A stretch of 50,316 bases of DNA from Maribacter sp. (GTDB lineage Bacteria; Bacteroidota; Bacteroidia; Flavobacteriales; Flavobacteriaceae): assembly GCA_024228355.1 (NCBI GenBank), contig JAAETN010000026.1:1-50316 (forward strand), given 5' to 3'. The notes under the pieces are model-generated. The model ran no database searches and was not told the origin of the DNA. It saw nothing but the letters and a program-made list of their open reading frames with translations. Below, in pieces: positions 1 to 50,316 of this stretch (positions are counted from its first letter, which is position 1; every line of letters starts with the position of its first letter). Made by a program: the position numbers and the translations under genes.

Positions 1-249
1 AAAGGTGCGATATTCGAATTTTTCTGAAGTGTTGAAATGTATAATGGTAAGTCCTCTTTCAATGTGCTCCGTTTGTCCTGAGATGCTAAAGGTACTTCGC
101 TTTTTTGCGTTAAAACTATGACTGTTCAGTACAATTTGCCGCTCCTCCAGCCAATCATTACTGAATGATCGTCCATCTGAGTTGGCAGTCATACTTTGAA
201 TAAAGCATATAGAGATGCAAAAAAATAGAAATACTATGACCGATCTCAT
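1..249 (-). CDS. N-terminal part of a secreted protein, possibly ILEI-domain (partial)
   Basis: The reverse strand is open from the window edge to an ATG at 249, preceded by a GGAGAG ribosome site; an in-frame ATG also exists at 273. The 83 visible residues begin with a signal peptide (MRSVIVFLFFCISICFIQS) and continue through a short linker to a stretch containing SISGQTEHIERGLTIIHF. The pattern of a Gly-containing strand, then RGL plus a beta strand, then a K/E-rich turn resembles the start of the interleukin-like EMT inducer (ILEI/FAM3) domain found in some Bacteroidota exported proteins. That family call is tentative because only the first half of the domain is present. The 3' end lies outside the window. 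Confidence 0.55.
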   Translation of the reverse strand, partial: MRSVIVFLFFCISICFIQSMTANSDGRSFSNDWLEERQIVLNSHSFNAKKRSTFSISGQTEHIERGLTIIHFNTSEKFEYRTF

Positions 250-707
250 TGACAGTAACTCTCCCTTTTTCATTTATAGGATTTTATCGTTGGAAAACTC
301 CAGGTTTAGGTCTATCCAGGACCAATTAGATTCTAATACTCAACGTTATTGTTGGCCTAATATTGTAGCCAAATCGGAAAGGGTAGGATGGTCTTGAGGA
401 ACTTAAGAATTTCAAGTATGATTTATTGAATAAATCAATGTTGCATACTAGTATTTTAAGTAAGGACAAATCTCAAAAGTCTCTTCTTACCTGGAATAAA
501 AGTGTCAACTCTAAAATGGCAAATACTTTTATTTATGCACCATGTAATAATTGTACCGATATAAGTAGGTATTAACTTAAATCCAGGGTTTTACAACAAA
601 ATTTCGTGATTACACCACAATTTATTGTAACAAATGCTCGTTATCTATATGTTTACAATATGAATTTTGAATCCCAAATCAATATTTAACCTAACCCCTA
701 AATCCCC
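250..707. other. Intergenic region without a supported gene
   Basis: About 450 bases between the edge gene and the first acidic microprotein. It is AT-rich and has stop codons in all frames. A 19-codon ORF at 516-575 encoding a CNNC motif is too short to support. The segment near 629-660 (TTG followed about 20 bases later by TATATGTTTA) could be a weak Bacteroidota promoter for the two small ORFs that follow. Confidence 0.4.
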
Positions 708-806
708 ATGTTATACGATACCTACGGCGAAGAATATTTATCTTTCCTTCAAGATTTAAACGAAATATTAAGCTTAAATGAATTAGTGGAATTAGACTAT
801 ATGTAG
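708..806 (+). CDS. Acidic microprotein, copy A (32 aa)
   Basis: ATG at 708 opens a 32-codon frame ending TAG at 806. The product starts MLYDTYG and carries the core EYLSFLQDLNEIL followed by an acidic, leucine-rich tail. It has about eight acidic residues and no Lys or Arg, so it is strongly negative, and it could form one amphipathic helix. A paralogous ORF begins 35 bases downstream with the matching core AYLNFIEDLNEIL, which is the main reason to consider both real. Both have C-rich leaders just before the start (CCCCTAAATCCCC here). No signal peptide and no known family recognised. Function unknown. Confidence 0.5.
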   Translation: MLYDTYGEEYLSFLQDLNEILSLNELVELDYM

Positions 807-841
807 TCTTTCTTCATACAAAACCCCAAAAACCCCTTATT

Positions 842-943
842 ATGGCAAATCAGAACCCAGACAACGCAGCCTACTTGAATTTTATTGAGGATTTAAATGA
901 AATTTTAGTAGACTTTAATATTAACAAGCTGAGTTTTTCTTAG
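842..943 (+). CDS. Acidic microprotein, copy B (33 aa)
   Basis: Second member of the tandem pair. ATG at 842, TAG at 943. The product begins MANQNPDNA and contains AYLNFIEDLNEIL, matching the core of the upstream ORF at Y-L-x-F-[LI]-x-D-L-N-E-I-L, while both flanks have diverged. Its leader is again C-rich (CCCCAAAAACCCC), 6 to 18 bases before the start. The ORF is followed after 17 bases by a strong terminator shared with the convergent sigma factor gene. Conservation of the core between copies with different codons (CTT CAA GAT against ATT GAG GAT) suggests selection on the protein. Function unknown. Confidence 0.5.
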   Translation: MANQNPDNAAYLNFIEDLNEILVDFNINKLSFS

Positions 944-960
944 TTGTTGACCAACAAAAT

Positions 961-994
961 AAAAGAGCCCTGACGTTTCTGTCAGGGCTCTTTT
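961..994. terminator. Bidirectional intrinsic terminator
   Basis: A perfect 14-bp stem, AAAAGAGCCCTGAC and its complement, closes a GTTTCT loop and gives a U-tract on both strands. It sits between the second microprotein (plus) and the sigma factor gene (minus), and would end both transcripts. Confidence 0.9.
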
Positions 995-1013
995 ATTTTA
1001 TTTCACTTAAACT

Positions 1014-1877
1014 TTATCCTAAATATGTTTTCAAAAGTTTACTCCGAGAATTGTGTCGTAATTTTCGAATCGCTTTTTCCCGAATTTGTCGAACACGCTC
1101 TCTGGTAAGGTCAAAAGTTTGACCAATTTCTGCCAGTGTCATAGATTGTTGATCACCAATACCATAATAGAGCTTTACAACATCGGCCTCTCTGGGCGAC
1201 AAAGTTTCCAATGCTCGATTTATTTCAGTATTTAACGACTGTTGCAATAATATTTTATCAGGCCTTGGTGACTCGCCAGAACGCAGGACATCATAAAGAT
1301 TGGAATCCTCACCTTCTCTTAATGGGGCATCCATAGATACATGTCTCCCGGTATTCTTGAGAGATTGCTTAACTTCAGTCACCGTCATTTCGAGTTCCTT
1401 GGCAATTTCTTCAGCTGATGGTGGGCGTTCATGCGCTTGCTCTAGATAGGAAAATGTCTTTTTGATCTTGTTTATTGATCCAATCTTATTTAAAGGAAGA
1501 CGAACCACCCTTGACTGTTCCGCTAAAGCTTGGAGAATCGACTGACGAATCCACCAAACAGCATATGAGATGAATTTGAAGCCTCTTGTCTCATCAAATC
1601 GCTTTGCGGCCTTTACAAGTCCTAAATTTCCTTCGTTGATTAAATCAGGTAATTTTAAACCCTGATTTTGATATTGTTTAGCTACTGAAACTACAAATCT
1701 TAAATTCGCTGTGGTCAATTTTTCAAGTGCAACTTGATCTCCAGCTCTTATACGTTGCGCTAATTCTACTTCTTCTTGTGCGTTTATTAATTCAATTTTA
1801 CTGATATCTTGTAGGTATTTGTCCAATGATTTTGATTCTCTATTGGTTACCTGCTTGATAATCTTAAGTTGCCTCAT
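1014..1877 (-). CDS. rpoD: RNA polymerase sigma factor, RpoD/SigA type
   Basis: A 287-aa sigma-70 protein of the short Bacteroidota type that lacks the long region 1.1. Region 1.2 is near residues 17-45. Region 2 contains the core-binding stretch [16 protein letters not shown] and the -10 recognition segment [15 protein letters not shown]. Region 3 has [13 protein letters not shown] and region 4 has the helix-turn-helix [20 protein letters not shown]. The protein ends [11 protein letters not shown], as is typical of the family. It should direct core polymerase to housekeeping-type promoters. Several positions differ from the highly conserved flavobacterial RpoD that I remember ([25 protein letters not shown]), so it may be a second, RpoD-like sigma factor rather than the primary one. 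It is monocistronic and convergent with the two small ORFs. Confidence 0.9.
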
Positions 1878-2057
1878 ATGTGTAATTAGTGTTTTGTGTT
1901 GTACAATCTACAAGAGTTCATAATACATCAATATTCTGTCTTTTCCAAAGGAACTTAGGATTGTTATCCAAATTTTATTAGCAATTTAAGATATTACCCT
2001 ACTCAAGTGCTTCATTTTCTGTATGCATAGTGTATTTTTGAAACTTAACTGAACGGC

Positions 2058-2567
2058 ATGAGTAAAAGGGCTCTAAAAAAGTATTTGGCAGATTTAAGGA
2101 AGAAGGAGCTCGAAGAACAACTTATGGATCTTTATGTTCGATTTCCGGTAATAAAAGAGTACTACGATTTTATTTTTAATCCGAAAGAGGACAAAATGCT
2201 CCAAGAGGCCAAAGCAAGGATTTCCAATGAATATTTTCCTTTGAAAAGAAAACGTCCAAAAGCAAGACGTTCAGTGGCACAGAAATACATAAAGCATTTT
2301 ATTAAATTGGGGGTTGAACCACATTTGATTGCCGATCTTATGTTGTATAACCTTGAAATAGCGCAGTCTTTTTCAATGGATAGGAATGTACCCGACGCCT
2401 TTTATAAAAGTATGTTGAACTCATTCAATGAGTTGGTACAGTTCGTTTCCGTAAACGCTTTACTACCTGATTTTAAGGATCGAATTGTAACGGTATACAA
2501 TATCACACAAGAACATGACTGGGGACTTAGTGAGGGATTTTCCAGGGCATTGGACATATTGGATTAA
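2058..2567 (+). CDS. DUF6155 family protein
   Basis: A 169-aa soluble protein with a basic start (MSKRALKKYLADLRKKELEEQ), the segment LYVRFPVIKEYYDFIFNPKED and a second helical half. This is the pattern of DUF6155, a Bacteroidota and Firmicutes family with no assigned function. It contains no signal peptide or membrane segment and is predicted to be all-helical. It stands alone on the plus strand, divergent from the sigma factor, with 180 bases between them. Family assignment is by recall of the N-terminal motif. Confidence 0.75.
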   Translation: MSKRALKKYLADLRKKELEEQLMDLYVRFPVIKEYYDFIFNPKEDKMLQEAKARISNEYFPLKRKRPKARRSVAQKYIKHFIKLGVEPHLIADLMLYNLEIAQSFSMDRNVPDAFYKSMLNSFNELVQFVSVNALLPDFKDRIVTVYNITQEHDWGLSEGFSRALDILD

Positions 2568-2731
2568 TGAGCTCATTTGAACTTACTATCATTGGGTAAA
2601 AAAGTAACCTTTTGACCACTTATTTTGTCCTTTACCCACTAGGTAGCTCTCCTATGCATCCCAAAAAGTTTTCATTCGGTTGCAAAATGCCTAATTTTCG
2701 CCACTATGCAAATAGTTTAATTGAATTCAAT

Positions 2732-3661
2732 ATGGGATTAGTAATAATCAGGCAAGACAATAAAATTGAAATGTGGAAAGAAGCATTGAAACGAAGTGCT
2801 TCTGATATCCCTGTCTACAGTTATTTAGAAGATCATCCAAGAGAACGAATTAGGATGGCCCTTGTCTGGAAACATCCTTCCGGGGCTATTAAAGGATATC
2901 CAAATTTGGAATGTATAGCTTCAAGTGGGGCAGGGGTTGATTTTCTGCTTGAGGATAAAGACCTTCCCACTAATATTCCCATAACACGTGTTGTCGATGA
3001 ATACTTGGCAAAAGATATGTCGGAGCATGTTATTGCACTGATTTTTAGTCACCTGAAGAATCTAAACCAATATAAAGTAGATCAATTCAACAAGATTTGG
3101 AGTCCTTTGGATTATCAAAGAATCGAGGATTTAACCATAGGAATTATGGGTCTCGGTGCCTTAGGAAAGGTTTTGGCAGAAGATCTGCTTCGATTCGACT
3201 TTAAAGTTCAAGGATGGTCCAGCTCAAGAAAAAACCTATCTGGAATTAAAACATTTGCGGGGGACAAGGAAAAAACGGCTTTCTTGAATACTACTCAAAT
3301 TTTGGTTTGCTTATTGCCTTTGACAAAAGAAACTTTTGGGATTTTAAACAAGGATTTATTCTCACAATTGCCAAAAGATGCACATATCATCAACGTAGCC
3401 AGAGGGGGACATCTAGTAGACAAAGACCTATTGGAAATGTTGGATAACGGGCATCTTTCGGGTGCTAGTTTGGATGTGTACCATCAAGAGCCATTGTCAA
3501 CTGAACATCCGTTTTGGGAACATTCCAAGGTGCATATGACACCTCACTACGCAAGCGTATCAGACACAAACTCTGTTGTACCACAGATTTTGGAAAATTA
3601 TAGACGTCTTGAAAATGGACAAAAGCTCCTGAATTTGGTATCCAAAACCAAGGGTTATTGA
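2732..3661 (+). CDS. D-2-hydroxyacid dehydrogenase (glyoxylate/hydroxypyruvate reductase type)
   Basis: The frame is open from 2612, but homology begins at the internal ATG at 2732 (MGLVIIRQDNK), which gives 309 aa. An N-terminal substrate-binding part contains SSGAGVDFLL. The Rossmann NAD(P) motif is GIMGLGALGKVLAEDL. The catalytic Arg lies in INVARGGHLVD, the Glu in YHQEPL, and the His in MTPHYAS, so the Arg-Glu-His triad of the D-2-hydroxyacid dehydrogenases is complete. Such GhrA-like enzymes reduce glyoxylate or hydroxypyruvate with NAD(P)H in the cytoplasm. No neighbour points to a specific pathway. Confidence 0.85.
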   Translation: MGLVIIRQDNKIEMWKEALKRSASDIPVYSYLEDHPRERIRMALVWKHPSGAIKGYPNLECIASSGAGVDFLLEDKDLPTNIPITRVVDEYLAKDMSEHVIALIFSHLKNLNQYKVDQFNKIWSPLDYQRIEDLTIGIMGLGALGKVLAEDLLRFDFKVQGWSSSRKNLSGIKTFAGDKEKTAFLNTTQILVCLLPLTKETFGILNKDLFSQLPKDAHIINVARGGHLVDKDLLEMLDNGHLSGASLDVYHQEPLSTEHPFWEHSKVHMTPHYASVSDTNSVVPQILENYRRLENGQKLLNLVSKTKGY

Positions 3662-3745
3662 AATTGATTTTTGGATAAGGTTGCGTATTAATTTAACCAA
3701 AGGGTGAAACACCTTCTTAAAGGTCGATAAAATAGAGTTCTAGGT

Positions 3746-3829
3746 GAGATTTCCAAGTCGCTCGGCTTTTTCGAAATGACGGCTTCCATTTATCTGGAAC
3801 ATGGTCATTCCGAGCATAGGTGAGGAATC
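3746..3829. repeat. REP-like intergenic inverted repeat
   Basis: Two imperfectly complementary arms flank a short spacer: GAGATTTCC...CGAAATGAC (3746-3780) and GTCATTCCGAGC...GAGGAATC (3804-3829). The GTCATTCCGAGC/GAGGAATC pair resembles a palindromic element that is scattered between genes in many Flavobacteriaceae genomes. It lies in the 343-base gap between the dehydrogenase and the helicase. Only one copy is visible in this window, so its repeated status is inferred. Confidence 0.5.
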
Positions 3830-3932
3830 GCACACGACCTCAAACTTCAAACTCCTATCCACAAACTTCAGTCAATGTTCATATTTTTCAAGTATTTTTC
3901 CGATTAAATTTCGTACAAGTATTTATTTCTGT

Positions 3933-3940
3933 TAATTTTG
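3933..3940 (+). promoter_or_regulatory. Putative Bacteroidota -7 box for the helicase gene
   Basis: TAATTTTG fits the TAnnTTTG consensus and lies 65 bases before the helicase start. A clear -33 TTG is not visible at the expected distance, so the call is modest. Confidence 0.4.
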
Positions 3941-4004
3941 CAAAATTGGGCTCTTAGGAAGCGCAAAAAAGAAAGTAATTGTAGAATAGTACAAATAAAC
4001 CTGT

Positions 4005-5516
4005 TTGGAAATACAAAACAATACCACTCAAAAAACGCTTTACGATTATCAATTGGAAGACCTGAATAAGATATTCAAATATCTTGAAGATGCCCCGGAT
4101 AATGTAAATCTCCTATATCAGTTGCCCACTGGTGGTGGTAAGACGGTGGTTTTTTCTGAAATTGCCAAAAGATATATTTCAAATACAAATAAGAAAGTTG
4201 TAGTACTAACACATCGCATTGAATTGAGCATGCAGACGTCCAAGATGCTCGATGGTTTTGGGGTCAAGAATAAAATTATCAATAGTGAGGTCAAAGAACT
4301 CAAGGATCAAGATGAGTATATGTGTTTTGTAGCCATGGTTGAGACTTTGAACAATAGGCTGCAAGAAGAAAAGGTCGAAATAAACAATGTTGGCCTTGTG
4401 ATTATTGATGAGGCCCATTATAATTCATTCCGAAAGCTCTTTAAGTACTTTGAGAATGCTGTGATTCTCGGGGTCACAGCCACGCCTTTAAGTTCCAACA
4501 TTAAACTTCCGATGAAGGACAATTATCAAAAATTGATTGTCGGCGAATCAATCGCCTCGCTCATTGGCAAGAAATTCCTTTCCAAGGCCAATATGTACAA
4601 TTACGATGTTAGCCTTCAAAGCTTGAAATTAGGTATAAATGGGGATTATACGGTTAAATCCTCGGATGAATTATACGGTAATCAAAGTATGTTGGGCAAA
4701 TTGTTGAATGCCTATAATGAAATTTCCCAAGGAAAGAAAACGCTTATTTTCAATAATGGTATCAATACCTCTATTTATGTGTATGAAACCTTTAAGAAAG
4801 CCGGGCTACCCATTCGTCACTTGGATAATAAAAACAGTGCTTCTGAACGAAAAGAAATTTTGCAATGGTTTGCGGAAACTCCAGATGCAATTCTTACATC
4901 AGTAAGTATATTGACAACGGGGTTTGATGAACCTACTGTAGAAACCATTATGTTGAACAGAGCAACCCGCTCATTGACCCTTTATTTTCAAATGATAGGT
5001 CGTGGTTCTAGGGTTTTACCTAAAAAGGAGGATTTTACAGTAGTCGACCTAGGAAACAATGTTGCCCGATTTGGCATGTGGGATGCGCCGATTGATTGGC
5101 AGGAGATTTTTCATTTTCCTGATTTCTATCTGGAAAATATAAAGAATGATGAGGAGATTGAGCGCGAGTTTGTTTACGAAATGCCGGCAGACCTTAGGGC
5201 TAAATTTACTAAATCGGCGAATATAGAATACGATGTAAAGGGCGAATACAAGAAGATTTTCGCTCAAGGCCTTAAATCCAAGATTGTTTTGGAAAATAGC
5301 ATTCAGCAGCACGCGAATATTTGTGTTGAAAATTCTGAGGATGTATTCGATGCACGGATTTTGGCAAAATCATTGAAAGAGGAGATTTCTTATAGGGTAC
5401 GTTTATATTCATACTGTATCATGAACAACACAAAAAATTACAAGGAGTGGCTAGAGGAAGATTATGAGCGTAAATTGCGTTCTGCGATATCGCGTATGTT
5501 CGCTGAAAGAATGTAA
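4005..5516 (+). CDS. DEAD/DEAH-box superfamily 2 helicase
   Basis: A 503-aa cytoplasmic SF2 helicase of the SSL2/type III restriction-like branch. Walker A is PTGGGKT (41-47), motif II is DEAH (135-138), motif III is TATP (158-161) and motif VI is QMIGRGSR (329-336), so both RecA lobes are complete. It has no nuclease or methylase domain and no restriction-modification neighbour, so the physiological substrate is unknown. The only possible start ahead of Walker A is TTG at 4005, because an in-frame TAA lies three codons upstream and the next Met is far downstream. The gene stands alone. Confidence 0.88.
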   Translation: MEIQNNTTQKTLYDYQLEDLNKIFKYLEDAPDNVNLLYQLPTGGGKTVVFSEIAKRYISNTNKKVVVLTHRIELSMQTSKMLDGFGVKNKIINSEVKELKDQDEYMCFVAMVETLNNRLQEEKVEINNVGLVIIDEAHYNSFRKLFKYFENAVILGVTATPLSSNIKLPMKDNYQKLIVGESIASLIGKKFLSKANMYNYDVSLQSLKLGINGDYTVKSSDELYGNQSMLGKLLNAYNEISQGKKTLIFNNGINTSIYVYETFKKAGLPIRHLDNKNSASERKEILQWFAETPDAILTSVSILTTGFDEPTVETIMLNRATRSLTLYFQMIGRGSRVLPKKEDFTVVDLGNNVARFGMWDAPIDWQEIFHFPDFYLENIKNDEEIEREFVYEMPADLRAKFTKSANIEYDVKGEYKKIFAQGLKSKIVLENSIQQHANICVENSEDVFDARILAKSLKEEISYRVRLYSYCIMNNTKNYKEWLEEDYERKLRSAISRMFAERM

Positions 5517-5642
5517 TTGGATAAAGTGCATAGTGGCGGCCTTTAGTTGTCAGACTTGACGTAGTTACCAAACATACCACAAACTGCAACTGCGAACTAC
5601 TATTTTTTTTGACTCTTTAGAAATGAAATTGCGTATAATACC

Positions 5643-6881
5643 ATGCCACAGAAACACATACTTATTATAGGCCATACTTGGCCAGAACCTACGACGACGG
5701 CTGCTGGCGGCCGTATGATGCAATTAATCGACTTCTTCCTGACCCATAATTACGACATTACCTTTGCCAGTACTGCAGCCAATAACGAATATTCGGTTGA
5801 TTTAAGTGCATCGGATATCAAAACGGAGAGCATTGTCTTGAATGATTCCAGTTTTGATGATTTTATAAAAAAATTGAATCCAAATATTGTGCTTTTCGAC
5901 CGTTTTGTGACAGAAGAGCAGTTTGGTTGGCGTGTGGCTAAATTTACACCTGAAGCCATTCGTATACTAGATACCGAGGATTTACATTCACTTCGTCAGG
6001 TGCGTAAAGAACTATTTAGATCCAATATTGAATTTACTCCTTCAAAATGGTTGCAAAACGATATTACAAAGCGTGAAGTGGCCTCCATCTACCGTTGTGA
6101 CCTATCATTGATTATATCTACTTATGAGATGAACTTGCTGACCGAGCTAATCAAGATCGATGAACGCCAGTTGCTACATCTGCCATTCCAATTGAGCAAA
6201 ATTGAAAATACCCAAATAGCCAGATGGCCAGGCTTTAATGAACGAAAAGACTTTATCTGTATAGGCAATGGCAAACATGCCCCGAATGTTGATGCCATTA
6301 AATGTTTGAAAACAGAGATTTGGCCATTGATACGAAAGTCCTTACCAATGGCCAATCTTCATATTTATGGTAGTTATCTGACCGAACAGTTAAGGCAAAT
6401 GCATAGTCGGACAACTGGATTTTATGTTGAAGGATGGGTCGAAAACATTACGAAAGTAATGGGGCAGCATCGAATCAACCTGGCTCCCTTGCGATTTGGT
6501 GCAGGAATCAAAGGAAAATTAATCGATGCCATGCTATGCGGTACTCCCAATGTGACCACCAGTATTGGGGCGGAGGGGATGCATGGGCAATTACCATGGA
6601 ATGGAAGTATTGAGGATTCTCCCGAATCATTTGCAGAGGCTTCGATAGATTTATACCAAAATGAATCCAATTGGCAATCTGCCCAATCGAACGGAATTGA
6701 AATTATCAATAAGCTTTATAATAAAAAGCAACTGGATGAAATCCTGAAGAATAAGATAAAAGTCATTCAAAGTAGCCTACAGCAGCATAGAAACCAAGAC
6801 TTCATTGGTTCACTTTTGATGCATCATTCCCTGGCAAGTACCAAGTACCTATCAAAATGGATTGAAGAAAAGAACAGATAA
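5643..6881 (+). CDS. Glycosyltransferase, GT4-like
   Basis: A 412-aa GT-B-fold protein. The N-terminal lobe opens with HILIIGHTWPEPTTTAAGGR. The C-terminal lobe carries GWVENI and the donor-binding stretch APLRFGAGIKGKLIDAMLCG, followed by TSIGAEGM, the acid-rich E motif that contacts the nucleotide sugar. It should transfer a sugar from an activated donor in the cytoplasm; the acceptor cannot be told from sequence. No other polysaccharide genes adjoin it, so a role in a surface polymer is only a guess. Start at ATG 5643. Confidence 0.85.
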   Translation: MPQKHILIIGHTWPEPTTTAAGGRMMQLIDFFLTHNYDITFASTAANNEYSVDLSASDIKTESIVLNDSSFDDFIKKLNPNIVLFDRFVTEEQFGWRVAKFTPEAIRILDTEDLHSLRQVRKELFRSNIEFTPSKWLQNDITKREVASIYRCDLSLIISTYEMNLLTELIKIDERQLLHLPFQLSKIENTQIARWPGFNERKDFICIGNGKHAPNVDAIKCLKTEIWPLIRKSLPMANLHIYGSYLTEQLRQMHSRTTGFYVEGWVENITKVMGQHRINLAPLRFGAGIKGKLIDAMLCGTPNVTTSIGAEGMHGQLPWNGSIEDSPESFAEASIDLYQNESNWQSAQSNGIEIINKLYNKKQLDEILKNKIKVIQSSLQQHRNQDFIGSLLMHHSLASTKYLSKWIEEKNR

Positions 6882-6913
6882 CACGTATTCCCATGCTTTT
6901 TCACCGTTTATCG

Positions 6914-6938
6914 ACACCTTTTTTCGGTAAGGTGTTTT
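6914..6938 (+). terminator. Probable terminator after the glycosyltransferase
   Basis: A 7-bp stem (ACACCTT/AAGGTGT) with an 8-base loop, followed by a TTT run, 33 bases after the stop codon. Confidence 0.5.
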
Positions 6939-7076
6939 GGGGATTGTTCCCGTTCACCGAGGGAATTTTGCACTTTATCCCAATTTTTGTCAAATAACGA
7001 TAAATAGGGGCGTTAAGCGATTTACAACCCTGTAAAATGCACTTGTTACGGTTATCATTATATAACAAAACAAGTC

Positions 7077-7325
7077 ATGAAAGCAATCGTAACCATCATC
7101 TTTATCATCTTCTTCGGAATCGCAGCTCAAGCTCAGAGTAGTACACAAGAGGTTAAAGTTGAAACTATTGAAATGACAATTGTAACTTCTACCACTGTTG
7201 AGACTAAAAGCGAGGTTAGGACTGAAACTTCAACTGAAGTTGCTCGTTTATATAAATTCAAAAATTCTAGAGTTAAAAAAGCACTTTCTTTTACCACCAA
7301 AAGAAACAAGGCTAAAATGGCATAA
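7077..7325 (+). CDS. Small secreted protein of unknown function
   Basis: An 82-aa product with a clear Sec signal peptide (MKAIVTIIFIIFFGIAAQAQ, cleavage after AQA). The mature part of about 62 residues has a Thr/Val/Glu-rich region (TVETKSEVRTETSTEV) followed by a basic C-terminus (ARLYKFKNSRVKKAL...TKRNKAKMA). The split into an acidic and then a basic half, with no Cys, suggests a small periplasmic or surface protein. No family is recognised. It lies alone, 195 bases after the glycosyltransferase, with a long AT-rich leader. Confidence 0.7.
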   Translation: MKAIVTIIFIIFFGIAAQAQSSTQEVKVETIEMTIVTSTTVETKSEVRTETSTEVARLYKFKNSRVKKALSFTTKRNKAKMA

Positions 7326-7562
7326 GAGAGCTTTACCAACTTAATATTGCTTTTTATCAATTAAAGATGATTTTAAATACCTATTCCGACATGGATTGTA
7401 ATTATAATTATAATCGGAGTTGGGGCAGTTTCTTTATCCGTCGGTGGATGCACAGAACGACCTCTAGGGAGTATGGCCGTCATCCACATTGTTAGCAATC
7501 GTTTTTATTTCTTTCTTATCTTTTTTCCTGTCAAATTCTCCTAGCTAACCCCTCCTAATCAT

Positions 7563-9404
7563 TTAACCCAGTTCATTCACAGCTCTAGCTGCCATATCAA
7601 TTGCAGCCTTCATGTCAGCACTTGAGGCTGAATCGCAATTGGCAATGGTTATTCGGCCAAACGGTTGGCGCCCTATCTTTACGGATTCCCCAGGACCGCC
7701 AACAGTGTATCCATGTGCCCAACGATTGACGGAAATACTTTCGACATCGCTATCGAAATCAAATATTTCATTCGGTAGCATGCCACTTAAATGTGCTCTG
7801 ATTTCCTCTTCATAATCTTTAAATTGCATGCCCAACATTTTGTGTCGTACTTCACGATATTGCTCAATAGCTGGGGCTCCAATGGAATCTCCATACGGAC
7901 AGCTTATCATCTGAACAACGCAGGGATCATTTGGGCTCTTGGTATACTCGTATCCTCCCATACTTACTGGAAAGTCCATCAAAACTGCTTGGTGCATATT
8001 CCCCGGTGACATAGCCAGTCCGATTTCCATTTCTTTAAAAGCCCTCCAGTTCCTTAATCCTACTGTTGTATATAATAGTGGGCTTTTAGTTTGAAGTCTC
8101 AATGCCGCATCTTGTTCTTCCGGAAGACCTGAGACGATATGAGGAATCATCATGTTATAGCATGCCATTACCACATTTTTACTCTTTACCTGATAGGAAT
8201 TATTGTCGTTGATATATTTTATGAAAACTTCACTCGATTCTTTTGGGTCCCCACCATGTCGTACATTAACAACAGTACTGTTTAGTCTAATGCGAACAGT
8301 ATTGCTTGATTTGTCCAGTTCGTTATACTTGAATTTTGACAATACAAGTTCTTCCGCGCTGTTTTCTTTAGCTACATTAGGAATCATTTTTTTTACCAAT
8401 GCACGTGCTATTCCAGCGTTTCCATCTGGAAAATGATAAATGTATGGATTGTTTTCATCGTATACCGCTTTTGGGGTAAACCCTAATGCTCCACAGCTCT
8501 TCGCATCGCTTATTGACATTAAGTCTGTTCCTGTTTGTGCCCAGTCTAATCCTGAATTTCTCGCCATTCTCATTACTAATGGGTCGTCAACCCCTAATGT
8601 GTACTTCAAATAGTCGAAGTAAGATGTAGTGCGAATGTATTCTTCCAATTCCTCACCAGGAACGTCTATGGCATGAACTCCACCATTTAGTATTCTTAGT
8701 AATTGTTCTTGGCCTTTTATACTGAGAGGGGCTTGTTTGGCAGCTTCCTCATTTGTAAGTTTCCCACCCATTATTATCCCTTCAACATAATTAGGATAAT
8801 TGCAATAAGGATGCTTAACTACTTTGTCTTTTCCAAATGTTTCTTTGTTGAAGTATGTGACAGCTCCTAGATTATTCCGTCTATAGAAGTCCTTGTCATA
8901 GGCTGTTTTAAATATGTCGACATCTACACCTATATTTTTTAGAAGTTCATGTACCGTTTCACTTCCATATTCTGGTTCTACGATTGATTGTGATCCACCG
9001 TGCCCCAATCGTAATTGACCCTTGACCGAATGTTCATTCCGTTTGGCATGTCCACCAAAATCATCGTGATTGTCAAGGATTAGAATCTTTTTGTGCTTTC
9101 CGTGTTTTTGTTGGTAGAAGTAGGCCGCGGCAAGTCCGCTAATCCCACCTCCAACGACAACCAAATCATAGGCTTCATATAATTTTGTTGTTGATCCCCA
9201 ATCCGATTTTTTATCCCGGGCTTTGCTATGTGCATGGGTGTTTGACCCTGGGTGATTTCCTCTTAGACCAGTTAGCGCAGGGGGATAATACAATGGATCG
9301 AGGGTGTTCAATACAGGGTCATTCATACAGCCAATTGGAACGATTGAAGCCCCAACAAGCATTAAACTGCCATTGATAAAGTCTCTCCTTGTTATTGTAC
9401 TCAA
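7563..9404 (-). CDS. FAD-dependent amine oxidoreductase, spermidine dehydrogenase-like
   Basis: A 613-aa exported flavoprotein. The N-terminus has a twin-arginine-like signal (TRRDFINGSLMLVGAS) and then IGC, which could be a lipobox (Cys 26). The FAD-binding Rossmann motif is VVVGGGISGLAAAY (83-95), and the C-terminal FAD contact region is GRITIANCDSASSADMKAAIDMAARA. The layout and length match the NAD(P)/FAD-dependent family that contains Pseudomonas spermidine dehydrogenase. The substrate is therefore probably an amine or polyamine, but this is inferred from the family. It is likely periplasmic or membrane-anchored. It shares an upstream promoter-like box with the esterase gene at 11713. 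Confidence 0.8.
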   Translation of the reverse strand: MSTITRRDFINGSLMLVGASIVPIGCMNDPVLNTLDPLYYPPALTGLRGNHPGSNTHAHSKARDKKSDWGSTTKLYEAYDLVVVGGGISGLAAAYFYQQKHGKHKKILILDNHDDFGGHAKRNEHSVKGQLRLGHGGSQSIVEPEYGSETVHELLKNIGVDVDIFKTAYDKDFYRRNNLGAVTYFNKETFGKDKVVKHPYCNYPNYVEGIIMGGKLTNEEAAKQAPLSIKGQEQLLRILNGGVHAIDVPGEELEEYIRTTSYFDYLKYTLGVDDPLVMRMARNSGLDWAQTGTDLMSISDAKSCGALGFTPKAVYDENNPYIYHFPDGNAGIARALVKKMIPNVAKENSAEELVLSKFKYNELDKSSNTVRIRLNSTVVNVRHGGDPKESSEVFIKYINDNNSYQVKSKNVVMACYNMMIPHIVSGLPEEQDAALRLQTKSPLLYTTVGLRNWRAFKEMEIGLAMSPGNMHQAVLMDFPVSMGGYEYTKSPNDPCVVQMISCPYGDSIGAPAIEQYREVRHKMLGMQFKDYEEEIRAHLSGMLPNEIFDFDSDVESISVNRWAHGYTVGGPGESVKIGRQPFGRITIANCDSASSADMKAAIDMAARAVNELG

Positions 9405-9452
9405 TATTATTCTATTTGTTCTCTAAAATGCTTGCTAACGTATAGGATATGA

Positions 9453-9481
9453 ACCGGTATTAATCTTTTATATCTACCGGT
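9453..9481. promoter_or_regulatory. Inverted repeat ACCGGTA-N15-TACCGGT
   Basis: Perfect 7-bp arms separated by 15 bases, lying between the putative promoter of the FAD oxidoreductase gene (minus strand) and its start codon. It could be an operator for a dimeric regulator or a leader hairpin. Confidence 0.45.
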
Positions 9482-9483
9482 AA

Positions 9484-9497
9484 CGAAGTTAGCTGAA
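9484..9497 (-). promoter_or_regulatory. Shared upstream box / putative promoter of the FAD oxidoreductase gene
   Basis: On the minus strand it reads TTCAGCTAACTTCG. TAACTTCG is one base from the TAnnTTTG -7 consensus, and a TTG lies 20 bases upstream of it. The identical 14 bases recur at 11824-11837 before the esterase gene. Confidence 0.5.
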
Positions 9498-9611
9498 TTT
9501 GTTAATAGTATCAACTGATAGCGTACAAGTTTGTGCAGCGCATATCTACAAATAAAAAGTGGCACTTTAGTGTTTCAATCATAAAGAGTCCTGGTCAAAT
9601 GCCTTATACTA

Positions 9612-10790
9612 TTACAACTTCACAGCATATAGGTTTCCGTCCGAGCTTCCGAAATAGATGGTTTCATCTGCAATTATAGGTGTTGAAAGAATAGATCCCA
9701 AAGCGTGTATTGCTTTTTCCGAGGCCAAAAGCTCCTTGCCATAAAGTTCAAAGCCTTCTTTGAATTCACCATTCTCGTTATAAATTTTGCTAAAGTTTGC
9801 CATACTACTTTCGGTTTGATATTCCCATCGCTTTTCCCCGGTAGCGTAGTCGACCCCTATGACCTTTCCATCAAACGTACCAAAGTATATCACGTCGTTA
9901 TACGCAATGGCCGATCCATAGACCCGCATTTGAACGGGGAATGTCCATTGGCTAGTTCCGTTTACTTTTTCCAAAGCATAAAACTTATGCGCATCCGAGG
10001 TACCAAAATAAATGTTGTTTTTGTATTCCATGGGAGTGGCTATGATCCAACCACTGGGTTGCCGCATATTCCACATACCTATTCCCGTTTTGGCATTCAG
10101 CGCGTAGATGTTATAATCCCGACTCCCAAAATAAACAACATCATCTTTGACCAAGGCCGCTTTCTGTATTTCCCCTTTGGGAAAATAAGTAGCTCCGATA
10201 GTTTTAAACTTCCAGTTAAGTGATCCTTTGTCCACATCCAAGCAATAGAATTGACCATCATAACTACCAATAAACAGGTTATTCTCCTTAACTACAGGTG
10301 ATGCGTGTATGATACCACCTGTGGTGAATTTCCATGCCAAATCACCTGTCTGTGCTACTATGGCATATAGATTGCTGTCCCCGCTACCCCAAAAGAGCAT
10401 ATCGCTGTTTCCAGTTGGGGAAGAAAGGTAATAATCCCACAGATCATACATTTTCTCGCCTTCTGAAGCAAACTTCCAAATCAATTGGCCTGAGCTCTTT
10501 TCAATAGCGTATAAATATCCATCATTACTGCCCACACATACGAAGTTGTTCCAAATAAAGGGTGAGGAATGAACTGCCCCCCCGGTCTTGTATCTCCAAA
10601 CTTCCTTGCCTGTAGTTTTGTCTATGGCATAGAGGTGATGGTCACCACTACCAATAAAAACCATGTTGCCATCCAGTGCTGGAGAAGAATACACACGGTC
10701 TGCTGTTTTGAACTGCCAGACAATTTCCTGACCAAACGTTTGGTTCAAACAAAGTAGCAAAAGAAATAGAAGTAGTAAGAATCGGGTCAT
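9612..10790 (-). CDS. Secreted PQQ-like beta-propeller protein
   Basis: A 392-aa protein with a signal peptide (FLLLLFLLLLCLNQTFG, cleaved near residue 20). It has about seven repeated blades, each of the form VYSSPALDGNMVFIGSGD, LYAIDKTTGKEVW, WKF. These are PQQ/BamB-type WD-like blades (PQQ_2 family). No quinoprotein dehydrogenase heme or active-site Asp-Cys-Cys ring is seen, so it is probably a scaffold or binding propeller in the periplasm rather than an enzyme. Its ATG overlaps the stop of the upstream esterase gene by 4 bases (ATGA), so the two are translationally coupled. Confidence 0.85.
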   Translation of the reverse strand: MTRFLLLLFLLLLCLNQTFGQEIVWQFKTADRVYSSPALDGNMVFIGSGDHHLYAIDKTTGKEVWRYKTGGAVHSSPFIWNNFVCVGSNDGYLYAIEKSSGQLIWKFASEGEKMYDLWDYYLSSPTGNSDMLFWGSGDSNLYAIVAQTGDLAWKFTTGGIIHASPVVKENNLFIGSYDGQFYCLDVDKGSLNWKFKTIGATYFPKGEIQKAALVKDDVVYFGSRDYNIYALNAKTGIGMWNMRQPSGWIIATPMEYKNNIYFGTSDAHKFYALEKVNGTSQWTFPVQMRVYGSAIAYNDVIYFGTFDGKVIGVDYATGEKRWEYQTESSMANFSKIYNENGEFKEGFELYGKELLASEKAIHALGSILSTPIIADETIYFGSSDGNLYAVKL

Positions 10791-11713
10791 TTTGAATTGT
10801 TTAAAGTTTTGGAAATTTTTTCTTTCTTATAGGATAACATCCAATCATAGATATCAACTTCAAATGAATCATGAAGTTGTAAATGATCTCTACCGGCTCC
10901 GTTGTACGTAGTTGTCCAAGCATCATGGCCTAAATTGGGATACACCGTTACCCTTGCTTTAACCAATGGGTTTGTGAGGTTAATGGCTTCCACTAAGGGG
11001 AAGGACCCATAACTCGTATAAGCTTCAACGGTTGTGTCGCGAGCACCATGAAATGCCCAAATAGGTACTTCTTTTAGATTATTAATCAGGTATTCTGCCC
11101 CTGAGGCACTTATAGGTACTATTGCAGTGGCATAGTGATCCTCAATTTCGCCGACATAGTACCAGCATCCTCCACCTCCCAGGCTCAATCCCGTTAAATA
11201 TATTCGATTGGGATTTATTTTATAGGTATTCAACAGGTATTCGATAAACCTATGCACTTCATACGGAGCCCAATATGGACTCGTTAATTGTGGGGTAACA
11301 ACTATGAAAGGGTGCGTTGGATTCCATTGGCCAGCTTGTATTAATTTAGGAGGCCCGGCTAATAAGACATTTTTAAGAGGTTCATTCCCTAAATTGCTAT
11401 TCCATCCGTGTAAAAATATAATTACAGGATATTCAGGTCCATCACCTTTATAGTCGCTAGGCGTATAAACATAATGGCTAAAGTTGGCGGAACTTGTTCC
11501 CAAAGGAAATGCTGTATGGCTTCCGCCAGTATCTTCTGGTAACAGAACTAGGTCACTATCATCTATTCTAATTTCAAACGGTTCCTCTTGTTCATTTTCC
11601 GTAGAACCATCAATATCCAATGTATCTGCTATCTCAACATTTCCTAGTTCTTCATTGCTTTCGCATGAAAGAAGGAACAAAGAGGATAATATTATGATTA
11701 GAAAGTTTTTCAT
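10787..11713 (-). CDS. Lipoprotein esterase / prolyl oligopeptidase-like alpha/beta hydrolase
   Basis: A 308-aa lipoprotein. MKNFLIIILSSLFLLSC gives a type II signal with Cys at residue 17. After an acidic linker comes an alpha/beta hydrolase domain with the oxyanion segment IIFLHGWNS, the nucleophile elbow GLSLGGGG and a catalytic His in LGHDAWT. It resembles feruloyl or acetyl esterases and phospholipase-like hydrolases (Esterase PHB/prolyl oligopeptidase families). The frame extends 9 bases further to a TTG at 11722, but ATG at 11713 starts the signal peptide directly. It is the first gene of a two-gene operon with the beta-propeller. Confidence 0.82.
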   Translation of the reverse strand: MKNFLIIILSSLFLLSCESNEELGNVEIADTLDIDGSTENEQEEPFEIRIDDSDLVLLPEDTGGSHTAFPLGTSSANFSHYVYTPSDYKGDGPEYPVIIFLHGWNSNLGNEPLKNVLLAGPPKLIQAGQWNPTHPFIVVTPQLTSPYWAPYEVHRFIEYLLNTYKINPNRIYLTGLSLGGGGCWYYVGEIEDHYATAIVPISASGAEYLINNLKEVPIWAFHGARDTTVEAYTSYGSFPLVEAINLTNPLVKARVTVYPNLGHDAWTTTYNGAGRDHLQLHDSFEVDIYDWMLSYKKEKISKTLNNSK

Positions 11714-11823
11714 GACAATCAATCGAAAATAACATCTGTTTATCTCAATTGTTCAATGGTAAAGATATGAATTGATTTTATTGATATAAATTGACCAATG
11801 TTGACCTTGATTAAGCCGAATAG

Positions 11824-11837
11824 CGAAGTTAGCTGAA
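11824..11837 (-). promoter_or_regulatory. Shared upstream box / putative promoter of the esterase operon
   Basis: Identical to the 14-base box at 9484-9497 (TTCAGCTAACTTCG on the minus strand) and placed about 110 bases before the esterase ATG. Two direct TTGACC repeats (11791-11796 and 11801-11806) lie between the box and the start and could be regulator half-sites. Confidence 0.45.
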
Positions 11838-12008
11838 ATTTTTGTTATAGAAAGTGCGTATTTTGAGAGAGATTTCAAGGCTGACAGCAGGTCTTAGCAC
11901 AAGGATTGACGATGGTTGCCGAAGTTGATATATCCCGTAGGCATTGATAGATTTTTATATCAAATTGTATTACTTTGCAGTACTTTAAGTTAGTAGAAAT
12001 CAAAAATC

Positions 12009-12857
12009 ATGATCATGTCAAACCCCAATTGGAAAACCGCTTTGGAATTTGAGGATATTACCTATAAAAAGAGCAATGGTGTTGCCCGTATTGCTTTTAA
12101 CAGACCTGATGTCCGTAATGCCTTTCGCCCTAAGACCACAAGTGAACTCTACAAGGCGTTTTATGATGCCCAGGAAGATACTTCAATAGGGGTAGTGTTA
12201 CTTTCTGCAGAAGGTCCATCTACCAAAGATGGGGTCTATTCATTCTGTAGTGGGGGCGACCAAAAGGCGAGGGGGCATAAAGGATATGTTGGTGAGGATG
12301 GCATGCATCGTTTGAATATTCTTGAAGTACAACGTTTGATTCGTTTTATGCCTAAGGTCGTGATTGCCGTCGTACCAGGTTGGGCAGTAGGCGGGGGGCA
12401 TAGTCTGCATGTGGTTTGCGACCTAACATTGGCGAGCAAGGAACATGCCCTATTTAAACAAACCGATGCTGACGTTACCAGTTTTGATGGTGGCTATGGT
12501 TCTGCATATTTGGCCAAAATGGTAGGTCAGAAAAAAGCACGCGAGATTTTCTTTTTAGGAAGAAGTTATACCGCCCAAGCGGCTTATGAAATGGGCATGG
12601 TAAATGCAGTAATACCCCATGAGGAATTGGAAGAAACAGCTTATGAATGGGCACAGGAGATTTTAGAAAAATCACCAACCTCGATAAAAATGCTGAAGTT
12701 TGCCATGAATCTAACCGATGACGGTATGGTCGGTCAGCAGGTATTTGCTGGTGAAGCTACACGATTAGCCTATATGACTGACGAAGCCAAAGAGGGGCGT
12801 AATGCATTTTTGGAAAAACGTAAGCCTAATTTCGGAAAGGATAATTGGATTCCTTAA
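12009..12857 (+). CDS. menB: 1,4-dihydroxy-2-naphthoyl-CoA synthase (MenB)
   Basis: A 282-aa crotonase-fold enzyme that closes the second ring of naphthoate by Dieckmann condensation of o-succinylbenzoyl-CoA in menaquinone synthesis. Visible motifs are the MenB-typical NAFRPKT (37-43), the oxyanion-hole region FCSGGDQ (79-85), GWAVGGGHSLH (124-132) and SFDGGYGSAYLA (158-169). The C-terminus EKRKPNFGKDNWIP is standard for the family. ATGs at 12009 and 12015 are both plausible starts. No other men gene adjoins it, which is not unusual in Bacteroidota. A possible promoter is TTG near 11943 with TTACTTTG near 11970. A weak terminator follows. Confidence 0.95.
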   Translation: MIMSNPNWKTALEFEDITYKKSNGVARIAFNRPDVRNAFRPKTTSELYKAFYDAQEDTSIGVVLLSAEGPSTKDGVYSFCSGGDQKARGHKGYVGEDGMHRLNILEVQRLIRFMPKVVIAVVPGWAVGGGHSLHVVCDLTLASKEHALFKQTDADVTSFDGGYGSAYLAKMVGQKKAREIFFLGRSYTAQAAYEMGMVNAVIPHEELEETAYEWAQEILEKSPTSIKMLKFAMNLTDDGMVGQQVFAGEATRLAYMTDEAKEGRNAFLEKRKPNFGKDNWIP

Positions 12858-12879
12858 TAGCAGGACTTGTCTAAAACTA

Positions 12880-12913
12880 AAAAGAGCCTCACCGGTTACG
12901 ATAAGACTCTTTT
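12880..12913 (+). terminator. Possible terminator after menB
   Basis: AAAAGAG (12880-12886) pairs with CTCTTTT (12907-12913) around a larger, partly paired loop. It lies 23 bases after the stop codon. Confidence 0.4.
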
Positions 12914-13080
12914 ACGAGAACACTATATGAAAATGAAAAAATTTATTTACTTAATTAATACATGATAAATGTAGATCGCTTTCAGAGCAATTAATAATTA
13001 TTGTTGTGAGATAAGCGGAAATTGTGGTGAACCTTCTTAAAAAAGATATTTACACCTTGAATTTGATAAAAAAGACCCCG

Positions 13081-14424
13081 TTATTTTATTGCTTTGATTA
13101 CCTCGCTAATAAACTTATTTACATCAAATTCAGGAGTTTCGGCAAGTCCAGTTCGAACGATAACCAATTCTTTAGAAGGAATAATAAAAACATATTGCCC
13201 TTGATAACCATTGGCAGAAAAGAGATCTCGAGGCACATCAGTGTATTTACCTTCTGCATTGAGCCACCAGTGGGCACCATAGGTTCCGTTTGATTGTGCC
13301 GTAGGTTCGGTGATATAATCGATCCATTCAGGATTGAATAATTGTTCGCCGTTCCAATGGCCTTTATTCAAGTGCAGTATTCCGAATTTGGCCCAGTCCC
13401 TTGTATTGGCCCACCCATAGGAAGACCCTACAAAATTCCCTGCCATATCGGTCTCAATAAGCATGGAATGCATCCCAATTTTATCTATTAATGCCGAATA
13501 TGGGAAATCCAGGTACTCTTGATGGCTTTTGAAATGTTTCCGTAGTATCCCTGAAAGTAGATTGCTCGTTCCAGAGGAATAGTTCCAAACTTTTGGACTA
13601 TTCAAGGTGTAGTCCGTATTAATTTGTGATTTTGTCATATCACTGGCCATGAAAAGCATTTTTGTAACATCTGAAATGGAAGAATAATCCTCATCCCATT
13701 CCATTGCACTTTGCATGCGTAGTAAATCATCCAAAGGAATAATTTCCCGAGGATCTTTACCAACCAAACCCGTTAATTCTAGCTCCTTAAAAGGTTGATA
13801 ATCCATACTTAATTTACCCTGATGCTGTAGTATACCAAACAAAGTTGCCAAAACACTTTTGGTCATTGACCAGCCTAAAATGGGCGTATCCTTGGTAAAG
13901 CCTGCAGCATATTTTTCTCCAAGAATATGGTTTTTGTAGGAAACAAGTACTGTACGCGTTTTTTGCACCTCGGCATTTGCGAACGCCCCATCGATGGCCT
14001 TTTGGAGTTGTTGGTAATCTACGTTCTCAAAGATGGTATCCTTGGTACCATTATCTCCATACGGGAATGGTAGTCCATTTTCTAATTTAGTCCGATTAGG
14101 CCGGTAATTAATTTCATTGATATCAAAATCGTCATTGACAAGAATACATCCCAATCCATCCCTGCAAACCGATTTTCGTTCCATTAGTCCATAAACAGTG
14201 GCAGCTACTTCATTTTCATGAACTTTAATATCTGCAAGTTTTATCATCGGAACATTATGGTCATTGGCATTGACCGATTCAACACTGCGGTGTGCAATGA
14301 ATCTACTCGATGCCATATTTTTAGATGCAAAACCAGAAATAATATTCAGTTTTGGGTAATTGAGGAGAACAATGCCTGCAATAACCAAGAGTAATGCTAT
14401 AAGAATGCGTTTAATAAATTTCAT
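13081..14424 (-). CDS. Serine hydrolase of the beta-lactamase/class C family
   Basis: A 447-aa protein with an N-terminal membrane anchor or uncleaved signal (residues 5-22). A spacer of about 150 residues precedes a penicillin-binding-protein-like domain with SMTK (186-189, the Ser-x-x-Lys nucleophile motif) and YSSG (282-285, replacing Tyr-x-Asn). A C-terminal GAHWW...NAEG...SANGYQGQ region resembles that of 6-aminohexanoate-dimer hydrolase and the esterase EstB. It is likely periplasmic or membrane-tethered and could hydrolyse amides or esters, possibly cell-wall peptides. It is divergent from the 3D-domain/amidase/M14 operon, which supports but does not prove a cell-wall role. Confidence 0.85.
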   Translation of the reverse strand: MKFIKRILIALLLVIAGIVLLNYPKLNIISGFASKNMASSRFIAHRSVESVNANDHNVPMIKLADIKVHENEVAATVYGLMERKSVCRDGLGCILVNDDFDINEINYRPNRTKLENGLPFPYGDNGTKDTIFENVDYQQLQKAIDGAFANAEVQKTRTVLVSYKNHILGEKYAAGFTKDTPILGWSMTKSVLATLFGILQHQGKLSMDYQPFKELELTGLVGKDPREIIPLDDLLRMQSAMEWDEDYSSISDVTKMLFMASDMTKSQINTDYTLNSPKVWNYSSGTSNLLSGILRKHFKSHQEYLDFPYSALIDKIGMHSMLIETDMAGNFVGSSYGWANTRDWAKFGILHLNKGHWNGEQLFNPEWIDYITEPTAQSNGTYGAHWWLNAEGKYTDVPRDLFSANGYQGQYVFIIPSKELVIVRTGLAETPEFDVNKFISEVIKAIK

Positions 14425-14517
14425 AGGCCATATTAAAAAGTCTCAAAGATAAATATTAGATTTATCATAAATCGCTACATTAAGTTTTCACCACCAAAAA
14501 AGTAACTATCTAACACT

Positions 14518-14982
14518 ATGCGAGCATTAAATGAGTCTACTATCTTTCTCCTATTTTCAATTGTATTTTTTACCTCTTGTTCTCCCGACAAAAACAAAAA
14601 GTTGGACCCACATGTATGGATTCCTCTTGAAGTTACTGCAACGGCTTATAACTCATTACGTTATCAAACATCAACTAATCCCAGTATAACGGCTTGGGGC
14701 GATACCCTGATTCCAGGAATGAAAACCATTGCGGTTTCTAGGGATTTATTGGCCAAAGGTTTGAAATATGAAACAATGGTACGGATAGATACCTTTCCAG
14801 ATACCTTCTACGTTAATGATAAAATGCATCGTAAATGGAATAATAGGATCGATATTTATATGGGAAAAGATATAAAGATGGCCAAGGAATGGGGAAGAAA
14901 AAAGGTGCAAATCAGCTATGCTGTTTTAAGGGAAGAACTGGATTCTTTAATCCTTAAAAAAATAAAAATCAAAGAACAATGA
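14518..14982 (+). CDS. 3D-domain lipoprotein (double-psi beta-barrel)
   Basis: A 154-aa lipoprotein with lipobox FTSC (Cys 21). The mature part is a single 3D domain named for its three conserved Asp residues: AWGDTLIPGMKTIAVS (Asp 62), VNDKMHRKW (Asp 101) and NRIDIYMG (Asp 112). This fold is shared with the catalytic domain of MltA lytic transglycosylases and with Gram-positive resuscitation-type proteins, and it often acts on or binds peptidoglycan. It is first of three tightly spaced genes; the next gene starts inside its stop codon (ATGA overlap). It is divergent from the serine hydrolase, with 93 bases between them. Confidence 0.82.
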   Translation: MRALNESTIFLLFSIVFFTSCSPDKNKKLDPHVWIPLEVTATAYNSLRYQTSTNPSITAWGDTLIPGMKTIAVSRDLLAKGLKYETMVRIDTFPDTFYVNDKMHRKWNNRIDIYMGKDIKMAKEWGRKKVQISYAVLREELDSLILKKIKIKEQ

Positions 14983-15641
14983 AACAATTCCTTACATTAT
15001 TAATTTTGACATTATTCATGTCATGTTCAGCATCAAGAAAGATAGTTGACAAACCTATATTATTTAATGAAGAACGCAAGGAATTGACTTTACAGTATCT
15101 AAAAAACAGATATGGATTGGAACAGGATGTACCCAAAATCACACCAAGAATGATAGTCTTGCATTGGACAGCAATACCAACTTTTGAAGGTTCTTTCGAT
15201 GCTTTCCTTAATACCAAATTACCGAATTGGAGACCAGATATTGAAAGTGTTAGTGGTCTTAATGTTTCAACCCATTTTTTAGTTGACCAAGATGGAACCA
15301 TTTATAGTCTCATGCCTGAAACTACAATGGGAAGGCATGTAATAGGTCTAAATCACTGTTCCATCGGAGTTGAGAATGTTGGGGGTACCAAAGACACCCC
15401 ATTAACAAAGTCACAACTAAAATCAAATATTTGGTTGGTCAAATATCTGGCTAAAAAATACAATATAGAATACCTTATTGGTCATCATGAATATACCTTG
15501 TTTGAAGATCATAAACTTTGGTTGGAAAAAGACGATGGTTATAGAACAACGAAAACCGATCCAGGAGATGATTTTATGACCAAAGTCCGAATGGCTACCA
15601 AGAAATTTGATTTTAAACCCATACCTGTAAAAAACCAATAG
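14979..15641 (+). CDS. N-acetylmuramoyl-L-alanine amidase lipoprotein (Amidase_2)
   Basis: A 220-aa lipoprotein (lipobox FMSC, Cys 16) with an amidase_2/PGRP fold. Zinc ligands fit His 62 (VLHWTA), His 169 (IGHHEY) and Asp 194 (TKTDPGDDF), with Glu 132 in IGVENVGG at a position conserved in the family. It should cleave the bond between MurNAc and the first L-Ala of muropeptides, at the outer membrane or in the periplasm. It overlaps the preceding 3D gene by 4 bases and is followed after one base by the M14 peptidase, a coupled trio consistent with murein turnover or recycling. Confidence 0.9.
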   Translation: MKQFLTLLILTLFMSCSASRKIVDKPILFNEERKELTLQYLKNRYGLEQDVPKITPRMIVLHWTAIPTFEGSFDAFLNTKLPNWRPDIESVSGLNVSTHFLVDQDGTIYSLMPETTMGRHVIGLNHCSIGVENVGGTKDTPLTKSQLKSNIWLVKYLAKKYNIEYLIGHHEYTLFEDHKLWLEKDDGYRTTKTDPGDDFMTKVRMATKKFDFKPIPVKNQ

Positions 15642-15642
15642 C

Positions 15643-17112
15643 ATGAAGATTATATTAGTTGCCTTTCTAGGAACATTAATGGTACTTAATCCCGTATTCC
15701 CACAGGAGTCCGATATCACATCCAATTTGTATGAGACTTATGAAAAGTACAAGGAAAAGAAGCTTGATAAACGACGAATAAAACATCATGTGTTGCAACC
15801 CTTGATTGCAAAATATAATGCTGACCCAAGGTTCAGCGTCGATAAAGTTGGGGAGTCAATTGAAGGGCGCGATTTGAGTTTGATCAGTGTTGGTTCTGGC
15901 AAGACCAATGTATTACTATGGTCGCAGATGCATGGTAATGAACCTACTGCGACCCAAGCTATATTTGATATTCTGAATTTTTTATCGAGCGATGATTTTC
16001 AAGATGAGAAAATGGAAATCCTAAGAAATTTGACCATTCATTTTCTACCGATGCTGAATCCTGATGGTGCAGAGCGCTTTCAGCGCAGAAACCTTTTAGG
16101 AGTAGATATAAATAGGGATGCCGTGAGGCTTCAATCCCCTGAAAGTAGGTCGTTAAAACGGGTTCGGGATAGCCTGGATGCCGATTTTGGTTTTAACCTT
16201 CATGATCAAAGTATCTATTACAATGCCGAACGCTCAGAAAAACCCGCGACCATATCGTATTTGGCACCGGCCTTTAATTATGAAAAGGATATTAGTGAAA
16301 AGCGTGGAAATGCTATGAGAATTATAGTTTTTATGAACAATATCATACAAAAATATGCGCCTGGGCAAGTTGGTCGTTATAATGATGATTTTGAGCCAAG
16401 AGCGTTTGGGGATAATATTCAGAAGTGGGGTACAAGTACTATTCTCATTGAGTCAGGTGGATTTGCCAATGATGTCGAAAAGCAAGAAATCAGAAAATTG
16501 AATTATGTCTCCATTCTTTCTGCAATTTATACAATTGCGAAAGAAAACTATAGGAACATAGCAATTGAGGAATATGAACTGATTCCAGAAAATGATAGAA
16601 AATTATTTGATCTTAAGATTGCCAACGTCACCTATAATCTTTTGGGTAAGGATTATACCCTTGACCTTGGTATTAACCGTTTGGAAGTGGATAAGGAAGG
16701 GAATAATGATTTTTGGTACAGTAGCCGTATCATTGACCAGGGAGATTTGTCAACCTATTATGGATATGAATCATTCGACGCTAAAGGTTACCTCATAAAA
16801 CAAGGAAAAGCTTACCAAAAATCTTTTGAAAAGATGGCAGATGTTATGCTTTTGAATCCTATTGATTTACTGAAAGAGGGCTACACTCAGGTTCGGGTAA
16901 AGAATATTCCATTTGATTTGCTTGAATCCCCTTTACCAATTCATATTATTGGCAATACCTACAAGCCTGGGAACCTTCAATTGGAAGTGGGAATTAATCC
17001 TACCTTTCTTTTGGAAAAGGATGGAAAACTGCATTATGCAGTTATAAACGGATTCCTAATTGATTTGAATTCAGGAAAAAGCGACTTTAAAAATGCAATG
17101 ATCTACCGTTAG
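15643..17112 (+). CDS. M14-family zinc peptidase, secreted
   Basis: A 489-aa protein with a signal peptide (cleaved near residue 21, NPVFPQ). The zinc motif is HGNE (His 97, Glu 100), with His 187 in FNLHDQ as third ligand. NPDG (139-142) and DINRDA (155-160) are the usual substrate-binding stretches, and Glu 270 (ILIESGG) is the general base, so the active site looks complete. A beta-rich C-terminal region of about 200 residues follows. M14 enzymes cleave C-terminal or isopeptide bonds; with an amidase and a 3D protein directly upstream, a muropeptide substrate is a reasonable inference. Start is ATG 15643, one base after the amidase stop. Confidence 0.88.
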   Translation: MKIILVAFLGTLMVLNPVFPQESDITSNLYETYEKYKEKKLDKRRIKHHVLQPLIAKYNADPRFSVDKVGESIEGRDLSLISVGSGKTNVLLWSQMHGNEPTATQAIFDILNFLSSDDFQDEKMEILRNLTIHFLPMLNPDGAERFQRRNLLGVDINRDAVRLQSPESRSLKRVRDSLDADFGFNLHDQSIYYNAERSEKPATISYLAPAFNYEKDISEKRGNAMRIIVFMNNIIQKYAPGQVGRYNDDFEPRAFGDNIQKWGTSTILIESGGFANDVEKQEIRKLNYVSILSAIYTIAKENYRNIAIEEYELIPENDRKLFDLKIANVTYNLLGKDYTLDLGINRLEVDKEGNNDFWYSSRIIDQGDLSTYYGYESFDAKGYLIKQGKAYQKSFEKMADVMLLNPIDLLKEGYTQVRVKNIPFDLLESPLPIHIIGNTYKPGNLQLEVGINPTFLLEKDGKLHYAVINGFLIDLNSGKSDFKNAMIYR

Positions 17113-17117
17113 TAAAA

Positions 17118-17285
17118 TTAATACCCAAATTGAATAGTCATTTGTGGACCATAGGTAAGTAGTACTACCAACATTGTGAATAATATTGATACAATTGTCG
17201 AGAATAAAAGCAATACTAAACTTTTGTATGTTCTAGACAATGGGCCTATGGCGCTGTTTTGAATAATGTCGTTGATTACATCCAT
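17118..17285 (-). CDS. Small single-pass membrane protein (55 aa)
   Basis: Starting at ATG 17285 the product is 55 aa: a short polar N-terminus (MDVINDIIQNSAIGPLSRTY), one hydrophobic helix (LVLLLFSTIVSILFTMLVVLL) and a short tail, TYGPQMTIQFGY. The frame extends upstream to 17330, but that extension is made of the hairpin at 17297-17326 and is unlikely to be coding. It is convergent with the M14 peptidase, 5 bases from its stop. No family recognised. Confidence 0.6.
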   Translation of the reverse strand: MDVINDIIQNSAIGPLSRTYKSLVLLLFSTIVSILFTMLVVLLTYGPQMTIQFGY

Positions 17286-17296
17286 AATTTTTTTCT

Positions 17297-17326
17297 TTAA
17301 TCCTGTCAGCCGACAGGCATGATTAA
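17297..17326. repeat. Nested palindrome with CCTGTC/GACAGG core
   Basis: The core CCTGTC-AGCC-GACAGG (17302-17317) is enclosed by TTAATC and GATTAA arms. It sits 11 bases before the start of the small membrane protein. CCTGTC/GACAGG hairpins recur between genes in flavobacterial genomes, so it may be a mobile palindrome or a leader hairpin. Confidence 0.45.
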
Positions 17327-17440
17327 ACATTACATAGTTTTTAGGATGTAGGTATTCAATATAAATTAGGGTTGTTGGTATTAGAACAATAAAGTACTGG
17401 GAAACCCTACTTTAAATTAAAGAATAGTTTCAAAAAATCA

Positions 17441-17469
17441 CAAAAAAAAGCGTCCCATTCAGGACGCCT
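17441..17469 (-). terminator. Terminator of the VWA lipoprotein gene
   Basis: GCGTCC (17450-17455) pairs with GGACGC (17462-17467) around CATTC. On the minus strand the stem is followed by a run of eight T, 22 bases past the stop codon. Confidence 0.85.
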
Positions 17470-17491
17470 CAATCTATTTTATGACCAATAT

Positions 17492-18592
17492 CTACTCACA
17501 ACCAGCGGTAAAACCAGCGGCATTGAACTTTGTCTGTACAGCGCCTTGTCTACTGCCATCAACCACTTGTATAGCAAGATTGTTTTCGCCGCTTCCGTCA
17601 CGCTTGGGACTACAATATTCAAATAAATAAAAGCTATTGGCACGTTCAGAGATTTTCACGGATATATCATTGAAGGTGTTTTCCAGCTCTTCGGCATTAC
17701 CTGCAAAAACGCTAAATGTTTTACCAATGTCAGTCAGTACTTGGGTGTCTATTTCCGCACCTAATCCAATAGTGAAGAATGATATATTTGCACTGGCCTC
17801 ATTGACTTTTTTGAGCGCAGCTTGTTCGGTATATCGCGATGCTTGATCTGTACCATCCGTAAATACAACCACGGAGGCAGCACCGATAATTTCATCCTTA
17901 ATGTTTTCCTTTAATAAATCCTCTGCAATTTCAGTGGACTTGATAACCGCTCCGTATAAATCAGTAGAAGGGTCATTGCTGATATCATCGGTAATACCAT
18001 TTATGGCAGACACCAATTCTTGCTTAGAAGTGGTCAAATCATTCAACAGGTGCAGTTTATCTTCTCCATCAAACCAATAAATCGCCATTTTATAGGAATC
18101 TTCGGTAGTCTCTGGCATTACATTATTAACAAAACTGACAGAAGCCATTTTTAATTCATCCAAACTACTACTAAGTACACTATTACTCAAATCCAAAACC
18201 AGAATTGTGTTTGAATTGAATATTTGCGAGTTCGATGAGATTCTTGCAAAAGACTCTGACTTTGAAATCGTATTGAAACAATCATCATTACGACCTTGCT
18301 CATAAATTATAAATTTATCGGCATCAAGCCCAGAAATAGGATTGCCTTCAGTATCAGATACTTTAAACAATATGGACACTTTACCTGGTAGTGTGGTATA
18401 TTGTTCCTGAATGGACAGAACTAGATCACTTTCACCAAGATTAAGACAGTCATCAACAGGTTTTCCTTTGCCGAGTCCATCCCCAAAGTTTAAATCAAGG
18501 TTAACGTCATCATCGGCATTACCACACGAGAAGGTCAAAAACAATAGGGAAAAGAGGCTAAAGTACTTTAAACAGGATTTCATTTTCATCAT
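17492..18592 (-). CDS. VWA-domain lipoprotein
   Basis: A 366-aa protein from the ATG at 18592 (a further in-frame GTG lies at 18607, and another ATG at 18583 starts the signal peptide more tightly). The signal ends FLTFSC, giving a lipidated Cys. After an Asp/Gly-rich linker and a beta-sandwich-like part comes a von Willebrand factor A domain with a MIDAS metal site: DLSNS (first Asp-x-Ser-x-Ser), the Thr in STDLYG and the Asp in FTDGTD. It is probably a surface adhesion or complex-assembly protein. The C-terminus has paired Cys (YCSPK, AGCE). It is monocistronic with its own terminator. Confidence 0.85.
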   Translation of the reverse strand: MMKMKSCLKYFSLFSLLFLTFSCGNADDDVNLDLNFGDGLGKGKPVDDCLNLGESDLVLSIQEQYTTLPGKVSILFKVSDTEGNPISGLDADKFIIYEQGRNDDCFNTISKSESFARISSNSQIFNSNTILVLDLSNSVLSSSLDELKMASVSFVNNVMPETTEDSYKMAIYWFDGEDKLHLLNDLTTSKQELVSAINGITDDISNDPSTDLYGAVIKSTEIAEDLLKENIKDEIIGAASVVVFTDGTDQASRYTEQAALKKVNEASANISFFTIGLGAEIDTQVLTDIGKTFSVFAGNAEELENTFNDISVKISERANSFYLFEYCSPKRDGSGENNLAIQVVDGSRQGAVQTKFNAAGFTAGCE

Positions 18593-18813
18593 TTTGAGGT
18601 TCAACACTCAGAACGCTCAAATGAGTTTTAAATTATGCCCCCAAAGAAAAAGTTTGTTAAATCTTGTTAAAGTAAAAACCAATGATTTTTATTCAATTAA
18701 ATTAGAAGTGAAATAGCTGACCATGAATTTCAGCAATGATCTTTGATTATTTATTCAATAATTATTTGGTAGGCTGTTATTGGAGAAAGAGTTTTTAAAA
18801 TAAGATTTTTATA

Positions 18814-19824
18814 ATGACCCATGAACTCAAAAAGATTATAGAGGCATACCAAGCAGCCAAGCGGCATAAAAAGAAAACAGTATTGGCTACAGTTGTTGCC
18901 TTGGAGGGATCTTCATATCGACGTCCAGGAGTACGTATGTTGATTCTGGAAAATGGAAAAGCAATCGGGGCTGTCAGCGGTGGTTGCGTTGAAAAGGAGG
19001 TAATACTACAGGCACAAACTGTATTTACCAATGGCATATCTAAAATGATGACCTATGATGGCCGTTACCGACTCGGTTGCGAAGGATTACTCTATATTTT
19101 AATTGAACCTTTTGAGCCAAGTCAATCATTCCTGAAGGCATTTCAGGAAAATTTAATAAAGCGGCATCCAATCGAGGCATCTAGTCACTATTCAAAATCG
19201 GAAGGAACCAATGATTCGCTGGGTTCTGTATTTACAATAGGCGAAAATAGATTTCCATTTCGAAAATCCTTGGTGGTTGATAAAGGCCTAATGGTATTTA
19301 ATCAAATAATAGAACCTTGCTTCAAATTATTGATAATTGGGGCAGAGCATGATGCGGTTCAACTATCTTCCTATGCGGCCCTTACTGGTTGGGAAGTAAC
19401 TGTTGTTGCTGCGCCATCAGAGGAAAAAACGTTGGTTGATTTCCCTGGGGCCCAGGAATTAGTATGTGTGGATTCAGAGAATTTATCCGTGGAAGATATT
19501 GACGGCCAAACAGCAGTACTATTAATGACGCACAGCTATGTGAAGGATTTGAAATTTCTGTTAAGGGTTAAGGAAACTTCCCCTGCCTATTTGGGAATTC
19601 TGGGACCAGCAAAACGACGGGAGAAACTTTTGAATGAATTGATAGAGCGACACCCGGAAATCGACGATTCGTTTTTTGATACTATTTATGGCCCCTCAGG
19701 ATTAAATGTGGGTGCTGAAACGGCACAAGAAATTAGTATAGCCATTTTAGCTGAAATTTTAGCGGTTGTTCGCGGGCAAAAACCAATAATGCTGAAACAT
19801 AAATCAAGTCCTATTCATAATTAA
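18814..19824 (+). CDS. XdhC/CoxI family molybdoenzyme maturation protein
   Basis: A 336-aa cytoplasmic protein with the XdhC signature: an N-terminal domain with VVALEGSSYRRPGVRM and VSGGCVEKEV, and a C-terminal Rossmann-like domain (LLIIGAEHDAVQLSSYA...GWEVTVV) ending with YLGILGPAKRREKLL and GLNVGAETAQEISIAILAEI. XdhC proteins bind molybdenum cofactor and aid its sulfuration and insertion into xanthine-dehydrogenase-type enzymes. The gene overlaps the MocA-like gene by one base (TAATG). No molybdenum hydroxylase subunit lies in the window. Confidence 0.88.
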   Translation: MTHELKKIIEAYQAAKRHKKKTVLATVVALEGSSYRRPGVRMLILENGKAIGAVSGGCVEKEVILQAQTVFTNGISKMMTYDGRYRLGCEGLLYILIEPFEPSQSFLKAFQENLIKRHPIEASSHYSKSEGTNDSLGSVFTIGENRFPFRKSLVVDKGLMVFNQIIEPCFKLLIIGAEHDAVQLSSYAALTGWEVTVVAAPSEEKTLVDFPGAQELVCVDSENLSVEDIDGQTAVLLMTHSYVKDLKFLLRVKETSPAYLGILGPAKRREKLLNELIERHPEIDDSFFDTIYGPSGLNVGAETAQEISIAILAEILAVVRGQKPIMLKHKSSPIHN

Positions 19825-20429
19825 TGGCGGAGAACGAAAATATAGCCGTGGTCATTTTGGCAGCTGGGGAATCATCACGTATGCAGAAAACCAAACAATT
19901 ACTCCCTTGGGGCAAGTCCACACTGCTAGGTAGCGCAATAAAGGAGGCCTTGGAAAGCAATGCAGAAAATGTTTATGTTGTTCTTGGAGCTAAGGCAGAA
20001 ACTATCCAAATGCAACTCGAAAAATCCGATGTAGATTTGATTTTTAATAATGATTGGAAAAAGGGTATGGGTTCCTCCATTTCGTGTGCAATCAATTACC
20101 TTTTACATTTAGAAACGAATTATGATGGGATTCTTATTATGTTATGTGACCAACCTTTGATTGATGCTATCTATTTGAACAAAATGATATCTACTTTTAA
20201 AAAATCAGGCAAAGGAATTGTAGCAACGGCTTATGAAAGTAGAAATGGTGTGCCTGTTCTTTTCAACAACAAATATTTTGAGCAACTATCGTTATTGGAT
20301 AGTGATAAAGGAGCGAAAGCAATTATTATGGATAATCCGACGGATGTGCTCACTATAATTCCCATGGGAAAGGAAATAGATTTAGACACAATAGAAGAAT
20401 ACGAACAAGCATTAAAATCACATAAATAA
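19824..20429 (+). CDS. MocA-like molybdenum cofactor nucleotidyltransferase
   Basis: A 201-aa NTP-transferase. The nucleotide loop is ILAAGESSRMQKTKQLLPWG, followed by GMGSSISCAI, the Asp-containing LMLCDQPLID and a C-terminal NGVPVLFNN. This matches MocA-type (CTP:molybdopterin cytidylyltransferase) and related MobA-like enzymes. The partner XdhC gene directly upstream, in the usual xdhC-mocA order, supports a role in preparing molybdopterin cytosine dinucleotide. The stop codon abuts the ATG of the amidohydrolase. Confidence 0.85.
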   Translation: MAENENIAVVILAAGESSRMQKTKQLLPWGKSTLLGSAIKEALESNAENVYVVLGAKAETIQMQLEKSDVDLIFNNDWKKGMGSSISCAINYLLHLETNYDGILIMLCDQPLIDAIYLNKMISTFKKSGKGIVATAYESRNGVPVLFNNKYFEQLSLLDSDKGAKAIIMDNPTDVLTIIPMGKEIDLDTIEEYEQALKSHK

Positions 20430-21524
20430 ATGAAATACAAGTATTTAGAGCTGTTAATTGCTGCAATTTTATTGCCAATAATATCAATAACTGCCCAAGA
20501 TATGGGTTTTGAGGAGTATAATCCAAAATCAACCTTGGTTGTTCCCGTAAATGAGGTAAAAAGAGCCAAATTTCCTTTTATCGATGTGCATAGTCACCAA
20601 AGAAATATGTCTGCTACAGCCTTAAATTACTTAGTGAAAGATATGGATGAACTCAATGAGGGTATTATGGTTAATCTTAGTGGAGGTTCAGGAAAACGGA
20701 TAAATACAATGTTGCAGAGCATTAAGGAAAATTACCCAAATCGATTTGCTGTATTTGCGAATGTGGATTTTGATGGAGTAGGTTCCGATGGTTGGGCCCA
20801 AAAAGCAGGTGCTCAATTGGAAACTGATATTAAAAATGGTGCAAAAGGCTTAAAAATTTATAAGAGTCTTGGACTTAGATATAAAGACACCGACGGAAAT
20901 AGATTGACCATTGATGATCCTCGATTGGATCCGATTTGGGCCAAATGTGCTGAAATGGGTGTACCGGTCCTAATCCATGCAGCCGATCCAAAATCGTTCT
21001 GGGATGCCATGGATGGTAATAATGAGCGTTGGTTGGAATTGAAAACACATTCAAGGCGTAAGCGTTCAGAGACTAATCCGGCACCTTGGGAACAAATTAT
21101 CCAGGAACAGCATAATGTATTTAAAAGGCATCCGAATACCAAATTCATAAATGCCCATATGGGTTGGTATGCCAACAACTTACAAAAATTGGGTAGCCTT
21201 ATGGATGCAATGCCTAACATGTATGTGGGTATTGCAGCGGTCATTGCTGAGTTGGGTAGACAACCCAAAAACGCACAGGCCTTTTTTGTTAAATACCAAG
21301 ACCGTATTCTTTTTGGGAAGGATAGTTGGAAACCCAACGAATTTGCAACCTATTTTAGGGTCTTGGAGACCGATGATGAATACTTTCCTTATTATAAAAA
21401 ATACCATGCGTTCTGGTCAATGTACGGATTGAATCTTCCTGATGAGGTGCTCAAAAAGGTATATTACAAGAATGCCCTAAACCTAATTCCTGGATTGGAT
21501 AGAAGTTTGTTTCCCAAAGATTGA
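20430..21524 (+). CDS. Secreted amidohydrolase-family metal hydrolase
   Basis: A 364-aa TIM-barrel hydrolase (Amidohydro_2 type) with a signal peptide ending near residue 22 (ISITAQ). Metal ligands appear as DVHSH (52-56), LIHAADP, NAHMGW and the late Asp in FGKDSW; a Lys in GAKGLKIYKSLG may be the bridging residue. It is probably periplasmic, and the substrate is unknown. It begins immediately after the MocA-like stop (TAAATG), so it shares the xdhC-mocA transcript, which is an unusual partner for a secreted enzyme. Confidence 0.82.
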   Translation: MKYKYLELLIAAILLPIISITAQDMGFEEYNPKSTLVVPVNEVKRAKFPFIDVHSHQRNMSATALNYLVKDMDELNEGIMVNLSGGSGKRINTMLQSIKENYPNRFAVFANVDFDGVGSDGWAQKAGAQLETDIKNGAKGLKIYKSLGLRYKDTDGNRLTIDDPRLDPIWAKCAEMGVPVLIHAADPKSFWDAMDGNNERWLELKTHSRRKRSETNPAPWEQIIQEQHNVFKRHPNTKFINAHMGWYANNLQKLGSLMDAMPNMYVGIAAVIAELGRQPKNAQAFFVKYQDRILFGKDSWKPNEFATYFRVLETDDEYFPYYKKYHAFWSMYGLNLPDEVLKKVYYKNALNLIPGLDRSLFPKD

Positions 21525-21573
21525 TTAACTTGTTTAGACATATAATTTACCATTTAAAATAATGGACAAGAAC

Positions 21574-21593
21574 TTTTAGGGATTCTCCTAAAA
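21574..21593. terminator. Hairpin between the amidohydrolase and GMC genes
   Basis: TTTTAGG and CCTAAAA enclose GATTCT. A second short palindrome, TCCCTTAGGGA, follows at 21603-21613. There is no U-tract, so this may attenuate or process the transcript rather than stop it. Confidence 0.35.
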
Positions 21594-21626
21594 CCCGATT
21601 ATTCCCTTAGGGATGACTGTATTAAT

Positions 21627-23339
21627 ATGAATATAACTATGGAATCTGAATCTACTTCTTATGATGCTATCGTGATTGGTTCTGGAATTTCCGGAGGTTG
21701 GGCAGCGAAGGAATTGTGCGAAAAAGGACTTAAAACCCTGGTTCTGGAAAGAGGGCGAAATGTTGAACATTTAAAAGACTATCCGACAGCAAACATGAAT
21801 CCTTGGGAATTTAAGTACCGAGGGCGTATGAGTAAGGATTTTATAGATAAAAATCCCTTAATCACAAGATCGGCAGGTTTTGATGATAGTACGGCGCATT
21901 TTTTTATTGAGGACAATGATCATCCGTATGTTCAAGAAAAACCATTTGACTGGATACGTGGATACCAAGTTGGTGGCAAATCCCTAACCTGGGGAAGAGC
22001 TTGTCAGCGGTGGAGTGATTATGAGTTTAAGTCACCAAATAAATATGGCTACGGGATTGAATGGCCTATTTCTTATGAAGATGTCGCACCATGGTATTCC
22101 CACGTCGAAAAATTTATAGGTGTCTGTGGCAATGAAGATGGAATTGATGCCATGCCAGATGGTGAATTTTTACCTCCTTTCGATTTTAACTGTGTAGAGC
22201 AACATATGAGCGATAGTATTAATGAACACTATCCCGATCGGTATTTGGTTCAGGGCAGATGGGCGCAGTTAAGCGAACCACAGGAGATTCATTTAGAACA
22301 AGGTCGTGGAAAATGCCAGGCTCGTAATCTATGTATGAGGGGTTGTCCTTTTGGAGGCTATTTTAGTTCGGTATCCTCAACGCTCCCCTGGGCGGAAAAG
22401 ACCGGAAACCTAACGATTCGTCCCTTTTCAGTAGTACATTCCATACTATATGATGAAGAAACCGGCAAAGCATCGGGAGTTAAAGTAATCGACACCATTA
22501 CAAGCGAAGAAATCATCTTTAAATCCCGTATAGTATTTGTGAATGCTTCGGCATTGAACACCAATCTTATTTTACTCAATTCCAAGTCATCACGTTTTCC
22601 AAGCGGTTTGGGAAATGACAATGGCCTTTTAGGAAAATATATATGTTTTCATGTTTATAGGGGATATGCCGGTGGAAAAGTCAATGGTTTTGAGGATAAA
22701 TATGTATATGGCAAAAATCCGACAGAGCCTATTTTAGCCAATTACCGAAATTTAAAGGAGCAGGACATGGATTATGTTGGAGGTTTTACCACATTTTGTG
22801 GTGCATACCGGGTTCGTAATAATGAACTTGAGGAAAGCGACATTCAGATTGGAGCCGATTTTAAGCATGCAATCAGTGAAGCAGGGGATTGGCACATTTA
22901 TATGTATATGCAAGGCGAGACTATACCCAAAAAAACCAACAGGGTATATTTGAGTAATAAAAAGAAAGATCAATGGGGAATCCCTCTCTTGGTTACCGAT
23001 GTGGGCTATGATGAAAACGATGACAAAATGGTCTTAGATTTTTTAGAGCAGAGTAAGGAAATGCTAGAAAAAATAGGATGTATAGATGTGCATGTTGATG
23101 ATAATAGGCAACCTCCAGGATTGGATATACATGAGATGGGCGGTGTTAGAATGGGACGAAATTCAGAAGATTCACTCTTAAATGAATGGAATCAAATGCA
23201 TTTGTGTAAAAATGTTTTTGTGACAGATGGTGCATGCATGACAAGTACAGGAAACCAGAGTCCGTCTATACTATATATGGCACTTACAGCGAGAGCTGCC
23301 AATTATGCCGCAGAAGAATTTCACAAAGGAAATCTATAA
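21627..23339 (+). CDS. GMC-family FAD oxidoreductase (sugar dehydrogenase large subunit type)
   Basis: A 570-aa flavoprotein without a signal peptide. The FAD motif is VIGSGISGGWAAKEL (17-30). GGKSLTWGRACQR is the GMC signature region. Four Cys occur in GKCQARNLCMRGCPF and upstream. The C-terminal active site has DIHEMGGVRMG (catalytic His region) and DGACMTSTGNQSPSILYMALTARAA. The family includes gluconate 2-dehydrogenase and glucoside 3-dehydrogenase large subunits, which work with a small twin-arginine-exported subunit; that partner type is encoded two genes downstream. It may therefore be exported piggyback. Confidence 0.88.
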   Translation: MNITMESESTSYDAIVIGSGISGGWAAKELCEKGLKTLVLERGRNVEHLKDYPTANMNPWEFKYRGRMSKDFIDKNPLITRSAGFDDSTAHFFIEDNDHPYVQEKPFDWIRGYQVGGKSLTWGRACQRWSDYEFKSPNKYGYGIEWPISYEDVAPWYSHVEKFIGVCGNEDGIDAMPDGEFLPPFDFNCVEQHMSDSINEHYPDRYLVQGRWAQLSEPQEIHLEQGRGKCQARNLCMRGCPFGGYFSSVSSTLPWAEKTGNLTIRPFSVVHSILYDEETGKASGVKVIDTITSEEIIFKSRIVFVNASALNTNLILLNSKSSRFPSGLGNDNGLLGKYICFHVYRGYAGGKVNGFEDKYVYGKNPTEPILANYRNLKEQDMDYVGGFTTFCGAYRVRNNELEESDIQIGADFKHAISEAGDWHIYMYMQGETIPKKTNRVYLSNKKKDQWGIPLLVTDVGYDENDDKMVLDFLEQSKEMLEKIGCIDVHVDDNRQPPGLDIHEMGGVRMGRNSEDSLLNEWNQMHLCKNVFVTDGACMTSTGNQSPSILYMALTARAANYAAEEFHKGNL

Positions 23340-23354
23340 TTTAAAATTTCTTAA

Positions 23355-24440
23355 ATGAACAAAAAGGTTGGCGTTGGACTTGTTGGATCACAGTTTATTT
23401 CATCGATTCATGCAGAGTCCTTAAAAACAGTTGCTGATGCCGAAATCATTGCGGTAATGTCTCCAACGAAAGGAAACGCAATGGAATTCGCACTCAAACA
23501 CGGTGTTCCGCATCATTTTACCAATCTTGATGAAATGCTGGCCTTGGATGAAATTGATATGATAGTAATAGGGGCACCTAATTCTGTACATTGTGAAATT
23601 GCTTTAAAAGTAGCCAAGGCAGGTAAACATTTGGTCGTGGAAAAGCCATTATGTATGAATTTGACTGAAGCAGATCGTATGATTGATGCTTGTAAAAAAG
23701 CCAATGTTAAATTAATGTATGCTGAAGAGCTATGTTTTACCCCAAAATATGTTAGGCTGAAGGAATTATTGGATGAGGGGGCTTTAGGGCGACCTGTTTT
23801 ATTGAAACAATCTGAAAAACACGATGGTCCCCATGCCGACCATTTTTGGGATGTTGAGCGGTCTGGTGGCGGCGTTACTATGGATATGGGGTGCCATGCA
23901 ATAGAATTTTTTAGATGGTTGAATGGGAGGAAACCCATAAAATCGGTTTATGCCCAGATGGCAACTAGTGTCCATAAGGATAAAACTATAGGAGATGATA
24001 ATGCTATCATTATTCTCGAATTTGAAAATGATGTTATGGCCATAGCGGAGGAAAGTTGGACAAAATTGGGAGGAATGGATGATCGAGCAGAGATTCATGG
24101 CTCTGAAGGAGTAGCTTATGCTGATGTGCTTCAAGGAAATTCCATTCAAACCTATAGTAAAAAGGGGGTGGGTTACGCAGTCGAAAAGGCAGGAAATACG
24201 ATAGGTTGGAGTTATACTATGTATGAAGAAATTTTGAATTACGGTTTTCCCCAGGAGTTTGCCCATTTTGTGGATTGTGTAAAGAACAATAAAAAGCCAG
24301 AGGTTACAGGAGAAGACGGGAGAGCAGTATTGGAAGTGATTTTTGCTGCTTATGAATCGGCTGGAACGCATAAGAAGGTTTTTATGCCATTCAAGTCAGA
24401 TGTTGATAAGCCCTATAAACTATGGAAAAAAAGAAGTTAA
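23355..24440 (+). CDS. Gfo/Idh/MocA family NAD(P)-dependent oxidoreductase
   Basis: A 361-aa cytoplasmic enzyme. The Rossmann motif is GVGLVGSQFISSIHAESL near the N-terminus. VVEKPLCMNLTEA carries the family EKP motif, and GGGVTMDMGCHAIEFFRW holds the catalytic Asp/His region, followed by the alpha/beta dimerisation domain. Such enzymes oxidise or reduce sugars and inositols, including 3-keto sugars. It lies 15 bases after the GMC gene and 10 bases before the subunit-3-like gene, which suggests one operon. Confidence 0.88.
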   Translation: MNKKVGVGLVGSQFISSIHAESLKTVADAEIIAVMSPTKGNAMEFALKHGVPHHFTNLDEMLALDEIDMIVIGAPNSVHCEIALKVAKAGKHLVVEKPLCMNLTEADRMIDACKKANVKLMYAEELCFTPKYVRLKELLDEGALGRPVLLKQSEKHDGPHADHFWDVERSGGGVTMDMGCHAIEFFRWLNGRKPIKSVYAQMATSVHKDKTIGDDNAIIILEFENDVMAIAEESWTKLGGMDDRAEIHGSEGVAYADVLQGNSIQTYSKKGVGYAVEKAGNTIGWSYTMYEEILNYGFPQEFAHFVDCVKNNKKPEVTGEDGRAVLEVIFAAYESAGTHKKVFMPFKSDVDKPYKLWKKRS

Positions 24441-24450
24441 TATTGTACTT

Positions 24451-25002
24451 ATGAATCGACGAAAAGCACTTATGCTCACTTCAACCATTGTTGGGGGTAC
24501 CATTATCGGCTCTGATTTTTTTCTGTCAGGTTGTACCCCAGAAGTAAAAAATGATGGACTCTTCTCAGATTCCGATATTACATTGTTGGATGAGGTTGGG
24601 GAGACTATCTTACCAGAGTCAAATATTTCACCTGGAGCAAAAGCGGCCAAAATAGGTTCATTCATGGTTACCATAGTATCTGATTGCTATGATGAAAAGG
24701 AGCAAGGGATTTTCAAAGAAGGAATTACTGAATTAGATCAAATGGCAAATAAGACATATTCCAATGACTTTTTAGGGCTTGATCAAAAGCAAAGACATGA
24801 TCTTTTGGTACTATTGGACGTACAAGCCAAATCAACTGAAGAACACGGACAATCACATTTTTTTTCTATGATGAAACAACTTACGATTTGGGGTTATTTC
24901 ACATCTGAACCTGGAACTACAAAAGCTTTGCGATATATTCCTGTTCCTGGTGGTTTTAAAGGATGTATTCCTTATAATAAAGGAGATAAAGCTTGGGCAT
25001 AA
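24451..25002 (+). CDS. Gluconate 2-dehydrogenase subunit 3 family protein
   Basis: A 183-aa protein from ATG 24451; the frame is open from 24343 but that part overlaps the Gfo/Idh gene. The N-terminus is a twin-arginine-like signal (MNRRKALMLTSTIVGGT) ending in LSGC, which may also be a lipobox. The mature part is helical, with LDEVGETILPESNISPGAKA, typical of the Gluconate_2-dh3 family, the small subunit that carries GMC-type dehydrogenases across the inner membrane. The last base of its stop precedes the next ATG by one base. Confidence 0.85.
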   Translation: MNRRKALMLTSTIVGGTIIGSDFFLSGCTPEVKNDGLFSDSDITLLDEVGETILPESNISPGAKAAKIGSFMVTIVSDCYDEKEQGIFKEGITELDQMANKTYSNDFLGLDQKQRHDLLVLLDVQAKSTEEHGQSHFFSMMKQLTIWGYFTSEPGTTKALRYIPVPGGFKGCIPYNKGDKAWA

Positions 25003-25003
25003 T

Positions 25004-25714
25004 ATGAATATAAAATATTGTAGCGATTACAATGAAATGAGCCAATTGTCTTGCGATTCTATTGTATCTGATTTGAAAAAAAGCCCAAAACAATTAATTT
25101 GTACAGCAACTGGAAATTCTACAACGGGTACCTATGAAAATCTAGCCAAGGCTTTTAATAATGATTCCAGACTATTTAATGAATTGATAATTGCAAAATT
25201 GGACGAATGGGTGGGGATTGAACCTAATGGGCTAGGCTCCTGTGAATCATATATTCAAGAGAAAATATTGCAACCCTTGGAAATACCTCAAAACCGCTAT
25301 ATTTCATTTAAAAGTAATCCTGTTTCTCCCCAAAAGGAATGTGAAAGAATACAAATTGAAATTCAAAAAAAAGGTCCGATTGATATCTGCATTTTGGGAC
25401 TTGGGAAAAATGGGCATATCGGATTCAATGAACCGACAAATACCTTAACCCCAAACTGTCATCTGGTGGAACTCACTACCGATTCATTAAACCACCAAAT
25501 GATAAATGATTTGAATATAAAACCAACCTATGGGTTAACCTTGGGGATGGCCGACATTCTTCAGTCAAAAAAAATAATTCTACTATTAACTGGATTAGAA
25601 AAGAAGGAGATTATCAAAGAACTGTTATCAAAACAGATTTCCACTAATTTACCGGCCTCATTTTTATGGCTGCACAACCGAGTGGAGTGTTATATCGATT
25701 CAAATTCGGTTTAA
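25004..25714 (+). CDS. Glucosamine/galactosamine-6-phosphate isomerase (NagB/AgaI-like)
   Basis: A 237-aa enzyme from ATG 25004; the longer open frame from 24950 overlaps the previous gene. Motifs are the phosphate loop CTATGNSTTGTYENL, KLDEWVGIEP (the Asp-Glu stretch near the NagB active site) and GLGKNGHIGFNEP (His and Glu of the ring-opening and isomerase site). The second Asp of NagB in this loop is Asn here, as in the shorter AgaI-type members, and the length is nearer AgaI than NagB. It should isomerise and deaminate an amino-sugar 6-phosphate. It is the last gene of the sugar module. Confidence 0.8.
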   Translation: MNIKYCSDYNEMSQLSCDSIVSDLKKSPKQLICTATGNSTTGTYENLAKAFNNDSRLFNELIIAKLDEWVGIEPNGLGSCESYIQEKILQPLEIPQNRYISFKSNPVSPQKECERIQIEIQKKGPIDICILGLGKNGHIGFNEPTNTLTPNCHLVELTTDSLNHQMINDLNIKPTYGLTLGMADILQSKKIILLLTGLEKKEIIKELLSKQISTNLPASFLWLHNRVECYIDSNSV

Positions 25715-25815
25715 CTTCAAAATCCAAGAGAATCAGTTTAAATTTAACTTACGCAACCAAGATGGTCTACTTATAGAACCTCCTGAAGGATTTGATACTC
25801 AAAAGGTCTTAAAAA

Positions 25816-25962
25816 TTAATAACTGTTGTTTTGGGTGTTATTCAAATTACTAAACCCATAATCCTGAAATATTCCGCAGGAATATCCCTTTTTGACCAAA
25901 GGAGCTTTCTTCTTTGTTTTCTTTTCGGCCAGGGCCTGAATTTGTGGAGATAAGTAGTTCAT
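25816..25962 (-). CDS. Possible 48-aa basic protein
   Basis: An ATG-started frame of 48 codons fills much of the gap between the isomerase and the ECF sigma gene. It begins MNYLSPQIQALAEKKTKKK, has a Lys-rich middle, one Cys (GYSCGIFQDYGF) and an Asn-rich end. The codon choice looks natural (GCC CTG GCC GAA AAG), but no homologue is recalled. The perfect inverted repeat ATATTCC-GCA-GGAATAT (25869-25885) lies inside it and could instead be a plus-strand terminator for the isomerase gene, since it is followed by CCCTTTTT. Confidence 0.3.
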   Translation of the reverse strand: MNYLSPQIQALAEKKTKKKAPLVKKGYSCGIFQDYGFSNLNNTQNNSY

Positions 25963-26133
25963 TGAGGTGCTTCAAATAATTTGTGGAAGGTATCTACTTT
26001 AATAAATTTTATACCTTCTTAACGAAAAAACTGTCGTTTTAATATAAGTTAACACCCCCTAAATATTTTTATTTTACATCGGTGTGATTATTTTGTTGCT
26101 TTGGACACTAATAGACCAAACCAATACCAGTAC

Positions 26134-26619
26134 ATGGATAGGGAGAATGAATTTGTTCAGGTTATAAGACAGAACGAAGGTGTAATATTTAAGATTACCA
26201 CAATTTATACTGATAATAGGGAAGACCAGCAGGATCTATACCAAGACATTGTTTATCAGTTATGGAAATCTTTTGATTCTTTTCGGAATGAATCAAAATT
26301 TAGCACATGGATGTATCGCATAGCCTTGAACACTGCTTTAACACGGATAAAAAAGAATAAACGTAAGGGACATTCGGTAGCTATTGAGAAGGTAGTACTA
26401 CGTAAAACGGAGTTTTACGATACAGTATTTGAAGAGCGGGTAAAAATGCTATATGATCAAATACATCAACTCAATATTTTGGAAAAGGGTATTATGTTGT
26501 TACTGTTAGAGGGCAAAAAGTATGATGAAATAGCAGAAATAACAGGAATGACTTCCAGTAATATCGGTACTCGTATTTCTCGTATCAAAGAAAAATTAAA
26601 ATCACAGATGGTTAAATAA
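26134..26619 (+). CDS. ECF-type RNA polymerase sigma factor
   Basis: A 161-aa sigma factor from ATG 26134. The frame is open from a TTG at 26101, but that TTG lies inside a promoter-like TTGCTTTG, so the later start is preferred. Region 2 contains DLYQDIVYQLWKSFDSFRNESKFSTWMYRIALNTAL. Region 4 contains the helix-turn-helix KKYDEIAEITGMTSSNIGTRISRIKEKL. It should redirect polymerase to a small regulon. The membrane protein that starts 7 bases downstream is its probable partner. Confidence 0.9.
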   Translation: MDRENEFVQVIRQNEGVIFKITTIYTDNREDQQDLYQDIVYQLWKSFDSFRNESKFSTWMYRIALNTALTRIKKNKRKGHSVAIEKVVLRKTEFYDTVFEERVKMLYDQIHQLNILEKGIMLLLLEGKKYDEIAEITGMTSSNIGTRISRIKEKLKSQMVK

Positions 26620-26626
26620 TAAACAT

Positions 26627-27226
26627 ATGGAAATTGAAGAATTACAAGCCACATGGACTCAAATGAGCGAAGAGCTCGAAAAACAAAAAAAATTAACGAA
26701 AGAAATTATTTTGAAAATGACACATCAGGACTATAAGGACAGATTGAACAAGATTGCAATTCCAGAAAAAATCAGTGCGGTTTTTACATACGTTGTTGCG
26801 GCTATTTTACTTTTCAGATTCCATGAACTGGACACTTTACCGCTGCGATTATGTGGAATCATGACCTTGGCCATTCTTATTATTCTGCCATATTTCTCGC
26901 TTAAATATTTAAACGGTATGCGAAATTTGAATGTTTCTGTATTAAGCTATAAAGAGAGTATAGTTTCATATGAAAAAAGTAAACAGCGATATCAGCGATT
27001 TATGAAATTTACGGTCTATGCGGGTTTTGTACTTATGCTGATAATTATCCCGGTAACGTCAAAAATATTCAATGGAGACGATGTCTTTTCGGAATCCCAA
27101 GGTAATTTCTGGTTCTGGTTTCTACCTCTGGGATTGGTTTTCTACTATTTATTTACGCGTAAGATAATTGGTTGTTATAATAGCAATATTAAAAAAGCCG
27201 GGGTAATTTTAAAAGATTTAGAGTAA
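26627..27226 (+). CDS. Membrane protein, putative partner (anti-sigma) of the ECF factor
   Basis: A 199-aa protein with a soluble helical N-terminus of about 45 residues (MEIEELQATWTQMSEELEKQ), two transmembrane helices (about 47-66 and 72-90), a loop, and two more (about 122-145 and 160-175), with a short cytoplasmic tail. There is no recognisable zinc-binding anti-sigma motif. The position directly after an ECF sigma gene and the layout of soluble head plus four helices suggest a membrane-bound regulator of that sigma factor; this is inference from context. Confidence 0.7.
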   Translation: MEIEELQATWTQMSEELEKQKKLTKEIILKMTHQDYKDRLNKIAIPEKISAVFTYVVAAILLFRFHELDTLPLRLCGIMTLAILIILPYFSLKYLNGMRNLNVSVLSYKESIVSYEKSKQRYQRFMKFTVYAGFVLMLIIIPVTSKIFNGDDVFSESQGNFWFWFLPLGLVFYYLFTRKIIGCYNSNIKKAGVILKDLE

Positions 27227-27229
27227 CCA

Positions 27230-27862
27230 TTATATAAATCGCAATTGCTTTTGAATATAATCCAATATAAGCATCCAATTCATTTTTAAGACCAGGGCTG
27301 CAGTAGGAACATTGTCGTCTTCAATGGCCGAGATTATCCCATCATGTTGGTTGTCTGATTTGGCATAAATTGAATCATCTGACATAAAAGCCCTTTCATA
27401 AAAAATTATTCTGGTTTTAAGATCGGTCAATATTTGCTGGGCCAGTGCATTTTTATAATGCTGTGTAAGAATTCTATGGAATTCGAGCTTGGCATGAATT
27501 CTAGATAAGGTATCCTTCGCACTTTTGAATTTGATCTGTGTCTTTTTTAAAGAAGCAATAGATGTCTCGTCGAACACCGAGTTCTCTAGTGCCAACACCT
27601 CTAAATCTGCCACTAGCTCATATAGGTCTTTTGCCTCTAAATAATTTAATTCTGCAATAATGAACCCTCTATTGGGTATGGCTTTTATAAGTTTTGATTG
27701 TTGTAATTGGGTAAGTGCCTCACGAATTGGGGTAACGCTCACATCAAGTTTACGAGCCAAAGCCGCTAAATTAATCGTTTTACCGGGGTCTAAACGACCA
27801 TTCGTCATTTGGTTCAATAAATGTTCACGTACTTGGTCACGTAAAATTGTCTTTGAGATCAT
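27230..27862 (-). CDS. GntR-family transcriptional regulator (FCD/FadR subfamily)
   Basis: A 210-aa repressor. The N-terminal winged helix has INLAALARKLDVSVTPIREALTQL. The C-terminal FCD domain has metal-site residues in KLEFHRILTQHY and SDNQHDGIISAIED. FCD regulators bind small organic acids and release DNA. A perfect GTATAC-centred palindrome 17 bases upstream of its start, in the gap to the divergent DUF5916 gene, fits autoregulation and possibly control of that neighbour. It is convergent with the ECF operon, 3 bases away. Confidence 0.88.
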   Translation of the reverse strand: MISKTILRDQVREHLLNQMTNGRLDPGKTINLAALARKLDVSVTPIREALTQLQQSKLIKAIPNRGFIIAELNYLEAKDLYELVADLEVLALENSVFDETSIASLKKTQIKFKSAKDTLSRIHAKLEFHRILTQHYKNALAQQILTDLKTRIIFYERAFMSDDSIYAKSDNQHDGIISAIEDDNVPTAALVLKMNWMLILDYIQKQLRFI

Positions 27863-27878
27863 AATGCTAATATAATAT

Positions 27879-27890
27879 ATCGTATACGAT
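27879..27890. promoter_or_regulatory. Putative GntR/FCD operator ATCGTATACGAT
   Basis: A perfect 12-bp palindrome centred on GTATAC, the core expected for FadR/FCD-type GntR operators. It lies 17-28 bases upstream of the GntR start and 140 bases upstream of the DUF5916 gene on the other strand. Confidence 0.65.
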
Positions 27891-28029
27891 TTAACGCAAT
27901 TTTCGACAGATTGGTATACTTATGGAAGCTATATAAGCTTTTCATTTAAACGAATTGATAAATAACGGCCATTAATTGTGCATAATTGATGGATTAAAAT
28001 ACCATATATTGGGTATTTTTGTTCTAATT

Positions 28030-30198
28030 ATGAAGAAGCAATTTGTCAGCATTGCCATATTACTTTTCTGTACGCTAGGATTTACACAGAAGAAGAATGA
28101 ATCGTTTAGATTGAACATTCGCAAAACGACATTACCAATTGTAATTGATGGTATTGCAGATGATTTGGCATGGCAAAAGACCGATGTGGCCGATGATTTC
28201 TTTATGGTCTTACCTATGGATGATCGAAAGGCCACACAAACTACAGAAATCAGAATGGCATACGACGACAATAACATTTATCTCGTTGCTACTTTTTTTA
28301 ATAATACCAAAGGGAAGAATTTCGTGGAATCCTTACGTCGCGATTTTTCTTTTGGAAAGAATGATAACTTCTTACTCTTTTTAGACCCATTTAATAATCA
28401 AACAACCGGATTTTCCTTTGGTTCTAATGCTGCAGGAGCACAATGGGACGGAACCATGTATGAAGGAGGAAGGGTTGATCTTAATTGGGACAGTAAATGG
28501 GTATCGGAGGTAGTTCAGGATGATGGGAAATGGGTTTTTGAAATGGCAGTTCCCTTTAAATCCATTCGGTACGAAGACGGAGTGAAGGAATGGGGCATTA
28601 ATTTTAGCCGATTGGACTTAAAAACCAGTGAAAAATCTAGCTGGACGCCGATACCTCGACAGTTTCCAACAGCTTCTTTGGCGTATACTGGGGTTTTGGT
28701 GTGGGATGAACCACCACCATCACCAGGAACCAATTTTTCGCTTATACCGTATGCATTGACCAGTGTAAGCAAAGATCTTGAGGGGGAAACTACATTTGAC
28801 AAAAAGATTGGTGGGGATGTTAAAGTCAGTCTTACCTCATCGTTGAACTTAGACCTAACGGTTAATCCGGATTTCTCACAAGTTGAAGTTGATCGCCAGG
28901 TAACGAATTTGGATCGGTTCGAGTTGTTTTTTCCTGAAAAAAGGCAGTTCTTTCTAGAGAATGGTGACTTATTCGCCAATTTTGGTTATCCTACAATCCG
29001 ACCCTTTTTTTCCAGACGTATTGGGCTCGGAGTGCCCATAAGAGCAGGAGCAAGGATAAGTGGAAATCTCAATGAAAAATGGCGCTTGGGTCTTATGGAT
29101 ATGCAAACGGCAGCTGTAGATGAAACCGGTCTACCTAGCCAAAACTTCGGTGTTTTGTCGCTTCAGCGTAAAGTATTTAGTAGATCAAGTATAGGATTGA
29201 TGGTTGTGAACAAAGAATCAATCAACTATCCCATTGAGAATGATTCCCTGACTACATTGTATCCAAAATTCAACAGGAACGTTGGGGTAGAATATAATTT
29301 GGCTTCAGCAAATAATTTGTGGAACGGTAAGGCATTTTTATTAAAGTCGTTCTCCCCAAATAAAATAGGCAATGGTATAACGCAGGCTGCCCATTTGGAA
29401 TATAAGAGTAGAAAATGGAACTGGCGAATTCAGGAAGAATCAGTTGAGGAAAGTTATACTGCGGAAGTGGGATTTGTTCCTAGAAATGGCTATATAAATC
29501 TTCAATCTTTTTTGGGGCATCTTTTTTTTCCTAAGGCAGGTATTATTTTAAGCCATGGTCCCACGTTGAACACCAGCTATTTTTTCAATGAAAATTTTAA
29601 ACGAACCGACAATACAAGTTATCTGTTATACAGTTTCGCTTTCCGCAACCGGAGTAGCTTGGATTTCTTCATATCAGATGATTTTGTAGAATTAATATCA
29701 CCTTTTGACCCCACAAGGTTGGGCAGGGAGGAGCTAGCGGCAGGCACCCAACACCAATGGAACGCATATGGATGGATGTACGAATCAAAACCACAAAGTC
29801 TTTTCACCTATACCTTCGATGCCCGTTTTGGTGGATATTACGAAGATGGTAACCGAACAAGTCTTACCACAGCCTTGGGATATAGGTTTCAACCCTATGT
29901 GAGTTTAAATGCAAATTTAAACTACAACCGTATCAAATTACCTGCCCCTTGGAATACCAATCAATTTTGGCTTATAGGGTCAGAGGTAGATGTTACATTC
30001 ACTAATAAGCTGTTTTTTGCCACACTTTTTCAATACAATGAACAATCCAAGAATTTCAACTTGAATTCGAGGTTCCAATGGCGCTATAAGCCGGCTTCTG
30101 ATTTGTTCATAGTATATACCAATAATCATCTTTTGTCTCCATATTCTGGTAGAACATGGTCACTTACCTTGAAACTAAATTATTGGTTTAACCCTTAG
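28030..30198 (+). CDS. DUF5916 outer-membrane protein with CBM9-like domain
   Basis: A 722-aa protein from ATG 28030 (an upstream in-frame extension to 27976 has no signal peptide). The signal peptide is MKKQFVSIAILLFCTLGFTQ. Residues of about 30-220 form a carbohydrate-binding-module-9-like domain (PIVIDGIADDLAWQK...). The rest is the DUF5916 beta-barrel-like region, with the diagnostic DRFELFFPEKRQFFLENGD and FFSRRIGLG stretches and a C-terminal aromatic strand (LTLKLNYWFNP). It is probably an outer-membrane protein of unknown substrate. It is divergent from the GntR gene, which may regulate it. Confidence 0.85.
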   Translation: MKKQFVSIAILLFCTLGFTQKKNESFRLNIRKTTLPIVIDGIADDLAWQKTDVADDFFMVLPMDDRKATQTTEIRMAYDDNNIYLVATFFNNTKGKNFVESLRRDFSFGKNDNFLLFLDPFNNQTTGFSFGSNAAGAQWDGTMYEGGRVDLNWDSKWVSEVVQDDGKWVFEMAVPFKSIRYEDGVKEWGINFSRLDLKTSEKSSWTPIPRQFPTASLAYTGVLVWDEPPPSPGTNFSLIPYALTSVSKDLEGETTFDKKIGGDVKVSLTSSLNLDLTVNPDFSQVEVDRQVTNLDRFELFFPEKRQFFLENGDLFANFGYPTIRPFFSRRIGLGVPIRAGARISGNLNEKWRLGLMDMQTAAVDETGLPSQNFGVLSLQRKVFSRSSIGLMVVNKESINYPIENDSLTTLYPKFNRNVGVEYNLASANNLWNGKAFLLKSFSPNKIGNGITQAAHLEYKSRKWNWRIQEESVEESYTAEVGFVPRNGYINLQSFLGHLFFPKAGIILSHGPTLNTSYFFNENFKRTDNTSYLLYSFAFRNRSSLDFFISDDFVELISPFDPTRLGREELAAGTQHQWNAYGWMYESKPQSLFTYTFDARFGGYYEDGNRTSLTTALGYRFQPYVSLNANLNYNRIKLPAPWNTNQFWLIGSEVDVTFTNKLFFATLFQYNEQSKNFNLNSRFQWRYKPASDLFIVYTNNHLLSPYSGRTWSLTLKLNYWFNP

Positions 30199-30312
30199 GA
30201 GAACATTTTAAACTCCATCTGCCACAATTTTTGTCGTGCATTCCTTTTATTTAGTAGCATTTTAGTATTTTTAAAGGATTGTTGAGTCATTCCAAAATTT
30301 AATTATTATAAG

Positions 30313-32208
30313 ATGTTTTTCAACCATAAATGGAGCTTACGTATTTTAATATCATTCTGTTTGATTCTTACTTCAGTTTCTTCGGTCATTGCACAGGAAG
30401 AAATTCTTAAGCAGTTAGATGAAATAGCAATCGTTGACCAAAAGGTCATGATGCCCATGCGTGATGGTATTCGATTGGCCACAGATATCTATAGACCAAA
30501 AACAACGGAAAAAGTTCCGATTATTTTCTCTAGAACTCCTTATAATTTCAATTCTTGGGGAGATGGAGAACAACGTACGCGAACAGCTCAAAGAGCGTAT
30601 GAGGTAGTGAAAAGGGGCTATGCCTATGTTGTCCAGAATGAACGTGGACGATACTATTCGGAAGGGGAATGGGATATTCTTGGCACACCTTTGACTGATG
30701 GTTACGACGCTTTTAGTTGGATGAAGGATCAAGATTGGTCAAATGGTAGAATAGGAACATTGGGTTGTTCTTCAACCGCAGAATGGCAAATGGCCGTGGC
30801 AGCACTCGACCATCCGTCGCATGCAGCAATGGTTCCACAAAGTTATGGAGCAGGAGTCGGCAGGGTTGGGGAGTTTTTTGAACAGGGGAATTGGTATCGA
30901 GGTGGTGTTGAACAGCTATTGTTCTTTGCTTGGTTATATAGTGTTGAGCACGATAAGTTTAAACCACGGATTCCAGAAGGCGCTTCCCAAGAAGACTTAA
31001 TTCGGATTTCAAGATTTTATGATCTGGCACCAGAAAATCCTTATGTTGACATGTCGGAAGCTTTAAAGCATTTACCGATAAAAGATATGCTTCAGAACAT
31101 GAATGGAAAACGTGAGGTTTTTGATAAAATGGTCGTTCGTAAACCCAATGATGCAGATTGGTATAATGGAGGATTGTATCATGATACTATGGATTTTGGG
31201 GTTCCCAGCTTTTGGTTTGCCTCTTGGTATGATGTATCTATTAGTCCAAATTTGGCTTTGTTCAACCATGTAAGGGAAAATGCAAAAGACCCCGTTGTAC
31301 GTGATAATCAATATATGGTCATTGCTCCAGTACTGCATTGTTCTTATACTCGGGCTACTGAGAATACTATAGTGGGAGAGCGTAGTGTTGGTGATGCCAG
31401 ATTGAATTATGACGAACAGATTTATGCCTGGTTTGATCTTTGGTTAAAAGGGGAACAAAATAATTTTAAGGAAAGAACACCAAGAGTACAGTACTATACT
31501 ATGGGTAGCAACAAATGGCAATCTTCTGAGACATGGCCCCCAAGTAATGCTGAAATGAAAACATATTTCCTGCAAAGTGGAGGGAAGGCCAATAGCCTTT
31601 TTGGTGATGGAAAATTAAAGATCAATAAACCGGGAAAAGAAGATAATGCCGATACATTCTCGTATGACCCAATGAATCCCGTTGCTTCATATGGCGGTAA
31701 TGTTTGTTGTACGGGTAATGCTGTAAAAGGGGGTTCTTTTGACCAGCAAATTATGGAAACCAGAAATGATATTTTGGTCTATACAACAGACCCATTGAAA
31801 GAAGGCGTTGAAGTCACAGGGTCCATAGAGGCCACGCTGTATGTTTCTTCTGATGCCAGAGATACCGATTTCACTATGAAGCTCATAGATGTTTATCCCG
31901 ACGGAAGTGCCTATAACCTAGATGAAACCATTCAGCGTGTTCGCTATAGGGATGGCTTTGAGAAAGAGGTTTTTATGGAGAAAGGTAAAGTTTACAAGGT
32001 TGATTTATCACCCATGTCAACAAGCAATTACTTTAAAAAAGGGCATAGAATAAGGATAGAGATTTCAAGCAGTAATTTCCCAAGATTTGCAAGGAACCTA
32101 AATACCGGGGGCAATAATTTTGATGAAAAAGAAGGTGTGGTTGCTGAGAATAAGGTGCATCATTCAAATAAGCACCCATCCCAAATAAGAATACCTATAG
32201 TGAAGTAA
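30313..32208 (+). CDS. CocE/NonD family secreted hydrolase (X-Pro dipeptidyl-peptidase-like)
   Basis: A 631-aa protein with a signal peptide cleaved near residue 28 (SSVIAQ). The N-terminal alpha/beta hydrolase contains [29 protein letters not shown] and the nucleophile turn GCSST (151-155, Ser 153), where the family's usual final Gly is Thr. The C-terminal jelly-roll has [22 protein letters not shown] and [22 protein letters not shown], typical of S15/CocE enzymes. It probably cleaves an ester or acyl-peptide bond in the periplasm. It is monocistronic. Confidence 0.87.
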
Positions 32209-32335
32209 TAATCGCAGTTTCGATTATCGCTAGAGTGAATTAGATATAAGGATCAATTCGGAATAGCACTGAATAAAAGCTAACATTTACAGTTAAAAAC
32301 TAACAAATGTCATGTTATTCTGTATAATGTAATTC

Positions 32336-32343
32336 TAGATTTG
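32336..32343 (+). promoter_or_regulatory. Putative -7 box for the EF-G paralogue
   Basis: TAGATTTG fits TAnnTTTG exactly and lies 27 bases before the ATG. The -33 element is not obvious. Confidence 0.45.
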
Positions 32344-32369
32344 TAAGTACAACATAAAATCAATATTCC

Positions 32370-34475
32370 ATGAAAATATACGACGACAAACACATTAAAA
32401 ATGTAGTTCTTGTAGGGGCTCATAATTCGGGCAAAACGACTTTGGCCGAAACCATGCTCTTCGAGGCTGGATTGATTAACAGAAGAGGAACCGTTGAAAG
32501 TTTTAATACAGTTTCCGATTATCATGAGATAGAACATGCGAGAGGAAATTCGGTTTTTGCAACCCCTATGCATACCGAATGGAGACAGTATAAGATAAAT
32601 ATTATAGATACTCCTGGTCTTGATGATTTCATAGGTGAGATAATATCATCCATTCGTGTAGCCGATACCATTGTAACGGTTATAAATGGCCAGCAAGGGG
32701 TAGAGGTAGGGACAGAAATCATATGGAATTATATTGATAAATATCAAAAACCGACCATATTCGTTGTCAATCAGATAGACCATGCAAATATCAAGTTTGA
32801 TGAAAGTTACAATAGCCTTAAAACCTTGGTTGGTAATAATGTGGTTAAGGTGCAATATCCAATTCGAGTAGATGGTGCTCAATGCATCATTGATGTGTTA
32901 AAAATGAAAATGTACAAATTTGGTCCCGATGGTGGTAAACCTGAAAAATTCCCAATACCCGATGACCAAAAAGAGTTAGCTGATCAATTGCACAATGAAC
33001 TCGTGGAGAAAGCTGCTGAAAATGATGAGGAATTACTGGAGCTATTTTTTGATAAAGGAACATTAAATGAAGATGAAATGCGTCAGGGGATAAAAGCAGG
33101 TATGCTCAATCATGAAGTTTTCCCTGTATTCTGTACGTCGGGCCTTAATGATATGGGCAGTGGCCGTCTTATGGGATTCATTGATAATGTTGCTCCTTCG
33201 GCTGCCGACTTAAAGCCTGAACAAAGTGTGGAGGGCAATATCATTGAACGCAAAAAAGAGGCTCCAACAGCGCTATTTGTGTTCAAAACAATTCATCAAC
33301 CCAACCTTGGCCAGATTACTTTCTTCAAAGTTAAAGCGGGGGAGGTGAACCAAAATGATAAATTAGTAAATTCTAGAAATGGTGAAACTGAGATTTTAAA
33401 CCAACTTTTTATCATGGACGGTAAGAAACGTGAGACAGTGTCAAAATTGACAGTTGGGGATATAGGTGCAACCTTAAAGCTGAAATATACAGAGACCAAT
33501 GACACCTTGCACAAAAAAGGTAAGCCCATTACAATAAATCCTATCCAATTCCCAGAACCTAGAACAAGAAAATCCATATCTGCCGTAAACAAGAAAGAAG
33601 AAGAGAAACTGAGCGATGCCTTGAGAAAAATACATAGTCAGGATCCTACGGTTGAAATAGCGTATTCCAAAGAGTTAAAGCAATTGATTTTAGGTTGTCA
33701 AGGGGAATTACATTTAGCGACCATTGATTGGGCTTTGAAAAACATCTATGGTATTGAGGCCAAGTTCGAACAGCCCAGGATTGCATATAGGGAAACCATT
33801 CAACGATCTTCAAATGCCAGCTACAGACACAAAAAACAATCTGGTGGTGCTGGGCAATTTGCCCAGGTACATATGAAAATAGAACCTTGGTATGAGGGTA
33901 TGCCAGAACCTGAAGGATTTAATCTCCGGGGAAAAGAAGAAGTAGGCCTTCCTTGGGGTGGTAAACTTGTTTTTTATAATTGTATTGTGGGAGGTGTTAT
34001 TGATGCGCGTTACCTACCATCTGTTATGAAAGGTATTTTGGAAGTAATGGAAGAAGGCCCGTTGACAGGCTCCTATGTCCGCGATGTTAGGGTAATGGTC
34101 TATGATGGTAAAATGCACTCAGTAGATTCCAATGATATTTCCTTTAAAATCGCAGGTGCGCATGCTTTTAAGGAGGCCTTCCTGAATGCAAAACCTAACT
34201 TAATGGAACCCGTTCAGGAACTTACGGTCAAGGTGCCAGAGGAGATGGTCGGAAATGTTATGACCGATTTGCAATCGCGCAGATCTATTATTCAAGGAAT
34301 TGACACCAGTGAGCATTTTCAAATATTAAAATGTATGGTGCCTGCGGCCGAACTTTATGGTTATTCTACCAATTTAAGGTCAATGACACAGGGAAGGGCT
34401 ACTTTTAAATCTGTTTTCTCATCATTTAAGGCCGTTCCATCGAATGTACAAAAAGGATTGGTAAAGCAAGACTAA
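32370..34475 (+). CDS. EF-G-like translation factor paralogue with altered GTPase motifs
   Basis: A 701-aa protein with the complete EF-G domain order, including domain IV (SGGAGQFAQVHM, GGVIDARYLPSVMKGI) and domain V. The GTPase motifs depart from housekeeping EF-G. G1 is GAHNSGKTT (16-24). Switch I has ARGNSV where RGITI is usual. Switch II is DTPGLDDF (80-87), so the catalytic His of DTPGH is Leu 84. G4 is NQID (134-137) instead of NKxD. It may be a non-canonical EF-G with weak GTP hydrolysis, comparable in concept to the Bacteroides EF-G2 that translocates without GTPase activity. It is monocistronic, with its own promoter-like box and terminator. Confidence 0.85.
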   Translation: MKIYDDKHIKNVVLVGAHNSGKTTLAETMLFEAGLINRRGTVESFNTVSDYHEIEHARGNSVFATPMHTEWRQYKINIIDTPGLDDFIGEIISSIRVADTIVTVINGQQGVEVGTEIIWNYIDKYQKPTIFVVNQIDHANIKFDESYNSLKTLVGNNVVKVQYPIRVDGAQCIIDVLKMKMYKFGPDGGKPEKFPIPDDQKELADQLHNELVEKAAENDEELLELFFDKGTLNEDEMRQGIKAGMLNHEVFPVFCTSGLNDMGSGRLMGFIDNVAPSAADLKPEQSVEGNIIERKKEAPTALFVFKTIHQPNLGQITFFKVKAGEVNQNDKLVNSRNGETEILNQLFIMDGKKRETVSKLTVGDIGATLKLKYTETNDTLHKKGKPITINPIQFPEPRTRKSISAVNKKEEEKLSDALRKIHSQDPTVEIAYSKELKQLILGCQGELHLATIDWALKNIYGIEAKFEQPRIAYRETIQRSSNASYRHKKQSGGAGQFAQVHMKIEPWYEGMPEPEGFNLRGKEEVGLPWGGKLVFYNCIVGGVIDARYLPSVMKGILEVMEEGPLTGSYVRDVRVMVYDGKMHSVDSNDISFKIAGAHAFKEAFLNAKPNLMEPVQELTVKVPEEMVGNVMTDLQSRRSIIQGIDTSEHFQILKCMVPAAELYGYSTNLRSMTQGRATFKSVFSSFKAVPSNVQKGLVKQD

Positions 34476-34500
34476 CAATAAATTTCTAACCAACCCAAGT

Positions 34501-34535
34501 AAAAAGGGCACGCTATTTATTAGCGTGCCCTTTTT
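34501..34535. terminator. Strong bidirectional terminator
   Basis: A perfect 15-bp stem, AAAAAGGGCACGCTA and its complement, encloses TTTAT, with U-tracts on both strands. It separates the EF-G paralogue from the convergent thioredoxin-like gene. Confidence 0.92.
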
Positions 34536-34561
34536 CAATTTAATATCCGTATCGTATTCAA

Positions 34562-35173
34562 TTACTCCTTATCCAATTCGTCCAGTAATTCTTGATAAGT
34601 ATCAATATTGGTGTATAATTTGCCTCCCAAATTGATAATTGGAGATTTCAGGGAATCTACGGGCGTGCTATTAGCCCCAAAGGAACGCTGTAATTGATTT
34701 GTGATATTCTCGTTTTCTGAGAGTAAATACATCCTATACTTATAATCCCCGTTTGTCAAGGACGAATTTATGCTATCACAAGTTGTACAATTATGAGGAA
34801 TGTATAAGGTTATTTGTTTTTTAGGATTGATTTTTATTTTTTCAAATGGTTTCTTTAGGGCCCTCTTGGAAAGACTGTCGTTTTGGTAAATTTTATACGT
34901 ATAGGTAGGTTTTTTTCCTCTAATCAACATTATTGTCTTCATGTGAACACTTGAAGCCGCGGGTACTCTAATCAATCGTGGTTTTGCCTTGCTTTGTCGA
35001 AAATTTGTCCCAGAAATCGTAACCATAACATCATAATCAGTAGTACTCTCGTTAATAGCATAGAACATCAATCTGTTTGGGATATTTTTGGTAATTATTT
35101 TGACTGGCTCTTTCTGGGCACTTGTAATTCTGAGAAATAAAAAGAGCATAAAGAAAAGATGTACTCTAAGCAT
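34562..35173 (-). CDS. Secreted protein with C-terminal glutaredoxin/thioredoxin-like domain
   Basis: A 203-aa protein with a signal peptide (cleaved near residue 19, ITSAQ). Residues of about 22-118 are beta-rich and Ig-like. Residues 120-203 look like a glutaredoxin-type fold: YIPHNCTTCDSI places a CxxC (Cys 129, Cys 132) at a helix start, VDSLKSPIINLGGKLY gives the cis-Pro turn, and TYQELLDELD forms the last helix. It may handle disulfides in the periplasm. The combination with a beta domain is not one I recognise as a named family. It is convergent with the EF-G paralogue. Confidence 0.65.
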   Translation of the reverse strand: MLRVHLFFMLFLFLRITSAQKEPVKIITKNIPNRLMFYAINESTTDYDVMVTISGTNFRQSKAKPRLIRVPAASSVHMKTIMLIRGKKPTYTYKIYQNDSLSKRALKKPFEKIKINPKKQITLYIPHNCTTCDSINSSLTNGDYKYRMYLLSENENITNQLQRSFGANSTPVDSLKSPIINLGGKLYTNIDTYQELLDELDKE

Positions 35174-35223
35174 AAATCCATAAATTTTAAAATAAAATAA
35201 CTGTGTATAGTCACATAAGCAAC

Positions 35224-35307
35224 TTACGTCTTATTAATGGCGCTTTTTGCACCATACCATTCAATTTGGTCATCGACCCTTTCTTTAAGATATTCTTCCT
35301 CGGTCAT
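35224..35307 (-). pseudogene. N-terminal remnant of a DUF4231-like membrane protein
   Basis: A 27-codon frame from ATG 35307 encodes MTEEEYLKERVDDQIEWY followed by GAKSAINK and then a stop. This is the very conserved first segment of DUF4231 (SLATT-like) proteins, which normally continue with two transmembrane helices for about 100 more residues. No continuation exists in any frame here, so it looks like a truncated relic; a functional minigene is possible but less likely. Confidence 0.55.
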
Positions 35308-35484
35308 TTTTTATTGGTTTGGTTCCTTACAATTATATATCTGATTTGGAAATATAATAATTGAATTTTCAAGATAGTGGAAATATTCTAAATTGAAAAT
35401 AAGGAATCAATTCCATTTGATGGTATAATAGGGAGGTCCATTGAAAAAGAAAATTAAAAAAATGATATTGGGTCTTAACAGAAT
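35308..35484. other. AT-rich spacer without a gene
   Basis: No ORF, repeat or clear promoter is visible between the DUF4231 remnant and the hairpin that closes the microprotein array. Confidence 0.5.
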
Positions 35485-35519
35485 AAAGGAGGCATACGTT
35501 ATAATCGTATACCCCCTTT
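35485..35519 (-). terminator. Hairpin closing the microprotein array
   Basis: AAAGGAGGCATACG (35485-35498) pairs with CGTATACCCCCTTT (35506-35519) with two mismatches around TTATAAT. It lies 42 bases past the degenerate fourth copy and would terminate a minus-strand array transcript. Confidence 0.55.
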
Positions 35520-35560
35520 GCATATGCTAATCAAAAAACAACATCTATCTTTACCTTTGT

Positions 35561-35677
35561 TTAATGACTATAGTTTCTGAATTCCGACTAACGTACTCTT
35601 TTGCTGTCCCTAAAGTCAGAAAATTAGGAATGTTTTCTAGATTCAGTTGGTGTCTGTGATTTTAATATCTATGACAT
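35561..35677 (-). pseudogene. Degenerate fourth copy of the 37-aa microprotein
   Basis: Reading from 35677 on the minus strand, the frame aligns with copy 3 (TPTESRK, SDFRDSKRVR, SEFRNYSH), but three in-frame stops interrupt it: TAG near the start, TAA in the middle and TAG where copies 1-3 have the Trp codon TGG. The similarity in frame across its full length shows it was once coding. It is the last unit of the array before the closing hairpin. Confidence 0.75.
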
Positions 35678-35742
35678 GCTGTTTTGTTTAAACAGCCCTT
35701 AAGTAAATTCAATATTTGGCTTTCTTTCTAGTTTTTGTAGAG

Positions 35743-35856
35743 CTATCGTATATAGCTTCTATATTCGGCCCAACGTACTCTTTTACTGTCTCTGAAATTT
35801 GAAAAATTGGAGTACTTTCTTGCTTCTGTCGGTGTTTTACTTATTGTTGCTTTCAT
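35743..35856 (-). CDS. Cationic microprotein, copy 3 (37 aa)
   Basis: ATG 35856 to TAG 35743, exactly 37 codons like copies 1 and 2. The product starts MKATISKTPTEARK, continues YSNFSNFRDSKRVRWAEY and ends RSYIR. It shares M[KR]A[ST]I, TE[AT]R, FS, [KR]D[ST]KRV, WA and YR with the others, while many codons differ at third positions (AGT/ACT, AGA/AGG, GTA/GTT). It is strongly basic, with no Cys, signal peptide or membrane segment. A 63-base spacer with an A-rich leader separates it from copy 2. Unknown function; likely nucleic-acid or membrane contact given the charge. Confidence 0.6.
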   Translation of the reverse strand: MKATISKTPTEARKYSNFSNFRDSKRVRWAEYRSYIR

Positions 35857-35919
35857 GATTTCTGTTTTATACCCTGATACGTGTTCAGGTTTGTTTTTTG
35901 ATCTGATGATGATTCTTGA

Positions 35920-36033
35920 CTAGTGATTATAATTTCTATATCCTGCCCACTGAACCCTTTTAGTGTCTTTAAAAGTTGAGAAGTATGAATTAACTCTCGT
36001 TTCTGTTACTGTTTTTTTGATTGATGCTCTCAT
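35920..36033 (-). CDS. Cationic microprotein, copy 2 (37 aa)
   Basis: ATG 36033 to TAG 35920. It begins MRASIKKTVTETRVNS, then YFSTFKDTKRVQWAGY and RNYNH. It is closest to copy 1 (same SIxxTVTE and KDTKRV) and has Lys/Arg exchanges that keep the charge. The 47-base spacer to copy 1 ends in AAAAAACAACA just before the ATG. The same length, the same start context and conservative substitutions between copies argue for real, selected small genes rather than chance repeats. Confidence 0.62.
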   Translation of the reverse strand: MRASIKKTVTETRVNSYFSTFKDTKRVQWAGYRNYNH

Positions 36034-36080
36034 GATTGTTGTTTTTTGAATGTTGTTGAATCTTTGTTTGTAGTTTGCAA

Positions 36081-36194
36081 TTAGCGATTATAGTTTCTAT
36101 ACTCTGCCCAACGAACTCTCTTAGTGTCTTTTAAGCTTGAAAAAAATGAATTTGTTCTTGCTTCTGTTACTGTTCTTCTGATTGATGCTTTCAT
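36081..36194 (-). CDS. Cationic microprotein, copy 1 (37 aa)
   Basis: ATG 36194 to TAA 36081. It begins MKASIRRTVTEARTNS, then FFSSLKDTKRVRWAEY and RNYNR. It carries ten Lys/Arg against three Asp/Glu, so the net charge is about +7. It starts 12 bases after the stop of the 61-aa ORF and heads the repeated units. Array units are about 160-180 bases apart. I know of no family with this sequence; a database search of the 37 residues would be decisive. Confidence 0.62.
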   Translation of the reverse strand: MKASIRRTVTEARTNSFFSSLKDTKRVRWAEYRNYNR

Positions 36195-36206
36195 GATTTA
36201 ATATTT

Positions 36207-36392
36207 TTAGTTGTTTCTTGTTTTGTTTTCAATTCTAATGTCATACAATCTATCTGTGTTCCAACCAGTACCTATTTTATAATAAATTCTTGGTCTTAAT
36301 TGATGAGGATGAATAGTTTCCATTTTAATTGTTTTTGATTGACTTACAACTAATAGACGAGAAGGAACTAGTTTTGTTACAGTACTATGCAT
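36207..36392 (-). CDS. Leading 61-aa ORF of the microprotein array
   Basis: ATG 36392 to TAA 36207. The first 23 residues (MHSTVTKLVPSRLLVV...) precede an internal Met at 36323 that would give a 38-aa protein, METIHPHQLRPRIYYK..., of the same size as the array members and with a similar A-rich leader (AAAAACAATTAAA). The sequence is basic but does not align with the 37-aa copies. It probably belongs to the same transcript because copy 1 starts 12 bases after it. The exact start is undecided. Confidence 0.45.
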   Translation of the reverse strand: MHSTVTKLVPSRLLVVSQSKTIKMETIHPHQLRPRIYYKIGTGWNTDRLYDIRIENKTRNN

Positions 36393-36751
36393 AAAAAGGT
36401 ACTATTTTATATAATATTTAACAATATTCTTTTGCGCTAGGGGATGAGAAATAAATGTAACACACTGATAAACAGATTTATAAATTTGAAAAAGTTATAA
36501 TAGTCAATTAAATGTTAATATTTAGGAAAATGTATAATTAGTAGTTTTGAACACTAATGAGGAGTGCTTGCAGTATTTATTTCCGAGATTAAATCATTAC
36601 TATATGAGATCAAGAATAAAATGATAAAACAATAATTTAATGGAAAGTTATACTTATACATTGCAATTTGTTTAAGCCCAAGGTAATCATCAAATTCTCA
36701 TTTTATAAGATAAATCAATGTTAAATATCCATACGATTGATTAAAATCATT
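36393..36751. other. AT-rich divergent spacer with promoters
   Basis: About 360 bases with no ORF of note. It must hold the promoter of the minus-strand microprotein array and leads into the promoter of the YtfI-like gene. The heptamer GCGCTAG occurs near both ends (36435-36441 and 36753-36759), which could be a shared control site. Confidence 0.4.
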
Positions 36752-36780
36752 GCGCTAGCTTTTTGATTTGATTTCATTTG
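36751..36780 (+). promoter_or_regulatory. Putative promoter of the YtfI-like/GerW pair
   Basis: TTG near 36751 (-33), a spacer of about 20 bases, and TTCATTTG (36773-36780), one mismatch from TAnnTTTG. The TTTG overlaps a TTG codon that would otherwise look like the start of the next gene. Confidence 0.45.
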
Positions 36781-36795
36781 CATAAAAATTATGTG

Positions 36796-37296
36796 ATGAC
36801 GCTGGTTATTGTACTTATTGTTGTGAGCGCTATTCTATTTTACTTGCTATTTCTAAAAATGGAGCTGATTGTAGATACAGCCAATAATGAGTATTATGTT
36901 CAGGCCAAGGGTTTGGCCAAAGCGAAAATTGTAGCACATGAGACCGAATTGATACAGATCAAAATTTATACGCTGTTCATGAAGTTTAGCTTCTTTCCAC
37001 TTAAAAAATCAAAGAAAAAAAAGAAAAAGCCCAAAACCGATAAGGCCGCGGTACGAAAATCCAAGACTCTAGAAATTCAAAGATTGTTAAGGATTGCAAG
37101 AACATTCAAAGTTGACCAACTGCTAGTTGATCTAGACACTGGCAATTGTATTACCAATGCAAAACTATTTCCATCTTTTGCCTTCTTTAATTATTATGGA
37201 GGCCAGTTTAGGGTAAACTTTGAAGGCAGAAATCGGCTATTACTTAAAGTACAGAATCGACCAATACGAATCATTAAATCATTTATTAACTTTTAA
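36796..37296 (+). CDS. Membrane-anchored protein, DUF2953/YtfI-like
   Basis: A 166-aa protein from ATG 36796; a TTG at 36778 in the same frame lies inside the promoter box. One transmembrane helix (MTLVIVLIVVSAILFYLLFL) is followed by a beta-rich stretch, then a very Lys-rich segment (KKSKKKKKKPK) and a C-terminal part with RLLRIARTFKVDQLLVDLDTG. The topology and its place directly before a YtfJ/GerW gene match the Bacillus pair ytfI-ytfJ (YtfI is DUF2953), though the sequence is shorter. Eleven bases separate it from the GerW gene. Confidence 0.6.
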   Translation: MTLVIVLIVVSAILFYLLFLKMELIVDTANNEYYVQAKGLAKAKIVAHETELIQIKIYTLFMKFSFFPLKKSKKKKKKPKTDKAAVRKSKTLEIQRLLRIARTFKVDQLLVDLDTGNCITNAKLFPSFAFFNYYGGQFRVNFEGRNRLLLKVQNRPIRIIKSFINF

Positions 37297-37307
37297 AACA
37301 TAATGTT

Positions 37308-37676
37308 ATGGAACTACATTTTGAAGAATTATTAGGAAAAATTACTGATTTTATTAAGTCTGAGGCCAATACAGATACTGTAGTTGGGGAACAATTTGAA
37401 CTCGGTGAATTCAAGTGTGTACCCGTAATTAAAGTGGGTATGGGATTTGGTTCAGGTGGAGGAGAAGGAACGGAGGCGAAAACTAAAAAAGGACAAGGTA
37501 TGGGAGCAGGAGCCGGTGTTGGCATTGAACCCATTGGATTTTTAGTTACCAAAGGTGAGGAAATTTCATTCTTGGAAGCTGGTAAAACCCACGGATTGGC
37601 TGCTGCTTTTGAAAAGGTCCCAGACCTTATTGAAAAAATTGCCAAATACAGGGCAAAAGAAGAGGCAGTCGTTTAG
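37308..37676 (+). CDS. GerW/YtfJ family protein
   Basis: A 122-aa protein of the Spore_YtfJ (GerW) family: an N-terminal helix (ELLGKITDFIKSEANTDTVVGE), then KCVPVIKVGMGFGSGGGEG, a second Gly-rich strand GMGAGAGVGIEPIGFLV and a short helical end. In Bacillus it affects germination; in non-sporulating bacteria the function is unknown. It pairs with the YtfI-like gene upstream and is followed by a hairpin. Confidence 0.85.
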   Translation: MELHFEELLGKITDFIKSEANTDTVVGEQFELGEFKCVPVIKVGMGFGSGGGEGTEAKTKKGQGMGAGAGVGIEPIGFLVTKGEEISFLEAGKTHGLAAAFEKVPDLIEKIAKYRAKEEAVV

Positions 37677-37703
37677 CGGTAATACTACTGTTAAATAAAA
37701 TTG

Positions 37704-37746
37704 AGCAAGGTTGGTTTGCAAAACTTGCAGGCGAACCTTGCCTTAT
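37704..37746 (+). terminator. Probable terminator after the GerW gene
   Basis: AGCAAGGTT pairs with AACCTTGC, with further pairing of TTTGC and GCAGG around a small loop. The U-tract is weak. Confidence 0.45.
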
Positions 37747-37849
37747 TAATTGGGTTTGCCATAATCGACAAATACCATTGATTGGATTATTTGTGGTTGT
37801 TAAATCCTAACAAATATCGTATCCTTTATTCAATTTAATTGATATACCT

Positions 37850-37857
37850 TATATTTG
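37850..37857 (+). promoter_or_regulatory. -7 box of the cold-shock-domain gene
   Basis: TATATTTG matches TAnnTTTG exactly and would start a leader of about 125 bases before the ATG at 37990. Confidence 0.5.
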
Positions 37858-37873
37858 TTGGGCTTTAAGAAGT

Positions 37874-37900
37874 ATGACCATTCTTAATTATCTTGGTCAT
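37874..37900 (+). promoter_or_regulatory. Leader hairpin of the cold-shock-domain gene
   Basis: ATGACCA and TGGTCAT form a perfect 7-bp stem in the long 5' leader. Structured leaders are known to control cold-shock mRNAs in other bacteria; a role here is inferred. Confidence 0.4.
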
Positions 37901-37989
37901 GGGTTTTATTCTTTGGATAGTATTTCTTTTCATTGCACGTTTTTAGACCTCGTTTCTTAAATTACTAACTTAATATATTCAAGTAAAAC

Positions 37990-38445
37990 ATGGCGAAATC
38001 GCAGCAGACATTCAACAAAAGTGAAAAAGAAAAGAAACGTTTAAAGAAACGAGAGGAAAAACAAAAGAAGAAATTGGCGCGTAAAGCGGCAGCTAAGGAA
38101 AGTGGTGGGGGTATTCCCTTGGCCTATGTTGACTACAATGGAAATTTGGTAGACACACCACCAGACCCATCATTAAAAGTTGAAATAGAAGCTGAAGACA
38201 TTGTTTTGGGTATCCCAAAGAAGGAGGAGAGCGATGAAGAGAAGTTTGATCCAGTAAGAAATGGGAAAGTGTCATTTTATGATCCTTCTAAAGGCTTTGG
38301 TTTTATTATCGATGCCGTTAATCAAGAAAAGTACTTCACACACGTTAGTGGTTTAATAGATGAAATTGTTGAAAATGATAATGTCTCCTTTGAGTTGGAA
38401 AAAGGAATGCGCGGAATGAATGCCGTGAGGGTTAAAAAGATTTGA
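37990..38445 (+). CDS. Cold-shock-domain RNA-binding protein with basic N-terminus
   Basis: A 151-aa cytoplasmic protein. Residues 1-40 are a Lys/Arg-rich tail (SEKEKKRLKKREEKQKKK), residues of about 40-87 form an acidic linker, and residues 88-151 are a cold-shock domain with the RNP-like motifs GKVSFYDPSKGFGFI and YFTHVS. Proteins of this layout bind single-stranded RNA or DNA and may act as RNA chaperones. It is monocistronic, with a long leader and a strong terminator. Confidence 0.88.
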   Translation: MAKSQQTFNKSEKEKKRLKKREEKQKKKLARKAAAKESGGGIPLAYVDYNGNLVDTPPDPSLKVEIEAEDIVLGIPKKEESDEEKFDPVRNGKVSFYDPSKGFGFIIDAVNQEKYFTHVSGLIDEIVENDNVSFELEKGMRGMNAVRVKKI

Positions 38446-38471
38446 TACGATTTTATTACTAGATATGTAGT

Positions 38472-38503
38472 AAAAGGGCCGCAATTTATTTGCGGCCCTT
38501 TTT
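38472..38503. terminator. Terminator after the cold-shock-domain gene
   Basis: A perfect 13-bp stem, AAAAGGGCCGCAA and its complement, with loop TTTAT, followed by T residues. Confidence 0.92.
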
Positions 38504-38675
38504 ATTTGTATACAAAATTCTTTTTGTGCGGATAAATAATCAGAAGGCTTCGGACAGAAATAATGTCCTTTCGTCCTAAATAGTCCAAATTTTCACCACA
38601 AAGTCCCCTTTTTTACTCTAGAAATTGTGATGCAATGGTTGCAATCACAGGAATCAACCTAATACTATATTAAAA

Positions 38676-39605
38676 ATGAAAAATGTAATTATCTCAATGA
38701 CGCTACTAGCCGTGGCATTTGGTTATTCACAAAAGAAAAAAAATGGTACAGTGTATAAAGAGCACCCTGCCATTGAAACAGTAAACGCCATGCAAGAGGC
38801 GTGGATTGCTGGCGACGATGCTAAAGTTGCTACTTTTTTGGCTGATGATTTTAGATCTTATTATGGTTCGAGCATTAATAAGAATAGTAAAGGAAGAGAC
38901 AAAGAGAGCTTTCTAGGACTTGTGAAGAATTTCTCCAAGGATTATGCATATGTATCACAAAAGCCAACTAACGGCGCATATCCCGATGCTATTGAATATA
39001 AGGAAAGCGGGGTATGGGTACAGACATGGGATCATATGAAAGGAGTCCATAATAAGACGGGGGTTAAAATAGACATGCCTTTTCATCGTTTGTACAAATT
39101 AAACGATGAAGGCAAGATTGCAATGATCATTAATTATTATCAAAACAGGATATTCTGGGAAGTTGGAAGAAGCTATAATGACCGAAAAAATGGAGTTATT
39201 TATAATAATCACGACAACATTAATTCAGTTCGCCGAATGATGGCAGCTTTTGAAAATGCAGATTTCGAGAAGGCATATAGCTATTTTACGGAGGATTGTA
39301 GATTTAATGGGTTGGAATTACCTGATGGCGAAACAATGAGCCTTGAGCAGGTAAAGGAACGGAATGAAAAAATGTGGGATACCTATGAATTCAATAGTAT
39401 TGATGTTGTGGGATATCCAGATTATCTAGAATATGATTTAAGGGATGGCAAAGTAGTACAATCTTGGTGGAAATTCCGTATGACAAGAAAATCAGACGGT
39501 AAAAAATTCGTGATACCGGGACTTTATATACATGATTTTAATGATGAAGGAAAAATAGTAAATTCAAGCGCCTACATAAGTACAAAGGCCCTGGATGCAA
39601 AATAA
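38676..39605 (+). CDS. Secreted protein with two NTF2-like (SnoaL) domains
   Basis: A 309-aa protein with a signal peptide (cleaved near residue 19, AFGYSQ). Two homologous halves follow: AIETVNAMQEAWIAGDDAKVATFLADDF... and NINSVRRMMAAFENADFEKAYSYFTEDC..., each a cone-shaped NTF2-like fold with a helical start and a WV/SWW beta strand. Such domains bind small ligands or serve as enzymes; no catalytic set is clear. It has its own terminator. It is probably periplasmic. Confidence 0.8.
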   Translation: MKNVIISMTLLAVAFGYSQKKKNGTVYKEHPAIETVNAMQEAWIAGDDAKVATFLADDFRSYYGSSINKNSKGRDKESFLGLVKNFSKDYAYVSQKPTNGAYPDAIEYKESGVWVQTWDHMKGVHNKTGVKIDMPFHRLYKLNDEGKIAMIINYYQNRIFWEVGRSYNDRKNGVIYNNHDNINSVRRMMAAFENADFEKAYSYFTEDCRFNGLELPDGETMSLEQVKERNEKMWDTYEFNSIDVVGYPDYLEYDLRDGKVVQSWWKFRMTRKSDGKKFVIPGLYIHDFNDEGKIVNSSAYISTKALDAK

Positions 39606-39625
39606 TACAGACTGCAAATTCTTGG

Positions 39626-39652
39626 AAAAGAGGGCAATTGCCCTCTTTTTTT
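39626..39652. terminator. Terminator after the NTF2-like gene
   Basis: AAAAGAGGGCAATTGCCCTCTTTT is a perfect self-complementary stem ending in seven T. Confidence 0.9.
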
Positions 39653-39699
39653 ATTATATATAAAGGTTACTTGATTCGCCCCACATAATACTATTGCAC

Positions 39700-39707
39700 T
39701 ATTTTTG
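39700..39707 (+). promoter_or_regulatory. Putative -7 box for the MBL hydrolase gene
   Basis: TATTTTTG fits TAnnTTTG and lies 27 bases before the ATG at 39734. Confidence 0.4.
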
Positions 39708-39733
39708 CTCTTTTGCTTTTGAATATTATCTAA

Positions 39734-40867
39734 ATGATCAAAAAAATCTTAAAACGAATGTTACTCGGAATTGGAATACTATCGGGCCTTATATTGATTA
39801 CGGCTACTCTATTTATAAATATCAGCCCCGAATTTGGGGGTAAGGCATCTAAAGAACAAAAGGAATTTTATTCCAAATCACAGAATTACCAAGAAGGTAA
39901 ATTCATAAATAGGGGTAATATTCAGATGAGCATGGATTTCAATAAGTTCGTCAAAAGCCTTATAGGTTATTTTAAGCCTTCACCTAATACAAGACCCAGT
40001 ACCAATATAGATGTTCAAAAAATAGATTCTTTGAGTATTGTAAATTATAGGGATAGTACTAGGATGGTTTGGTTTGGGCATTCCACTTTCTTACTTCAAA
40101 TGAATGGAAAGAATATCTTGATAGATCCCATGTTTGGGAATGTCCCAGCTCCTCATCCTATGTTGGGTAGTAAAAGGTTTAGTAATGAATTACCCATTGA
40201 AATCGAGAAGTTGCCAAAGATAGATGCAGTCATACTTTCGCATGACCACTATGATCATCTGGACTACGGCTCAATTCTTAAATTAAAGGATAAAGTGAAT
40301 CATTTTTATACCCCTTTAGGGGTTGGGGTCCACCTTCTGGAATGGGGTGTTTCCCAACAAGATATTACTGAACTGGATTGGTGGCAAGAAAGTACTTTTG
40401 GCGATTTGGTTTTTAGATGTACCCCGGCCCAACATTTTTCTGGTAGGGGAGTCAATGACCGTGGAAACACCTTGTGGGCATCTTGGATCATTCAATCCAA
40501 GACCGAAAATATATTCTTCAGTGGTGATAGTGGTTATGGGTCTCATTTTAAGGAAATTGGTGATAAATATGGTCCTTTTGATTTTGCAATGATGGAATGT
40601 GGACAATACAACGAAATGTGGAAGGAAATTCATATGATGCCGGAAGAAACTGCACAGGCTGGACAAGATGTAAGGGCAAAATTTATCATGCCCATTCACT
40701 GGGGCGCATTTAAGTTGGCAATGCATTCCTGGATCGACCCTGTTGAACGCATTATAACAAAAGCTTCAGAACTGGATATTCCTGTGCTAGTGCCTAAAAT
40801 TGGGGAATCCATTCATCTAACGAGGCAAGATAATCAGTCCTTTAATTGGTGGTATGACTATAATTAA
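39734..40867 (+). CDS. MBL-fold metallo-hydrolase (UlaG/NAPE-PLD-like)
   Basis: A 377-aa protein with an N-terminal transmembrane anchor (residues 11-29). The metallo-beta-lactamase core has VWFGHSTFLLQM, then the metal motif HDHYDHLD (170-177), further ligands in TPAQHFSGRG and FFSGDSGYG, and the late His in PIHWGAFKLAMH. The domain resembles NAPE-hydrolysing phospholipase D and UlaG. It is probably a membrane-tethered periplasmic hydrolase of a phosphodiester or lactone; the substrate is unknown. Confidence 0.87.
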   Translation: MIKKILKRMLLGIGILSGLILITATLFINISPEFGGKASKEQKEFYSKSQNYQEGKFINRGNIQMSMDFNKFVKSLIGYFKPSPNTRPSTNIDVQKIDSLSIVNYRDSTRMVWFGHSTFLLQMNGKNILIDPMFGNVPAPHPMLGSKRFSNELPIEIEKLPKIDAVILSHDHYDHLDYGSILKLKDKVNHFYTPLGVGVHLLEWGVSQQDITELDWWQESTFGDLVFRCTPAQHFSGRGVNDRGNTLWASWIIQSKTENIFFSGDSGYGSHFKEIGDKYGPFDFAMMECGQYNEMWKEIHMMPEETAQAGQDVRAKFIMPIHWGAFKLAMHSWIDPVERIITKASELDIPVLVPKIGESIHLTRQDNQSFNWWYDYN

Positions 40868-41060
40868 TCTGTGATTAAAAATCGGATATCAATCGAATTT
40901 TAAGTATTCTTTATCACTTCAAAAAAAAAATCAAAAAAATGATAAATGTCAGTTGTTAAGAACAACTTCCATAGTAATTTTGACTAATTATTTAAATGGC
41001 ATATCATACGCATTATATGGGTATGGTTTCTACAATACGAATAGAATAAAAGCAATTACC

Positions 41061-42164
41061 ATGGAGAAAACAAACAAATTTTCAACAGTATTCCAAGGAT
41101 TGTCAATCCTTGTTTTCCTAACAGTTTTTATGGTTGTAAAAAGCTGTAAAGAGATTGAGAAAGAGGCTCCTGATGCCTTAAAAACCGAATTAACCAAGAA
41201 TTTTGAAACAGTGATATGGAATATCAAGGCTATTCATCCTGATGGTAGGTTAATAGACGTAAAGGCAATTGATAAGGATGGGGATATTTATGGTGTTAAG
41301 GCCGTTCAGAGTACTGCGCAGCGCAGTTTTATTGATGTGAAGGCATTGGTAGGTGAACACCAATTACCAGTTAAGCTATTGGTAAGTAGCGATAAGTATA
41401 CTAGGGTAAAGGCATTAGCAGATGACGGTAGTGTGTATGATATAAAAGCATTGACACCAGAAGGCGATACTTTGGATGTCAAAGGAGTCAGTCGTACGAA
41501 AAACATTATCCATATAAAAGCAATTAATAAAGCAGGAGAATTTTATGGTATAAAAGCTATTTCACCTGAAGGAAAGCTCAATGATGTGAAAGGGGTCAAA
41601 ATGACTGATAAGCAAACAGAGACAGTCATTAATGGACATGCAGTATACGCTCATATAAAAGCACTCCCGCAAGCAGGTATAGCCACTAACAATGGGCGAT
41701 GGCATATCAAGGCTTTTCATCCTGAAGGTATAACACTTGATATTAAGGCATTTGATCCTGAAGGAAAGAAATACGATGTAAAGGCTATTCAGGATTCATA
41801 TCAACGCAGCCTTTTGGATATCAAGGCAATTGACGGAGATAACATTTTGCCTATAAAAATGATTGTTAGTAAGGATAAATATGCTCCAATTAAAGCTATT
41901 TCCAAGGATGGTATTTTATTTGATGTCAAGGCATTAACACCTGATGGTCGAAAATTAGACGTTAAAGGTGTTGAACGTGTTGGGAACATAGTACACGTAA
42001 AGGCCATTAATAAAGATGGTGATTTTTATGGTGTTAAAGCTATTTCACCGGATGGGGAATTGAATGATGTTAAAGGGGTTAAAATAAATAAAGATGATTT
42101 GGAGACCGAAATAAACGGTCAAAAAGTGTTCGCCCATGTAAAGGCAATTCCACAAGTATATTAG
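41061..42164 (+). CDS. Lipoprotein of VKAI-type tandem repeats
   Basis: A 367-aa protein from ATG 41061 (open frame upstream to 40953 lacks a signal). A hydrophobic segment ends in VKSC, a possible lipidated Cys. The rest consists of about 20-residue units of the form hxVKAIxxDGxxYDVKA or DVKGV, repeated at least fifteen times. Two long halves (about residues 52-205 and 211-366) align along their length: HPDGRLIDVKAI with HPEGITLDIKAF, SSDKYTRVKALADDG with SKDKYAPIKAISKDG, and INGHAVYAHIKALPQ with INGQKVFAHVKAIPQ. The regular Lys-Ala beta-strand pattern suggests a beta-solenoid or propeller-like surface protein. I do not recognise a named family. Confidence 0.75.
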   Translation: MEKTNKFSTVFQGLSILVFLTVFMVVKSCKEIEKEAPDALKTELTKNFETVIWNIKAIHPDGRLIDVKAIDKDGDIYGVKAVQSTAQRSFIDVKALVGEHQLPVKLLVSSDKYTRVKALADDGSVYDIKALTPEGDTLDVKGVSRTKNIIHIKAINKAGEFYGIKAISPEGKLNDVKGVKMTDKQTETVINGHAVYAHIKALPQAGIATNNGRWHIKAFHPEGITLDIKAFDPEGKKYDVKAIQDSYQRSLLDIKAIDGDNILPIKMIVSKDKYAPIKAISKDGILFDVKALTPDGRKLDVKGVERVGNIVHVKAINKDGDFYGVKAISPDGELNDVKGVKINKDDLETEINGQKVFAHVKAIPQVY

Positions 42165-42184
42165 TGCACAAAATCGCATGGAAG

Positions 42185-42210
42185 AAAAGAGGGTCATTGA
42201 CCCTCTTTTT
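42185..42210. terminator. Terminator after the repeat lipoprotein
   Basis: AAAAGAGGGTCA and TGACCCTCTTTT form a perfect stem with a minimal loop, followed by T residues. Confidence 0.9.
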
Positions 42211-42283
42211 CATTTTTCATTGGTTATAGAGTTAAAAGGATATCTTTAGTATTGAATTGTAAATTGAACCATATCTACAACCC

Positions 42284-43201
42284 ATGCCAAAGTCTCAAAA
42301 TCCTTTACTTGTTATATTGGCTTTTTTCGCTATCTATGTCATTTGGGGGTCTACCTATTTATTAAATAAGATTGCGGTCCTTGAACTACCTCCTTTTATG
42401 TTGGCATCTATACGATTTGTAGTTGCTGGAATTTTGATATTCATTATTGCCAAATTCATGGGTAAAAGTATCACAATTACCTGGCGACAACTTAAGAATA
42501 CCATAATTGCCGGGTTTTTATTTTTATCCTTTGGCAATGGGGTGGTGGTATGGGCCTTAAAATTTGTGGATAGCGGTTTTGCCGCTTTGGAAATATCGGC
42601 CCAACCTTTGATCATTCTTTTGCTTATGCGCATATTACAGGGCAAGAAAATACAAATGATGTCTTTTATTGGTGTGATTCTGGGTTTTATTGGTATTTAC
42701 CTTTTGGTAAGTCAAAAACAAATAATCAGTCAGGAAAATTCAATTCTTGGAATGCTGATGATTTTTGTATGTATGTTGAGCTGGGGTTATGGAAGTCTTT
42801 TTGTCGGCAAGGCAGATTTGCCGCGTAATTATTTTGTGAATACGGGATATCAAATGTTAACCGGGGGTATTATGTTAGCAATTGCAAGTTTCATATTTGG
42901 AGAAAAGTGGACATATCCATTGGAGTGGAGCGTGTCAGTACAATATTCCATGATTCTCTTGATTGTTTTCGGTAGTATTGTGGCCTTCACTTCCTTTAAC
43001 TATTTACTAAAAGTTGTTTCTCCGGAAAAAGTGGCCACGAGCACTTACGTAAACCCGATAATTGCTTTGATTTTGGGCTGGTATTTTTTAGATGAACAAA
43101 TTACATTACAGTCGATAATAGCGGCCGTGATATTGCTGACAGGGGTATATTTCATCAATACAAAAAGAAAATTCGTGGTTTTTTCAAGATTTTTCAGGTA
43201 G
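42284..43201 (+). CDS. EamA/DMT-superfamily transporter
   Basis: A 305-aa inner-membrane protein with ten predicted transmembrane helices in two EamA repeats. The first repeat begins FFAIYVIWGSTYLLNKIAV and the second starts near MLMIFVCMLSWGYGSLF, with the typical late SPEKVATSTYVNPIIALILGW. DMT-family members export amino acids or metabolites; the substrate is not visible. It is monocistronic, with TATCTTTA near 42240 as a possible -7 box. Confidence 0.87.
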   Translation: MPKSQNPLLVILAFFAIYVIWGSTYLLNKIAVLELPPFMLASIRFVVAGILIFIIAKFMGKSITITWRQLKNTIIAGFLFLSFGNGVVVWALKFVDSGFAALEISAQPLIILLLMRILQGKKIQMMSFIGVILGFIGIYLLVSQKQIISQENSILGMLMIFVCMLSWGYGSLFVGKADLPRNYFVNTGYQMLTGGIMLAIASFIFGEKWTYPLEWSVSVQYSMILLIVFGSIVAFTSFNYLLKVVSPEKVATSTYVNPIIALILGWYFLDEQITLQSIIAAVILLTGVYFINTKRKFVVFSRFFR

Positions 43202-43309
43202 CGTTTTGTTAAGTGATGTTTTCAAAAAGACATACTAAAGGTTTATGTTTAAGTTGTATATTAAGGGGTATATCCTGTAACATAAATGGCCCTTGAGAGT
43301 CCAACCAGT

Positions 43310-43329
43310 ATCAATCAATCAATCAATCA
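43310..43329. repeat. Tetranucleotide repeat (ATCA)x5 before a start codon
   Basis: Five perfect ATCA units end 3 bases before the ATG at 43333, in the ribosome-binding region. Change of unit number by slippage would move the upstream leader relative to the start. Confidence 0.7.
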
Positions 43330-43332
43330 TTT

Positions 43333-44985
43333 ATGAAAAATCTATTTTTATTACTATTTGGTTTTGTTGTACTCAATGCGGCAGCACAGACGACAATCAC
43401 AACCAAACAATGGCAAGAAGACCTTAAATTCCTGCAGGAAACTGTTCACCAAGATTATTCATTCTTATTTAAAAAGACCACAGCAAGCGATTTTGATAAG
43501 GCAGCGGAAAAACTGCACAAGGAAATACCTCATTTACAGGAGCATGAAATCGTCATTGGTCTAGCAAGGCTTGTTGCCTCTTTTAAATATGGACATACCG
43601 TTCTTGGCTTCAGGTATCAACCTCATGCTTTTCACCAATTGCCATTAAATTTCTATCAGTACAATGATGGCGTATTCATACAGGGAGTGCATAAAGATTA
43701 TGAAAAAACATTGGGAACCAAGGTGATTGCTATTGGTGGTGTTCCAATCAATGAAGCCCTAAAAGCGGTGTATCCGGTAGTACCGGCCGAGAATGACCAA
43801 TTTTTTAAGGCCTACGCAGGTATTTATTTAAGTATTCCCGAGGTATTGCATGCCCAAGGTATTATTAAGAAATTATCGGATACGGTTGAACTTTCTTTGG
43901 AAAGAAACGGTAAATCCTTCAAACAGTCTTTTAAAGCACTTCCAAAGGGCGAACGTGTACCTACCACATATGGTTTAGTTCAACAGGACAGTATTTGGAT
44001 GGATTCTCGTCATCAAGATATTACACCCTATTATTTAAAGGACTTGGATAAGATCTATTATTATGAATATTTACCCGAACAAAAGGCAGTTTATGTTAGA
44101 CATAGTCAAATTCAGGACGATCCAAGTGAAGATATACCTACGTTTTATAATCGTCTATTCAATTTTATTGGAACGAATGATGTTGAACGATTGGTTATTG
44201 ATGTCCGATTGAATGGAGGAGGGAATAATTACAAGAACAAGCCGATAATCACAAATATCATAGAGTCAAAAAAAATAAACAAAGTAGGCAATCTGTTTGT
44301 AATAATAGGAAGGCGTACGTTTTCTGCCTGTCAAAATTTGGTGAATGAAATGAGTAATTATACCAATGCCATTTTTATTGGTGAACCCACAAGTGAAAAC
44401 ATCAATTTCTATGGTGATAATAATAGGGTAGAGCTGCCCAACAGCAAAATCCCTGCCTACCTTTCGTTCGCCTGGTGGCAAGATAAACCACAATGGGAAG
44501 GTCGTGATTGGCTGGCTCCCCATATAACTATTGACATGAGTTCTGAAGATTATATTTTAAATAGGGATCCTGTTCTTGATGAAGCCTTGACTTTTGATGC
44601 TACTGATTTTGTATTGAATCCCATGAATCATATGACGAATTTATTTTTAGCTGGTAAGATCGAACAACTTAAGACAGATGCCGTAGCGATGGTGAATGAT
44701 CCCAAATACCGATTTTTCAGATTTGAAGAGGAGTTTAATGGCGCTGGATATCAGCTCATGGGAAGTGGACAAGTTAAGGAAGCAATTTTTGTATTTCAAA
44801 TGAATACCGAATTATTTCCTGATTCGGCAAATGCATGGGACAGTCTTGCCGAAGGATATTTAAAAGCAGGTGATAAAATTAAGGCTACGGAATATTATAA
44901 TAAGGCGATTCAAATGGATTCAAATGGGCCAACAGGAAAGAATGCACGGGAAATGCTTCGAAAAATGTCAGATGTGCATAAATAG
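43333..44985 (+). CDS. Secreted S41-like peptidase with C-terminal TPR
   Basis: A 550-aa protein with a signal peptide (cleaved near residue 19, LNAAAQ). The N-terminal helical part is WQEDLKFLQETVHQDYSFLF. The central S41/tricorn-type core has DVRLNGGGNNY and GRRTFSACQN, with Ser in the nucleophile position, and then GEPTSENINFYG. The C-terminal 60 residues contain a TPR (FPDSANAWDSLAEGYLKAGDKIKATEYYNKAI). It is probably a periplasmic protease or protease-like protein. The tetranucleotide repeat directly before the start is unusual. Confidence 0.8.
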   Translation: MKNLFLLLFGFVVLNAAAQTTITTKQWQEDLKFLQETVHQDYSFLFKKTTASDFDKAAEKLHKEIPHLQEHEIVIGLARLVASFKYGHTVLGFRYQPHAFHQLPLNFYQYNDGVFIQGVHKDYEKTLGTKVIAIGGVPINEALKAVYPVVPAENDQFFKAYAGIYLSIPEVLHAQGIIKKLSDTVELSLERNGKSFKQSFKALPKGERVPTTYGLVQQDSIWMDSRHQDITPYYLKDLDKIYYYEYLPEQKAVYVRHSQIQDDPSEDIPTFYNRLFNFIGTNDVERLVIDVRLNGGGNNYKNKPIITNIIESKKINKVGNLFVIIGRRTFSACQNLVNEMSNYTNAIFIGEPTSENINFYGDNNRVELPNSKIPAYLSFAWWQDKPQWEGRDWLAPHITIDMSSEDYILNRDPVLDEALTFDATDFVLNPMNHMTNLFLAGKIEQLKTDAVAMVNDPKYRFFRFEEEFNGAGYQLMGSGQVKEAIFVFQMNTELFPDSANAWDSLAEGYLKAGDKIKATEYYNKAIQMDSNGPTGKNAREMLRKMSDVHK

Positions 44986-45009
44986 CAAATAGGTAGCAGT
45001 TAGTTTATG

Positions 45010-46005
45010 CTATATCTTAACTACCATTTTACCCTTATTTTTACCATCAAAAAGGTCAATGAATGCTTGTGGTGTTTTCTCAATACCATGGCGAATGGTC
45101 TCGGTGTAGTTTAGTTTTCCTTCATTTAGCCATGCTGTCAATTGGGTCATGGCTTCTGGATATTTATCTTCATAATCAAAGATGATAAAACCTTGCATAA
45201 GGGCACTTTTCCGGATCAAAAAGGGTTGCACACTTACACTTTTTGGTAACGAAGTTTTGTTGTAAACAGAGATGGCCCCACAAATGATCATACGTGCATG
45301 CTTGTTAATATTGAACAAAACAGCATCTGAAATAGTACCACCCACATTATCAAAATACACATCTATCCCATCAGGACATGTGGTGGCAAGGGCCTCAACC
45401 ATATTGTCAGTAGTGTTGTAATTAATTGCCTCATCAAAACCAAAGTCGGTTTTAAGCAAGTCAACCTTTTCATCGGTACCCGCGATACCTACCACGTATA
45501 GTCCCAAAATTTTGCCGATTTGTCCCACGATACTGCCCACAGCACCTGCTGCGCCAGAAACCACCAAAGTTTCTCCTTTCTTGGGTTTTCCAATTTCTGT
45601 CAAGCCCAAATAAGCAGTTAGGCCGGTCATTCCCAAAACGCCCAAATAAGCGGATAAGGGGGCTTTTTCAGGATCAACTTTCAGCAAACCTTCTCCATTT
45701 GAGACCTGCTGTTCTTTCCATGCCAACATGCCTAAGACAAAATCGCCTTCAGAGAAGCCCTGGTTTTTAGAGGTTACAACTTCTGCGACAATACCAGATG
45801 TAATTGGCTTATGAAGTTCAAAGGGTGGTATATATGATTTAACATCATTCATACGCCCCCTTAAATACGGATCAACAGAAACGTAGACCGACCTTAAGAG
45901 GATTTCGCCATCAGAAAGTTCTGGTAAGGTCCCATCCTTAAATTTAAAATCTGAAAGTTTGGGCTTTCCAATAGGTCTGCTATTCAATACTATGGTTTTG
46001 TTCAT
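45010..46005 (-). CDS. NADP-dependent MDR oxidoreductase (CurA/prostaglandin reductase-like)
   Basis: A 331-aa zinc-less medium-chain reductase. The N-terminal GroES-like part contains SVYVSVDPYLRGRM, the signature of the leukotriene B4 dehydrogenase/CurA branch. The nucleotide motif is VVSGAAGAVGSIVGQIGK, and the C-terminus ends DLFDGKNKGKMVVKI. No Cys/His zinc ligands are present. It should reduce activated alkenals or alkenones with NADPH in the cytoplasm, often a detoxification step. It is monocistronic and convergent with the S41-like gene. Confidence 0.9.
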   Translation of the reverse strand: MNKTIVLNSRPIGKPKLSDFKFKDGTLPELSDGEILLRSVYVSVDPYLRGRMNDVKSYIPPFELHKPITSGIVAEVVTSKNQGFSEGDFVLGMLAWKEQQVSNGEGLLKVDPEKAPLSAYLGVLGMTGLTAYLGLTEIGKPKKGETLVVSGAAGAVGSIVGQIGKILGLYVVGIAGTDEKVDLLKTDFGFDEAINYNTTDNMVEALATTCPDGIDVYFDNVGGTISDAVLFNINKHARMIICGAISVYNKTSLPKSVSVQPFLIRKSALMQGFIIFDYEDKYPEAMTQLTAWLNEGKLNYTETIRHGIEKTPQAFIDLFDGKNKGKMVVKI

Positions 46006-46154
46006 TCTATTTAGGCTATTTTTTCGACTGTAAATGTTTTATACATTACCATTTTATGGCATTAAATTAGTGCCAAAGTAGGCTAATATTTCCTTATAAG
46101 TATATGGACGGAATTTATTACTTGAATCAGTTACATAATTTAATTTTATTGATG

Positions 46155-46841
46155 TTAAGGAATGGAAGCCATGAAAAGTTTGTCAACACCTAAAACATGG
46201 ATTTTATTCCGGGTATATGCAATTTCACCTGCATCATGTAGTTCCTTTAATAATCTTGTAACGACAACCCTGGAAGTGTTCAGATCATTCGCAATTTCTT
46301 GATGGGTGATTTTAAGTGAAGCATTTTTTGTAGTATGTAACCTTTCAATCAAGTAATTGTGTACACGATCTTTCATTTTTAAAAAGGCCAAACTATCAAT
46401 AGAACCAACCATTTCAAGTAAACGATAGTGATAACTATCAATGATAAAATAACGCCATGACTTATATTTAACCAACCATTGATCAATTTTTTTTACGGGT
46501 AGAAGAAACATTTCAACGTCTTCTTCTACAATACCTTTGAAAATACTTTCTTTACGATTTAAACAATTGGCAAAAGAAATGGCACAAGTATCACCTTCTT
46601 CCAGATAATAAAGTGATAGCTCATGGTCATTATCCTTTCTAAGAATCTTGATTACACCACTTATTATTAACGGAATATGGGTCATTTCATCACCAATATC
46701 AATTAAAAGTTCTCCTTTTTTGAGCCGCTCGAAAGCGCTTACTTTAAGAATCTCGTTAATTAGCTTTACCTCAAAAACCTTAGCATAGGCATTTTTAAGC
46801 TTCTTTTTTTGTAATTGTTCCTTAGGATTCACTTTGATCAA
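46155..46841 (-). CDS. Crp/Fnr-family transcriptional regulator
   Basis: A 228-aa regulator. Residues of about 40-140 form the cyclic-nucleotide-like beta-roll (KKGELLIDIGDEMTHIPLIISG). No Fnr-type Cys cluster is present. The C-terminal winged helix has LKITHQEIANDLNTSRVVVTRLLKEL. The start at 46841 is a TTG; a TATCTTTG box on the minus strand (46854-46861) would leave a leader of only about 6 bases, so a GTG three codons later is a possible alternative. The ligand is unknown. Confidence 0.87.
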   Translation of the reverse strand: MIKVNPKEQLQKKKLKNAYAKVFEVKLINEILKVSAFERLKKGELLIDIGDEMTHIPLIISGVIKILRKDNDHELSLYYLEEGDTCAISFANCLNRKESIFKGIVEEDVEMFLLPVKKIDQWLVKYKSWRYFIIDSYHYRLLEMVGSIDSLAFLKMKDRVHNYLIERLHTTKNASLKITHQEIANDLNTSRVVVTRLLKELHDAGEIAYTRNKIHVLGVDKLFMASIP

Positions 46842-46853
46842 TGTTTTATCCTA

Positions 46854-46861
46854 CAAAGATA
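46854..46861 (-). promoter_or_regulatory. -7 box of the Crp/Fnr regulator gene
   Basis: TATCTTTG on the minus strand fits TAnnTTTG, with a TTG 16 bases further upstream. It lies very close to the start codon. Confidence 0.45.
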
Positions 46862-46992
46862 TTGAGCCAGTGAAACTCAAAAACTGATAAAAGTTAGTTA
46901 ATGGATCTATTTTACTTTTTACCGAAATTAAGAAGTTCATTATTCAAAGAAAGTGACTAAATTTAATATCTAAATTTTAAAAGACCATTACC

Positions 46993-47679
46993 ATGAAAAA
47001 CCTTAGTTTGTTATTGTTTCTGTTCATTTTAGTCTCAAGTTGTAGTTCACAGGAAACCACCAGCCTTTTTAACGGAAAGGATTTGACCGGTTGGCATATT
47101 GATGTACCTGCTATGGATAGTATCCCCGAAGCTATCAATCCTTTTATTGTCAGGGATGGTATGCTCGTAAGTTTAGGAACACCGCCTGGCCATGTAATCA
47201 CCGATAAAGAATACAGGGATTATAGATTGGATGTGGAATATCGTTTTGCTGGGGAGCCTGGTAATTGTGGGGTATTGGTGTTTGCATCAACTCCAAGGGC
47301 ATTGTACAAAATGTTTCCAAAATCGATAGAAGTGCAAATGATGCACGAAAATGCTGGGGATTTTTGGGTCATTGTTCAGGACATTGAGGTAGATAATATG
47401 GTGGAACGAAGAGGCCCCAAAGAAGAGTGGGGTATAACCGAAGGTAAAAAGCGGCGCATATTGAATTTAACCGATGATTCAGAAAAACCTGTTGGGGAGT
47501 GGAACCATATGAAGATCGAATGCCTAAAAAATGAGGTCAAAGTTTGGGTAAATGGCGATTTGGTCAATTATGGATATAATGCCACTGCTGATAATGGGCA
47601 AATTGCCTTACAGGCAGAAGGGTCAGAGGTAGAGTTTAGAAGGGTAGATCTTACACCTATTGACAAATTAAGTGAATGA
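46993..47679 (+). CDS. DUF1080 (3-keto-disaccharide hydrolase-type) lipoprotein
   Basis: A 228-aa lipoprotein with lipobox VSSC (Cys 17). The mature part is a concanavalin-like beta-sandwich of the DUF1080 family: SLFNGKDLTGWHID, DGMLVSLGTPPGHVITDKEY, YRLDVEYRF, EWNHMKIECLKNEVKVWVNG and a C-terminal QAEGSEVEFRRVDL. Some family members hydrolyse 3-keto-glycosides, others only bind sugars. It is followed after 27 bases by a GNAT gene, so the two may be co-transcribed. Confidence 0.88.
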   Translation: MKNLSLLLFLFILVSSCSSQETTSLFNGKDLTGWHIDVPAMDSIPEAINPFIVRDGMLVSLGTPPGHVITDKEYRDYRLDVEYRFAGEPGNCGVLVFASTPRALYKMFPKSIEVQMMHENAGDFWVIVQDIEVDNMVERRGPKEEWGITEGKKRRILNLTDDSEKPVGEWNHMKIECLKNEVKVWVNGDLVNYGYNATADNGQIALQAEGSEVEFRRVDLTPIDKLSE

Positions 47680-47706
47680 GATTCAATAGTACTTTATTAG
47701 CTGATC

Positions 47707-48327
47707 ATGAATAGCGTAGATATTCGTCGATCATTTCCGGAGGATGCTGAAATGGCAGTTCCTTTTATTTATAGTTCTGGACCTACGGCCTTTGACTATG
47801 TCTTTAAAACCAAAAGGTTTTCTGCCCAAGATTTTTTACGTTTTGCTTTCGTCAGAAAAGGAGGTGAGTTCAGTTATCAGAATCATTATAGTGTATTGGT
47901 TAATAACCAATTAGTAGGGGCTGGAGCGGTATTCACAGGCGATGAAATACTAGGTTTTACCATGAGTAATGCTAAAAGAATAATTCAATTCTATGGGATT
48001 AATAGCACATCGATAATACCTAGGGGACTAAAAATTGAAAGTCTTATCAGACCTCCACGGAAACCTGAGGTAGCCATTGGGCATTTAGGGATTAGGGAAT
48101 CTTTTCGCGGCCAAGGATTAGGTACTATGCTAATGGAGAAATTGATGGAAAGTCCTAAAATTAATGGGCACACAAGTTTTATCTTAGACGTATCAGTTGA
48201 TAATCCTAATGCTCAAAAGTTATATGAAAGAATGGGTTTTACCATTACAAAAAAATGTTTGTCAACTTTAAATAATAAGTACGCTCAGGTTGTGGACCAT
48301 AATCGCATGTCAAGAAATATACTATGA
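47707..48327 (+). CDS. GNAT-family N-acetyltransferase
   Basis: A 206-aa cytoplasmic acetyltransferase. The acetyl-CoA motif is HLGIRESFRGQGLGTMLMEKL (V/I-x-x-x-x-R-G-x-G-x-G/A), followed by LDVSVDNPNAQKLYERMGF. The substrate amine is not predictable. It overlaps the M14 peptidase gene by 4 bases (ATGA), so it is translationally coupled to it. Confidence 0.88.
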   Translation: MNSVDIRRSFPEDAEMAVPFIYSSGPTAFDYVFKTKRFSAQDFLRFAFVRKGGEFSYQNHYSVLVNNQLVGAGAVFTGDEILGFTMSNAKRIIQFYGINSTSIIPRGLKIESLIRPPRKPEVAIGHLGIRESFRGQGLGTMLMEKLMESPKINGHTSFILDVSVDNPNAQKLYERMGFTITKKCLSTLNNKYAQVVDHNRMSRNIL

Positions 48328-49571
48328 TCAAAACGCCAATTATAAGGTATTTGCTAGTCTTTTTATTTATTTTATCCATACTTGCCTGTTCAACGCCCCG
48401 ACAATTAGGGAAGCTGAAAACCCACCAATATACCAGTCCTGTAGATACTGAAACCAAGATAATTGATTATCAAGAATCAGGTACTTATTTGATAGATGGG
48501 GTAGGTGCTACCAACAACTTCCCGGGAGCAAGATTGAACAAATTCGATAGGATAAATGACAGTCTGTACGAGGCCACAATAACGCCTGAAAATGCTCCAA
48601 TAAATCCAAGCCCATGGTACGCCTTTAAAATATGGGCAAAGGAAGAGCGAACATTGGATCTTAGATTAAAGTATGGTGATTTTTGGCACAGGTACGACCC
48701 TAAATTCAGTAATGACGGTGAACATTGGTCCAAATTAGATTCGACTTCGGTAACATTGGCTGCAGACAGTACTTCGGCAACCATAAGACTCGATTTGAGC
48801 AAAGATACGTTGTGGATTGCCGCTCAAGAAATCCAAGACAGTAAGAGGGTTGGGGAATGGGTAAATTCATTTAAGAACAATGCCCTGGTCACCATTGGAA
48901 ATGTTGGGGAAAGTGCTATGGGACGGCCCTTGTTGCACATGAACATCACTGAGGGTGAAAATAATCATAAACCGACGATATTGGTCATAAGTAGGCAACA
49001 TCCGCCAGAAGTAACTGGTTTTTTGGCCATGAAGGCATTTATAGAAACGTTGGTGAATGAAGGAGCTGAGAATGGCTTTTTTAAAAGGTATCGCCTCATG
49101 GTTTACCCATTATTGAATCCAGATGGTGTCGATTTAGGGCATTTTAGACATAACACCGGCGGAGTAGATTTGAATAGGGATTGGAGTGTCTATAACCAAC
49201 CTGAAATCGCACAAATTGCAGCGCATATGGTAAATGAGACCAAAGAACACAAGAACAAAGTGCTTTTAGGATTGGATTTTCACAGTACTTTTCAGGATGT
49301 GTATTACACCCCCCATGAATCGGTAAAAAGAAAGATTCCCGACTTCACCAAAACATGGTTAAAGCAGATTCGGGTTTCATTGAATATCGAGGACATCAAC
49401 GAAAGCCCAGGCAAAGGGGAGAGGCCTACTTCAAGTGCCTGGTTCAATAGACAATTTGGAGCGACAGGTATTACTTATGAAATAGGTGATAAAACCCCCC
49501 GCGAATTTATAGAGAAAAAAGGCCAGGTTTCTGCCTATGCACTAATGGATTATTTTCTAAAATTAAATTAG
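48324..49571 (+). CDS. M14-family zinc carboxypeptidase lipoprotein (CCP-like)
   Basis: A 415-aa lipoprotein with Cys 22 in SILACSTP. Residues of about 50-175 form a beta-sandwich N-domain like that of cytosolic-carboxypeptidase-type M14 enzymes. The zinc site is HPPE (His 225, Glu 228) with His 319 (DFHST). NPDG and HNTGGVDLNRDW are substrate-binding stretches, and Glu 385 (YEIGD) is the general base, so the active site appears complete. It overlaps the GNAT gene upstream. Confidence 0.88.
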   Translation: MIKTPIIRYLLVFLFILSILACSTPRQLGKLKTHQYTSPVDTETKIIDYQESGTYLIDGVGATNNFPGARLNKFDRINDSLYEATITPENAPINPSPWYAFKIWAKEERTLDLRLKYGDFWHRYDPKFSNDGEHWSKLDSTSVTLAADSTSATIRLDLSKDTLWIAAQEIQDSKRVGEWVNSFKNNALVTIGNVGESAMGRPLLHMNITEGENNHKPTILVISRQHPPEVTGFLAMKAFIETLVNEGAENGFFKRYRLMVYPLLNPDGVDLGHFRHNTGGVDLNRDWSVYNQPEIAQIAAHMVNETKEHKNKVLLGLDFHSTFQDVYYTPHESVKRKIPDFTKTWLKQIRVSLNIEDINESPGKGERPTSSAWFNRQFGATGITYEIGDKTPREFIEKKGQVSAYALMDYFLKLN

Positions 49572-49646
49572 ACCATCATTTTATTGAGAAATTTTGTGAT
49601 AATTATGTTTTAAGGTGTACTAATTGGGAAATACTAATAATACACA

Positions 49647-49745
49647 ATGGAAAATACTTTTAAATACAACGACTTTAAGAAATTGCTAATTAAATTTTAT
49701 AAATGTGAACTAAAGGTGTTCAAAAGAATATTGGGTTTGAAATAA
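49647..49745 (+). CDS. Possible 32-aa cationic peptide
   Basis: ATG 49647 to TAA 49745, encoding MENTFKYNDFKKLLIKFYK followed by a Lys-rich end. It is amphipathic in character with one Cys. There is no recognised homologue and no clear ribosome site, so it may be chance. Confidence 0.2.
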   Translation: MENTFKYNDFKKLLIKFYKCELKVFKRILGLK

Positions 49746-49772
49746 TAAGCTTAAAGTGGTAGGGTTCAATAC

Positions 49773-50316
49773 TTATTTGGTTATGATCATATAATATATA
49801 GAAATAATAAAAAGTATGGCCAATTCAACTGCCAATAGGCGAATGGAACGATTTACATTCTTGAATTTTATAGATGCTATCTTTGAATTAATATAGATCT
49901 GTTGGCCCAATTGATCAAACAACTCAACCTCGTTTAAACTTATATGATAAAAAGTTTTGGAGAATTCCTTGATGCTGCCATATTTGGTAATCACATCCCT
50001 AAAGAAAAAGATATTCTTATTGAATTTAGCTTCAATATGGGGCATAAAACACCGAATACTAAAGTAAATTGAAGCTGCAGTAAAAATAAACCAAAGGATC
50101 AGCAGCACATATAGAATAGGATAATCCGTAGCTTGCTCCATAACCAATTCAAGATTCTGATAAATTATATTGAACAAAATACCATAGAATGAAAGAATAA
50201 GACCCGCTTTTATTTCAGAAGCTCGTATCAAGGATGAAACATAATTTATGCTACCCCAATAATGATCAACCAGTTCTTCTCTGTGACCTCCGCCAATATG
50301 AGGATTCTCAATGGCT
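49773..50316 (-). CDS. Pycsar-type transmembrane effector (partial, N-terminus beyond window)
   Basis: The frame is open from TAA at 49773 to the right edge, giving 180 residues without the true start; a TTG at 50231 is not the real one because coding continues upstream (REELVDHYWGSINYVSSL). The motif RASEIKAGLILSFYGIL in the first helix, a second helix (LYVLLILWFIFTAASIYF), the FFRDVITKYG...EFSKTF segment and the late helix pair fit the Pycsar effector transmembrane (PycTM/DUF5706) domain. In Pycsar, such proteins disrupt the membrane when a cyclase makes cCMP or cUMP in phage infection. A cyclase partner, if present, would lie upstream, outside the window. Confidence 0.7.
   Translation of the reverse strand, partial: AIENPHIGGGHREELVDHYWGSINYVSSLIRASEIKAGLILSFYGILFNIIYQNLELVMEQATDYPILYVLLILWFIFTAASIYFSIRCFMPHIEAKFNKNIFFFRDVITKYGSIKEFSKTFYHISLNEVELFDQLGQQIYINSKIASIKFKNVNRSIRLLAVELAILFIISIYYMIITK

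What the first reader, a model, noticed from the sequence alone, without database searches (positions are those of the whole stretch)
35561..36194. Tandem array of 37-aa cationic microproteins in an unannotated gap
Three intact minus-strand ORFs (36081-36194, 35920-36033, 35743-35856), each exactly 37 codons, share M[KR]A[ST]I, TE[AT]R, FS, [KR]D[ST]KRV[RQ]WA, YR. A fourth, degenerate unit follows, then a closing hairpin. Copies differ at many third codon positions and by Lys/Arg swaps, which fits selection on protein. Net charge is about +7 with no Cys, signal or membrane helix. I know of no named family like this. Possible roles (inference): RNA or DNA binding, ribosome association, or membrane-active peptide.
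Basis: partly seen in the sequence, partly recalled or inferred. Interest (0 to 1): 0.85.

Follow-up and report, generated by a model that had tools for sequence, protein, structure and literature searches.

The report
Stress-controlled microprotein operon in marine bacteria
Some marine flavobacteria carry tandem genes for an unnamed family of 37-residue proteins, and the DNA in front of many of them carries the control sites of two regulators linked to cell-envelope stress, which makes a role for these tiny proteins in that response testable.

Summary
Three intact 37-codon minus-strand ORFs and a decayed fourth form a real array. The family is under protein-level selection (pooled dN/dS 0.28). 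It was found in 67 of 397 sampled genomes of the same bacterial family, 55 of them at E < 1e-5. No significant match to a named family was found in the libraries searched.

The operon opens with a second, unrelated 38-aa family (36207-36323). Its promoter is near-invariant and combines an ECF-sigma promoter (TGTAAC-N16-CGTCT) with an operator (AGTAC-N9-CATARTAC). The ECF motif also precedes one ECF sigma gene in 23 of 27 loci. The operator, with at most one mismatch, also precedes the padR operon in 30 of 31 loci. In ten genomes, 19 of 20 exact operator matches lie at arrays (15) or padR operons (4); the reversed control gave 5.

Best reading: a PadR-repressed, ECF-driven output of a PSP-like envelope-stress network. 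Some relatives add a LytTR-like promoter. What the peptides do is unproven; the predicted helices are not amphipathic. Binding and expression were not tested.

The parts
36404..36425 (-). AT-rich upstream element with TGTTAAAT, conserved in most type-1 array promoters; similar TGTTAA repeats stand before padR-operon operators (approximate limits)
   Evidence: consensus of 51 type-1 promoters; padR-operon promoters
36380..36403 (-). Palindromic operator AGTACCTTTTTATGCATAGTACTG, with the half-sites and spacing found in front of the padR operon
36355..36381 (-). ECF-type promoter TGTAAC-N16-CGTCT; the -35 abuts and overlaps the right half of the operator
36207..36323 (-). Family B ORF, 38 aa (METIHPHQLRPRIYYKIGTGWNTDRLYDIRIENKTRNN), first gene of the operon
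36081..36194 (-). Family A unit 1, 37 aa
35920..36033 (-). Family A unit 2, 37 aa
35743..35856 (-). Family A unit 3, 37 aa
35564..35662 (-). Decayed fourth family A unit with in-frame stops; intact units of the last type exist in relatives
35485..35519 (-). Terminator-like hairpin closing the operon

Best explanation
The locus is a stand-alone operon (promoter, one 38-aa family B gene, three 37-aa family A genes plus a decayed fourth, hairpin terminator). It is an output module of a PSP-like envelope-stress network of Flavobacteriaceae. Inferred working: in unstressed cells the PadR repressor sits on AGTAC-N9-CATARTAC and covers the -35 element. When the envelope is stressed, PadR is released and the ECF sigma factor is freed from its anti-sigma partner, and transcription starts at TGTAAC-N16-CGTCT, a two-input gate. 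Several arrays of relatives carry a second, internal promoter with LytTR-like repeats, so a further signal can feed the same products. Shown here: the ORFs, selection, the shared operator and the shared promoter motif. Inferred: that PadR and this ECF bind them, and the direction of control. The products are probably cytosolic effectors (no signal peptide or membrane helix by eye) that act on a fixed protein or nucleic-acid partner through a basic, aromatic helical hairpin. That last step is a guess (about 0.3 for any one partner class).
For: Family A is real and selected. Promoter: 51 of 73 distinct loci carry the type-1 motif within 500 nt upstream (at most 3 mismatches with one core intact), near-invariant in consensus; 45 of these 51 have the exact operator core AGTAC-N9-CATARTA. 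ECF link: TGTAAC-N16-CGTCT occurs 35 times in 6 genomes of the genus against 5 for the reversed pattern; one recurrent site precedes an ECF sigma gene, seen directly in 5 genomes and by near-identical site sequence in the sixth; in other genera the ECF gene has TGTAAC-N16-CGTC exactly in 23 of 27 loci where the gene was located, one mismatch in 3, none in 1; a 28th was not located. PadR link: orthologue in 34 of 34 genomes; operator core with at most 1 mismatch upstream in 30 of 31 loci, 19 of them exact; shuffled expectation 1.7% (one of the 31, L259, was itself found by the motif). The remaining one has it 1.74 kb upstream of padR, before the first gene. Exact AGTAC-N9-CATARTAC in 10 genomes: 20 hits = 15 arrays + 4 padR operons + 1 inside an unrelated coding region; reversed control 5. 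Pfam: Sigma70_r2/r4, DUF4252, DUF4870, PadR, PspC+HAAS. PMC11237479 (abstract and passages) describes HAAS-PadR with PspC as an envelope-stress module.
Against: No expression, binding or phenotype data were available. 22 of 73 loci lack the type-1 motif; four of these have degenerate or partial versions (L059, L061, L063, L107), the others have sigma-A-like or LytTR-like leaders and no PadR operator seen, so PadR/ECF control is not universal to the family. The ECF and PadR genes are found in array-less genomes too (13 of 15 and 14 of 14), so they are not dedicated to the arrays. In Euzebyella (L107) the ECF motif is present without the operator. In four of five genomes of the window's genus, the window's own included, the padR site has one mismatch to the core. 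The operator pattern was fixed after seeing the sites. Genomes are related, so counts are not independent. PspC-HAAS next to padR was seen in one locus only (L259); the other stretches end before it.
Confidence: 0.72

Rival explanations
1. The small proteins bind nucleic acid or the ribosome: stress-induced basic microproteins that modulate translation or nucleoid, with the envelope regulators only as triggers.
For: Net charge median +7, range +2 to +9; conserved KR..W..YR core; two predicted helices, not amphipathic. Compatible with the regulatory finding.
Against: No significant similarity to any ribosomal or nucleic-acid-binding family by sequence; the structure model is weak (pTM 0.33).
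Confidence: 0.35
2. The peptides act at the membrane surface, as stabilisers of the stressed inner membrane or as secreted, PSM-like membrane-active peptides (staphylococcal PSM-alpha is also a tandem array of signal-less peptides under a LytTR regulator; recalled).
For: Envelope-stress control sites; LytTR-like repeats before some units of relatives; aromatic and basic residues; an EamA-like permease (named by eye) lies within about 5 kb in 13 of 73 loci.
Against: Hydrophilic, not amphipathic; no ABC exporter or immunity gene was recognised by eye among the recurrent neighbours, and the permease lies kilobases away, mostly on the other strand.
Confidence: 0.25
3. The array is mainly an RNA device (leader or repeat RNA), the ORFs being incidental.
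For: The promoter and leader are near-invariant.
Against: dN/dS 0.28, third-position bias, conserved length, A-rich start contexts; no Rfam match at gathering scores.
Confidence: 0.03
4. The palindrome is bound by another regulator than this PadR, or the promoter is read by another ECF, so the envelope-stress assignment is wrong.
For: A flavobacterium can have several ECF sigma factors (seven in F. psychrophilum, PMC9723704, passage); binding is inferred from motif sharing only.
Against: Same half-sites and spacing before the padR operon in 31 loci and almost nowhere else in ten genomes; the ECF gene itself carries the motif.
Confidence: 0.15

Closest known systems
HAAS-PadR / PspC envelope-stress module (PSP partner system, PMC11237479; abstract and passages read)
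   Same: The window's array shares its operator with the operon that encodes DUF4870 and PadR and, in the one locus where it could be seen, a PspC-HAAS protein
   Different: The passages read mention no microprotein arrays and no second ECF input; the arrays lie elsewhere in the genome
ECF sigma / anti-sigma / DUF4252 operon of Flavobacteriaceae; SM6 promoters of F. psychrophilum (PMC9723704, passages read)
   Same: A CGT-type -10 element ascribed to ECF sigma factors, and an ECF/anti-sigma pair among the SM6 targets
   Different: SM6 targets in the passages read are T9SS and envelope genes, not tandem microproteins; whether it is the same ECF was not tested
Listeria sigC operon under the PadR repressor LstR (PMC6624303, abstract and passages read)
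   Same: A sigma-factor positive loop combined with PadR repression, tied by its authors to compounds acting on the envelope
   Different: Different phylum and genes; no microprotein array in the passages read
PSM-alpha peptides of staphylococci (recalled)
   Same: Tandem array of short signal-less peptides with LytTR-type control
   Different: PSMs are hydrophobic, amphipathic and exported by a dedicated transporter; these are hydrophilic and no dedicated exporter was recognised
SRA and other small stress proteins of ribosomes (recalled)
   Same: Short, basic, stress-related
   Different: No sequence similarity found; no ribosome link shown

Membership tests
PadR (HAAS-PspC) regulon | Carries the operator found before the padR operon, same half-sites and spacing | tested here: met
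   45 of 51 type-1 promoters exact; window site exact
PadR (HAAS-PspC) regulon | PadR binds and represses the promoter | not testable with these tools
   needs binding assay and padR deletion
Regulon of the ECF sigma of the ECF / anti-sigma / DUF4252 operon | TGTAAC-N16-CGTC as in the ECF gene's own promoter | tested here: met
Regulon of the ECF sigma of the ECF / anti-sigma / DUF4252 operon | Transcription depends on that ECF | not testable with these tools
   needs deletion and start-site mapping
Any curated protein family (Pfam, NCBIfam, PHROGs, PADLOC) | Score above the curated cut-off, or a significant E-value where there is none | tested here: not met
   Pfam and NCBIfam: 44 members of A each, best E about 0.08, and 17 members of B against Pfam; PHROGs: two A, one B; PADLOC: one A, one B
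PSM-like membrane-active peptides | Amphipathic hydrophobic helix | tested here: not met
PSM-like membrane-active peptides | Dedicated exporter or immunity gene nearby | tested here: inconclusive
   none recognised by eye among recurrent neighbour clusters of ORFs of 75 aa or more; an EamA-like permease recurs in 13 of 73 loci at a distance
LytTR-controlled operons (type-3 leaders and internal promoters of relatives, not the window) | Direct repeats two helical turns apart (period about 21; consensus recalled) | tested here: met
   14 of 17 stretches, 0 in 200 shuffle rounds; the motif was chosen after seeing them
Ribosome-associated small proteins | Co-sedimentation with ribosomes | not testable with these tools
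   none

The most novel reading that the evidence does not exclude
Two unrelated, undescribed microprotein families (37 and 38 aa) are the main second target of the PadR-HAAS-PspC system in Flavobacteriaceae, acting as a many-copy, position-specialised effector set that is gated by PadR and an ECF sigma and, through internal promoters in some species, also by a LytTR regulator: a new effector class of the PSP-type envelope-stress response.
Probability: 0.5. Interest if true: 0.82.

Novelty: new variant of a known kind. Interest (0 to 1): 0.7.

Why it matters
PSP-type responses protect the cell membrane. The PadR-HAAS-PspC branch was proposed from comparative genomics (PMC11237479), and I know of few described targets (recalled). 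Here its operator is shared, in ten genomes searched, almost only with arrays of unnamed microproteins, so the arrays become a concrete, testable output. The case also shows two protein families of a length that annotation often skips (recalled), one of which recurs in tandem at several loci per genome, with sub-types kept in order across species of one genus.

Tried and rejected
RNA element: Rfam gave nothing at gathering scores, and coding signals are strong; rejected. Mobile or phage origin: no match in plasmids or phages with one unit, and in viral contigs 72 stretches matched a pattern but none encoded a relative; arrays lie in several different chromosomal contexts; rejected as main explanation. 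Defence system: PADLOC none for one A and one B protein. The ECF-like gene inside the window (26101-26619) was considered as the regulator and dropped, because the motif points to another ECF outside the window. Neighbour genes: AraC-TPR regulators (13 loci), adenylate-cyclase-like proteins (12 loci) and an ECF42-like/DGPF pair (5 loci) recur near some of 73 arrays (names by eye or recalled) but not consistently. Membrane-lytic peptide: disfavoured. Structure models of families A and B (pTM 0.33 and 0.32) were too weak for a fold search, so none was run. A first operator pattern with the wrong spacing gave noise (shuffles hit in 63%) and was replaced by the spacing read from the padR-operon and array sequences; one search is the genome-wide test of that pattern. 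Not every TGTAAC-N16-CGTCT hit has a likely gene behind it (for example L184, L204, L210), as expected from a short pattern. Gene-dosage-only reading of the tandem copies: in nine syntenic arrays 27 of 27 units resemble same-type units of other species more than other-type units of their own array (types were assigned by motif), and a tree of 27 units supports the first type (100/100) and the last type (98/95) but not the middle type as a clade (37 columns only); so the copies look specialised.

Unexplained: what binds the TGTTAAAT element; why arrays are absent from the array-less genomes tested, most of which have both the ECF and PadR.

Full report
What is there. On the minus strand the window holds three intact 37-codon ORFs at the stated coordinates and a decayed fourth copy. 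A hairpin at 35485-35519 closes the unit. The window is a whole contig (C26) of a 4.7-Mb assembly that has one more copy elsewhere, at C129:6184-6294. In the named genome collection an 18-row subset alignment brought 59 loci; 23 of these, by my count of the titles, are Maribacter, and the others include Arenibacter, Pricia, Euzebyella, Ulvibacterium, Zeaxanthinibacter, Kriegella, Aurantibacter, Cerina, Pelagihabitans and uncultured Flavobacteriaceae.

How widespread. In a sample of relatives 21 of 99 genomes matched at E <= 1, but matches weaker than about 1e-5 are probably chance: 14 of 99 have a best E of 1e-5 or better, ten of them (own included) in the same genus, where two of the twelve genomes (each 68% complete) had none. 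With a 44-row profile, 67 of 397 genomes of the same family match at E <= 0.01; 55 of them at E < 1e-5 by my count of that table. Phylum and order samples gave 4 of 395 and 3 of 196, all in that same family. The part of those lists that is shown is all of the same family, so absence outside it is only moderately tested; one search held 39 genomes of other families, with two matches at E about 0.8. Nothing was found in plasmid or phage records with one unit as query, or in viral contigs.

Protein evidence. A family model finds 202 members in 73 distinct loci, 190 of them 36-38 aa by my count of the lengths (loci were made distinct by identical protein sets, so partial overlaps may remain; some short ones are cut by contig ends or were started at a wrong codon). 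Of 170 members of exactly 37 codons, pooled dN/dS over 4385 pairs is 0.28, third positions vary most (0.49 against 0.28 and 0.31), and start codons are preceded by A-rich positions (A at -12 in 163, -11 in 162 and -3 in 148 of 170). This fits a group whose initiation differs from Shine-Dalgarno (stated in the introduction of PMC9723704, passage read). The core is TE.R....FS.FK.SKR..WA.YR. AlphaFold2 on 134 sequences gives two helices, 9-22 and 25-35, at mean pLDDT 75.5 and pTM 0.33. The helices are not amphipathic beyond shuffles. Curated libraries and PDB sequences give no significant relative: Pfam and NCBIfam with 44 members, best E about 0.08; PDB with the profile, best E 0.19; PHROGs with two family A proteins; PADLOC with one.

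Sub-types. In nine syntenic arrays of the genus the units fall in first, middle and last types in that order; the first type is doubled in three arrays and absent in one. All 27 units score higher to the same type in other species than to other types in their own array (types were set by motif). A tree supports the first type (100/100) and the last type (98/95), with the last nested among the middle ones, on only 37 columns.

Second microprotein. The ORF before unit 1, 36207-36323, belongs to family B (about RP[RK]IYF.IG.GWNTDR.YD, 33-43 aa). Twenty-four distinct members were found in the loci held. In the 397-genome family sample 18 have it, one match per genome (one with an internal stop), and all 18 are also among the 67 with family A. 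No Pfam or PDB match. Its model has two short strands and a helix, pTM 0.32.

Promoter. In 51 of 73 loci the array (or family B) is preceded by TGtTAAAtattanATAAaAtAGTACCTTTTtaTnCATAGTACTGTAACAAAA-N11-TCGTCTatta. 50 of these 51 have two or more units, while 13 of the 22 loci without it are single. Four of those 22 have degenerate or partial forms (L059, L061, L063, L107), and the rest have other leaders, sigma-A-like or LytTR-like where I could read them.

ECF link. TGTAAC-N16-CGTCT is enriched (35 against 5 reversed) in six genomes of the genus. One recurrent site precedes an ECF sigma gene (169 aa; 5 genomes seen, the sixth by site sequence). In the three loci read further it is followed by a 139-aa putative anti-sigma protein with one hydrophobic segment (no Pfam match; named by position) and a protein that is DUF4252 in the one tested. 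Other recurrent sites precede a 111-112-aa protein with a signal-like start, a 460-aa protein and a DUF4870 protein; several sites have no evident gene (L184, L204, L210). The ECF has an orthologue at E <= 1e-40 in 28 of 30 tested genomes (15 of 15 with arrays, 13 of 15 without). The motif is exact in front of it in 23 of 27 loci where the gene was located, one mismatch in 3, absent in 1.

PadR link. The palindrome recurs before an operon that starts with a DUF4870 gene and holds padR; this order was read in L252, L259 and L269, and a PspC-HAAS protein follows in L259. PadR has an orthologue in 34 of 34 genomes; 30 of these 34 loci were returned. With L259 added (found by the motif itself), the operator core lies upstream with at most one mismatch in 30 of 31 loci, exactly in 19. 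In the other (G037) it lies 1.74 kb upstream of padR, before the DUF4870 gene. An exact genome-wide search in ten genomes gives 20 hits: 15 at arrays (the window's included), 4 at padR operons, 1 inside a coding sequence; the reversed pattern gives 5. Because many padR-operon sites carry one mismatch, including the one in the window's own genome, the count of 4 is a lower bound. The published description of HAAS-PadR as an envelope-stress partner of PspC (PMC11237479; abstract and passages) and the Listeria case of PadR with sigC (PMC6624303; abstract and passages) are the closest precedents found.

Third input. In twelve arrays a gap of 134-150 nt (285 in L114) sits between two units (two such gaps in L111), thirteen gaps in all, and four more loci have a similar leader. 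14 of these 17 stretches hold ACA[AG][TC]T[GCT] repeats exactly 21 apart (0 in 200 shuffle rounds), and 13 of the 17, by my count of the alignment, then have TTTG at the place of a sigma-A -7 box. I read this as a LytTR-type site from memory of the consensus. The window's own array has no such gap.

Mechanism and limits. The right operator half-site abuts the -35 element, so a bound repressor should block the ECF polymerase. This gives an AND-type gate: inferred, not shown. The effector step is unknown. I rate nucleic acid or ribosome binding (0.35) above a membrane-surface role (0.25), with other protein partners open. Literature searches listed no paper whose title or abstract start describes these families; they cover open-licence papers only, by words, and a catalogue of small proteins (PMC11364881, listing only) may hold the sequences without comment.

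Noticed in passing
L111, L112, L113, L115, L122, L125, L130, L147, L151 gaps of 134-136 nt between units: Internal promoter-like stretches with direct repeats (21 nt apart in most) and a TTTG element, suggesting a second, LytTR-type input into the same arrays.
   Followed up: partly
L156, upstream of the first unit: A third small ORF of 37 aa (ends FAWAKYKNPEY), seen between promoter and array; relation to family A unclear.
   Followed up: no
L202, L205, L211 and the padR operons (L252, L259, L269, L300): DUF4870-type genes occur both under the ECF motif and as first gene of the padR operon (Pfam run on one of each), so the two systems may share a target type.
   Followed up: partly
L034, L036, L044, L047: Single units at one conserved place under a different, sigma-A-like leader with its own conserved upstream sequence.
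   Followed up: no
L054, L112, L123, L126, L141, downstream of arrays: A DGPF/YCII-like protein and a large ECF42-like sigma factor recur next to arrays (names recalled).
   Followed up: no
window 42284-43201 and 12 other loci: An EamA-like permease (named by eye) lies within a few kilobases of 13 of 73 arrays.
   Followed up: no
window 40953-42164: A 403-aa predicted protein with many short repeats of the pattern (V/I)KA(I/L).
   Followed up: no
L058 gap between units 2 and 3: A run of ATCATCA simple repeats in the spacer.
   Followed up: no
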